The position numbers were made by a program, and so were the translations under genes. A stretch of DNA of 41,996 bases from Acidimicrobiales bacterium (GTDB lineage Bacteria > Actinomycetota > Acidimicrobiia > Acidimicrobiales > AC-9), in the NCBI GenBank assembly GCA_036270875.1, contig DATBBR010000061.1, positions 1 through 41,996 on the forward strand, in the 5' to 3' direction. The notes beneath the pieces were generated by a model. That model saw only the letters and a list, made by a program, of their open reading frames with translations, was not told where the DNA came from and searched no databases. The first letter of the stretch is position 1. Every line of letters starts with the position of its first letter. Below are positions 1-41,996 of this stretch, piece by piece.

Positions 1-443
1 GCTGTCTCCTCCGGGTCGAGCCCGGCCGCCCGGGACTGCTCCTCCATGTGCGGCATGAGAAAGGCCCGGATGTAGGCGAGGATCCGGGTGCTCTCGACGG
101 TCAGCTGGGGCAGGAGGCGGTCGGGCTCGGTCTGGAGGATCTTCTGGAGGACCTCGTGCTCCTCGACGGCCCGATGGGCGAAGAACAGCGCCTCCTCGAG
201 CAGCTCGTCAAGCCCCTCGGTAGTGCCCACTGCGGCGGCCAGCCGGTCGAAGAACCGTGCCGCCTCCCAGGCGATCACCTCGGCCACGAGCTGATCCCGC
301 CCGCCGGGGAAGTAGCGGTAGATCGTCGCTCGCGCCAGGCCCGAGGCCCGGGCCGCGTCCTCCACGGTGGTCTTGGCCAGCCCGTACCGGGCCACGCAGG
401 CGTAGGTCGCCTCCAGGATCCGCAGACGCGCATCGCCGGCCAC
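1..443 (-). CDS. TetR/AcrR family regulator, 3'-truncated by window edge
   Basis: About 147 residues are visible and the gene runs off the left edge, so the C-terminal end is missing. The N-terminus is a typical TetR DNA-binding domain: a first helix (RILEATYACVARYG) followed by a helix-turn-helix around residues 22-45 (TTVEDAARASGLARATIYRYF). After it comes the start of a helical ligand-binding domain rich in Glu and Leu. The start chosen is GTG at 443, the only start codon just ahead of the first helix. The gene lies 58 bp after the dapB stop on the same strand, so it could be read through from dapB or have its own promoter. The effector and target are unknown. The family call is firm; the regulated gene cannot be seen here. 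Confidence 0.85.
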   Translation of the reverse strand, partial: MAGDARLRILEATYACVARYGLAKTTVEDAARASGLARATIYRYFPGGRDQLVAEVIAWEAARFFDRLAAAVGTTEGLDELLEEALFFAHRAVEEHEVLQKILQTEPDRLLPQLTVESTRILAYIRAFLMPHMEEQSRAAGLDPEET

Positions 444-501
444 GACAAACCCTATCGGGGGGCATCTGGCGCCGACGGCTCCCGACCCCGAGTCAGCGCT
501 C

Positions 502-1305
502 TCAGAGGCCGAGCAGTGAATCGAGGCCGAGCGTCAGGCCGGGCCGCTCGGCCACCGACTTGACGGCCAGCAGCACGCCCGGCATGAACGAGGTGCGGTC
601 GTAGGAGTCGTGGCGGATCGTGAGGGTCTGGCCCGCCGTGCCCAGGATGACCGCGTGGTGGGCGACGAGCCCGCGCAGGCGAACCGAGTGCATGCGGATG
701 CCGCCGGGACCCGTCGCGCCCCGGCTGCCCTTCACCACCTCGGTCCTGGTCGGGTCCTCGCCCCAGCCGCCAGCGCCGGACGCGTCCCGCGACTTCGACA
801 TCCCTTCCGCGATACGCAGCGACGTCCCGGAGGGGGCGTCCAGCTTGGCGTCGTGGTGCAGCTCCACGATCTCGGCCGTCTCGACGTAGGGGGCGGCCAG
901 CTCGGCGAAGCGGATCATCAGGGCAGCGCCGATGGCGAAGTTGGCCGACAGCACACAGTTGGACGAGCCCGAGAACAGACGGTCGAGCTCGGCCATGTCG
1001 TCGGCGGTGAAACCCGTCGTCCCCACGACGGCGTGCACCCCCTTGGCTGCGCACCAGTGGAGGTTCTCGCGGGCCGCGCCGACCTCGGTGAAGTCCACCG
1101 CCACCTGCGTCTCGGCCCGAACGAGCGCCTCGGCGTCGCCTTCCACCTGCACGTCGGAACCCTCGACCCCGGTCACCTGATAGATGTCGATGCCCGCCAG
1201 GCGGGGGTCGACGGCTGCGACCAGCTCGAGGTCCGGATCGTCGGCGACCGCCCGGCACACCGTCGAGCCCATGCGTCCCCCAGCGCCGAACACGCCGACT
1301 CGCAT
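502..1305 (-). CDS. dapB: 4-hydroxy-tetrahydrodipicolinate reductase
   Basis: Cytoplasmic enzyme of the lysine/diaminopimelate pathway that reduces the DapA product with NAD(P)H. It is 267 residues long, normal for the family. Residues 7-13 are the dinucleotide-binding loop GAGGRMG, residues 95-99 are GTTGF, and the catalytic region around 149-162 carries the His pair and Lys (ELHHDAKLDAPSGTS). An in-frame start exists 26 codons upstream, but it would put a non-homologous tail before the Rossmann fold, so ATG 1305 is chosen; it lies 10 bp after the stop of the M16 peptidase gene. The pairing with pnp and the M16 gene is the usual actinobacterial arrangement and suggests one transcript from rpsO. 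Confidence 0.96.
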   Translation of the reverse strand: MRVGVFGAGGRMGSTVCRAVADDPDLELVAAVDPRLAGIDIYQVTGVEGSDVQVEGDAEALVRAETQVAVDFTEVGAARENLHWCAAKGVHAVVGTTGFTADDMAELDRLFSGSSNCVLSANFAIGAALMIRFAELAAPYVETAEIVELHHDAKLDAPSGTSLRIAEGMSKSRDASGAGGWGEDPTRTEVVKGSRGATGPGGIRMHSVRLRGLVAHHAVILGTAGQTLTIRHDSYDRTSFMPGVLLAVKSVAERPGLTLGLDSLLGL

Positions 1306-1315
1306 GCCCTGCACC

Positions 1316-2563
1316 CTAACCAACCGCGCCAGCGAGGTCCGCCGCACCGAAAGGGCCGAGCACGACCACCGTGCGTGGTGCACCGAGCACCCGGCGAGCA
1401 GCGGCGGCGACCTGATCGACGGTGACGGCGTCGATCCGGGCCAGGAGCTCGTCCACCGTCAGGACCTCGTGATGGAGGAGCAGGCTGCGCCCGATCCGGC
1501 TCATGCGGGCGGCGGAGTCCTCGAGCGCCAGCAGGGTCTCGGCCCGGAGGTGGCCTCGGGCGAGGTCCAGCTCGTGGGCGGTGATCCCGTCCGCCACCAG
1601 TCGATCGAGCTCCCCGTTGACCAGCTCGAGCACGTCGCGGGCCCGGCTCGGCGTGGTACCCACGTACACCGCGAGCGACCCCGTGTCCTCGTAGGAGACG
1701 CGATCGGAGTACACGGAGTAGGCGAGCCCGCGCCGCTCCCGGATCTCCTGGAACAGGCGGCTCGACGCGCCGCCGCCGAGTGCATGATCGAGGGCGGCCA
1801 GCGCCCAGCGGTCGGGGTCGTGGCGGTCGGGCGCCCGCGCCCCGACGACCAGGTGCGCCTGCTCGGTCGACCGGGGAACGACGACCGACGGCTCGCGCTG
1901 CCCGTTTGGTGGCGTCCGTCGCGGTGGAGTGCCGCCGGCGACGCCCGCGAAGCGCGCCTCGATGCCTGCCGCCACCTGGTCGTGGTCGAGGGCCCCGGCG
2001 GCGGCTACGACCATGTTGGCCGGCCGGTAGTGCTCGTCGAAGAACCGCCGGACGTCTCCAGTCGCCATACCCTCGATGCTCTCCTGGCTCCCGAGCACCT
2101 CCCGCCCCAGCGGATGGTCCGGGAACAGGGCGGCCGCGAAGCGGTCGTAGACCAGGTCGGCCGGCTCGTCGCCGTGCATCAGGATCTCCTCGAGGATCAC
2201 CTGGCGCTCGGCCTCGAGCTCGTCAGGGCGCAGCGCTGGTGACCACATGATGTCGCACAGCACGTCGAGACCCAGATCGAGGTGCTCGGCCAGCAGGCGC
2301 ACGTAGAACGCCGTGTACTCCTTGGTCGTGAAGGCGTTCATGTCGCCACCCACGGCGTCCACCGCCTCGGCGATGGCGCGCGCCGTCCGCGTGGGTGTGC
2401 CCTTGAACAGCAGATGCTCCAGGAAATGGGACGCCCCGACCTGGCCCGGGCGCTCGTCGCGCGAGCCTGTCCCGACCCAGAAGCCGGTGGTCACCGAGCG
2501 GACATCGGGCATGGCCTCGGTGACGAGACGCAGCCCGCAGGCGAGCTGGCTGGTGCGGATCAA
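1316..2563 (-). CDS. M16 family zinc metallopeptidase (PepR/MPP-beta-like)
   Basis: Inverzincin peptidase of about 415 residues. The inverted zinc motif HFLEH is at residues 46-50, and the third zinc ligand, a Glu in the segment RQVILEEI, lies about 76 residues later, as in active M16 proteases. The second half is the usual inactive M16 C-terminal domain. Substrates in Actinobacteria are not settled; mitochondrial-processing-peptidase-like cleavage is the family expectation. The start is uncertain. TTG at 2563, 4 bp after the pnp stop, gives an N-terminus like the Mycobacterium PepR family. A GTG at 2605 inside the pnp tail is an alternative with no better ribosome-binding site. Longer frames upstream are only the shadow of the Gly/Arg-rich pnp tail. 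Confidence 0.9.
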   Translation of the reverse strand: MIRTSQLACGLRLVTEAMPDVRSVTTGFWVGTGSRDERPGQVGASHFLEHLLFKGTPTRTARAIAEAVDAVGGDMNAFTTKEYTAFYVRLLAEHLDLGLDVLCDIMWSPALRPDELEAERQVILEEILMHGDEPADLVYDRFAAALFPDHPLGREVLGSQESIEGMATGDVRRFFDEHYRPANMVVAAAGALDHDQVAAGIEARFAGVAGGTPPRRTPPNGQREPSVVVPRSTEQAHLVVGARAPDRHDPDRWALAALDHALGGGASSRLFQEIRERRGLAYSVYSDRVSYEDTGSLAVYVGTTPSRARDVLELVNGELDRLVADGITAHELDLARGHLRAETLLALEDSAARMSRIGRSLLLHHEVLTVDELLARIDAVTVDQVAAAARRVLGAPRTVVVLGPFGAADLAGAVG

Positions 2564-2567
2564 CCGG

Positions 2568-5105
2568 TCAGCGCCGACCGCCGCGGCGCCGCCGAGGGCC
2601 CCCACCGCCGCCGCCGCCGCCACTGCCACCACCGCGGCCGCCCTCGGGGCGACGTGACCCACCACCGGAGCCGCTGCCCTCCGGGCCGAGCTGGCCCATC
2701 TCGGACTCGAGCTCGCGCTCGAAGGCGTCCTCGTCGAAGGAGACGTAGCTGCCGCGGCTGTCGGCCGTCGCCACACCGCTGGCGGGGCTGTCGGCGGTGG
2801 CGCCCCGGTCACCGGGGCGCCCCCGACCACCCGAGGTGTCATCCCTCCGGCGCCGCCCCTCAGGGGCGTCGCCCGAAGCCGCGCCGCCTCGGGTGTCGAC
2901 GTTCCCGCCGGAGCGCTGGCCGTCGCCCTCTCCGGGCCCGTTACCCGCCAGCGAGAGCGAGATCTTGCCCTGCGGGTCGATGTCGTCGACCCGCACGTCG
3001 AGGGACTGGCCGAGCTCGACCACGTCCTCGACCCGCTCGACCCGACGACCCTGACCCAGCTTGGAGATGTGCACCAGTCCGTCTCGTCCGGGGAGGATGT
3101 TGACGAAGGCGCCGAACTTGGTGATGTTGACGACCTTCCCGGGGTACACGGCACCGACCTCGGCCTTCGGTGGATCGAGGATCAGCCCCAACCGCTTGCG
3201 GGCCTCCTCGACAGCTCGGCCGTCCTTGGCCCCGATGGTGACCGTGCCGACCGTGCCGTCGTCGTCCACGTTGATGTCGGCACCCGTCTCTTGCTGGATG
3301 GCGTTGATGACCTTGCCCTTGGGCCCGATGACCTCGCCGATCTTGTCGAGGGGGATCTCGATGCTCACGATCTTGGGCGCGTGCTCGTTCACACTCGCCC
3401 GCGGCTGGGAGATGGCTTCCGCCATCACCTCGAGGATCGTCAGCCTGGCCTCGTGCGCCTGTTGCAGAGCCTCGGCGAGCACGTCGGCCGGCAGCCCGTC
3501 GATCTTGGTGTCGAGCTGGAGGGCAGTGACCGCGTCGGCCGAGCCCGCCACCTTGAAGTCCATGTCGCCGAAGGCGTCCTCGGCTCCGAGGATGTCGGTC
3601 AGGGTGGTGTAGCGCCCCTCCGCGTGCACCAGGCCCATGGCGATCCCGGCCACGGGCGCCTTGATGGGCACGCCGGCGTCCATTAGGGAGAGCGTCGAGC
3701 CACAGACCGAGGCCATCGAGGTCGACCCGTTCGAGCTCAGCACCTCGGACACCAGCCGCAACGTGTACGGGAACTCCTCGGCCGAAGGGACGACCGGGAG
3801 CAGGGCCCGCTCGGCCAGGAGGCCGTGGCCGATCTCCCGACGCTTGGGACCCCGCATGAAGCCCGTCTCGCCCGTCGAGTAGGGCGGGAAGTTGTAGTGG
3901 TGCATGTAGCGCTTCGACTCGTCGATCCCGATGGTGTCGAGCAGCTGGTTCATCCGGGGCATGCCCAGGGTGGTCACGTTGAGCACCTGGGTCTCGCCCC
4001 GCTGGAACAACCCCGAGCCATGAGCGGTCGGTAGCACGCCGACCTCGGCACTGAGGGGCCGGATGTCGCTGGGGCCCCGTCCGTCGATGCGCACGCCGTC
4101 CTCCACGATGCGCCGACGAACGAGCTGCTTGGTCAGCGCCCGGACCGCGGCCTTCACCTCACGCTCACGCCCGCTGAGCTCCTCCTCGAGCGCGGCGGCG
4201 ATCGATGCCCCCGCCTCGTCGAGCGCGGCGTTGCGCTCGGCCTTGCTGACGATCGTCGTGGCCCCGGTGAGGCTCTCGGATCCCACGTCGAGGACCCGCG
4301 TCCAGACGTCGTCGCCGTAGTCGAGCTGAGGCTGGTAGGGGATGGTCGGCTTCCTCCCCGCCTCGGCGACGAGCCGGCGCTGGAGCTGGATCGACTCCCG
4401 GATCCAGGTCTTGGCCGACTCCAGGCCGGCGGCGATGACCTCCTCGGTGACCTTCGGAGCCCCGGCCTCGTAGTAGCTCCACGCCTTCTCGGTGCCCCCG
4501 GCCTCGACCATCATGATGGCGACGTCGCTGTCGGGCTCGTCGCCGAGGGCCCGCCCCGCCACGACCAGCTCGAAGGTCGAGGCGTCACCCTCCTGGTAGG
4601 TGGCGTGCGGGATCCAGCTCCCGTCCTGGGACCAGGCGATACGGACGGCCCCGATGGGGCCGTCGAAGGGGATGCCGGACACCATCAACGCGGCCGAGGC
4701 GGCGTTGATGGCCAGCACGTCGTGGGGGTTCTCCTGGTCGGCACCGAGGATCGTGCCCACCACGTGGACCTCGTTCCGGAAGCCGGCGGGGAACGACGGC
4801 CGCAGGGGCCGGTCGATGAGCCGGCCGGTAAGGATGGCCTGGTCGGTGGCCCGGCCTTCGCGCCGGAAGAACGAGCCGGGGATCTTGCCAGCGGCGTACA
4901 TGCGTTCTTCGATGTCGACGGTCAGGGGAAAGAAATCGATGCCCTCGCGCACCGTCCTGGCCGCGGTGGCGGTGACCAGCACCACCGTGTCGCCGAGTCG
5001 GGCGACCACGGCTCCGTCGGCCTGACCGGCCAGCTTGCCGGTCTCGAGGGTGAGAGTTCGATCGGTCCCGCTGATGGGAGCCGATACTGAGATGGCGTCC
5101 GCCAT
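2568..5105 (-). CDS. pnp: Polyribonucleotide nucleotidyltransferase (PNPase / GpsI)
   Basis: Phosphorolytic 3'-5' exoribonuclease, 845 residues, longer than the usual 700-750. It has an N-terminal RNase PH domain, an all-helical linker, a second RNase PH domain (GRGPSDIRPLSAEVG onward), a KH domain (core IGEVIGPKGKVINAI) and an S1 domain that ends near residue 718. Residues 720-845 are a low-complexity tail rich in Gly, Arg and Asp that ends in poly-Gly and an Arg cluster, interrupted by one acidic, helix-prone segment near residues 786-807. AAGGAG stands before ATG 5105. The gene lies 203 bp downstream of rpsO; two hairpins fill part of that gap, as expected where pnp is controlled through its leader. 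The tail is the unusual feature. Confidence 0.97.
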   Translation of the reverse strand: MADAISVSAPISGTDRTLTLETGKLAGQADGAVVARLGDTVVLVTATAARTVREGIDFFPLTVDIEERMYAAGKIPGSFFRREGRATDQAILTGRLIDRPLRPSFPAGFRNEVHVVGTILGADQENPHDVLAINAASAALMVSGIPFDGPIGAVRIAWSQDGSWIPHATYQEGDASTFELVVAGRALGDEPDSDVAIMMVEAGGTEKAWSYYEAGAPKVTEEVIAAGLESAKTWIRESIQLQRRLVAEAGRKPTIPYQPQLDYGDDVWTRVLDVGSESLTGATTIVSKAERNAALDEAGASIAAALEEELSGREREVKAAVRALTKQLVRRRIVEDGVRIDGRGPSDIRPLSAEVGVLPTAHGSGLFQRGETQVLNVTTLGMPRMNQLLDTIGIDESKRYMHHYNFPPYSTGETGFMRGPKRREIGHGLLAERALLPVVPSAEEFPYTLRLVSEVLSSNGSTSMASVCGSTLSLMDAGVPIKAPVAGIAMGLVHAEGRYTTLTDILGAEDAFGDMDFKVAGSADAVTALQLDTKIDGLPADVLAEALQQAHEARLTILEVMAEAISQPRASVNEHAPKIVSIEIPLDKIGEVIGPKGKVINAIQQETGADINVDDDGTVGTVTIGAKDGRAVEEARKRLGLILDPPKAEVGAVYPGKVVNITKFGAFVNILPGRDGLVHISKLGQGRRVERVEDVVELGQSLDVRVDDIDPQGKISLSLAGNGPGEGDGQRSGGNVDTRGGAASGDAPEGRRRRDDTSGGRGRPGDRGATADSPASGVATADSRGSYVSFDEDAFERELESEMGQLGPEGSGSGGGSRRPEGGRGGGSGGGGGGGGPRRRRGGRR

Positions 5106-5230
5106 GACACTCCTTGTCTGTCAGGCGGCGGCCGGGCCAGTTCCCAGTGGTCGGGCACCTGACCTTTTCTCCCTGCCGGGTGGCCGGCCACTGGCAGCTG
5201 ACAGCCGGCGCCGCCTGCTGCGTGTTGTCG

Positions 5231-5289
5231 GGCGGGCTCTTCCCGCCACGTTGTTTGGTATGTGCGTCGGGCGGCCCTACGGCCGCCCG
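5231..5289 (-). promoter_or_regulatory. Two hairpins in the rpsO-pnp intergenic leader
   Basis: Two perfect inverted repeats lie between the rpsO stop and pnp. The first met by transcription pairs 5281-5289 with 5268-5276 (9 bp, 4-nt loop). The second pairs 5242-5247 with 5231-5236 (GGCGGG/CCCGCC, 5-nt loop). Neither is followed by a run of T on the minus strand, so a classic intrinsic terminator is unlikely. In other bacteria the rpsO-pnp gap holds RNase III sites through which PNPase represses itself. That role here is inference. Confidence 0.55.
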
Positions 5290-5308
5290 GTGTTGTCGTA
5301 TCCGGTGC

Positions 5309-5566
5309 TCAGCGACGTAGCCCGAGCCGGGCGATGATCCCCCGGTACCGTTCGACGTCATTGGCCATGACGTAATCGAGCAGCCGACGACGGCGGCCGA
5401 TGAGCTTCATCAGCCCCCGCCGAGTGTGGTGGTCACCCTTGTGCACCCTGAGGTGGCCGGTGAGGTGGTTGATGCGCTCGGTGAGGAGCGCGATCTGCAC
5501 CTCGGGTGACCCGGTGTCGGTGTCGTGGAGTCGGTGCTCGGTGATCGTGGCCGACTTGTCGGGCAT
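5309..5566 (-). CDS. rpsO: 30S ribosomal protein S15
   Basis: Complete S15 of 85 residues (family about 89). It begins with the usual short N-terminal helix and carries the signature segments [22 protein letters not shown] and [22 protein letters not shown]15 binds 16S rRNA at the central three-way junction early in 30S assembly. ATG 5566 is preceded by a moderate purine-rich site (GAGGAT). It opens the rpsO-pnp-M16-dapB block and is divergent from arfB, with about 106 bp between the starts. Confidence 0.97.
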
Positions 5567-5627
5567 GCTTCGAAGATCCTCGGATGTCGCAAAGAGCCGC
5601 CAGGGCGCGAATGCCCCGGCCAGACCG

Positions 5628-5633
5628 ACTGTA
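5628..5633 (-). promoter_or_regulatory. Candidate -10 element for rpsO
   Basis: On the minus strand TGCTACAGT forms a possible extended -10 (TG-N-TACAGT) about 60 nt before the rpsO start. No recognisable -35 lies at the right distance. Judged by eye only. Confidence 0.25.
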
Positions 5634-5672
5634 GCAGGGCTCCACCCCTTGGGCCGGTTAGGGTCAGGGCCG

Positions 5673-6089
5673 GTGGAGGAGGGCTACCTCCGGGTCACTC
5701 GCTCCTGCTCGATCCCGCTCGGCGAGCTCGAGTGGCGCTTCAGTGGTGCCGGCGGCCCCGGTGGCCAGCACGCCAACACCGCCAACACCAGGGCGGAGGT
5801 CCGGTTCGACGTCGCCTCTTCGCCGTCGCTGGGCCCGCGACAGCGGGCCCGCCTGCTCGAGCGCCTGGGCCCCGTCGTGCGCGTGGTTGCCTCCGACGAG
5901 CGCTCGCAGGCCCGCAACCGCCAGCTGGCCCTGGAGCGCCTGGCCACACGGTTGGCGGCGGCCCTCCGGGTCGAGCGCCGGCGTGTGCCCACGGCGCCGA
6001 GCTCGGCCTCCAAGCGACGACGGCTCGATCACAAGCGCCGCCGGGGCGAGCTCAAGCGCCAGCGCCGCCCTCCGCCCCCAGAGAGCTGA
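5673..6089 (+). CDS. arfB: Peptidyl-tRNA hydrolase ArfB (YaeJ/ICT1-type ribosome rescue factor)
   Basis: Codon-independent release factor that frees peptides from ribosomes stalled at mRNA ends. The GGQ catalytic motif sits in [19 protein letters not shown], followed by the usual short domain 3 fold. The C-terminus is a basic tail ([11 protein letters not shown]..) which in this family enters the empty mRNA channel. GTG 5673 gives 138 residues, matching the roughly 140 of E. coli ArfB; the open frame continues upstream but without homology. It is the only plus-strand gene in this minus-strand stretch: head-to-head with rpsO, and its last 38 bp overlap the end of ribF tail-to-tail. The start has no strong ribosome-binding site. 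Confidence 0.9.
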
Positions 6090-7053
6090 GCGTCCAGCCT
6101 GCGAGCGCGGCGCGGGTGGCCTCGACGTCCTTGGCCATCTGGGCGGCCAACGCCTCGGGCGAGTCGAAGCGCTCCTCGCCCCGGAGGCGGGTCACGAAGC
6201 GCACCTTCACCCGCTCCTCGTACAGATCGTCCGAGAACTCCAGCAGGTACGCCTCGAGGAGCGACGAGTCGGCGTGCTCGTAGAACGTGGGACGCCGCCC
6301 CAAGGAGATGGCCGCGGCATGAACGGAGCCGTCGGCGCGCTCGACGTGCCCGGCGTAGATCCCGTCGGCGGGCAACAGGATCTCCTGGGGCACGGCGACG
6401 TTGGCGGTCGGATAGCCGAGCACCGCCCCGCCTCGCCCGTCACCGTGCCGCACCACGCCGCGAACCTCGTGGGGCCGGCCGAGGAGGCGGGCCGCGTCCG
6501 TCACCCGGCCCTCGCGCAACAGGCTGCGGATACGGGTCGACGACACGGGCTCTCCGGGGCCCGATGAGCCGTCGCCGGTCTCGTCGACCAGTCTGAGACC
6601 GATCACCTCGAAGCCCCGCTCCGCCCCCATCTGGGAAAGGAGCGCCACGTTGCCCCGCCGCCCGTAGCCGAAATGGAAGTCCTGGCCGACGACGATGACC
6701 CGCGTCCGCAGGCATCCCACCAACACCTCCTCGACGAAGTCCTCGGCGGACTCGCGTGACCGCTTCTCGTCGAAGGTGATCACGACCACGTGGTCGACGC
6801 CGGTGTCGGCCAGCAGCTCGATCTTCTGGTCAAGGTCGGTGAGCACCTTCGGGGCGGAGTCGGGACGCACGACCGACGCCGGGTGCCGGTCGAAGGTCAC
6901 CACTGCGGTGGACAGGCCCAGACGCTGGGCCCGCTCTCGCACCTCGGCGATCACCCGCCGATGTCCGAGGTGGACCCCGTCGTAGGCGCCGATGGTGACG
7001 GCGCTGCCCTGCTCCGGGCGCGGACACTGCCCCAGGTCGGCGATGACCTCCAT
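6052..7053 (-). CDS. ribF: Bifunctional riboflavin kinase / FAD synthetase
   Basis: Makes FMN from riboflavin and then FAD. The protein is 333 residues. The N-terminal nucleotidyltransferase domain has the HxGH-type motif in GAYDGVHLGH (residues 22-31) and SSTRIRSLLREG. The C-terminal kinase domain starts near GDGRGGAVLGYPTANV, followed by GIYAGHV and the SLGRRPTFYE segment. ATG 7053 is chosen because the longer frame adds 37 Arg-rich residues without homology. It lies 11 bp after truB, as the last gene of the nusA-infB operon. Its final codons overlap the arfB end on the other strand. Confidence 0.96.
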   Translation of the reverse strand: MEVIADLGQCPRPEQGSAVTIGAYDGVHLGHRRVIAEVRERAQRLGLSTAVVTFDRHPASVVRPDSAPKVLTDLDQKIELLADTGVDHVVVITFDEKRSRESAEDFVEEVLVGCLRTRVIVVGQDFHFGYGRRGNVALLSQMGAERGFEVIGLRLVDETGDGSSGPGEPVSSTRIRSLLREGRVTDAARLLGRPHEVRGVVRHGDGRGGAVLGYPTANVAVPQEILLPADGIYAGHVERADGSVHAAAISLGRRPTFYEHADSSLLEAYLLEFSDDLYEERVKVRFVTRLRGEERFDSPEALAAQMAKDVEATRAALAGWTLSSLGAEGGAGA

Positions 7054-7064
7054 CGGCCTCGAGG

Positions 7065-8009
7065 CTACTGGCTCGTAACCAGCACGACGGCGGGCTTCAA
7101 CCGGGCGTCGTCCCCCTGCTCGTAGACGGCCAGCAGTCGCCCGCCCTCGTCCACGACGGCCCACGGCCCCTCGCCCACGGGGCCCACGTCGGCCCGCTCC
7201 ATCCGGACGCCGTGCCCCACGGCCTCGGCCACTGCGTCGTCGACCCGCAGCCGCGGGTAGTCCCGCATTGCCTCCGCGGGGCTGAGCACCGAGGCGACCG
7301 CGGAGTCGGGCGAGAGCTCGTCAAGACGACCAGCCTCGGACAGGGTGAAAGAGCCGATGGCCTGCCGCCGCAGCCGTCGGAGGTGGGCGCCGCCACCCAG
7401 AGCGGACCCGAGGTCGGCGGCCAGCGCCCGCACGTAGGTGCCCGACGAGCAGTCCACCTCGATGGCGAAGACACCGGGCTCGTCGGTGGGCTCGACGTCG
7501 AAGCGGGAGACCGTTACCGGTCGAGCGGTGCGTTCGACCTCGATGCCCTCGCGGGCCAGCTGGTAGAGCCGCCGTCCCGCCACCTTGCGGGCCGACACCA
7601 TCGGAGGCGTCTGCATGATCTCTCCCGTCAGGTGTCGCGCCGCCTCCCGGGCCTGGCCGACGGTGACGCCGCGCATGTCGTACCGCTCCACGACGTCTCC
7701 CTGGTCGTCGAGGGTGGTCGTCGCCGAGCCCAGGACGACCTCTCCGGTGTAGGACTTGGACAGCGCGCCCAGGAAACGCGTCAGGCGGGTGACGCGGCCG
7801 AGCGCCACCAGCAGGATGCCGGTGGCGGCGGGGTCGAGGGTCCCGGCGTGGCCGACGCGACGCTGACCGACGATCCGCCGACAGCGGGCCACGACGTCAT
7901 GGGAGGTCCAGCCCGGATCCTTGTCGACCACGAGCAGGCCGTCAGCCGGCCCGGGAGGCCGGCTCGGGGTGGCAGCCGGCCCGGGAGCCTGCTGGTCAGC
8001 CTCCGGCAT
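7065..8009 (-). CDS. truB: tRNA pseudouridine(55) synthase
   Basis: Converts U55 of the tRNA T-loop to pseudouridine. The protein is 314 residues. The catalytic Asp is D59 in GHAGTLDPAATG. KSYTGEVVLGSATTTLD and the RALAADLGSALG segment (the RxLaxDLG family motif) are also present. A short Pro/Ala-rich stretch of about 20 residues precedes the core. ATG 8009 is chosen; it lies 14 bp inside the end of rbfA, so the two are probably translationally coupled. The residues after about 240 form the shorter C-terminal domain typical of actinobacterial TruB. Confidence 0.96.
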   Translation of the reverse strand: MPEADQQAPGPAATPSRPPGPADGLLVVDKDPGWTSHDVVARCRRIVGQRRVGHAGTLDPAATGILLVALGRVTRLTRFLGALSKSYTGEVVLGSATTTLDDQGDVVERYDMRGVTVGQAREAARHLTGEIMQTPPMVSARKVAGRRLYQLAREGIEVERTARPVTVSRFDVEPTDEPGVFAIEVDCSSGTYVRALAADLGSALGGGAHLRRLRRQAIGSFTLSEAGRLDELSPDSAVASVLSPAEAMRDYPRLRVDDAVAEAVGHGVRMERADVGPVGEGPWAVVDEGGRLLAVYEQGDDARLKPAVVLVTSQ

Positions 8010-8385
8010 CGGCTCCCGCGCCGGGCCGGTCCAGGCGGCGGAGGATCTCCTCCACCCGCTCGCCCTCGGCCACCCCGGGGTCGGCACTGAAGGTCAGCTG
8101 GGGTGTGCGCTTGAGCCTGACCTGGCGGCCGATGGCCGCCTGGAGCCGGAACCGCTGCTGCTCGAGACCCTCGCGGGCCGTATCGCCGAGCGAGCTCAGG
8201 AACACGGTGGCGTGGCGCAGGTCGGGCTCGCTGACCACTGCGGTGACCGTGACGAGCAACAGCCGCTCGTCGTGGTCGGACAGGCGCTCGATCTCGCCCG
8301 CCACCACCTCCCGCAGGACCTCGTTCACCCTGGCCGTCCGGGGATATCGCGGACGGTTCCGCTTGCTGCCTCTACGATCGACCAC
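7996..8385 (-). CDS. rbfA: 30S ribosome-binding factor A
   Basis: Late 30S maturation factor, 129 residues, with the KH-like fold signature (ARVNEVLREVVAGEIERL, then VSEPDLRHATVFLSSLGD and the RLKRTPQLTFSADPG end). Three GTG codons are available at 8394, 8391 and 8385. A strong AGGAGG occupies 8399-8394, directly on the first GTG, but it is 8 nt ahead of GTG 8385, so that is the start chosen. The ribosome-binding site overlaps the ylxP stop codon (8398-8400). The gene order infB-ylxP-rbfA-truB-ribF is the same as in Bacillus. Confidence 0.95.
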   Translation of the reverse strand: MVDRRGSKRNRPRYPRTARVNEVLREVVAGEIERLSDHDERLLLVTVTAVVSEPDLRHATVFLSSLGDTAREGLEQQRFRLQAAIGRQVRLKRTPQLTFSADPGVAEGERVEEILRRLDRPGAGADAGG

Positions 8386-8397
8386 CCTCACCACCTC

Positions 8398-8688
8398 CTA
8401 TCCCCGGTCCAACCAGTGGCGCTCGGCACCCAGCACCTCGACGTCGGGGTTGGACCAGATGAAGCGCTCCACCTGGTCGAGCACATCGCTCACGTGGCCG
8501 ACACTCCCTGCCACCGCCGCCAGGCCCAGCACCGTCCGCTGCCAACGGTCCTGATGGGCCACCTCCGCCGCGGCCACCGAGTACCGCTGGCGGGCACCCT
8601 CGAGGATCGGCTTGACGACAGCCCGCTTGGTCTTGAGCGAGCGGCTGTAGGGCAGGTGGAGGTCGACCTCCAGAACGCCTACGTGCGT
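8398..8688 (-). CDS. ylxP: YlxP-like DUF503 protein, apparent ACG start
   Basis: Small cytoplasmic protein of about 96 residues. The DUF503 signature is complete: [20 protein letters not shown], then AEVAHQDRWQRTVLGLAAVAG. It lies between infB and rbfA as ylxP does in Bacillus; an association with ribosome assembly is suspected for the family but not settled. There is no ATG, GTG or TTG at the family N-terminus. Between an ATG at 8766, 78 nt upstream within infB, and the conserved core there are no standard starts. The family usually begins M-x-VGVL, which aligns its Met with ACG at 8688. GGGAG stands 5 nt before it, and it overlaps the last codons of infB. The longer ATG form would carry a 26-residue infB-shadow tail and has no ribosome-binding site. 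Confidence 0.82.
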   Translation of the reverse strand, partial: THVGVLEVDLHLPYSRSLKTKRAVVKPILEGARQRYSVAAAEVAHQDRWQRTVLGLAAVAGSVGHVSDVLDQVERFIWSNPDVEVLGAERHWLDRG

Positions 8689-11576
8689 GGAATCTCCCGC
8701 TCTTCGAACGTCTCGATGATGTCGCCCTCCTTCAGGTCCTGGAAGTCGGACAGGCCGATGCCGCACTCGAAGCCCGCCTGGACTTCTCGGACATCGTCCT
8801 TGAAGCGCCGCAGCGACGAGATCGCGCCCTTCCAGATGACAACGCCCTCGCGCAGGAACCGAACCTTGGAACCGCGGGTGATGACGCCGTTGCGGACGTA
8901 ACAGCCGGCCACGGCACCCACACGCGGTACCCGGAAGACCGCCCGCACCTCGGCGTCTCCGGTGACGACCTCCTCGAACTCGGGAGCCAGCATCCCGACG
9001 ATGGCGGCCTCGATCTCCTCCAACACCTTGTAGATGATCTCGTAGGTGCGGATCTCGACGTTCTGAGTCTCGGCCATCTCCCTGGCCCGACGATCGGGTC
9101 GCACGTTGAAGCCGATGATCGTGGCGTTCGACGCCGCTCCCAATTGGACGTCGTTCTCGGTGATGCCGCCGACGGCGCGGTGCACGAAGCTCAGCCTGAC
9201 CTCGTCGCGCTCCAGCTTCCGCAAGCTCTCGGTCAGCGCCTCCAGCGAGCCCTGGACATCCGCCTTGAGAATGAGGTTGAGCGTCGCCGTCTCGCCCCGC
9301 TGGATCTGCTCGAAGACGTCCTCGAGCTTGGCTCCCGGCGACGCCGAGGGCGTGGGCGTGTACCCGGCGAAACGGATGCGCTGCTCGCGGGCCTCGCCGA
9401 TGGTGCGGGCGGTGCCCTGGTCGGACGTCACCCGCAGGTCGTCGCCAGCGTTGGGCACCTCGGAGAAACCGAGGACCTCGACGGGGGTTGAGGGGGTGGC
9501 CTCCTTGATGTTGTCCCCGCGGTCGTCCACCAGCGCCTTCACCCGTCCCCAGGCGGCGCCCGCGACCATGGGATCGCCGACCCGCAGAGTGCCCTTCTGG
9601 ACGACGGCCGTGGCCACCGGGCCCCGACCGACATCGAGATTGGCCTCCAGGACCACCCCGCGCGCCCGCCCCTCCGGGTTCGCCGTGAGCTCCTGGACCT
9701 CGGCCAGGACAAGGAGCTGCTCGAGCAGCTCGTCGATGCCGACGTTCTGCAGGGCGGACAGCTCGACCATGATCGTGTCGCCACCCCAGCGCTCGGGCAC
9801 CAAGCCCTGGTCCGACAACTGCTGCATGACCCGGTTGGGATCGGCGTCCTCACGGTCGATCTTGTTGATGGCGACCATGATGGGCACCTCGGCGGCCCGA
9901 GCGTGGCTGAGCGCCTCGATCGTCTGCGGCATCACGCCGTCGTCGGCCGCGACGACCAGGACCACGATGTCGGTGACCTCGGCCCCGCGGGCTCGCATGG
10001 CCGTGAACGCCTCGTGGCCCGGCGTGTCGATGAAGGTGATGAGGCGCCCGTCCTTGTCTGCCTGGTAGGCGCCGATGTGCTGGGTGATGCCGCCGGCCTC
10101 GCCGGCCACCACGTTGGTCTCACGGATGCGGTCCAGGAGCTTGGTCTTGCCGTGGTCGACGTGGCCCATCACGGTGATGACCGGTGGCCGCTGACGCTGG
10201 AGCGCAGGATCTTCTTCCTCGTCGGCCTCGAAGTACTTGGCCTGGAGGGCGGCCTCCTGCTCCTCGCCGGCGTCGACGAGGCGCACGGTGGCGCCAATCT
10301 CGGCCGCGAACAGCTCGATCATGTCGTCGCTCAGCGACTGCGTGGCCGTGACCATCTCCCCCTGCAGCAGAAGGAAGCGCACGACGTCGCCGGCCGAGCG
10401 GTTGACCTTGGGCCCGATGTCCTGAGCGGTGGAGCCCCGCTCGACGACCACCTCGTCCTCGGGCACGGGAGCGTTGGACGGCGTGTAGGTCGTCAGCTGG
10501 GTCGGCTCCAGCTCCTCCATGTTGCGCCGGCGACGACGAGGCCGCCGCTGCGGGGGCCGGCCACGTCCGCCCGGACCACCTCGTCCGGCGGGGGGCGGCG
10601 GCATCCCCGGGCCGCGCCCCAATCCACCACCTGGGCGACCTCCGCCGTAGCCGCCGCCTCCGGGACGGGGGCCTCCGTATCCGCCGGGGCGCCCCGTGCC
10701 GGTCCCGGCAGGGCGGCTGCCCCCTCCGGGACGGCCGGCGCCAGCCGGTGGCCGAGGTCCGGCGGGCGCGCCTCGTCCGCCCACGCCTGGCGGGGGCGGG
10801 ATCGGGCGGCCGGTGGACGATCGAGGAGGCCCTCCGGGCGGCGGAGGGATGGGACGACCGGTGCTGGGGCTGACCGGCGGACGACCGCCTCCCGCCGTCG
10901 GCGGAGCCGGTCGGCCGCCTGGGCCGCCTGGAGACCGGCGTGGCGCGGGCTCGCCCGAGGGCGGTGCCGAGGGCGGACGGCTGGCGCCCCCCCGGGCACT
11001 CGGCCCAGGCTCGCTCTGACGAGGTCGCCCGGCCGAGGGCGCGTCGAGGGAGGGTCCGGTGGGTCGGCGGTCCGTCGGTCCTCTCGGGATGTCCCGGTCC
11101 GGCGCTCCGGCCGCCTCGGTCGGGCCCGTGCCGGCCTCGGCGGCCCCCGCTGGGGCGCTCGCCGCTGGCTCGCGGGTCTCGCTCGGCGGCCTCGGGGCCG
11201 GCGCGGCGGCGGCCGGGACGCCGACATCGGGGACTCCGGCAGCAGGCGGACGAACGGGCTCGGCGGGCTCGGGTCGGGGCCGCGGGGGCGTGACTCGGGC
11301 CGGGCGACCGACGGCGTCCTCGGACCGCGTGGAGCGGCTGCCGGGCCCGGCGGTCGGCGGGGCGGCCCGCGGCGGCGCGGGCGCCTCCTCGGGGGCCACG
11401 GCCCGCCGGAGGCCCTCGCGGTCGGCCTTGCGCCGGACGCGGTCAGCCTGGGCATCCTCGATGCTCGAGGAATGGCTCTTGACCCCGATCCCCAGCGACT
11501 CGCAGAGGTCGAGCGCCTCCTTGTTCGTCAAGCCGAGCTCTCGAGCGAGCTCGTAGACTCGGATTTTCTTCGCCAA
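8679..11576 (-). CDS. infB: Translation initiation factor IF-2
   Basis: GTPase that brings initiator tRNA to the 30S and promotes 50S joining. It is 965 residues. The N-terminal IF2_N-type helix pair begins [14 protein letters not shown]. Residues about 105-405 are a long Pro/Gly/Arg/Ala linker with little order. The G domain has GHVDHGKT at 471-478, then the switch I segment [19 protein letters not shown] and NKID, followed by domains II-IV. The TTG at 11576 fits the conserved Met of the family ([10 protein letters not shown]). The frame is open further upstream, but the extra 53 residues are not family-like. The end overlaps ylxP. The 91 bp between ylxR and infB hold no gene. Confidence 0.97.
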
Positions 11577-11667
11577 CTGCTGGTTCAGTCCTCTCTTGAC
11601 TCGTAACTGCCCGAGGGTGCTTATCCTCCCACACGCCCCGGCTATCCCGGGTCTCTCCCCCGGCTGA

Positions 11668-11946
11668 CTAGTCCTCCACCCCGTCCGTTCCGCTGGGAGC
11701 GGCGGCCAACGCCTGTTGCAACCGCTCCACCGCAAGCCGCTGGACCGGCGCCCGCAGGGCCCGCGAGAACCCGTCCCGACGCTGGGCCAGATCCACGCAC
11801 CGGCTCGTCTCGGCGCACACCCACGCTCCCCGACCCGGCAGGTGCCGACCTATGGCCAGCTCCCCCGCACCGGTGCGAACGACCCGTACCAGTGCCTCTG
11901 GAGACGCTGTCCGGCGGCACCCGACACAGGTCCTGCGGGGCGTTAT
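11668..11946 (-). CDS. ylxR: YlxR (DUF448) RNA-binding protein, apparent ATA start
   Basis: Complete YlxR family protein of 92 residues, an RNA-binding small protein usually encoded between nusA and infB. The signature TPRRTCVGCRR with the CxxC-R element is at residues 2-12, followed by RVVRTGAGELAIG, LPGRGAWVC and a helical end. No ATG, GTG or TTG exists between an in-frame TGA upstream and the conserved CVGCR core. The best start is ATA at 11946-11944, sharing ATAA with the nusA stop (the same geometry as the common ATGA overlap). GAGGAGG is 7 nt ahead (11960-11954). Gene finders restricted to ATG/GTG/TTG would miss or truncate it. The protein identity is firm; the start codon is inference. 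Confidence 0.88.
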   Translation of the reverse strand: MTPRRTCVGCRRTASPEALVRVVRTGAGELAIGRHLPGRGAWVCAETSRCVDLAQRRDGFSRALRAPVQRLAVERLQQALAAAPSGTDGVED

Positions 11947-13220
11947 GCGGGAGCCTCCTCTTCGTCGACCGCCTTGCGGGCGGCCACCTCACCCCCCTTG
12001 ACCTCCTCTCCGGCTGGGGCTGCCCCGGGCGGGGCAGGATCCGCAGGGGCGGACTCGCTCGACTCGGCCGACGGGGCCGAGTCGGTGGGGTCGGCGGCGG
12101 GAGGGGACTCCCCGAGGGACCACGCCTCGGCCGAGACCGCCTCGCCGCCCTCGGCGGGCTGCCAGACCAGTTCGCCTGCCTCGTTCTGCACCCACTCGCC
12201 CTCGGCCCACTCCTCGCCGCCGTAGCCAGCCTCCTCCTCCGCCAGCTGGGTCTCGCTCTTGATGTCGACCCGCCAACCGGTCAGGCGGGCCGCGAGGCGG
12301 GCGTTCTGGCCCTCCTTGCCGATGGCCAGGGAGAGCTGGAAGTCGTGGACGATCACCGTCGCCGTGCCCGTCTGGTCGTCGAGGCGAACCTCCTTCACCT
12401 TCGCCGGCTGGAGCGCCCGCAGCACGAACTCGGCCGGATCCTCGGAGAAGGGCACGATGTCGACCTTCTCGCCTCGCAGCTCGTTGGTCACCATCCGCAC
12501 GCGGGCGCCGCGGGCCCCGACGCAGGCCCCCACCGGGTCGACGTTGGCGTCGTTCGACCACACGGCGATCTTGGTGCGGTGCCCCGGCTCGCGGGCCGCC
12601 GCCTTGATCTCCACGACCCCGCTGCTGATCTCGGGGACCTCCAGCTCGAAGAGGCGCTTGATGAGACCCGGGTGGGTGCGGCTCACCACGATCTGCGGGC
12701 CCTTCGTCGTCTTGCGTACCTCGACGATGTAGGCCTTGAGGCGGGCGCCGTGGTCGTAGCGCTCGTACGGCACCTGCTCGGCCTGTGGCAGCAGGGCCTC
12801 CACCTTCCCCAGGTCGAGGAGGGTGTAGCGATTGTCGCTCTGCTGGATGATGCCGGTGACGATGTCGCCCTCGCGCCCCGCGTACTCCTCGTACTTGAGG
12901 TCCCGCTCCGCCTCCCGGATCCGCTGGAGGATCACCTGCTTGGCCGTTTGGGCCGCGATGCGCCCAAAGTCGTCGGGTGTGTCGTCCCACTCCCGCAGGA
13001 CGTTGCCGTCCTCGTCCAGCTCCTGACCGTAGACCCGGATCTCGCCCGACTGCGGGTCGACGGTCACCACGGCCTCCTCGGCCGCGCCGGGCATGCGCTT
13101 GTACGCCGAGACGAGCGCGTTGGCCAGGGCGTCGAGCAACGTGTCGACACCTATGCCCTTGTCGCGGGCGATCTGCTGGAGTGCCTCCAGGAACTCGAAG
13201 TTGCTCGTGCTCTTGCTCAT
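11943..13220 (-). CDS. nusA: Transcription termination/antitermination factor NusA
   Basis: RNA polymerase-binding elongation factor, 425 residues. It has the N-terminal polymerase-binding domain (FEFLEALQQIARDKGI..), the S1 domain (GDIVTGIIQQ..LGKVEALLP), KH1 (NDANVDPVGACVGARGARV) and KH2 (IGKEGQNARLAARLTGW). The last 80 or so residues are acidic, rich in Ala, Pro and Ser, and lack the tandem repeats of E. coli NusA, as is usual in Actinobacteria. ATG 13220 overlaps the rimP stop as ATGA, so translation is coupled. Its own TAA stop forms the proposed ATA start of ylxR. Confidence 0.97.
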   Translation of the reverse strand: MSKSTSNFEFLEALQQIARDKGIGVDTLLDALANALVSAYKRMPGAAEEAVVTVDPQSGEIRVYGQELDEDGNVLREWDDTPDDFGRIAAQTAKQVILQRIREAERDLKYEEYAGREGDIVTGIIQQSDNRYTLLDLGKVEALLPQAEQVPYERYDHGARLKAYIVEVRKTTKGPQIVVSRTHPGLIKRLFELEVPEISSGVVEIKAAAREPGHRTKIAVWSNDANVDPVGACVGARGARVRMVTNELRGEKVDIVPFSEDPAEFVLRALQPAKVKEVRLDDQTGTATVIVHDFQLSLAIGKEGQNARLAARLTGWRVDIKSETQLAEEEAGYGGEEWAEGEWVQNEAGELVWQPAEGGEAVSAEAWSLGESPPAADPTDSAPSAESSESAPADPAPPGAAPAGEEVKGGEVAARKAVDEEEAPA

Positions 13221-13762
13221 GACGTCGTGGCCTTCTTGGTCTTGGGTGGCGAGGGGCGATGCGGGCCCCGACGGGCACCACGCCCGCCGCCACGGCCCTG
13301 ATCGGTCGGTCCCCACTGGAAGGTGGTCCGGGCCCGCTCGATGTCGGCGTAGGCGAGCCGGCGTCCGTCGTCGGGAAGGCCGGCGCCCGTGATCACCACG
13401 CCGGAGCCGTCGGCGTGGGCCAGCCGGCCGGCGACTCGTCGCTCCCCGTCGGTCCCGGGTCTCGTCTTCACGCTCACCTCGGTCCCGACGAAACGCAGGA
13501 ACTGCTCGGGCGTGCGTAGCGGCCGCTCGACCCCCGGGCTGGTGACCTCGAGGGTGTAGCGCCCCCCGGGAACTGGATCATCGCGGTCGAGCGCGACCGA
13601 AAGGGCCCGGTTGATCTCGCTCAGGGCTTCAAGGTCGATGCCACCCGGTCGGTCCACCGTCACCCGGACGAGCCCGGCACCGACCTGGATGTCCACGAGC
13701 TCGAGGCCCGAGGTGGACAGAACCGACTCGATCAGCTCGTGAGCTCGTCTTGCCTGACCCAT
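13217..13762 (-). CDS. rimP: Ribosome maturation factor RimP
   Basis: Early 30S assembly factor, 181 residues. Features are the N-terminal domain (ELIESVLSTSGLELVDIQVG..VRVTVDRPGGIDLEALSEINRALS), the YTLEVTSPGVERPLRTPEQFLRF signature and the C-terminal Sm-like domain. It ends in a basic tail rich in Gly, Arg and Lys (GRGGGRGARRG..KTKKATTS) that is longer than in E. coli. ATG 13762 has AGAGGAGG 6 nt upstream. It is the first gene of the nusA-infB operon, and its long leader carries a hairpin and repeats. Confidence 0.95.
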   Translation of the reverse strand: MGQARRAHELIESVLSTSGLELVDIQVGAGLVRVTVDRPGGIDLEALSEINRALSVALDRDDPVPGGRYTLEVTSPGVERPLRTPEQFLRFVGTEVSVKTRPGTDGERRVAGRLAHADGSGVVITGAGLPDDGRRLAYADIERARTTFQWGPTDQGRGGGRGARRGPHRPSPPKTKKATTS

Positions 13763-13807
13763 CTCGTACCTCCTCTCGTCTCGTCACGACCGCCCTTGCT
13801 GATGCAA

Positions 13808-13832
13808 GAGGCGTGGGCACCGCCCACGCCTC
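13808..13832 (-). promoter_or_regulatory. Leader hairpin of the rimP-nusA-infB operon
   Basis: Perfect 11-bp inverted repeat (13808-13818 with 13822-13832, 3-nt loop) about 45 nt before the rimP start. A second small stem (CTTGC-ATCA-GCAAG) follows directly on the transcript. There is no clear T run, so it could be an attenuator, a processing site or a protein-binding leader element. It is seen in the sequence; the role is inference. Confidence 0.6.
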
Positions 13833-13850
13833 CCTGCTCGACCTGTACAA

Positions 13851-13895
13851 CTGAACAGCTGCCTTGCTGAACGGCTTTCCTCGAACTGAACGGCT
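13851..13895. repeat. Three direct copies of CTGAACRGCT in the rimP leader
   Basis: CTGAACAGCT at 13851-13860 and CTGAACGGCT at 13867-13876 and 13886-13895. They lie just downstream of the candidate rimP -10 element and so would be in the 5' leader RNA, or form repeated protein sites on the DNA. Spacing between starts is 16 and 19 bp. Confidence 0.7.
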
Positions 13896-13903
13896 ATCCG
13901 AGT

Positions 13904-13909
13904 AGTATA
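13904..13909 (-). promoter_or_regulatory. Candidate -10 element for rimP operon (TATACT)
   Basis: TATACT on the minus strand differs from the consensus TATAAT at one base and is AT-rich in a very GC-rich setting. Transcription would start near 13897, giving a leader of about 135 nt before rimP. No good -35 hexamer is seen 17 bp upstream. Confidence 0.45.
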
Positions 13910-13984
13910 GCAATGCCGGCCGATTTCGGACCTGGTCGATCGCGTCCAATTGCCGCCCCCGAAGCCTCGAACTGGCCGCTGCGG

Positions 13985-14022
13985 CGCAGGCGTCTCCAAT
14001 AGCCGCAGGCGTCTCCAATAGC
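13985..14022. repeat. Perfect 19-bp tandem duplication before proS
   Basis: The unit CGCAGGCGTCTCCAATAGC occurs at 13985-14003 and again at 14004-14022 without mismatch, ending 8 bp before the proS start codon. The end of the second copy carries the candidate -10 element of proS. It is either a recent duplication or a double protein-binding site. Confidence 0.9.
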
Positions 14023-14024
14023 AT
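14019..14024 (+). promoter_or_regulatory. Candidate -10 element of a leaderless proS transcript
   Basis: TAGCAT (TANNNT pattern) ends 6 nt before GTG 14031. No Shine-Dalgarno sequence precedes that GTG. This spacing would put the transcription start at the first base of the start codon, as is common for leaderless actinobacterial mRNAs. Confidence 0.4.
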
Positions 14025-14030
14025 CGCCTG

Positions 14031-15407
14031 GTGGCCCGTGCCCCCATTCTCACGCCTCGAGCGGACGACTTCCCCCGGTGGTACCAGGACGTCGTCGCCA
14101 AGGCCGAGCTCGCCGACAACGGCCCCGTGCGGGGCACCATGGTCATCCGGCCCTACGGCTACGCCATCTGGGAGCGCATGCAGGAGGAGCTCGACACCCG
14201 GATAAAGGCGGCCGGCGCCAAAAACGTCTACTTCCCGCTGCTCATTCCCGAGTCCTTCGTGCACCGGGAGGCCGAGCACGTCGAGGGGTTCAGCCCCGAG
14301 CTGGCCGTCGTCACCCACGGGGGCGGCAGGAAGCTGGAGGAGCCGGCGGTCATCCGTCCGTCGAGCGAGACGATCATCGCCGGCTACTTCGCCAAGTGGC
14401 TCCAGAGCTATCGGGATCTCCCGCTCCTCGTGAACCAGTGGGCCAACGTGGTGCGTTGGGAGCTGCGGCCCCGGCTGTTCCTGCGCACCACGGAGTTCCT
14501 GTGGCAGGAGGGCCACACCGTGCACGAGACCGAGGACGAGGCCCGACGCTACGCACTGCGGATCCTGGACGATGTCTACCGCGACGTCATGGTCCGGGTC
14601 CTGGCCATCCCCGTGCTGACCGGTCGCAAGACCGACCGGGAGCGCTTCGCGGGCGCCACCACCACCTGGACCTGCGAGGCCATGATGACCGACGGGAAGG
14701 CGCTGCAGATGGGCACCAGCCACGAGCTCGGACAGAACTTCTCGCGTGCGTTCGGGATCGAGTTCCAGTCGCGGACCGGAGAGTCGACGTACGGCTGGCA
14801 GACGTCGTGGGGCGTCTCGACGCGCATGGTCGGCGGCCTGGTCATGGCCCACGGCGACGACAACGGCCTGCGCCTGCCGCCCCGCCTGGCCCCGATCCAG
14901 GTGGTCGTGGTGCTGGTCCGGGACGAGGACGGGACCGGGCCCGCGGCCGAGGCGCTGGCCGCCGAGCTGGCGGCTGCCGGACATCGCGTCGAGCTCGACG
15001 CTGCGACCGACACCTCCTACGGACGCCGCGTCACCGACTGGGAGCTGAAGGGCGTGCCCGTGCGCATCGAGGTCGGACCCCGGGAGCTGGCGGCCGGGAA
15101 GGTGTCCCTCATCCGCCGGGACAACGGTGATCGGACCGCCGTGGCCCTCGACCAGGCGGTGGCCTCGGTGGGCGAGGCCCTGGACGCCGCCCAGGGCGAC
15201 CTGCTGGCCGAGGCCGAGTCCCGGCGCGACGACCGGACCGTAGAAGTCTCGACGGTCGCGGAGGCCAGGGAGGCGGCAAAGGACGGCTTCGCCCGGTTGC
15301 CCTGGCGCAACGTGGGAGTCGAAGGAGAAGCAGAGCTGGCCGGCGCCGGCGTGTCCGTCCGCTGCCTGCTGGCCGACGACGTGGCGGTCGTGGGCCGGGC
15401 GTACTGA
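14031..15407 (+). CDS. proS: Prolyl-tRNA synthetase, short archaeal/eukaryotic-type
   Basis: Class II aminoacyl-tRNA synthetase that charges tRNA-Pro, 458 residues, without the large editing insertion of the long bacterial form. It shows motif 1 (VRGTMVIRPYGYAIWERMQ), the proline-binding loop RPSSET at 109-114, motif 2 (RWELRPRLFLRTTEFLWQEGHT, about 142-162) and motif 3 (GGLVMAHGDDNGLRLPPRLAP). The anticodon-binding domain follows. The C-terminal domain, often a zinc site with four Cys in this type, is present but keeps only one Cys, so no zinc site is expected. GTG 14031 is the start; there is no ribosome-binding site, so it may be leaderless. It is divergent from rimP. Confidence 0.96.
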   Translation: MARAPILTPRADDFPRWYQDVVAKAELADNGPVRGTMVIRPYGYAIWERMQEELDTRIKAAGAKNVYFPLLIPESFVHREAEHVEGFSPELAVVTHGGGRKLEEPAVIRPSSETIIAGYFAKWLQSYRDLPLLVNQWANVVRWELRPRLFLRTTEFLWQEGHTVHETEDEARRYALRILDDVYRDVMVRVLAIPVLTGRKTDRERFAGATTTWTCEAMMTDGKALQMGTSHELGQNFSRAFGIEFQSRTGESTYGWQTSWGVSTRMVGGLVMAHGDDNGLRLPPRLAPIQVVVVLVRDEDGTGPAAEALAAELAAAGHRVELDAATDTSYGRRVTDWELKGVPVRIEVGPRELAAGKVSLIRRDNGDRTAVALDQAVASVGEALDAAQGDLLAEAESRRDDRTVEVSTVAEAREAAKDGFARLPWRNVGVEGEAELAGAGVSVRCLLADDVAVVGRAY

Positions 15408-15428
15408 GCGCCGGCCTGCCCTCCCCGG

Positions 15429-16655
15429 TCAGAACTCGGTCGCGCAGAAGGGAGGCGGGTCGCACCCGAAGATGGCGTCCGCCCGCGCCGCAGCGCCCGG
15501 CACCCGCTCCGCCACCCGGCCCGCCCGCGCCAGCTCGGAGAAGGTCAGCCCACCGAGCAGCGCGGATCCCAGCTCGCCGGCCCCGAGAAGGAGGTCCGCG
15601 CCGTCTCCGGTGACCGACCGCGCCTCGGCCCCCGAAGGACCCGCCTCCAGGCGCCACGCCCCGTCGTTCCACGGGCAGAAGGCGTCGTCGACCTCCAGGA
15701 CGATCGAGCCCTCCACCGGGTAGCGCCGAGCTTCGAGCGACGCGGGCAGATCGACGAGGCGCACCCACAGGTGGTCCTGCATCCCGGCCAGGCGGAGGCG
15801 GCGAGAGTCCCGCAGCATCCAGCGCACCGGCTCGTCCAGCCGGCGACCACGGAGGTGGGCGCTACGGGTGAGGTCGATGTCGCACACGAACGCCCACAGG
15901 TCGGCGTAGGCCGCCCCGCCCGCCGCGCACAGCTCCTCCACCCGGACCGTCCCAGCATCGAGCTCCCCGCCCTCCCCGCGGCGGTCGAACCGGTACGACA
16001 CATAGCCGTCGAGCTCGCCCCCCGGACCGGCACGAACGGCGTGGAACAGCGGCCCGGCACCGCTGCGACGGCCCTCGAGGTCGTGGAAGAAGCTGTCCCA
16101 CCATGGCTGCGCCCGGCCGACCTCGCCCGGCTGTCGACGACGGACGTTGTCGTACATCGTCGGGAAGGCGCCGGCGGCGACTTCCCTCGAGACCAGCCGG
16201 ATGGTGCCCTCGGGCCCTCGGGCCAGCCCGGTCGGCCGCTCGATCTCGTAGGCGGCAACGAACGTCGCCGGTCCGTACCCGAAGCGACCGTAGATGCCAC
16301 CCTCGCTGGCCGTGAGCACAGCCAGGGCCTCGCCCCGATCGCGCACGTCGTCGAGCTGGCGGCGCATCATCGCCCGCAGGAGCCCGAGCCGCCGATGTGT
16401 CGGTTGGACGCCGACGTACGACACGCCTGCGGCGCCGGCGATGCCGAGACCCGGCATCGTCAGCTCGAAGCTGTGGGCACCGGCGGTGGCGACGATGTCG
16501 TCCCCGTCGAACACCGCCAGGCTCCGGTCCACCTCGATCGCCGCCGCCTCGATGTCGACCGCCTCGTCGTCCAGCTGGACGCCGAAAGCCCCCTCCGCGC
16601 ACCGCAGGAAGGTCGGGATCTCCTCCTCGGTGACCGGCCGCAGGTCGAAGTCCAC
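15429..16655 (-). CDS. Eis-like GNAT N-acetyltransferase with SCP2-type C-terminal domain
   Basis: Acetyl-CoA-dependent amine acetyltransferase, 408 residues, close to the length of mycobacterial Eis. The N-terminal GNAT domain has the acetyl-CoA loop VQPTHRRLG (about 83-91) and GIYGRFGYG, where Y122 or Y127 matches the general-acid Tyr region of Eis. A second GNAT-like domain and a C-terminal sterol-carrier-like domain follow. The chain ends with an aromatic residue (..CATEF), as in Eis, where the C-terminal carboxylate takes part in catalysis. It starts 9 bp after ispG and is convergent with proS. The substrate is unknown; aminoglycoside acetylation is known for some members but not implied here. 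Confidence 0.88.
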   Translation of the reverse strand: MDFDLRPVTEEEIPTFLRCAEGAFGVQLDDEAVDIEAAAIEVDRSLAVFDGDDIVATAGAHSFELTMPGLGIAGAAGVSYVGVQPTHRRLGLLRAMMRRQLDDVRDRGEALAVLTASEGGIYGRFGYGPATFVAAYEIERPTGLARGPEGTIRLVSREVAAGAFPTMYDNVRRRQPGEVGRAQPWWDSFFHDLEGRRSGAGPLFHAVRAGPGGELDGYVSYRFDRRGEGGELDAGTVRVEELCAAGGAAYADLWAFVCDIDLTRSAHLRGRRLDEPVRWMLRDSRRLRLAGMQDHLWVRLVDLPASLEARRYPVEGSIVLEVDDAFCPWNDGAWRLEAGPSGAEARSVTGDGADLLLGAGELGSALLGGLTFSELARAGRVAERVPGAAARADAIFGCDPPPFCATEF

Positions 16656-16664
16656 CGCCCCTGT

Positions 16665-17909
16665 CTAGTGCGCGTCCTCCTCGTGCGAGAGCTGTTTGCG
16701 GATGAGGTCCACCTTGGTCTCGCTGTGGTTGACGTCGGCGCCCCGGTCGTCCAGGAGGGCCCGGCGGTCGGCCTCGGCCTCCGCCTCGGCGCTGGCGTCG
16801 GCCGCCGCCAGCCGCGCCTCGATCCCCTCGGCCGCCAGGTGCTCGGCCTCGGCGACGAGCGCGGCGACCATCTCGTCCTCGGGCACGACGCGGACGATCT
16901 TGCCCTTGATGAACAGGTGGCCCCGTCGGCGGCCGGCGGCGATGCCGAGATCGGCCTCCCTGGCCTCGCCGGGTCCGTTGACGACGCAGCCCATCACCGC
17001 CACCTGGATCGGGAGGTTGCGGTCCACCATCGCATCCTGGACCGTCTTGGCCACACCGATCACGTCGATCTCGGCCCGGCCGCACGACGGACAGGCGATC
17101 AGGTCCAGGCCCTTGCGCTCCCTGAGCCCGAGCGCCTCTAGCAGCTGGCGACCGGCCCGAGCCTCCTCGACCGGATCAGCCGTCAGCGAGTACCGGATGG
17201 TGTCGCCGATCCCCTCGGCGAGGAGCGTGGCGATGCCGGCGGTGGCCTTCAGCAGGCCGGCAGGCGGGGGCCCCGCCTCCGTCACACCGAGGTGCAGCGG
17301 GTGGTCGACCGTGTCGGCCAGCTGACGGTAGGCCTCGATCATGAGGGGAACGTTCGACGCCTTGACGGAGATCTTCACGTCATGGAAGTCGACCTCGTCG
17401 AAGTACGCCAGCTCCATGAGGGCGGACTCGACCAGGGCCTCGGGCGTGGCGCCGCCGTGCTTCTTGTAGAGCTGGGGATGCAGCGACCCCGCGTTCACGC
17501 CGATGCGGATCGGCACGCCCCGGTCCTTGGCCTCGTTGGCCACCAGCTTGATCTCCTCCGGCTTGCGGAGGTTGCCCGGGTTGAGCCGGAGGCAGTGCAC
17601 GCCCGCCTCCAGCGCCGCCAGGGCCATCTCGTAGTGGAAGTGGACGTCGGCCACGATCGGCACCGGCGAGCGGGGCACGATACGGGCCAACCCCTCGGCC
17701 GCCTCCGCCTCGTTGCACGTGCACCGCACGATGTCCGCCCCACCCCCCGCCAGGGCGTAGATCTGCGAGAGCGTGCCCTCCACATCGGCGGTCTTGGTGA
17801 TCGTCATCGACTGCACGCTGATGGGTGCGCCGCCTCCGACGGCGACATCGCCCACCGTGATCCTGCGGGTGGGCCGGCGGGCGCCGGCGATGACAGCGGG
17901 TCGAGTCAT
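16665..17909 (-). CDS. ispG: 4-hydroxy-3-methylbut-2-en-1-yl diphosphate synthase (flavodoxin/ferredoxin)
   Basis: Iron-sulfur enzyme of the MEP isoprenoid pathway, 414 residues. The N-terminal TIM-barrel part includes SVQSMTITKTADVEGT and RLNPGN. The [4Fe-4S] ligands appear as C273 and C276 (CPSCGR), C308 and E315 (GCVVNGPGE). A C-terminal extension of about 50 residues, rich in Ala and Glu, follows the family core. ATG 17909 lies 7 bp after rseP. The run dxr-rseP-ispG-acetyltransferase is the known actinobacterial order, so two MEP steps are made from one transcript. Confidence 0.97.
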   Translation of the reverse strand: MTRPAVIAGARRPTRRITVGDVAVGGGAPISVQSMTITKTADVEGTLSQIYALAGGGADIVRCTCNEAEAAEGLARIVPRSPVPIVADVHFHYEMALAALEAGVHCLRLNPGNLRKPEEIKLVANEAKDRGVPIRIGVNAGSLHPQLYKKHGGATPEALVESALMELAYFDEVDFHDVKISVKASNVPLMIEAYRQLADTVDHPLHLGVTEAGPPPAGLLKATAGIATLLAEGIGDTIRYSLTADPVEEARAGRQLLEALGLRERKGLDLIACPSCGRAEIDVIGVAKTVQDAMVDRNLPIQVAVMGCVVNGPGEAREADLGIAAGRRRGHLFIKGKIVRVVPEDEMVAALVAEAEHLAAEGIEARLAAADASAEAEAEADRRALLDDRGADVNHSETKVDLIRKQLSHEEDAH

Positions 17910-17916
17910 CGGATCC

Positions 17917-19308
17917 TCACTGGAATGGGTTCGCGAGCGGATGGGTGACGTCCATGTACAGGGCCGTCACCCCGAGCACGACCAAGACGAGGAAGACCAG
18001 GTAGGTGGCAGGCAGAAGCTTGGCCACGTCCACGTGGTAGCGGCGTCCCCGCCGCGAGCGGGCCTGCTCGTACACGGCGATGGCGACGTGGCCGCCGTCC
18101 AGGGGCAGCATGGGGAAGAGGTTGAACAAACCGACGAACACGTTGATGCTGAAGAGCAGGGTCAGGACGTCGCGAAGGCCGGCGTGGGAGGCCTGCGACG
18201 CCAGGCGGACGATCCCGATCGGTGATTCCAGCCGCGGGCTGTTGGACGACGACGACGCCTGCTGGTTCTGGTTCCCCGTGGGACTTGTCACCTGGTGGGT
18301 GTAGTTGCTGATGCCGTGGGGGGAGAACACGCTCCCGAGCGCCTTGAGCGTCTCCCAGGAGAACGTGCCGACCTCGGTGGTCGACCGGCCCACGGCGACG
18401 ATCGGGTTGACCGTCTGAACCGGCGAGCTCAGCTGGACACCGATGATCCCGTAGGGGGTGGAGGACGGTTGTGGCGCTGGCTGGCCCTGCACCTTGACGG
18501 TGCGCTCGTCGATCGGCGTCACCCTGATCGTCTGCGTCTCGCCGTGCCGCTTGACCACCACGGTCACGGGCTGGCCGGCGTGGGACTGGATGTACGACTG
18601 CAGCTGGTCGGGCGAGGAAAGAGCCTTGCCGTCGACGGAGACGAACACGTCGCCAGGCTGGAGGCCGGCCTGCTTGGCCGGGCTGCCGGTTCCTTCGATC
18701 GTGGTGAAACCGCCGACCGCGACCTTCTTGCCGTCAGGCACGCCCACGAACGAGAAGAGCACCCACAGGATGAGAAAGGCCAGGATGAAGTGCACAGCCG
18801 AGCCGGCCACGGCCACCGAGAGCCGCCGCCCGAAGGGCTGTTGGCGGTAGGTCCGGGGCTCGTCGGCGGGGTCGACCTCCTCGAGATTGCTCATCCCGAT
18901 GATCTTCACGTAGCCACCCGCGGGAATGGCCTTGACCCCGTACTCCGTCTCGCCCCGGTGGATCGACCAGAGGCGGGGGCCGAAGCCGAGGAAGTACTCG
19001 GTCACCTTCATGTGGCCCCACTTGGCCGTGGCGAAATGGCCGAGCTCGTGGAGCATGATCATGATCACGATGGCGAGCACGACGGTGAGGGTGCCCGTGG
19101 TGCCGGTCAGCACCGCAGCCGCCACGCCCGCGCCCACCACGAGCAGTAGGCGCACCACCGCCCGGCGCTGCTCGGCTGGGTCGGTCAAGGGCACCGGGGG
19201 TCGACGCCGGTTCCCGGCCGGCCCGGACGGGGCCCCCGGGGGCGGTCCCGGAGGCGGCCCTGGCGGCGGTCCCGGCTCCGGGGATGGCGAGTCGAGGTCG
19301 TCGCTCAC
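17917..19308 (-). CDS. rseP: Site-2 intramembrane zinc metalloprotease (RseP/Rip1, M50)
   Basis: Regulated intramembrane protease of the S2P family that typically cleaves anti-sigma factors, 463 residues. A Pro-rich N-terminal tail with repeated GPPP (about 12-25) precedes the first membrane helix. HELGH at 87-91 supplies two zinc ligands and the catalytic Glu. A single PDZ domain lies around 195-275, and the third ligand is in the PLDGGH segment near 402-407, followed by a last membrane helix. GTG 19308 overlaps the dxr stop as GTGA and is preferred; GTG 19320 is an alternative adding 4 residues. The substrate is not visible in this window. Confidence 0.94.
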   Translation of the reverse strand: MSDDLDSPSPEPGPPPGPPPGPPPGAPSGPAGNRRRPPVPLTDPAEQRRAVVRLLLVVGAGVAAAVLTGTTGTLTVVLAIVIMIMLHELGHFATAKWGHMKVTEYFLGFGPRLWSIHRGETEYGVKAIPAGGYVKIIGMSNLEEVDPADEPRTYRQQPFGRRLSVAVAGSAVHFILAFLILWVLFSFVGVPDGKKVAVGGFTTIEGTGSPAKQAGLQPGDVFVSVDGKALSSPDQLQSYIQSHAGQPVTVVVKRHGETQTIRVTPIDERTVKVQGQPAPQPSSTPYGIIGVQLSSPVQTVNPIVAVGRSTTEVGTFSWETLKALGSVFSPHGISNYTHQVTSPTGNQNQQASSSSNSPRLESPIGIVRLASQASHAGLRDVLTLLFSINVFVGLFNLFPMLPLDGGHVAIAVYEQARSRRGRRYHVDVAKLLPATYLVFLVLVVLGVTALYMDVTHPLANPFQ

Positions 19309-20468
19309 GCCGCGTGACACCTGCGCTGCACGGCGAGGGCCGCGGCCCGGCGCGCCTGTTGATCGACCTCGAGCACGTCGTCCACGTTATGCAGGTCCAC
19401 CGGCGTATAGGCCTGCAGGGCGTCCTCCACCACCTCGGCGATGCCGAGCCATGACAACGTGCCCTCGAGGAACGCCGAGACCGCCACCTCGTTGGCGGCG
19501 TTCAGCCAAGCCGGCGCCGCCCCTCCCATCCGGCCGGCCTCGTAGGCGAGGCCCAGGCAGGCGAACGCGTCCACGTCGGGCTGCTCGAAGTCGAGCTTGT
19601 CGAGGCGGGTCCAGTCGATCACGCCGAAGGGCTCACGCAGTCGCGCCGGATAGTGAAGGGCGTAGCCGATCGGCAGCCGCATGTCCGGACGTGACAGCTG
19701 GGCGACCGTGGCCCCGTCACAGAACTCCACCATCGAGTGCACCACCGACTGCGGGTGCACGATCACCTCGATGCGCTCGTACCCGATGCCAAACAGCGCA
19801 TGGGCCTCGATCACTTCCAGACCCTTGTTCATGAGAGTCGACGAGTCGACAGTGATCTTCGGTCCCATGCTCCAGGTCGGATGGGCGAGCGCCTCGTCGA
19901 GGGTCACCGAGGACAGATCGGCGCGCTTGCGACCCCGGAACGGTCCCCCGCTGGCGGTGAGCACGATCCGGGCGAGCTCGCTGACCGCGCCCGAGCCGGC
20001 TCGCAAGCACTGATGGAGCGCACAGTGCTCGGAGTCGACGGGCAGGATCTCGGCTCCGGGTGTTGCCCGGGCTCGCTCGACGACAGGGGCCGCGGCGATG
20101 AGCGACTCCTTGTTGGCCAGGGCGAGGCGTCGACCGGCCTCGAGCGCGGCGAGCGTCACCGGCAGCCCGGCGAACCCGACCACGCCGTTGACCACCACGT
20201 CGGCGGCGGCGGCGATAGCGGGCAGCGAATCCGGTCCGGCGAGCACCTCGGTGCCGGGGGGAACCAGCGCGCGCAATCGAGGGGCGGCGCTGGCGTCGGC
20301 CACCGCGACCTGCCGGGGCCGGAGCTGGCGGGCCTGGGCCGCGAGCTGGTCGACCGACCGGTTGGCACCGAGGGCGATGATCTCGAGGGCACCGGGATCG
20401 GCGTGGACGACGTCGATCGCCTGGGTGCCGATCGAGCCCGTTGAGCCGACGAGGCTGACGGTGGTCAT
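19305..20468 (-). CDS. dxr: 1-deoxy-D-xylulose-5-phosphate reductoisomerase
   Basis: First committed enzyme of the MEP pathway, converting DXP to MEP with NADPH, 387 residues. NADPH loop GSTGSIGTQ at 8-16, the metal and substrate region VDSEHCALHQCL, TASGGPFRGR and the STLMNKGLEVIEAH segment are all present, then the C-terminal helical domain. ATG 20468 starts 8 bp after the cdsA stop; the longer frame upstream is antisense-like sequence from the cdsA region. The end overlaps the rseP start by 4 bp. Confidence 0.97.
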   Translation of the reverse strand: MTTVSLVGSTGSIGTQAIDVVHADPGALEIIALGANRSVDQLAAQARQLRPRQVAVADASAAPRLRALVPPGTEVLAGPDSLPAIAAAADVVVNGVVGFAGLPVTLAALEAGRRLALANKESLIAAAPVVERARATPGAEILPVDSEHCALHQCLRAGSGAVSELARIVLTASGGPFRGRKRADLSSVTLDEALAHPTWSMGPKITVDSSTLMNKGLEVIEAHALFGIGYERIEVIVHPQSVVHSMVEFCDGATVAQLSRPDMRLPIGYALHYPARLREPFGVIDWTRLDKLDFEQPDVDAFACLGLAYEAGRMGGAAPAWLNAANEVAVSAFLEGTLSWLGIAEVVEDALQAYTPVDLHNVDDVLEVDQQARRAAALAVQRRCHAA

Positions 20469-20475
20469 GCGGTCG

Positions 20476-21675
20476 TTAACCGCCGAAGTTGATGAGGCGC
20501 ACCAGATAGTACGTCGCGGGGACGACGAAGAGCAGGGCGTCCACCCGGTCCAGGACGCCCCCATGCCCGGGAAGGATCCAGCCCATGTCCTTGACCCCCA
20601 TGTCGCGCTTGAGCAGCGACTCACACAGGTCGCCCAGCGGCGCCGCCACGGCCACGACCAGGCCGAGGGCGACGCCCCTCGCCGTGTTCCACGGGCTGAT
20701 CTGGCTCACGACGACCGCGCCCACGAGCACGCTGGCGAGCGTGCCACCGATCAACCCTTCCCAGGTCTTGTTGGGGCTGATGGCGGGAGCGAGATGGTGG
20801 CGGCCGAACCGGCCACCCACGAGGAAGCTCCCCACGTCGTACCCGACGGTCACCACCGCGGCGCCGAGGAGCAGCGCCACACCGTGGCGGTTGGGGAACA
20901 TCCTCGGGTCGAGGAGGAGTGCGGCGAACGACCCGAGGAACCCGACCCACATGAAGCCGAGGAGGGTCACGGCCACGTTGACCGTCGGCCGTTCTCTCAC
21001 CACGCCCACGAGGTACCAGAGGAGGGTGAACACGACCACGAGCCCGAGGACCAGCGGGATGGCGGCCTCGCCCTTCATATAGGCGCCGATGAGTATCCCG
21101 ACGGTCGCCACCAGTGCCACCAGGGTGGCGGGACGGTACCCGGCGCGGCGGAGGACGCCGAACAGCTCGGCCGCGGCAGCCGTGACGATGAGCAGGACGA
21201 GGACGAGCGACGTGAGCGAGCCCAGCCGGAACAGGATGACGGCGGCCAGCCCGATGCCCAGTCCGGTCAGGACCCGCGTCGTGAGATCGCCTCCCCGGGG
21301 CCGGCCCTGCCGGGGCGACACCGGCGTCGAGGGCGTCTGCCGGCCGGGCCTCGACGGTGGCGACTTCGGCGGCTGGCTCTGGAAGGGCCCGGTCTGCTCA
21401 GGGTCATCGAGATCGTCGAGCTCGAAGGTGCGGCCGCCTGCCTGCGCCCGCGGGCTCGCCCAATCGCTGAGGTCGTCGTCGGCACCCGCGCCGGGCCGCT
21501 CCCCCTGGCTTCCCTCACCGCCGGGGCCCCGATCGGCCGAGTCCACCGCCGACAGCAGCGGCCGGGTCAGGTCGACACTCGCTGTCGACCCCGCTTCCTC
21601 GGAGCCGATGATGCGGATGTCGTCCCCGTGACTCGGTCTCGGCGGCCGCCCTTGCGTGTCCTCGTGCTGGTCCAT
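20476..21675 (-). CDS. cdsA: Phosphatidate cytidylyltransferase (CDP-diacylglycerol synthase)
   Basis: Integral membrane enzyme that makes CDP-diacylglycerol, precursor of the anionic phospholipids, 399 residues. The first 130 or so residues are hydrophilic, rich in Ser, Pro, Asp and Gly and probably unstructured. About eight membrane helices follow. The family signature near the end is intact: SLLKRDMGVKDMGWILPGHGGVLDRVD is read with its Asp, Lys and Gly residues in place across about 350-378. ATG 21675 has AGGAG upstream. It sits 68 bp after frr and 7 bp before dxr. Confidence 0.96.
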   Translation of the reverse strand: MDQHEDTQGRPPRPSHGDDIRIIGSEEAGSTASVDLTRPLLSAVDSADRGPGGEGSQGERPGAGADDDLSDWASPRAQAGGRTFELDDLDDPEQTGPFQSQPPKSPPSRPGRQTPSTPVSPRQGRPRGGDLTTRVLTGLGIGLAAVILFRLGSLTSLVLVLLIVTAAAAELFGVLRRAGYRPATLVALVATVGILIGAYMKGEAAIPLVLGLVVVFTLLWYLVGVVRERPTVNVAVTLLGFMWVGFLGSFAALLLDPRMFPNRHGVALLLGAAVVTVGYDVGSFLVGGRFGRHHLAPAISPNKTWEGLIGGTLASVLVGAVVVSQISPWNTARGVALGLVVAVAAPLGDLCESLLKRDMGVKDMGWILPGHGGVLDRVDALLFVVPATYYLVRLINFGG

Positions 21676-21743
21676 GGTGGCTCTCCTGTCGTCGGGCCGG
21701 CCCGTGGGCCGGTCTCGTGCTCCAGCGCCCTGTGTCGCGACGG

Positions 21744-22313
21744 TCAGATGTCGAGGAGCTCCTGCTCCTTGTGTTGCAGGACGCGGTCGATCTCGGCCAC
21801 GTAGTGATGCGTGATCTTCTCGAGCTCCTTCTCGGCCCGCTCGAGCTCGTCAGAGGAGATGTCCCCGTCGTGCTCCAGCGCCTCCAGGTCGTGGCGCGCT
21901 GCTCGTCGCAGGTTGCGGGTGGCGACCTTGCCGTCCTCGGCCTTGTGACGCACGACTTTCACCAGCTCCTTGCGCCGCTCCTCGGTAAGGGGCGGGAAGG
22001 CCAGACGGATCACCTGCCCGTCGCTCGACGGGGTGATCCCGAGATCGGAATGGAGGATGGCCTTCTCGATGGCCTTGAGAGAACCCTTGTCGTAGGGAGA
22101 GATGACCAGCAGCCGCGCGTCGGGCACGCTGAAGCCGGCCAACTGCTGGAGGGGCACCTCCGACCCGTAGTACTCGACCTTGAGCTTCTCCACCAGCGTT
22201 GGCGTCGCCCGCCCCGTCCGCACGCCTCCGAACTCGGCCTGAGTGTGGCTCACCGCCTTGCCCATCTTCTCGCGGGCCTCGGCCAGGGCGACACCGATGA
22301 GTGAGTCGTCCAT
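21744..22313 (-). CDS. frr: Ribosome recycling factor
   Basis: Splits post-termination ribosomes with EF-G, 189 residues. The three-helix bundle and the hinge domain are visible: FGGVRTGRATPTLVEKLKVEYYG, LAGFSVPDARLLVISPYD and ITPSSDGQVIRLAFPPLTEERRKELVK. ATG 22313 shares one base with the pyrH stop (TGATG), implying coupled translation. The open frame extends far upstream, but that part lies antisense-free within pyrH and tsf in a non-coding frame. Confidence 0.96.
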   Translation of the reverse strand: MDDSLIGVALAEAREKMGKAVSHTQAEFGGVRTGRATPTLVEKLKVEYYGSEVPLQQLAGFSVPDARLLVISPYDKGSLKAIEKAILHSDLGITPSSDGQVIRLAFPPLTEERRKELVKVVRHKAEDGKVATRNLRRAARHDLEALEHDGDISSDELERAEKELEKITHHYVAEIDRVLQHKEQELLDI

Positions 22314-23059
22314 CACGTGATAAGCGTACCGATCGGCTCCCCCGAAAGGGCGCGACCGATGTTCCCCTCGCTCATGAGGTCGAAGACGAGGATGGGAAGG
22401 CCGTTGTCCTTGCAGAAGGTCACAGCGGTGAGGTCCATGATCTTGAGGTCGCGAGAGACGACCTCCATGAACGAGATCTGGTCGAATCGGACCGCGTCCG
22501 GGTCGATCTTGGGATCGGCGCTGTAGACCCCGTCGACCCCGGAGTGGGTGCCCTTGAGGATGGCCTCCGCCTCGATCTCCGCCGCCCTGAGGGCCGCCGG
22601 GGTGTCGGTGGTGAAGTACGGGTTGCCCATCCCGGCGGCGAAGATGACGACCCGTCCCTTCTCCAGGTGCCGGATGGCCCGCCGGCGGATGTAGGGCTCG
22701 GCGACCTCGGCCATCTCGATGGCCGAGAGGACCCTCGTCGGCTGGCCCTGGCGTTCGATGGCGTCCTGAAGGGCCAGGGCGTTGATCACCGTGGCCAGCA
22801 TTCCCATGTAGTCGGAGGTGGCCCGGTCCATCCCCGTGCCGGCGCCGGTCGTCCCCCGCCAGATGTTGCCGCCCCCGATCACCACCGCCAGCTCGACCTG
22901 GAGGTCGGACCGGGCGGCGGCGATCTCGGCTGCCATGCGCTCGACGACGACCCCGTCGATCGTCTCGTCGGACGCCGAGCTGGCAAGCGCCTCCCCCGAG
23001 ATCTTCAGGACCACACGTCGCCAGCGCGGAGAGCCGGGCTGCTGGCGGGCGTGGAGCAC
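22313..23059 (-). CDS. pyrH: UMP kinase
   Basis: Amino acid kinase family enzyme that phosphorylates UMP to UDP, 248 residues. The phosphate loop VLKISGEAL, the GGGNIWRG segment, the [21 protein letters not shown] region and [10 protein letters not shown] are intact. GTG 23059 follows the tsf stop with no gap, and the stop touches the frr start. The order rpsB-tsf-pyrH-frr is the common bacterial one. Confidence 0.97.
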
Positions 23060-23851
23060 TCAGACCCCGACCTCCACCTGGGCGAAGCGGGTCACCCTCG
23101 CCTCGCCGACCAGCTGGGCGACCGTCTGCTTCTCGTCCCGTGCGTACGGCTGCTCGAGCAGGCACCGCTCCTTGAACCAGCCTGTGAGCCGGCCTTCCAC
23201 GATCTTGGGCAAGGCCGCCTCGGGCTTTCCCTCCTTGCGGCTGATGCTCTCGATGGTCGCCCGCTCGGTCTCGACCTCGCTCGCAGGGACGTCCTCCCGG
23301 GACAGGTACGTAGGTCGGGCGAAGGCGATGTGGACCGCCACCTCGTGGGCGAGCTCCTTGGAGCCCCCCACCATCTCGACCAGGACGGCGTTCACGCCCC
23401 TCCCGTTCTGGATGTGGAGGTAGCTGTCCAGGATCGCCCCGTCGGCCGGGAGAAAGCGGACGACCCGGCCGACCCCGATGTTCTCCTTGAGCGTCACCTT
23501 CAGCTCGTCGACGTCTCCCTGTCGCTCGGCCACAGCCTCCTCGCCCTTGGCAGCCACCAGCTGAGTGAGCTCTTCGACCAGGCGCACGAACTCGGCCGAC
23601 TTGGCCACGAAGTCGGTCTCGCACCGCAGCTCGACGATCGCGCCGGGGCCGTCGACGACGACCGACACCGCGCCCTGGGAGCTGGGTCGGTCGCTGCGGC
23701 GACTGGAGCTGGCCAGCCCCTGCTCCCGCAGCCAGCGCCTGGCACCCTCGACATCCCCGTCGGTCTCCTGCAGGGCTCGCCGGGCATCGAGCATCCCGGC
23801 ACCGGTCGCCCGGCGTAGGGCTTGAACGTCCTTGGCTGTGAACTCGGGCAT
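23060..23851 (-). CDS. tsf: Elongation factor Ts
   Basis: Guanine nucleotide exchange factor for EF-Tu, 263 residues. The N-terminal UBA-like domain (FTAKDVQALRRATGAGMLDARRAL) is followed by the TDFVAK core motif that inserts into EF-Tu, then two dimerisation-type subdomains. It is slightly short at the second subdomain compared with E. coli, as is usual in Actinobacteria. ATG 23851 has AGGAG 8 nt upstream and is 2 bp after rpsB; the longer frame is a shadow of the repetitive end of rpsB. Confidence 0.96.
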   Translation of the reverse strand: MPEFTAKDVQALRRATGAGMLDARRALQETDGDVEGARRWLREQGLASSSRRSDRPSSQGAVSVVVDGPGAIVELRCETDFVAKSAEFVRLVEELTQLVAAKGEEAVAERQGDVDELKVTLKENIGVGRVVRFLPADGAILDSYLHIQNGRGVNAVLVEMVGGSKELAHEVAVHIAFARPTYLSREDVPASEVETERATIESISRKEGKPEAALPKIVEGRLTGWFKERCLLEQPYARDEKQTVAQLVGEARVTRFAQVEVGV

Positions 23852-23853
23852 CG

Positions 23854-24873
23854 CTAGTGCTCCTGGGCCTCGGCGGGGGCGCCAGCCGGCTCGGTTGCGG
23901 TGGACGGGTTCGCGGTGGACTGGTTCGCGGTGGACTGGGCCGGCGCCTTCGACGACTCGCCATCGGGCGCCGGTGCCGGGTTGGCCGGTGCCGGGTTGGC
24001 CGGTGCCGAGCTCGCCGGGGGTGGGCTCGCCGGGCGATTGCGGGCCTGCTGGGCCAGCCGCATCTCTCGCTCCTGGGCCTGGACCGCCGCCTGGCGACGC
24101 GCCTCGACCTGCTCGCGAGCCCGCCGTTCCTCCGCCGCTGGGTCCGGCGCGGAAGGAGGTCCGCCCGCCGCCGCGCCGCCGGTCCGGGAGGCGATGAAGC
24201 TGCCCTCCTTGACGGCGTCGGACACGATGCGGCACATGAGCGTGCCCGCCCTGATGGCGTCGTCGTTGCCGGGGATGACGTACTGGATGATGTCGGGGTC
24301 GCAGTTGGTGTCGACGACCGCCAGGATCGGCAGGCCGAGCTTGTTGGCCTCGGTGACGGCGATGTGCTCCTTCTTCGTGTCGATCACGAAGATGGCGTCG
24401 GGGAGCCGGCTCATGGTGCGGATTCCACCCAGGTTGCGCTGGAGCTTGTCGAGCTCCCGGGAGAGGATGAGGGCCTCTTTCTTCGGCATGGCGTCGAAGT
24501 CACCCGCCGCCTTCATGCGCTCGTACTCCTGCATCTTCTTCACCCGACCGCTGATGGTCGCGAAGTTGGTGAGCATGCCCCCGAGCCATCGCTCGTTGAT
24601 GTACGGCATGCCGGACTCGTTGGCATAGGACGAGATGGCGTCCTGGGTCTGCTTCTTGGTGCCGACGAACAGCACCGTCCCACCGCCGGCCACGAGGTCC
24701 CGGACGAAGGAGTAGGCGACCTCGATGCGCTTCAGCGTCTGATTGAGGTCGATGATGTAGATACCGTTGCGCTCCCCGAAGATGAAACGGCGCATCTTCG
24801 GGTTCCAGCGCCGGGTCTGGTGGCCGAAGTGCACCCCGGCCTCCAGCAACTGCTTCATGGTCACGACGGCCAC
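23854..24873 (-). CDS. rpsB: 30S ribosomal protein S2 with repeat-rich C-terminal extension
   Basis: Ribosomal protein S2. The core matches the family ([60 protein letters not shown]-like with LGLP, NDDAIRA). The total is 339 residues: about 85 beyond the core, first an Arg/Glu/Gln-rich helix-prone stretch, then Pro/Ala-rich short repeats (units like NPAPA and [10 protein letters not shown]). GTG 24873 has GGAAGGAG 6 nt upstream and gives the normal [14 protein letters not shown]-terminus. It is the first gene of the rpsB-to-ispG block. The extension is unusual; a function in the ribosome is unknown. Confidence 0.97.
23891..24015. repeat. Two 15-bp minisatellites inside the rpsB 3' end
   Basis: Period-15 repeats at 23891-23935 (three units sharing GCGGTGGAC) and at 23971-24015 (two perfect copies of CGGTGCCGGGTTGGC and one partial). 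They encode in-frame pentapeptides, so a change in copy number keeps the rpsB frame. Confidence 0.85.
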
Positions 24874-24913
24874 TGCTGGCTCCTTCCCATCGGTTGTCCG
24901 ACCCCGCGCGCAG

Positions 24914-24990
24914 CGCCCCGAAGGGCGACCGTGGGCACGCACGGGTGATGGTCTCGCCGGCCGGAGGACCGGCCCGACTGGTCGAGCTTA
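24914..24990 (-). promoter_or_regulatory. rpsB leader: candidate -10 and two hairpins
   Basis: On the minus strand TAAGCT (24990-24985) is a possible -10. The leader of about 100 nt that follows has a 6-bp stem with 4-nt loop (24974-24959) and a 5-bp C(UUCG)G tetraloop hairpin (24927-24914). Ribosomal protein S2 represses its own leader in other bacteria; that role here is inference. Confidence 0.35.
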
Positions 24991-25041
24991 CCGAACGGAC
25001 GGGTGGCGCCCCGCTCAGGACTGGGGGGGCCACCGCCGCCG

Positions 25042-25923
25042 TCATGCTCGGGGGTGGGTCTTCTCGTAGACGGTGACCAGGTGATCCTTGCTGACGTGGG
25101 TGTACACCTGGGTGGTCTGCAGGCTGGCGTGGCCGAGCAGCTCCTGGACCACCCGAAGATCGGCGCCCCCGTCGAGCAGATGGGTGGCGAAGCTGTGCCG
25201 GAGGGCGTGGGGGTGGGTCGGAATCCTCGAACGACGGTCGAGGATGCGCCGGACGTCCCGCGGTCCCAGCCGGTTCCCCCTGGCGTTCAGGAAGATGGCA
25301 CCGGCGGGAGAGCTCGGGCGGACCAACGACTCCCGGCCCTCGGCCAACCATGCCCGGAGGGCTTCGACGCAGGCGGCGTGCATGGGCACCCGCCGCTGCT
25401 TGGACCCCTTTCCCCAGACCACGACGATGCCCGAGGACAGATCGACGTCGCCGAGGTCGAGGCCCGTCAGCTCTGAGACCCGAAGCCCGCTGCCGTAGAG
25501 AAGCTCGAGCACGGCGTCGTCACGACGTCGCACGGCGTCAGGTACGGCGGCGGCCCGGGCTGCCGGTGTGTCGAGCATGGCCTCGACCTCGGTCCGGGTG
25601 AGCACCCGCGGGAGCCGGTCCTCACCCGCGGGCGCTGACAGCCGCCGGGCGGGATCCGACGGCAACGCGCCGCTCCGCCGGAGCCAGCCGAAATAGCGAC
25701 GGAGGGCGGCGGCCTTGCGGGCGATGGTGTTGCGGGCGTACCCGCGGGTGGCGAGGTAGGCGAGGTACCGCCGCAGGAGGAGCCGATCGATCGCGTCCGG
25801 CCCGTGAAGGTCCCCCCGCTCGGCCCAGGCCACGAACGCCGCCACGTCCCGGCCATAGGCCTCGACCGTGCCAGGAGCGGCTCCGGTGAGAGAACGTGAG
25901 AACGAGTCGAGCTGCCAGGGCAC
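25042..25923 (-). CDS. xerC: Tyrosine recombinase XerC/XerD
   Basis: Site-specific recombinase that resolves chromosome dimers at dif, 293 residues. The N-terminal SAM-like core-binding domain is at about 1-90. The catalytic residues are all present: R148 (GSGLRVSEL), K172 (GKGSKQR), H239 and R242 (HALRH), H265 (LLGHASL) and Y274 (VYTHV). Length and position upstream of rpsB match the housekeeping Xer gene of Actinobacteria rather than a phage integrase; no att site or mobile gene is near. GTG 25923 has no clear ribosome-binding site. Confidence 0.93.
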   Translation of the reverse strand: MPWQLDSFSRSLTGAAPGTVEAYGRDVAAFVAWAERGDLHGPDAIDRLLLRRYLAYLATRGYARNTIARKAAALRRYFGWLRRSGALPSDPARRLSAPAGEDRLPRVLTRTEVEAMLDTPAARAAAVPDAVRRRDDAVLELLYGSGLRVSELTGLDLGDVDLSSGIVVVWGKGSKQRRVPMHAACVEALRAWLAEGRESLVRPSSPAGAIFLNARGNRLGPRDVRRILDRRSRIPTHPHALRHSFATHLLDGGADLRVVQELLGHASLQTTQVYTHVSKDHLVTVYEKTHPRA

Positions 25924-26009
25924 CGATCAACGACGGTAGTGGTGACCCGCCGCCGCGCCGCGGATGCTGTCTCGGGCCGCGCGCCGTCCTGACGCGGCCC
26001 GTAGGCCCG

Positions 26010-26537
26010 CTAACCCTTGTCCCTGACGACCTGGCCGCTGTCTCGCAACCACCGCTCGAGGATCCGGGCCTCTTCACCGAGGTGCTGGCGCATCCCGACG
26101 ATGATCGCCCGCTCGACGAGTCCACCCACGACGGGGTATCGGACCCGGAGATCGCCCCCCATCAGCTGGCGGGTGGCCTGCTCGCCATCCGGCTCGAACC
26201 GGTACCAACCCTCACACTGCAGACGATCCGCGTAATGATCGGGCACGATCTCGAAGTCGATGCGGTGCGCGCCCCGATCGAACGTCGAATGGTCGACCCA
26301 CGTCAGACGATCGGGATCGAGCACGGCTCGGGCCGGTCCCGAAAGGTTCCCCGCAAAGGCGTACTGGACGCGGAGGTGGACGAGGTTGCCGTCAGGGCCT
26401 TCCACGCGCTGCTCCAGGACCTCCGGGGGGCGAATGGCGGAGAGCTCTCCGAGCGCAGCGTAGAACCCGGGGTCGAGGAAGGCGGCCTCCACCGCGTCGC
26501 GGGGCGCGGCGATCGACTGCTCGAGGGAGAAGCGCAC
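26010..26537 (-). CDS. DUF2505-like START/SRPBCC-fold protein
   Basis: Predicted soluble protein of 175 residues. The opening VRFSLEQSIAAPRDAVEAAFLDPGFYAALGEL is typical of SRPBCC helix-grip proteins that hold a hydrophobic ligand. Alternating beta strands (HLRVQYAFAG, RIDFEIVPDHY, CEGWYRFEPDG) and a long C-terminal helix (LVERAIIVGMRQHLGEEARILERWL) complete the fold. GTG 26537 is chosen because it stands just before the first strand; upstream sequence does not look coding. TAGGTT lies 7 nt ahead and no ribosome-binding site is seen, so it may be leaderless. The ligand is unknown. Confidence 0.75.
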   Translation of the reverse strand: MRFSLEQSIAAPRDAVEAAFLDPGFYAALGELSAIRPPEVLEQRVEGPDGNLVHLRVQYAFAGNLSGPARAVLDPDRLTWVDHSTFDRGAHRIDFEIVPDHYADRLQCEGWYRFEPDGEQATRQLMGGDLRVRYPVVGGLVERAIIVGMRQHLGEEARILERWLRDSGQVVRDKG

Positions 26538-26708
26538 GTAACAAAACCTAAACGCCCGAGCGCATGAGAGCCGCAGGTGTGGGTATGGATGCTGTCGAAC
26601 CATCAGAGCCATATGGGTGTACGGTTGGCCACACGGACGGCGCCTACGGGTGATGGACCTGCCCGGCCAGCCTGGCGACCTGGCTCCTCGCATTCGGAAG
26701 AACATTCC

Positions 26709-27389
26709 TTGCCTCTCGCTGCGAACACCATTCACCTCCCTGCACCTCGAGCCTTCCTTCGGCACGCGTTGCCGAGCTTGGTGGAGAGCACCGTCGGTCC
26801 GGTGGTGCTGTTCTACGTGATGCTCTCGCTCCTCGGCCTGCGTGGCGCCCTGCTCGCCACGGTGGGCTTCTCTTATGTGGCGGTGGCTCGCCGCGTGGTG
26901 ACGGGCCGGCCAGTACCGGGGATGCTGGTGCTGGCCTGTGCGCTGCTCACCGTGCGCACGGCGCTGGCCATGGCCACCGGCAGCGCCTTCGTCTACTTCC
27001 TCCAGCCGACCCTGGGGACGTTCCTCGTCGCCGGCGCCTTCCTCGTCTCGGTCCCGGCGGGACGCCCGCTGGCTGAGCGCCTGGCCCAGGACTTCTGTCC
27101 GCTCGACCCCGCATTGCTGCGCCAGCCCTTCGTCCGCAAGTTCTTCCTGCGGGTGTCGCTCCTGTGGACGTTCGTCTTCCTCAGCAACGCCAGCCTCACG
27201 CTCTGGCTGCTGCTCACGTACTCGGTGAAGTCATTCGTCCTGCTGAAGACGGCAGCCTCCCTCTTCGCCATCGGGTCGGCCATCGTGGTGTCGGCCATGT
27301 GGTTCCGGCGGGCGCTGCACGGCGAGGGGTTCAGCCTCCACTGGTCGTCGCGGGCCAAGCCGGCGACGGTGACCCAGCAGCCCTCCTGA
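26709..27389 (+). CDS. Small multi-pass membrane protein (VC0807-like)
   Basis: About 226 residues with five or six predicted membrane helices (for example VGPVVLFYVMLSLLGLRGALL and WTFVFLSNASLTLWLLLTY). The segment between helices, with an Arg-rich stretch and a FLQPTLGTFLVAGAFL helix, resembles the family of inner-membrane proteins related to intracellular septation protein A; the function is unknown. The start is uncertain: TTG 26709 has GGAAG upstream, whereas ATG 26613 would add a hydrophilic, non-conserved tail. It faces the DUF2505-like gene head-to-head across about 170 bp, where no further gene is seen, only weak -10-like words. Confidence 0.65.
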   Translation: MPLAANTIHLPAPRAFLRHALPSLVESTVGPVVLFYVMLSLLGLRGALLATVGFSYVAVARRVVTGRPVPGMLVLACALLTVRTALAMATGSAFVYFLQPTLGTFLVAGAFLVSVPAGRPLAERLAQDFCPLDPALLRQPFVRKFFLRVSLLWTFVFLSNASLTLWLLLTYSVKSFVLLKTAASLFAIGSAIVVSAMWFRRALHGEGFSLHWSSRAKPATVTQQPS

Positions 27390-27442
27390 GCCTGCGGCCG
27401 GGCGGCTTGTTTGTCGCCGCCAAGGTCGGGAATGCTGACGGG

Positions 27443-28063
27443 GTGCATCGGGACGACTCCCCCCCGTGGTCCGTGCTGGCCGCGGCCTTCCTCGCCGGGT
27501 CGATCCCGTTCTCGAATCTGGCCGCCCGACGGCTCCGGGGCGTCGACCTGCGCACGACGGGTTCGGGCACTGTCTCGGGCACCTCGCTCTACCGCGTGGC
27601 CGGCTTCGGCCCGCTCGCCGTGGTCGGTTGCCTCGAGCTGGCCAAGGGCGCCCTCGGGCCGATCCTGGCCGGGCGACGCCGGCCCGAGTTGGGCGCCGGG
27701 GCTGCCGGGCTCGGCGTGGTGGGCCACAACTGGTCGCCCTTCCTGGCCGGCGCCGGCGGACGGGGCATCTCCCCGGCGCTGGGCGGCCTCCTGGTGCTGG
27801 CGCCCGAGGGCACGGCCGTGCTGGCGGTCGGGCTGGCGGGCGGTAGGCTCAGCGGCCACACGGCGCTGGGAAGTTTCCTGGCGATGCTGGGGCTGGCCCC
27901 GGCGTTGGCCGCGACTCGGGGTCGGAGGGGAGCCTGGACTGGTGCAGCGATAGTCGTCCCACTCCTGGCCAAGCGCCTCCTCGGCAACGGGCCGCCGGAG
28001 GGCCGTTCGCGACTGGATACGTACCTCTGTCGCCTGGTTCTTGACCGGGACGTACTGAGGTGA
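27443..28063 (+). CDS. Diverged PlsY-like acyltransferase, membrane protein
   Basis: Polytopic membrane protein of about 206 residues, the usual PlsY size. It has the PlsY framework: an opening AGSIPFSNLAARRLRGVDLR, a first loop TGSGTVSGTS where canonical PlsY has GSGN(x)GATN, LAKGA, and a second loop GHNWSPFLAGAGGRGISPALG where PlsY has GHxxPxFxxFxGGKGVAT. PlsY moves acyl groups from acyl-phosphate to glycerol-3-phosphate. The changed Asn residues and the loss of Lys in the GGKG loop make activity uncertain. GTG 27443 is chosen just before the first helix. The gene is followed by a DegV protein, which fits lipid metabolism. Confidence 0.7.
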   Translation: MHRDDSPPWSVLAAAFLAGSIPFSNLAARRLRGVDLRTTGSGTVSGTSLYRVAGFGPLAVVGCLELAKGALGPILAGRRRPELGAGAAGLGVVGHNWSPFLAGAGGRGISPALGGLLVLAPEGTAVLAVGLAGGRLSGHTALGSFLAMLGLAPALAATRGRRGAWTGAAIVVPLLAKRLLGNGPPEGRSRLDTYLCRLVLDRDVLR

Positions 28064-28123
28064 TCTCCTAGCCGCTCACATGCCAGCGCCCCCGTCCGCG
28101 CTCATCGCACGAACCGAGAGGTC

Positions 28124-28945
28124 ATGGCCGTAGCCGTCATCACCGACAGTGCCGCTTCCCTTGACAAGGGCCTGACCGAGCGGCTCGACATCACCGTGGT
28201 GCCGATGCGGTTGACCATCGGGGGCACGACGTACTCGGACGATCAGGTCACTCTCGAGGAGGTCGTGCGCCGGATCGACGAGGGTGTCCACACCGCCGGA
28301 CCGGCCCCGGGAGCATTCGGCGAGGCCATCGAGGCGCGCCAGTCAGGGGACGGCGTGGTGGTGCTCACAGTCTCCGAGCGCATGAGCAGCACCCACAAGG
28401 CCGCCCTGCTCGCGGCCGAGTCCTTGGACGGGCAGGTGCAGGTCGTCGACACCTCCACGGCCGCCGGGGCCGAGGGCCTGGTCGTGCTGGCGGCGGCGGA
28501 GGCCGCCCAGAACGGCGCCCCCCTCGACGAGGTGGTGGCCAGAGCCCGCCTCGTGAGCAGCCGGGTCCGCCTCGTCGCCGCCGTGGACACGCTCAAGTAC
28601 CTGGTTCGCAGCGGTCGCCTCCCCGACATCGCAGGGAGAGCCGGCACCTATCTCGGCCTGCGCCCCCTCTTCGAGTTCCACCAGGGCGGCATCCGCCCCC
28701 TGCGCCCCTCGCTCAGCCGCGACGCCGCTCTCGAGCAGCTCTTGAGCCACTGGCGGCGATCCAAGGTCCGAGGTGCGCCGCTGCACGTCGCCGCCCTCCA
28801 TGCCGCCGACCCCGAGTCCGCCCAGCGCATGATCGACGTGGTGCGCTCCGAGGTGGAGCCGGCGACGGCCTTCGTCGCTTCCTTCGGGCCCGTGATGATC
28901 GTCCACACCGGCCCGCTCACCGGATTGGCGTGGTGGTGGGGATAG
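28124..28945 (+). CDS. DegV family fatty-acid-binding protein
   Basis: 273 residues with both DegV lobes: AVAVITDSAASLDKGLTERLDITVVPM, the fatty-acid head-group contact region (LTVSERMSSTHKAALLAAE) and SGRLPDIAGRAGTYLGLRPLFEF. In Firmicutes such FakB proteins present fatty acids to the kinase FakA, giving the acyl-phosphate substrate of PlsX/PlsY. A plsY-like gene directly upstream on the same strand (60 bp) supports a link. No fakA is in the window. The C-terminal half is complete. Convergent with the next hydrolase, 25 bp away. Confidence 0.9.
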   Translation: MAVAVITDSAASLDKGLTERLDITVVPMRLTIGGTTYSDDQVTLEEVVRRIDEGVHTAGPAPGAFGEAIEARQSGDGVVVLTVSERMSSTHKAALLAAESLDGQVQVVDTSTAAGAEGLVVLAAAEAAQNGAPLDEVVARARLVSSRVRLVAAVDTLKYLVRSGRLPDIAGRAGTYLGLRPLFEFHQGGIRPLRPSLSRDAALEQLLSHWRRSKVRGAPLHVAALHAADPESAQRMIDVVRSEVEPATAFVASFGPVMIVHTGPLTGLAWWWG

Positions 28946-28970
28946 CCGGCGCCGACCCTCCTCGCCAGCG

Positions 28971-29888
28971 CTAGCCGTTGGCGGCGGGAACCTCGCCGCT
29001 CGGGACGTCCATCACCCAGTCGATCGCCTCGACCACGGCCCCGCGCGCCGCGTCGTCGATCCCGTGCCCCATGCGGGCGACGACATCGAGGCGGCGCGGC
29101 TCTGCGGCCCCGTCGAACAACAGTCGCGCCTCGGCCGCCCGGATCAGACGATCGCGGCGGCCGTGGACCAGCGCCACCGGCACGCCCATATGACTGATGG
29201 CCGACAGCGGAGGGTCGGGAAGCACCCATCCGGTGTTGATGCGCACGCCGAGGCGGTGGAGCATGACCCAGCGCCCGAGCTTGGTCCTCGTCAGGGCGAC
29301 GATGGCGAGCCCCACGAGGCTGGGCGACATCCGCCAGCGAGCCGGCGCGCTGACTGCGACGATCCCGGCGATCGGGGTCCCGCCCCCGCCTACCGGCGGC
29401 GACGCCGGCGACACCGGTGAGGCTGCCAGCGAGGCCGCCGGCGCTGGCCGGGCCTCATCGGCCATCGAGGCCACGTGGCAGAAGACGGCGATGGCGCCCA
29501 TGGAGACGCCCACGAGCACCACCGGCTGGCCCCCCTCGGCGGCCAGGGCCGCGGCCGCAGCCACGTCCAGGCGCTCCTCGCCGCCCACGGTGCAGTTGCC
29601 CTCTGACGCGCCGTGGCCGCGCGCGTCGTAGGTCAGCACGTCGAAGCCGGCCCCATGGAGATCGGATGCGAGCGCCCGAATCCCGCCGTCCTCCTTGGAC
29701 GCGCCGAAACCGTGCACCAGGACCACCGCTGCCCGCGCCCGCTCCGGGCGTCGCCACCAGCGGGCACTCAGGTGCAAGCCGTCGGCCGTCAGGAGCACAG
29801 CATCCTCGACCGAGCCGTCCAAGCGGATCGGCTCCAGCTCCGGCCTGATCAGCACGAGGCTACGCAGCGACGCTACCCGCTCGGACAC
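28971..29888 (-). CDS. Alpha/beta hydrolase
   Basis: Predicted serine hydrolase of about 305 residues with no signal peptide. VVLVHGFGASKED carries the oxyanion region, GVSMG the nucleophile Ser, ALVHGRRDRLI the likely acid and ARMGHGIDD the catalytic His. A low-complexity Pro/Ser/Gly insert lies after the nucleophile helix. GTG 29888 is chosen; TACTCT ends 6 nt ahead with no good ribosome-binding site, so leaderless expression is possible. A TTG at 29954 that overlaps the MFS stop would add 22 non-conserved residues. The substrate is unknown. Confidence 0.82.
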   Translation of the reverse strand: MSERVASLRSLVLIRPELEPIRLDGSVEDAVLLTADGLHLSARWWRRPERARAAVVLVHGFGASKEDGGIRALASDLHGAGFDVLTYDARGHGASEGNCTVGGEERLDVAAAAALAAEGGQPVVLVGVSMGAIAVFCHVASMADEARPAPAASLAASPVSPASPPVGGGGTPIAGIVAVSAPARWRMSPSLVGLAIVALTRTKLGRWVMLHRLGVRINTGWVLPDPPLSAISHMGVPVALVHGRRDRLIRAAEARLLFDGAAEPRRLDVVARMGHGIDDAARGAVVEAIDWVMDVPSGEVPAANG

Positions 29889-29950
29889 GGCGCAAGAGTA
29901 TCCCTGACGACAACGCACCGTTCGGCAGACCGAGGAGTTCTCTCCGTTGC

Positions 29951-31339
29951 TCAACCGCCGGGCGGCCGACGTGGCAACACGAACGGGCCCGGTTCGGAAC
30001 GACCGTCGTCGGAGAGCGCTCGGGTGGGCCCGGGACCAGCGAGCGGATAATCCGGCAGGGACACGACAACGCCGGCGACGTCATCCCTAGGACCGATGGC
30101 GACGGGCTGCCGTCGCAACTTGAGCCAGGTGACAATGGCCGAGGCGACAACGAACAGGCCCGAGCACATCAGCACCACCCGGGCGGGAGGCAGCATGCCG
30201 AGGACGGGCCACCGCACCCCCTCGAGCTGATCGGCGGCCAACCCGGCACCGAGGGCAGCGAGGGTGAGACCCACTCGTATGACCACGTGGAAGGCGGCGA
30301 AGGCGAGGACCCGCTCCTCGCCGTCGAGGCGCTCCTGGAGCAGGCTCATTGCGCCGGCCAGGCAGGCCGCCGTGAACGCGCCGAAGGCCGTAGCGCCGAG
30401 ATAGGTGAGCGGAACGCCCGGGGACAGGCTCATCCCGGCGATGACGACTCCCTGACCGGCGACGCACCAGAGCACCCCCGTCATGCCGTGGAAACGCAGT
30501 CGGCCAAGCACCACCAGGCCGATGGCCGCACCCACGCCGAACAGGGCGACGAGCACACCGAACTGGATGTCGGTCGCGTGCAGCACGCCCCGCACGAAGA
30601 CGATCCCGAGAGAGAAGAGGGCCCCGATGCCCAAGGAGACGGACAGGGCGGCCGGCGCCACCGCCCGCACGAGGGGGATGCGAAAGGCCGAGAGGAACCC
30701 GCTCGGGTGCTCGCCCTGGTGCGGTGGAACGGCACGGGCCGGTGCCGCGGCGAGTCCCCGGATCCGGCTCAGCATGGCGAACGAGACCACGTAGGTAGCT
30801 GCGTCCACCCAGAACGTCGGCGCCACCCCTCGGGGCGAGGACGTGCTCACGCTGCCGGCCGCCAGCAACGACACGAGGGCAAACGCGGCTGCACCGAGCG
30901 GGATCGTCCCGTAGGACGACCCGAGGATCAGGCCATTGGCCTTGGGCAGGTCCTCGTCCGCGACGAGGTCCGGGATCGACGCATCCCGCGCCGGCAGGAA
31001 CACCAGGCTGGCCGCCTCCACCACGAAGGCCCAGAGGTAGATCCACCACAGAGCGTGGACGAAGGGCACCAGTGCGATCGCACCCGCCCGCAGCGCGTCC
31101 ATGGCGAGCATGGTGTTGCGGCGGTTCCACCGGCGCACGATCCGAGCGGCGAGCGGGCCTGCGATCGCCGCCGGCGCCAGGCGCAGGACGAGGATGCCGG
31201 CGACGGCGGCCGAGTCGCCCGTGAGCGCGAGGGCCAAGGCCATGAAGGCGATCGTGGCCATCCAGTCGCCCAGGGACGACACGCCCTGGCCAATGAGGAG
31301 CGTGCGAAAGCCGCCGCGCTTCAGCAGCCCCCCTCTCAT
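29951..31339 (-). CDS. MFS transporter, 12 transmembrane helices
   Basis: Major facilitator protein of 462 residues, of the drug/siderophore exporter-like group. The opening RGGFRTLLIGQGVSSLGDWMATIAFMALALALTG is typical for this group. The loop between helices 2 and 3 carries RRWNRRNTMLAMD, and DASIPDLVADEDLPKANGLI is the central conserved segment. A hydrophilic tail of about 50 residues ends the protein. ATG 31339 is chosen over GTG 31384. It may be transcribed with the downstream hydrolase. Substrate unknown. Confidence 0.85.
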   Translation of the reverse strand: MRGGLLKRGGFRTLLIGQGVSSLGDWMATIAFMALALALTGDSAAVAGILVLRLAPAAIAGPLAARIVRRWNRRNTMLAMDALRAGAIALVPFVHALWWIYLWAFVVEAASLVFLPARDASIPDLVADEDLPKANGLILGSSYGTIPLGAAAFALVSLLAAGSVSTSSPRGVAPTFWVDAATYVVSFAMLSRIRGLAAAPARAVPPHQGEHPSGFLSAFRIPLVRAVAPAALSVSLGIGALFSLGIVFVRGVLHATDIQFGVLVALFGVGAAIGLVVLGRLRFHGMTGVLWCVAGQGVVIAGMSLSPGVPLTYLGATAFGAFTAACLAGAMSLLQERLDGEERVLAFAAFHVVIRVGLTLAALGAGLAADQLEGVRWPVLGMLPPARVVLMCSGLFVVASAIVTWLKLRRQPVAIGPRDDVAGVVVSLPDYPLAGPGPTRALSDDGRSEPGPFVLPRRPPGG

Positions 31340-31425
31340 GCCGGTTGCGACCCCGGACGGGCGGCGAACCGTCCGCGCCCACACGGGGAGCGCCCCTGGA
31401 ATCCGCCACCCCTCTTCATCGGTTG

Positions 31426-31460
31426 TCTAACCATGATGAGCCCCTTGGAGAGAGGTTAGA
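31426..31460. promoter_or_regulatory. Inverted repeat TCTAACC...GGTTAGA between divergent genes
   Basis: Perfect 7-bp arms (31426-31432 and 31454-31460) separated by 21 bp, between the starts of the MFS gene and the membrane hydrolase. The left arm is part of GGTTGTCTAACC, itself partly symmetrical. It could bind a dimeric regulator acting on both genes; inferred. Confidence 0.4.
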
Positions 31461-31538
31461 AGGTGGGTGCAACAGGGCACGCCTGCGGGCCGGGTCGGCC
31501 GGGTCGGTACGCTTGGGCCCTCAGACGGGGAGCTTTCG

Positions 31539-33275
31539 ATGCGACGTGAGGCGCCAGCACAACCTGGTCGTTCTTCTTCACGCTTCCTGTCCCGTTGGCG
31601 GCTTATCGCCCTATGCTCGGGCGCCGGCGCCCTAGAGGCCGCCCTGCTGACCCAGCTCGGCGTGCAGTCGGGCATGGGTCTCGCCCCCCAGGTGAACGCC
31701 CCGGTGCCGTTCGGAGCCTTCCACGACCTTCGGTGGCTGATCGTCTACCACAACTCCTGGCCCGGCTTTCTCGCCGAAGCGGCCGCCGTCCTGTTCGCCC
31801 GGGGCTTGCTCACCGCCCTCACCGTTCGTGAAGCGTGGCCCGACGACATCGCGCGGCCGGCGCCGCGCGTGCTGCTGACCCGGAGCATCGCCTTCACGTT
31901 CCTCGTCGCCCTGTTGTTGATGCCGTGGACGATCCTGCTGTTCGGCCTGGCCGTGGTCTCGGTGTCCTGGCTGTTCTTCGCCGCCGTGCCGACGGTGCTG
32001 CTGCTCGCCTTTCTCGTTCATCACGGGGCCATCACAAGCGGCTGGTGGAGACGGGCGCCGGCGCCGCGGGCGTTGGGCTGGATCGCCCTGACCTTCGCCG
32101 TCCTGACCGTTTCCGCGGGGCTGACGGCGGTGTCCCCGAGGGCGCTGTGGGTCCCGATCGCCGCCCTCACCGGCGTGTTCAACGCCTGGGCGTGGTTCGG
32201 CATGGTGCATGCCGTCACCGGCACGGCGCGCTCGCACCGGTTCCTCCCCCTGGCCCCAGCGGGCCTGGCCGTGCTGCTCGGGGTGGTCGTCGGGGGATCG
32301 GCCATCGGCTTCGCGACCGTCAGCCACCCCGCCAGCTCGCGCGCCGATGCTGCGGCCGCCGGCCCCGACCCGGGCAACCAGGGCGGGCCGGCGCAGGCGA
32401 CGGGCAAGCCCGTGCTGGTGGCCAGCGGATTCTGGAGCAGCTGGAACGGCAAGACCGCTCCCCCGTTCTCGGGGCACTACGACGAACAGCGCTTCTCCTA
32501 CCGGGGCCTTGACGCCGCTGGACGGCCATTGCCCTACCAGTCGGCCGATACCCAACAGCCCTTGCTCCAGCTCGAGCGGCTGATGTCCGATCAGGTCGAC
32601 GCGCTCTACCACCAGACGGGCAAGCCGGTGAGCATCGTCGCGGAGAGCGAGGGCTCGCTGGTGGCCAAGACCTATCTCACCGCCTCCCCGCACGCTCCGG
32701 TCAGCACCTTGATCATGGTCAGCCCCCTGGTGCAGCCGGCACGCGTCTACTACCCACCGTCGGGCGTCGCCGGATGGGGAGTCGTCGGAGGCCTGGGCCT
32801 CCAGGGCCTGAGCGACACGGTGGGAGCGGAGACGACCGTCGACCTTGCGCCCAGCCAACCCTTCCTCCGGTCGATCGTCCAGGACGCGCCGGCCCTGCGC
32901 TCGGTCCTGTCGTGCCCGGTGGCGGGCGTGCGCCAGTACGCCGTGCTGCCGTTGGCGGACGCCGTCGCCTCCGGCAACGCCAAGCCCCTCGGCATCCCCA
33001 CCGCCGTGGTGCCCGCGTTCCACGGCGGGCTTCTGGGTGATCCCAACGCGGACGCGATGATCCAGGACGTGCTCGGCGGCGGCTCGCCCTCCGACTCGAG
33101 CCTGTTGTCCGTGGCCGAGCGCATCATCGGGCCGGCCTCGTCGGCCTGGCAGGTCCCCGAGCTGCCCCTTTCCATCAACAGTGCGTGGTCACAACCGACG
33201 AGTCCCGACTCGGGCGGCGTTCCGAGCTGCTCCAGCATCAGGACCGAGCTCGCCAGCCAGCTGGCCGCCGGCTGA
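31539..33275 (+). CDS. Seven-helix membrane protein with extracytoplasmic alpha/beta hydrolase domain
   Basis: 578 residues. After a basic N-terminus, seven hydrophobic segments lie at about 22-42, 74-95, 114-136, 139-161, 177-198, 204-226 and 237-261. With the N-terminus inside, the remaining 310 residues are outside the membrane. That part looks like a hydrolase: GFWSSWNG could be the oxyanion loop, and VAESEGSLVAK a nucleophile elbow with S370. A later AFHGGLLGD may hold the His. The first outer loop includes FHDLRWLIVYHNSW. ATG 31539 has GGGGAG 6 nt upstream; a GTG at 31467 is the alternative. The family is not recognised and the hydrolase role is inference. A bidirectional terminator follows. 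Confidence 0.72.
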   Translation: MRREAPAQPGRSSSRFLSRWRLIALCSGAGALEAALLTQLGVQSGMGLAPQVNAPVPFGAFHDLRWLIVYHNSWPGFLAEAAAVLFARGLLTALTVREAWPDDIARPAPRVLLTRSIAFTFLVALLLMPWTILLFGLAVVSVSWLFFAAVPTVLLLAFLVHHGAITSGWWRRAPAPRALGWIALTFAVLTVSAGLTAVSPRALWVPIAALTGVFNAWAWFGMVHAVTGTARSHRFLPLAPAGLAVLLGVVVGGSAIGFATVSHPASSRADAAAAGPDPGNQGGPAQATGKPVLVASGFWSSWNGKTAPPFSGHYDEQRFSYRGLDAAGRPLPYQSADTQQPLLQLERLMSDQVDALYHQTGKPVSIVAESEGSLVAKTYLTASPHAPVSTLIMVSPLVQPARVYYPPSGVAGWGVVGGLGLQGLSDTVGAETTVDLAPSQPFLRSIVQDAPALRSVLSCPVAGVRQYAVLPLADAVASGNAKPLGIPTAVVPAFHGGLLGDPNADAMIQDVLGGGSPSDSSLLSVAERIIGPASSAWQVPELPLSINSAWSQPTSPDSGGVPSCSSIRTELASQLAAG

Positions 33276-33290
33276 CGGGACAAGACCACT

Positions 33291-33330
33291 GAAAGTGGGC
33301 ACCGGGGCCCGGCGCGACGGCCCCACTTTC
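33291..33330. terminator. Bidirectional hairpin terminator between convergent genes
   Basis: GAAAGTGGG at 33291-33299 pairs with CCCACTTTC at 33322-33330, with more GC pairing inside. It sits between the stop of the membrane hydrolase (33275) and the stop of the TIGR00725 gene (33357). It has no long T run, but its position between converging genes supports a terminator role. Confidence 0.6.
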
Positions 33331-33356
33331 GACCAAAGGTGAAACACGACTACGCC

Positions 33357-33848
33357 TTAGGGGCGCAGGTGGCCGGTGAGCGCCAGGACGACGGCGACAG
33401 CAGCTTGCGGGTCCTCGGCGGGGACGATGCTCTCGTCGGCGGCGCCGTCGCCCCGGACCAGTCGCCAGGTCCTGAGGCCGACGACCGGCCGACCCAGCTT
33501 GAGACCGAACGCCACCTCCGACAGCGTGCCGTGCTCGCCGCCGACGGCGACGACGGCGTCGGCGCTCAACACGACGAGGGCGTTGCGGGTCTCGCCCATG
33601 CCCGTGGGAATGGCCACGTCCACCCAGCGGTTGGCGTCCGCCCGCCGGCGGCCCGGCAGGACACCGATGGTGAGCCCTCCCGCCGACTTCGCCCCTCTGC
33701 AGGCCGCCTCCATCACGCCTCCGAGGCCCCCACACACGACGGCCGCGCCCGCCTGGGCCAGCCGGCGCCCCACCTCCTCGGCCGCCGCGGCCAGCTCCTC
33801 GTCGGCGTCGCCGGCACCGACGACGGCCACATGAAGCCGGCCCGCCAC
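33357..33848 (-). CDS. TIGR00725 family protein (LOG/Moco-carrier-like Rossmann fold)
   Basis: 163 residues. The pattern fits TIGR00725: VAVVGAGDADEELAAAAEEVGRRLAQAGAAVVCGGLGGVMEAA, the IPTGMGETRNALVV segment and VGGEHGTLSEVAFGLKLGRPVV, where related LOG proteins have PGGxGT. The fold binds a phosphorylated ligand; in this subgroup the function is unproven. GTG 33848 starts one base after the P450 stop, so they are probably co-transcribed. GTG 33833 is a less likely start. Confidence 0.85.
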   Translation of the reverse strand: MAGRLHVAVVGAGDADEELAAAAEEVGRRLAQAGAAVVCGGLGGVMEAACRGAKSAGGLTIGVLPGRRRADANRWVDVAIPTGMGETRNALVVLSADAVVAVGGEHGTLSEVAFGLKLGRPVVGLRTWRLVRGDGAADESIVPAEDPQAAVAVVLALTGHLRP

Positions 33849-33849
33849 C

Positions 33850-35091
33850 TCAGGAGTCGAGCGACACGGGAAGTCGGTCGAGGCCCCGGAGCACGATCCT
33901 CCCGTTCCACGCCTCAGGCTCGTCCTCGAGCGCCGCCGACGGGAAGCGCCGGGCCAGCGTGTGCAACGCCACCTGCCCCTCGAGCCGGGCCAGGGCCGCG
34001 CCCAGGCAGTGGTGGATCCCGCTGCCGAACGACAGGTGCTGGGCCGCGCCCGTCCGGGCCAGCGAGAGGCGGTCGGCGTCCGCACCCCAGCGACCCGGAT
34101 CGTGGTTGGCCGAGCCCAGGCACGTGAGCACGAAGCTTCCCGCCTCGATGAGCCGGTCGCCGATCTTGAGGTCCGAGAGGGTGATGCGCCGGGAGAACTG
34201 CACCGGGCTGTCGTAGCGAAGCAGCTCCTCGACGGCGTTGACGGCGAGGTCGGCGTCCGCACCCAGCTGCTCGAAGGCACCCCGGTCGCGCAGCAGGGCG
34301 AGCGTGCCGTTCCCGATCAGGTTGACAGTGGTCTCGTGCCCGGCAATGTAGAGCAGCACGACCTGGTCGAGGAGCTCGCCCTCCGACAGCCGGTCGCCCT
34401 CCTCCTCGGCCTCGACGAGGGCAGACAGGAGATCGTCGGCCGGGTGGGCGCGCTTCCACGCCACGACGTCGGTCACGTAGGCACGGATCAGATCGGAGGC
34501 CCGCATCGCCTCCTCGATCTGCTCGGCGGTCAGGATGGGGTCGAGCGTCCCGGCCAGCGTGTGCGACGCCTCCCGGAGCTGATCGCGCTCGCCCTCGGGC
34601 ATCCCCAGGAGCTCGCAGATCACGGTGAACGGCAGCGGAAACGCCAGATCGGCGACCACGTCCATCCTGGCTGCCGGGGCCACACGATCGAGCGCCTCGT
34701 CGACGAGCTGCTGAACCCGTGGCCGCAGGGCCTCGACCCGTTTGGGGGTGAACGCCTTGGAGACCAGCCGGCGCAGCCGCGTGTGATCGGGAGGATCGAG
34801 GCTCAGGATGGACCGCGGCCGGCGAACGACGCGCTCGCCGGCCACCTCCTCGAATACCTGGGCCCGGAGCGTCGGCGCCGCGTTCTCGGGCTCGACGCTC
34901 AACGACGGGTCGCGCAGCAGACCGACGATGTCGTCGTAGCGGAAGAGCATCCACAGATCGAGGGGGCTGTGGTGCACCGGGTCATGCTCCCGGAGCGCCC
35001 GGTACCGCGAGTACGGGTCCGCGAAGAACCCACGCTCGAACGGATCGAACGCCGGCGCCTCGATCGGAGCACCTGTGCTGCTGTCATCCAC
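33850..35091 (-). CDS. Cytochrome P450 (soluble bacterial type)
   Basis: Monooxygenase of 413 residues. I-helix oxygen-activation motif IAGHETT, the ExxR motif EELLRYD, and the haem-binding FGSGIHHCLGAALARLEG with C362 as thiolate ligand. No membrane anchor, so ferredoxin and reductase partners are needed; none is in the window. GTG 35091 (start of VDDSSTGAPIEAP) has GGAG 6 nt upstream and gives normal length, whereas the frame opens 35 codons earlier across the divergent MBL gene. The substrate is unknown. Divergent from the MBL-fold gene with only 49 bp between starts. Confidence 0.93.
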   Translation of the reverse strand: MDDSSTGAPIEAPAFDPFERGFFADPYSRYRALREHDPVHHSPLDLWMLFRYDDIVGLLRDPSLSVEPENAAPTLRAQVFEEVAGERVVRRPRSILSLDPPDHTRLRRLVSKAFTPKRVEALRPRVQQLVDEALDRVAPAARMDVVADLAFPLPFTVICELLGMPEGERDQLREASHTLAGTLDPILTAEQIEEAMRASDLIRAYVTDVVAWKRAHPADDLLSALVEAEEEGDRLSEGELLDQVVLLYIAGHETTVNLIGNGTLALLRDRGAFEQLGADADLAVNAVEELLRYDSPVQFSRRITLSDLKIGDRLIEAGSFVLTCLGSANHDPGRWGADADRLSLARTGAAQHLSFGSGIHHCLGAALARLEGQVALHTLARRFPSAALEDEPEAWNGRIVLRGLDRLPVSLDS

Positions 35092-35140
35092 GGCAAGCTC
35101 CCTCACCACACCCGCTCGGCATGGCATCAAGCTAGGCGCC

Positions 35141-35932
35141 ATGCTGGCGACCATGCTGATCGGAGACGTCGAGGTCCTGCCGGTGCACGACGGCACCGCC
35201 TACTTCCCCCCCGGCGAGGCCTTCGCCGGCACGACAGCGGACCAGTGGGCGCCCCACCGGGAGCTCCTCACCGACGACGGCCTGCTTCCCCTGGAGCTGG
35301 GCGGGTTCCTGGTTCGGCACCGGGGCCGGGTCGCCGTGGTCGATGCCGGGGTCGGCTCGATCAAGGGACCCTTTGCCGGCGGAGCATTCCTCCAAAGCCT
35401 GGCCGCCCACGGGGTCACGCCGAGCGAAGTGACCGACGTCGTCTTCACCCACCTGCACTTCGACCACGTCGGCTGGGCCACGAGAAAGGGCGAGGTGGTG
35501 TTCCCCAACGCCACGTACCGCTGCGACCGACGGGACTGGACCCATTTCGTGGGACCGGACCCCGGGGCAACCAAGAAGCTGTCGCCGGTCGAGAGCAGGC
35601 TCGAGACGTGGGACGCGAGCGGGCCCCTGCTTCCCGGCATCGATGTCCTGGCCGCTCCTGGGCACACGCCCGGCAGCACGGTGGTCGTGCTCTCCTCGGG
35701 CGCCGATCGAGCGCTCGTGCTGGGAGACGTGGCCCACTGCCCGGTGCAGCTGGTGGACGACGAGTGGGCGATCCTCGGCGACGTCGATCCCGCGCTCGCC
35801 CGGCGGACCCGGACAGCGCTGGCCCGGGAGATCGAGGACACGGGCGTTCCGGTGGCAGGCGTGCACTTTCCCGACATGAGCTTCGGGCGCCTGCTTTCGG
35901 GCCGGGGCGGACGCCGTTGGGTGGTGCCGTAG
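35141..35932 (+). CDS. Metallo-beta-lactamase fold hydrolase
   Basis: 263 residues with the binuclear metal site THLHFDHVG (H104, H106, D108, H109), a second site in APGHTPGST and a final His in AGVHFPDMSF. The opening VEVLPVHDGTAYFPP and long helical segment before the metal site are typical of the lactonase-like group that includes AHL lactonases. Substrate prediction goes no further. ATG 35141 is chosen; ATG 35153 is also possible. It shares a short divergent promoter region with the P450 gene and is convergent with the FAD oxidoreductase. Confidence 0.88.
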   Translation: MLATMLIGDVEVLPVHDGTAYFPPGEAFAGTTADQWAPHRELLTDDGLLPLELGGFLVRHRGRVAVVDAGVGSIKGPFAGGAFLQSLAAHGVTPSEVTDVVFTHLHFDHVGWATRKGEVVFPNATYRCDRRDWTHFVGPDPGATKKLSPVESRLETWDASGPLLPGIDVLAAPGHTPGSTVVVLSSGADRALVLGDVAHCPVQLVDDEWAILGDVDPALARRTRTALAREIEDTGVPVAGVHFPDMSFGRLLSGRGGRRWVVP

Positions 35933-35968
35933 GAGCGTCGGCGCCGTGAGCCCCGGTGAGAGTGGTGT

Positions 35969-37588
35969 CTAGCCGGGGTTGACAGGCGTCCTGCGTCGCC
36001 GAGCCAGGTCGGCGATCACGACCATGGCTGCATTGCGGCCGTTGGCCGCGATCACGCTGCCGCCCGGGTGCGTGGCCGCGCCGCACAGGTACAGGCCGGG
36101 AACCGGTGTGCGCGGCGTGAGCCGTCGGTCCCACATCTGGTCCGGGAGACATTCTCCCTGGAAGATGTGACCGCCGGTCAGTCCCGTCCGGGCCTCGATG
36201 TCCGGAGGACCCAGCACCTGGCGGTGCTCGACGACATCGAACACGTCCGGGGCGAAGCGGGCGATGCTGGCCAGGACGAGATCGCCGACCTCCTCGCGCC
36301 GGGTGGTCCAGTCACCCTCGGCCAGTCGGTAGGGGGCGTACTGGGCGAAGACGCTCATGGTGTGCTTGCCCCGCGGCGCGATGGTCGGGTCATACGCAGT
36401 CTGGAAGTACAGCTCGCACCATGCCGGCGTCGGTACGCCGCGACGGCTCGCGGCGCAGGCCGCCTGCGTGTCGTCGACGCCGGAGCTGATCGTCACCATG
36501 GAGCGAAAGGGCGTGTCGTCGGTGGCAGCCACGAAACGGGGCAACCGGGCCAGGCCGCAGTTCACCTTCACCACCGGGCTGTCGATCCGCCACTCCTCGA
36601 GGCGCCGGCGGTAGTGCCCGGGAACATCGCCCGAGCACAGGGCCAAGGTCCGCTTTGGATCGGCGTTCGACACCACGGCGTCGGCGCGGATGGTCTCGCC
36701 CCCTTCGAGCACGACGCCCACACCGGGTACGACGGCGGCCACAGGGACCCCGGTCGCCACGACCGCTCCGGCCGCCCGGGCTGCGTCTGCCAGTGCGAAC
36801 GACACCCGACCCATCCCGCCGCGCACGTAACCCCAAGCCCCGCCCTTGCCGCCCAGCATCCCGGACGCGTGCATGGCGTGGACGGCTGCCGTCCCGGCGT
36901 CACGGGGACCGGCGTAGGTGCCGATGATCCCCTGACCATGGAGGGCGGTCCGCAGCCGCGAGTCCTTCACGTGCCGCTCGAGGACGTCGGCGATCGAGGC
37001 ACCGAGCACCACGTCGACAGCCTCTCCATCATCTCCGAGGCGCGCCACCAGCTCCTCTTGTGTTGGCGCGTCGCCCAACCACGTGTCGCCGATCGGATCG
37101 GGGCCCCGCAGCGCCCGCCGCAGGCGTCCGAAGAGGTCCTCGTAGGCGAGGTACCCGTCGACGTCGGGGGGCGAGACGGCGGCCACCTCGGCCGCCGAGC
37201 GGACGGGGTCGTCCCAGAGCGTCAGGGCCGACCCGTCCTCCAGGGGACACCAGAGGTGCGGGTCGACGACCTCATAGCCGTAGCCGTACCGGGCCAGCTC
37301 CAGCTCCTCCACCACCAGCGGATGCAGCAGCCCGACGAGGTACGCGCACGGGCTGACGTGCCAGTCGGGGTCGTCGAAGGGCTGCTCCAGGGTGCAGGCC
37401 CCGCCCAGACGCTCCCGCCCTTCGACCACGAGCACCCGCCGACCAGCACGGGCGATGTAGGCGGCGGCGGCCAGGCCGTTGTGGCCGCCCCCGACGATCA
37501 CCGCGTCCCACGGGAGCCGAGCCAGCTCCTGGACGGGGGCGGGCAGCCCGACCCGTCCCATCGACTCCTGCGCGCTCGGCTGGGCCAC
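35969..37588 (-). CDS. CrtI-like FAD-dependent oxidoreductase (phytoene desaturase/PYROXD2 family)
   Basis: 539 residues. The FAD-binding Rossmann motif is DAVIVGGGHNGLAAAAYIARAGRRVLVVEGRERLGGAC (starting near residue 28; read with its GxGxxG and terminal Glu). The C-terminal FAD contact is LYLCGAATHPGGSVIAANGRNAA. WGYVRGGMGRVSFAL and the ADAVVSNADPKRTL segments match the carotene-desaturase-like family. Members oxidise carotenoids or other unsaturated lipids, but no phytoene synthase is near, so a carotenoid role is only possible. GTG 37588 is the start. Divergent from the DHA2 exporter with 157 bp between. Confidence 0.9.
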   Translation of the reverse strand: MAQPSAQESMGRVGLPAPVQELARLPWDAVIVGGGHNGLAAAAYIARAGRRVLVVEGRERLGGACTLEQPFDDPDWHVSPCAYLVGLLHPLVVEELELARYGYGYEVVDPHLWCPLEDGSALTLWDDPVRSAAEVAAVSPPDVDGYLAYEDLFGRLRRALRGPDPIGDTWLGDAPTQEELVARLGDDGEAVDVVLGASIADVLERHVKDSRLRTALHGQGIIGTYAGPRDAGTAAVHAMHASGMLGGKGGAWGYVRGGMGRVSFALADAARAAGAVVATGVPVAAVVPGVGVVLEGGETIRADAVVSNADPKRTLALCSGDVPGHYRRRLEEWRIDSPVVKVNCGLARLPRFVAATDDTPFRSMVTISSGVDDTQAACAASRRGVPTPAWCELYFQTAYDPTIAPRGKHTMSVFAQYAPYRLAEGDWTTRREEVGDLVLASIARFAPDVFDVVEHRQVLGPPDIEARTGLTGGHIFQGECLPDQMWDRRLTPRTPVPGLYLCGAATHPGGSVIAANGRNAAMVVIADLARRRRTPVNPG

Positions 37589-37677
37589 GACCGGACAACG
37601 CTATCGGCCTGGCCGCCGGCGCCTGCCTATCGGGCGCGGCAGGCCGCCGGGCGGGTGTGCACCGGCCGAGATTTGGA

Positions 37678-37693
37678 TACGGTACGTTGCGTA
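37678..37693. promoter_or_regulatory. 16-bp palindrome, likely TetR operator for the DHA2 exporter
   Basis: TACG-N2-ACGT-N2-CGTA, symmetrical at 12 of 16 positions, lies 52 bp before the exporter start. TetR regulators usually bind palindromes of this size, and a tetR gene follows the exporter. The overlap with possible -10 words supports repression. Inferred. Confidence 0.5.
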
Positions 37694-37745
37694 GCTGATC
37701 GCGCGCTCAGGCGAGCGCCATGTCCGCACCCCGCCGGAGGATCCC

Positions 37746-39290
37746 ATGGTCGATCGCAAGTGGTGGACGCTCACCGCGGTGTCCGTGGCCACGTTCATGT
37801 TGTTGCTCGACATCACGATCGTGAACATCGCCCTCCCCGACATCCAGCGGTCGCTGCACTCCACCTTCTCCGATCTTCAGTGGGTGGTCGACGCGTACGC
37901 CCTGACCCTGGCGGCGGTGCTGCTCGTGTCGGGGTCGGTGGCCGATCGCATCGGAAGGCGCCTGATCTTCGTGATAGGGCTCGTCGTCTTCTCGTCCGCG
38001 TCGCTGCTCTGCGGCCTGGCGGTCAATCCCCTGATGCTGACCGCCTCGCGCGCCCTCCAGGGCATCGGCGGGGCCATGATGTTCGCCACGTCGCTCGCCC
38101 TGATCGCCCAGGCCTTCCGGGGACCCGAGCGGGCGACCGCCTTTGGCATCATCGGGGCCGTCATCGGGGCCGCGGTAGCGGTCGGTCCCCTACTCGGAGG
38201 CGTACTGACGGACAGCCTCGGATGGCAGTCGATCTTCCTAGTCAACGTGCCGATCGGCGTCCTGGCCGTCGCCTTCACGCTGCGAAACGTGGCCGAGTCG
38301 CGCGACGTCAGTCCCGGCGGCATCGACTGGCCTGGAGCCATCACGTTCAGCGGGGCGCTCGCCCTGTTGGTCTACGCCCTCATACGCGGCAACAACGACG
38401 GCTGGACGAGCCCCCTGATCCTGGGCTTCCTCATCGGCGCCGGTGCTTCCATGGTGGCGTTCGTCACCATCGAGTCCCGCCGGAGGCATCCGATGCTCGA
38501 CCTCAGCCTCTTTCGCAAGCCCGCCTTCGTCGGCGCCTCGACGACGGCGTTCCTCATCGCGGCGTCGATGTTCTCGATGTTCCTCTACATCTCGCTGTAC
38601 CTGCAGAACGTCCTCGGCTACAGCCCCCTCAAGGCGGGCCTCGTCTACCTTCCCGTCACGGTGCTGGCGTTCGTCGTCGCCCCGATCGCCGGCAAGCTGT
38701 CCGCCCGGCTGGCGATCCGCATCTTCCTCGGCGGAGGCCTCGCCCTGGTGGGCATCGCGCTGGTCCTCATGGGAGGCCGGCAGTTGGGAGACACGTGGAC
38801 CGGCCTGCTGCCCGGCTTCCTCCTCGCCGGTATCGGGATCGGGATGATCAATCCCCCGCTGGCCTCGGCGGCCGTCGGCGTGGTGGAGCCGGCCCGCAGC
38901 GGCATGGCCTCCGGCATCAACAACACGTTCCGCCAGGTGGGGTTCGCCACAGGGATCGCCTATCTCGGTGCCCTCTTCCAAAGCAGCGTTCAGAGCAAGC
39001 TGGGTGGGCTGCTGGCCGGCACGCCGGCTGCCGCGCACACGAGCCAGATCGCCCAGGGTGTCGCCGCCGGAGGCAGCCGCCAGGTCCTGGCCGCCGTGCC
39101 GCCGCAATTCCGCGGGACGGTCAGCCACGCGGCCAATCAGGCCTTCATCAGCAGCCTCAACGAGCTGTTCATCGTGGCCTCGGTGACCGCCTTCGTGGGC
39201 GCCGTGCTGGCGGCCGTGCTCGTCCGCCAACGAGACTTCGTGGTCACGTCGTACGAGCCCGACGCCCGGCCCGCCCCGGTGGCAGCGTAG
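37746..39290 (+). CDS. DHA2-family MFS multidrug exporter (EmrB/QacA type, 14 TM)
   Basis: 514 residues. Motif D1 is LLLDITIVNIALPDIQ near residue 20, motif A GSVADRIGRR follows helix 2, motif B is in LTASRALQGIGGA, and motif C is GAAVAVGPLLGGVL. The segment SGINNTFRQVGFATGIA is typical of 14-helix members. Such proteins export drugs or lipids with proton antiport. ATG 37746 has GGAGG just upstream. The tetR gene starts 2 bp after the stop, forming a classic exporter-repressor pair. Confidence 0.93.
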   Translation: MVDRKWWTLTAVSVATFMLLLDITIVNIALPDIQRSLHSTFSDLQWVVDAYALTLAAVLLVSGSVADRIGRRLIFVIGLVVFSSASLLCGLAVNPLMLTASRALQGIGGAMMFATSLALIAQAFRGPERATAFGIIGAVIGAAVAVGPLLGGVLTDSLGWQSIFLVNVPIGVLAVAFTLRNVAESRDVSPGGIDWPGAITFSGALALLVYALIRGNNDGWTSPLILGFLIGAGASMVAFVTIESRRRHPMLDLSLFRKPAFVGASTTAFLIAASMFSMFLYISLYLQNVLGYSPLKAGLVYLPVTVLAFVVAPIAGKLSARLAIRIFLGGGLALVGIALVLMGGRQLGDTWTGLLPGFLLAGIGIGMINPPLASAAVGVVEPARSGMASGINNTFRQVGFATGIAYLGALFQSSVQSKLGGLLAGTPAAAHTSQIAQGVAAGGSRQVLAAVPPQFRGTVSHAANQAFISSLNELFIVASVTAFVGAVLAAVLVRQRDFVVTSYEPDARPAPVAA

Positions 39291-39292
39291 CG

Positions 39293-39919
39293 GTGCCGTC
39301 CTCCGCCTCCGTCTCGGCGGCTCCCTCACGAGGCCGGCCGCGGGACGAACACACCGACGAGGCCATCCTGGCCGCCACGCTGCGGTTGCTGAGAGACGCC
39401 GGCTACCGGTCCCTGTCGGTCGAGGCGGTCGCCGGTGAGGCAGGCGTGGCCAAGACGACGGTCTACCGGCGCTACCGCAACAAGGCCGATCTGGCCACGG
39501 CGGCGCTTGCGACGATGATCCCTGTCGACGAGCTCGCTCACCCGTCGGACGACCCGCAACGCGATCTCGTGTCCTTCTTGGACGAGTTCGAGACGGCGCT
39601 CGAAGATGTCGGTGTCGACGTGATCGGATCGCTGTTGATCGACCGGGGCGACTCCGAGTTCGTCGAGCTGCATCGTGAGCGCATCATCGGTCCGCGCAAG
39701 CAGCGGAGCCGACAACTGCTGCGGCGAGCGCAGAAGCTCGGCCTGATCCGGCCCGATGCCGACCTGGACCTGGTCATGGAGATGCTCATCGGCTCCTTCT
39801 TCGCCCGCCATCTGGCCGGCAGGGAGCGCCCGCCGAGATGGGCGGAGAACGCGGTGGCGACACTCTGGAAGGGCCTCGAGATCAGGGATTCGGGCAGCCC
39901 CCGTAAGCTGGGAGAATGA
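39293..39919 (+). CDS. TetR/AcrR family repressor, paired with DHA2 exporter
   Basis: 208 residues. The N-terminal HTH domain is clear: TDEAILAATLRLLRDAGYRSLSVEAVAGEAGVAKTTVYRRYRNKADL (residues about 20-66), with the recognition helix near AGVAKTTVYRRY. The C-terminal ligand domain is family-like, including the HRERIIGPRKQRSRQLLRRAQKLGLIRPD segment. GTG 39293 follows the exporter stop by 2 bp; the stop overlaps the next gene as ATGA. It likely represses its own unit through the palindrome at 37678. Confidence 0.92.
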   Translation: MPSSASVSAAPSRGRPRDEHTDEAILAATLRLLRDAGYRSLSVEAVAGEAGVAKTTVYRRYRNKADLATAALATMIPVDELAHPSDDPQRDLVSFLDEFETALEDVGVDVIGSLLIDRGDSEFVELHRERIIGPRKQRSRQLLRRAQKLGLIRPDADLDLVMEMLIGSFFARHLAGRERPPRWAENAVATLWKGLEIRDSGSPRKLGE

Positions 39920-40833
39920 CCGCCCAGGCCTTCGACCCGCTCCCCGAACCGCGCCTCGTCCCCCCACCGAGCCCCGATCCGGCCGGGCCGAGCACTCCGC
40001 CCAGCGGGGCCCGGACGTTCCGCTACGAGGGAAGAGAGCTCGCGTACGAGGTGCACGGTGAGGGCGACCGCCTCCTCGTCTACCTTCACGGCCTGCTGCT
40101 CGATGCCAATCTCAACCGTGGGATAGCCGAGGCCCTGGCCCGCCGGGGCAACCGGGTCGTCCTGCTCGACCTGCTCGGCCATGGGCGCAGCGACAAGCCC
40201 GACCACGCCTCCGCGTACCGCATCGATCTCTACGCCCGCCAGGTCTTCGCCCTGCTCGACGAGCTCGGCGCCCAGCAGGCGGTCCTGGGCGGCGTCTCGC
40301 TCGGCGCCAACGTGAGCCTCCAGGCAGCCGTTCTGGCACCCGAGCGGGTTCGCGGACTGGTGCTCGAGATGCCGGCCCTGGAGTGGGCCGTGCCGGCGGC
40401 CGCCGTGCTGTTCGTGCCGCTCGTCCTGGCACTGCATTACGCCACCCCGGTGGCCGCCGTTGTCAGCAGGCTGGTGCGAAGCCTGCCCCGGACGCCCTTC
40501 GGCCCGTTGAACAGCATGCTGAACGCAGCGTCGCTTCCTCCCGAGCAGATGGCGGCCGTGCTCCACGGCATCCTCGTCGGTCCCACTGCGCCCGCGGTCG
40601 AGGAGCGGAGGACCATCACCGTGCCCACCCTGGTCCTGGGCCACCGCAACGACCTCATCCACCCGTTGAACGACGCCACCAACCTTGTGCGCGAGCTGCC
40701 CAACGGCCGCCTCGTGCGGGCCCGCTCCCCGCTGGAGCTGCGGCTGTGGCCGGACCGGCTCACGGGCGAGATGGCCGACTTCCTGGCCGAGGTATGGGCC
40801 ACCGACGAGACCTCCGCCAACACTCGGCAATGA
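39916..40833 (+). CDS. Alpha/beta hydrolase fold protein, catalytic His not evident
   Basis: 305 residues. After a Pro-rich start, the hydrolase core begins near 33; LVYLHGLLLDAN gives the oxyanion region, LLGHGRSDKP the second strand, and GVSLGA the nucleophile elbow with S128. VLGHRNDLIHP has the usual acid. In the region where the catalytic His should be, the sequence reads ARSPLELRLWPDRL with no His. It may be an inactive or atypical member. ATG 39916 overlaps the tetR stop (ATGA) and its own stop overlaps the next gene (ATGA). Confidence 0.85.
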   Translation: MTAQAFDPLPEPRLVPPPSPDPAGPSTPPSGARTFRYEGRELAYEVHGEGDRLLVYLHGLLLDANLNRGIAEALARRGNRVVLLDLLGHGRSDKPDHASAYRIDLYARQVFALLDELGAQQAVLGGVSLGANVSLQAAVLAPERVRGLVLEMPALEWAVPAAAVLFVPLVLALHYATPVAAVVSRLVRSLPRTPFGPLNSMLNAASLPPEQMAAVLHGILVGPTAPAVEERRTITVPTLVLGHRNDLIHPLNDATNLVRELPNGRLVRARSPLELRLWPDRLTGEMADFLAEVWATDETSANTRQ

Positions 40834-41660
40834 AGGTGTGGGTGAACGGGGAGCTGCTCGACAACGGCGACTCCCAGGTGGGCGCCTTCGACCGCGGCCT
40901 GACCGTGGGCGACGGTGTCTTCGAGACGATCGCCGTGCGCGCCGGCCGCCCGCTGGGCGTGACCCGGCACCTCGCCCGCCTCGTGCGCTCCGCGGGCGCC
41001 CTCGGCTTGCCTGCTCCTGACACCGGTGCTCTCCGAGCTGCCGTGGAGGAGGTGACCGCCGCCAGTGGGGCCAGCGACGCCGTCATCCGGGTCGTCTACA
41101 CCAGCGGAACGGGGCCGCTCGGCTCCGACCGGGGCGACGGCACGCCCACGGCCGCCGTGCTGCTGGGCCCGGCACCGGAGCGTTCGCCAACAACCGACGT
41201 GGTCACGGTCCCCTGGCCCCGCAACGAGCGCGGCGCCCTGGTCGGCGTCAAGACCACCTCGTACGCCGAGAACGTGCTGGCCCTGGCCGAGGCCCGGCGG
41301 CAGCACGCGTCGGAGGCCATCTTCGCGAACACCGCCGGCAACCTCTGCGAGGGCAGCGGCACGAACGTCTTCCTGGTCCTCGACGGGCAGCTGCTGACCC
41401 CGCCGCTGTCAGCCGGCTGTCTGGCCGGGGTGACGAGGGGCCTGATCATCGAGCGCTGCGGGCTCGACGTCGTCGAGCGGGACGTGCCCATCACCGCCCT
41501 CGCAGGCGCCGAGGAGGCCTTCCTCACCTCGGCGACCCGCAACGTGCAAGCCATTGGCGCCGTCGATGGGCGGGCCCTCCCCAGTTGCCCGGGTCCCCGC
41601 ACCCAGGCGGCGGCCGCGGCGTACTCCCGGCTCCAGGCGACCGACCCCGACCCCGCCTGA
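40830..41660 (+). CDS. Class IV PLP-dependent aminotransferase / aminodeoxychorismate lyase-like
   Basis: 276 residues, fold type IV PLP enzyme. K141 in GVKTTSYAENVLALAEAR is the likely Schiff-base Lys, E174 in GNLCEGSGTNVF the PLP ring-nitrogen contact, and FDRGLTVGDGVFETI the family opening. Members include ADC lyase (PabC), branched-chain and D-amino-acid aminotransferases; the KTxxYxxN pattern agrees best with PabC-like proteins, but no pabA/B is near, so the reaction is left open. ATG 40830 overlaps the hydrolase stop. The next gene converges with no gap. Confidence 0.88.
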   Translation: MKVWVNGELLDNGDSQVGAFDRGLTVGDGVFETIAVRAGRPLGVTRHLARLVRSAGALGLPAPDTGALRAAVEEVTAASGASDAVIRVVYTSGTGPLGSDRGDGTPTAAVLLGPAPERSPTTDVVTVPWPRNERGALVGVKTTSYAENVLALAEARRQHASEAIFANTAGNLCEGSGTNVFLVLDGQLLTPPLSAGCLAGVTRGLIIERCGLDVVERDVPITALAGAEEAFLTSATRNVQAIGAVDGRALPSCPGPRTQAAAAAYSRLQATDPDPA

Positions 41661-41996
41661 CTACGCGAACCGCTCGAGGTCGGCCTCGAATCGTCGGCGG
41701 CACCCGCTCGAGCAGAAGAAGTACACCGCGTCGCCGTGCCGAGCGGTATCGGCGGTCGACGCCACGGTGACGGTCATGCCGCAGACCGGGTCGACCGCAC
41801 GCCCGCTCTCGGCCGCCCGATGGCGCGTCATCCCCCGACTGGCGCGCTCTTGGACCAGCTCCGCCAGGATGGCCACGGCGATCTCCTCGTGGGCGATGGC
41901 GCCGAGGTCGAGCCCGGCCGGGCACCTGACCCTCGCCAGGCCCTCCTCGGAAACGCCTGTGGTCCGCAGCGTCGACAGCACCGCCTCGCCCCGGCG
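41661..41996 (-). CDS. XdhC-family C-terminus fused to YHS domain, 5'-truncated by window edge
   Basis: 111 C-terminal residues are visible; the gene continues beyond the right edge. The first part, EEGLARVRCPAGLDLGAIAHEEIAVAILAEL, is the end of the XdhC_C domain, the maturation factor that inserts sulfurated molybdenum cofactor into xanthine dehydrogenase-type enzymes. The last 45 or so residues are a YHS domain: AVDPVCGMTV and AVYFFCSSGCRRRFEADLERF, with three Cys able to bind metal. A start at GTG 41981 is not used because XdhC homology continues upstream of it to the edge. A molybdenum hydroxylase cluster is expected beyond the window. Confidence 0.82.
   Translation of the reverse strand, partial: RRGEAVLSTLRTTGVSEEGLARVRCPAGLDLGAIAHEEIAVAILAELVQERASRGMTRHRAAESGRAVDPVCGMTVTVASTADTARHGDAVYFFCSSGCRRRFEADLERFA

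Follow-up and report, generated by a model that had tools for sequence, protein, structure and literature searches.

The window analysed here is a stretch of 41,996 nucleotides, contig C61 of a 2.99 Mb Acidimicrobiales genome in 155 contigs. It contains a gene, present in a single copy in that genome, for a protein with seven predicted membrane helices followed by a predicted alpha/beta hydrolase domain (Table 1). Genes for a DUF3159 membrane protein, a divergent PlsY and a DegV protein precede it on the forward strand, then come two genes on the reverse strand, one for an alpha/beta hydrolase and one for an MFS transporter, and finally the seven-helix gene, again on the forward strand. A preliminary description of the region had already placed the gene divergent from an MFS gene. 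The reading frame starts with an ATG at 31539, ends with a stop codon at 33275, and is open further upstream to a GTG at 31467. Homologues with 40–88% identity align along the whole length of the 578-residue protein. Judged by this alignment, the reading frame is a genuine gene.

Table 1. Genes and protein features in the window, with the evidence for each.
Feature	Position	Strand	Evidence
VC0807-family / DUF3159 membrane protein, linked neighbour	26577..27389	+	NCBIfam NF041646, 86.9 bits (cut-off 65)
Divergent PlsY-like acyltransferase, conserved part, start approximate	27455..28063	+	PF02660, 73.4 bits (cut-off 24.1)
DegV / FakB-like fatty-acid-binding protein	28124..28945	+	PF02645, 207.7 bits; PDB FakB and DegV chains, E down to 5e-28
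Alpha/beta hydrolase, Hydrolase_4 family, neighbour	28971..29954	-	Found in 3/20 other loci
MFS transporter, divergent from the gene	29951..31384	-	PF07690, 69.6 bits; found in 3/20 other loci
Seven-helix protein with C-terminal alpha/beta hydrolase domain	31539..33275	+	578 residues; reading frame and full-length homologue alignment
Seven membrane segments, residues 22-256	31602..32306	+	Hydropathy averaged over 23 members, with loop charges; N-terminus predicted inside
Motif FHDLRWLIVYHNSW in the outer loop joining helices 1 and 2, residues 61-74	31719..31760	+	Conservation over 23 members
Alpha/beta hydrolase domain, approximately residues 288-545	32400..33173	+	Profile matches lipase structures; predicted outside
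FSYxGxxxxxxxPYxxxDT signature, residues 319-338	32493..32552	+	S320, Y321 and T338 in 37/37; common to secreted M23-fused hydrolases
Ser370 codon, predicted nucleophile	32646..32648	+	Ser in 37/37
Asp474 codon, predicted catalytic acid	32958..32960	+	Asp in 27/37
His495 codon, predicted catalytic histidine	33021..33023	+	His in 37/37

The membrane half was located by averaging hydropathy over 23 family members. Seven segments stand out, at residues 22–40, 78–96, 121–139, 142–160, 178–196, 205–223 and 238–256, in agreement with the preliminary description. An eighth, weaker segment (380–398) lies within the hydrolase domain. In the same 23 members the mean number of lysine and arginine residues is 4.5 in the N-terminus, 2.3 in loop 2-3, 2.9 in loop 4-5 and 3.7 in loop 6-7. 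It is 1.6 in loop 1-2, 0 in loop 3-4 and 0.3 in loop 5-6, the last two being only a few residues long. As a prediction, this distribution places the N-terminus inside and the C-terminal hydrolase domain outside. The predicted topology of seven helices, N-terminus in and hydrolase domain out, is well supported.

The first outer loop follows the pattern PFGxFHDLRWLxVYHxSW. Five of its residues (D63, L64, R65, W66 and V69) are found in 23/23 members, so the earlier impression of a constrained motif holds. The helical half, searched as a profile against the PDB, matches no solved structure convincingly (best E 0.39). Its matches to ATP synthase subunit c, from E 0.39 upward, are treated as an effect of composition, as is a match below cut-off to the Pfam family DUF6737 on the membrane helices (residues 129–160).

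The C-terminal half gives a clearer picture. A profile was built from 35 sequences, including 10 relatives fused to an M23 domain and two diverged copies. Against the PDB it finds 93 sequences at E≤1, with secreted lipases on top (best E 9.2e-6); Group XV phospholipase A2 (LPLA2), LCAT and variants of B. subtilis LipA rank lower. A separate search of the two halves had been proposed in the preliminary description. Among 20 members compared with Pfam at E≤1, Hydrolase_4 is matched by 17 (best 1.4e-6) and Abhydrolase_1 by 6. Similarity to the alpha/beta hydrolase superfamily is reached through the family profile, and the window protein alone passes no cut-off in either Pfam or NCBIfam. Lipase_2 (PF01674) is matched below cut-off by 3/20 members at E≤1 (best 0.0013) and is absent from the matches of the window protein. 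On these profile similarities, the assignment of the C-terminal domain to the alpha/beta hydrolases is well supported.

The predicted active site can be read from an alignment of 37 proteins, made up of 25 family members (including two fragments), two diverged seven-helix copies and 10 M23-fused relatives; it excludes the protein L047 and the fragment L054. S370, G372, H495, S320, Y321 and T338 are invariant. The elbow around S370 reads A-E-S-E-G rather than G-x-S-x-G, as in the ESEGS elbow recognised earlier. The E-S-E form occurs in nearly all seven-helix members, with E369 in 22/25 and E371 in 24/25. Nucleophile, acid and histidine stand in the canonical alpha/beta hydrolase order. Besides the 27 proteins with Asp474, eight have Asp at 473, which brings the total to 35/37. 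Thus, Ser370-Asp474-His495 is a plausible catalytic triad. The two proteins with Asp at neither position (L037 and L052) are both seven-helix copies of one complete 7-Mb genome, G516. In these copies another position may supply the acid, or the activity may be altered.

Structure prediction had been suggested as a check on the triad. Two models, of the full protein and of the hydrolase domain, were each computed from three sequences and are poor (pLDDT 38.5 and 46.5). Neither was built upon. As to the eight-stranded fold of the superfamily, when the poor model of the hydrolase domain is searched with Foldseek, nearly all of the 50 listed matches are alpha/beta hydrolases by name, and none reaches E≤0.001.

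Several known protein groups resemble the seven-helix protein in part. Secreted lipases (B. subtilis lipase A/EstA, PDB 1i6w, and the putative PDB 5h6b and 5h6g) are similar around the nucleophile elbow, at E 4e-4 and 9e-6. Their PDB chains have 179–271 residues and no membrane domain listed, whereas the seven-helix protein carries its helices ahead of the hydrolase domain and has the FSY...PYxxxDT signature. The actinobacterial family Abhydrolase_9 (PF10081) is similar in layout, since several of its members have membrane segments ahead of a GESLG elbow. It was rejected as the family of the seven-helix protein: no Pfam match to it occurs for the window protein, nor among the 20 members at E≤1, and profile comparison with hhalign gives a probability of 0.3%, from a comparison set that is small and noisy, having been chosen automatically by reading frame position and GxSxG motif.

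From its predicted features, the protein is best described as an alpha/beta hydrolase carried on an anchor of seven helices; no named family was found for it. The preliminary description had reported an open reading frame for seven helices and an outward-facing lipase-like domain that fits no family it could name. These observations are confirmed: the helices appear in the average of 23 members, the profile of the C-terminal domain matches lipases, the loop charges predict that domain outside, no Pfam or NCBIfam model reaches its cut-off, and a plausible Ser-Asp-His triad includes S370.

One alternative for the chemistry is that the domain is an acyltransferase and not a hydrolase. In this case the triad, on the outer face, would shift an acyl chain between lipids, as in LCAT, or transfer it to a glycan or protein. 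The PDB profile matches include LCAT and Group XV phospholipase A2 (E 0.0014–0.006), and the glutamates that flank the elbow are not found in the secreted relatives, which hints at a different chemistry. The strongest profile matches are nevertheless hydrolytic lipases, and no acceptor site is recognisable. We regard an acyltransferase as distinctly unlikely.

The closest relatives outside the family suggest a second alternative. Secreted-looking proteins from other Actinomycetota families (L040–L046 and L048–L050) carry the FSY...PYxxxDT signature, and the Ser, Asp and His are present in 10/10 of those aligned. These fusions (L040–L050) share signature and triad with the seven-helix protein. 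They differ from it in having an N-terminal M23 domain instead of seven helices, Peptidase_M23 being found in 5/5 proteins checked against Pfam, and an elbow of H-S-Q, H-S-M or H-S-H instead of E-S-E. M23 peptidases act on peptidoglycan. The substrate may then be an ester of the cell wall or another part of the envelope rather than a membrane lipid, with the lipid genes adjacent through inherited order only. The M23 domain of this nearest group with the same hydrolase signature speaks for such a substrate, as do the 15/20 loci that lack linkage to PlsY and DegV (see below). The profile matches, however, are lipases, and the linkage persists across several gene orders, unlike a plainly inherited order. 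An envelope ester as substrate seems improbable.

Searches at three levels describe how widely the family is spread. Among 59 relatives, nine genomes contain homologues, the window's own included; seven matches are strong (E≤1e-100) and two weak (G013, G014). Of the 296 genomes in the class sample, 20 match, 18 strongly and two weakly (G013, G095). A profile search of the phylum sample, which scored three candidates per genome and may therefore undercount, finds a match in at least 17 of 396 genomes. Four of these 17 are near full-length (G000, G378, G383, G516), one is a diverged copy (G366), eleven cover mainly the hydrolase part, and one (G346) is taken as chance. Two named homologues belong to metagenome-assembled genomes that carry the titles Actinobacteria and Acidimicrobiales. 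Among viral contigs, seven pattern matches gave no confirmed case, and no relative of the gene was found. Across these samples the family is actinobacterial and patchily distributed; its distribution across Actinobacteria had been named earlier as a check. In genome G249 the copy is in two pieces (L029, L032) with a TGA inside; either the gene is broken or the sequence contains an error. Genome G002 has a second copy (L012, contig C95), 46% identical, which adjoins a glycoside hydrolase family 15 gene.

The strongest functional clue is the linkage to PlsY and DegV genes, which the preliminary description had not reported. Twenty other loci with homologues were searched with the neighbour genes of the window. 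In five of them (G023, G050, G091, G146 and G320), PlsY, DegV and DUF3159 occur together beside the gene. The window neighbour assigned to the VC0807 family scores 31.4 bits against DUF3159, slightly below the cut-off of 34.2. The alpha/beta hydrolase neighbour is present in three of the five linked loci, and the MFS neighbour in three of the 20 loci (G001, G091 and G146). Another contig (C159) of G002, which is not among the 20 loci although another G002 copy was, holds the gene together with PlsY and DegV.

The order of the genes varies. PlsY-DegV-gene is found in G050, and also in the window and G023 with genes on the opposite strand in between. The order is gene-PlsY-DegV in G091 and G146, and DegV-gene-PlsY in G320. 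This linkage of the gene to PlsY, DegV and DUF3159 genes, in varying orders and across the five GTDB families to which the window and the five linked loci belong, is a new observation. In the remaining 15/20 loci the search found no PlsY and no DegV next to the gene, some of these loci being cut by contig ends (notably L055, L065 and L068). In the family f69 the gene lies near an acyl-CoA dehydrogenase gene in 7 loci and near a MaoC gene in 6.

In the gene tree, the linked copies fall into two groups on an unresolved backbone; one of those marked as linked (L002, in G001) shows only its MFS neighbour, the contig starting just before the gene. In G001, PlsY and DegV are together on a different contig from the seven-helix gene. 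A single origin of the linkage, with later losses, is possible.

The co-occurrence of the gene with divergent PlsY was also counted. Divergent PlsY is present in 14/59 relatives: 7/7 with a strong copy of the gene, against 7/52 others (E 1.1e-43 or better). In the class sample, at E≤1e-20, it is found in 17/18 strong positives (all except G234), against 22/278 others, with a Fisher P of 5e-16 that ignores shared ancestry. All 8 families with the gene have divergent PlsY in at least one genome, while 19 families have that PlsY. It thus seems that the gene relies on the PlsY module more than the module relies on the gene. The lipid setting proposed for the protein in the preliminary description is supported by the PlsY, DegV and DUF3159 neighbourhood and by this co-occurrence. 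The interpretation given there is partly supported as a whole, with an envelope lipid or glycolipid as substrate, and helices that hold or move it, as its conjectural part.

The divergent PlsY itself is altered. Residue roles for the acyl phosphate and glycerol 3-phosphate (G3P) sites are taken from an extract of PMC5700162, according to which the side chains of T41 and H92 bind acyl phosphate in Aquifex PlsY. T41, H92 and N180 are present in 14/14 divergent sequences and R45 in 10/14. N37 is replaced by Thr and K104 by Arg in 14/14, and H177 is absent in 14/14; the genome's other PlsY (L075) likewise lacks H177. A complete loss of the G3P site was considered and softened, R45 and N180 being retained to this extent. 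Divergent PlsY may be an acyl-phosphate acyltransferase with an acceptor other than the usual one, and this acceptor is directly testable. In this PlsY paralogue (27455–28063 in the window), an invariant GTVSGT replaces GNxGAxN, and HNWS...GGRG motifs are present.

A possible framework for these genes is the FakAB-PlsY pathway. FakB takes a fatty acid out of the bilayer for phosphorylation by FakA, and PlsY can use the resulting acyl phosphate; in other Gram-positive bacteria, extracellular lipases can supply fatty acids to this route (both from an extract of PMC10146087). The gene set is present in the genome of the window, as genes only: the FakB-like DegV and PlsY-like genes are linked, and one FakA-like gene lies elsewhere, as does a second PlsY. 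The difference from the known pathway is that here a divergent PlsY and a putative dedicated membrane lipase are linked to it.

An outer-face lipase beside FakB-like and PlsY-like genes fits this flow of fatty acids. We therefore tentatively favour, at close to an even chance, a polytopic membrane lipase that faces outward and releases acyl chains, which then enter reacylation of the FakB/FakA/PlsY type. The seven helices would anchor the protein in the cytoplasmic membrane. The Ser370-Asp474-His495 domain, on the outer face, would act on lipids in the outer leaflet or the surroundings and cut off their ester-linked acyl chains. The released fatty acid would get to the inner leaflet, where the FakB-like DegV protein would take it up. 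FakA would phosphorylate it, and the adjacent divergent PlsY would use the acyl phosphate to acylate a lipid precursor.

The sequence supports the hydrolase family, the triad residues, the predicted topology and the gene linkage in this proposal. We infer that the substrate is a lipid, which way the flow runs and whatever the helices do besides anchoring. The unlinked 15/20 loci, the different neighbours in f69 and the 2/37 proteins without Asp at 473 or 474 count against the proposal, as do the two poor models and a co-occurrence count uncorrected for ancestry. The link of the gene to acyl-phosphate lipid synthesis carries moderate confidence. If the proposal is true, it gives an unnamed membrane enzyme family its first functional setting, tied to acyl-phosphate phospholipid synthesis, and suggests a way for soil Actinomycetota, which are little studied, to recycle or scavenge acyl chains. 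The literature searched, mostly without subscription papers, yielded no description of such an architecture or gene group.

The MFS neighbour allows another arrangement of the same genes. In NCBIfam it matches best to TIGR00900, a general antiporter model (3.5e-27), and second to an LplT-Aas-type acyl-ACP phospholipid acyltransferase fusion model (9.4e-10), both below cut-off. No LplT-specific model is above cut-off, and no PDB chain matches at E≤0.01. LplT, a lysolipid flippase of the MFS type, works coupled with the acyltransferase Aas (extract of PMC11416262), and the MFS neighbour could carry lysolipids as LplT does, although its match to that kind of model is weak. The seven-helix protein would then be an outer-leaflet phospholipase A, the MFS protein would return the lysolipid inward, and divergent PlsY would reacylate it with acyl phosphate, as a counterpart of LplT-Aas.

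The resemblance to LplT-Aas lies in how the parts would work: both groups combine an MFS transporter and an acyltransferase in one lipid setting. The LplT-Aas donor is acyl-ACP, whereas here it would be acyl phosphate, and a membrane-integral lipase would belong to the group. Within about 1.5 kb of 14 divergent PlsY loci, DegV is matched in 13 and MFS in 6, and an MFS gene lies near the seven-helix gene in the window and 3/20 other loci. This association and the second NCBIfam match favour phospholipid remodelling. The better antiporter match counts against it, as does the occurrence of divergent PlsY and MFS genes without the seven-helix gene. On balance such remodelling appears unlikely.

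A broader reading joins elements of the favoured lipase and of remodelling in one acyl-recycling module of Actinomycetota. Here the seven-helix outer-face lipase, a FakB-like carrier and the altered PlsY would together remodel membrane lipids, with PlsY using acyl phosphate on an acceptor other than G3P and with the helices delivering the substrate to the active site, thereby forming a functional counterpart of LplT-Aas from unrelated parts. Taken as a whole, this reading is speculative and unlikely.

Other genes adjoin the family at individual loci. Downstream of the gene in the window (33850–37588), translations judged by eye indicate a cytochrome P450, a metallo-beta-lactamase-fold protein and a phytoene-dehydrogenase-like FAD enzyme, and the homologue in G001 is also trailed by genes of the same three clusters. 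In G091, a gene of the encapsulin family (L060, 9947–11221; Linocin_M18, checked in this locus only) adjoins the homologue, and G146 has a gene of the same cluster (L062, 7161–7967).
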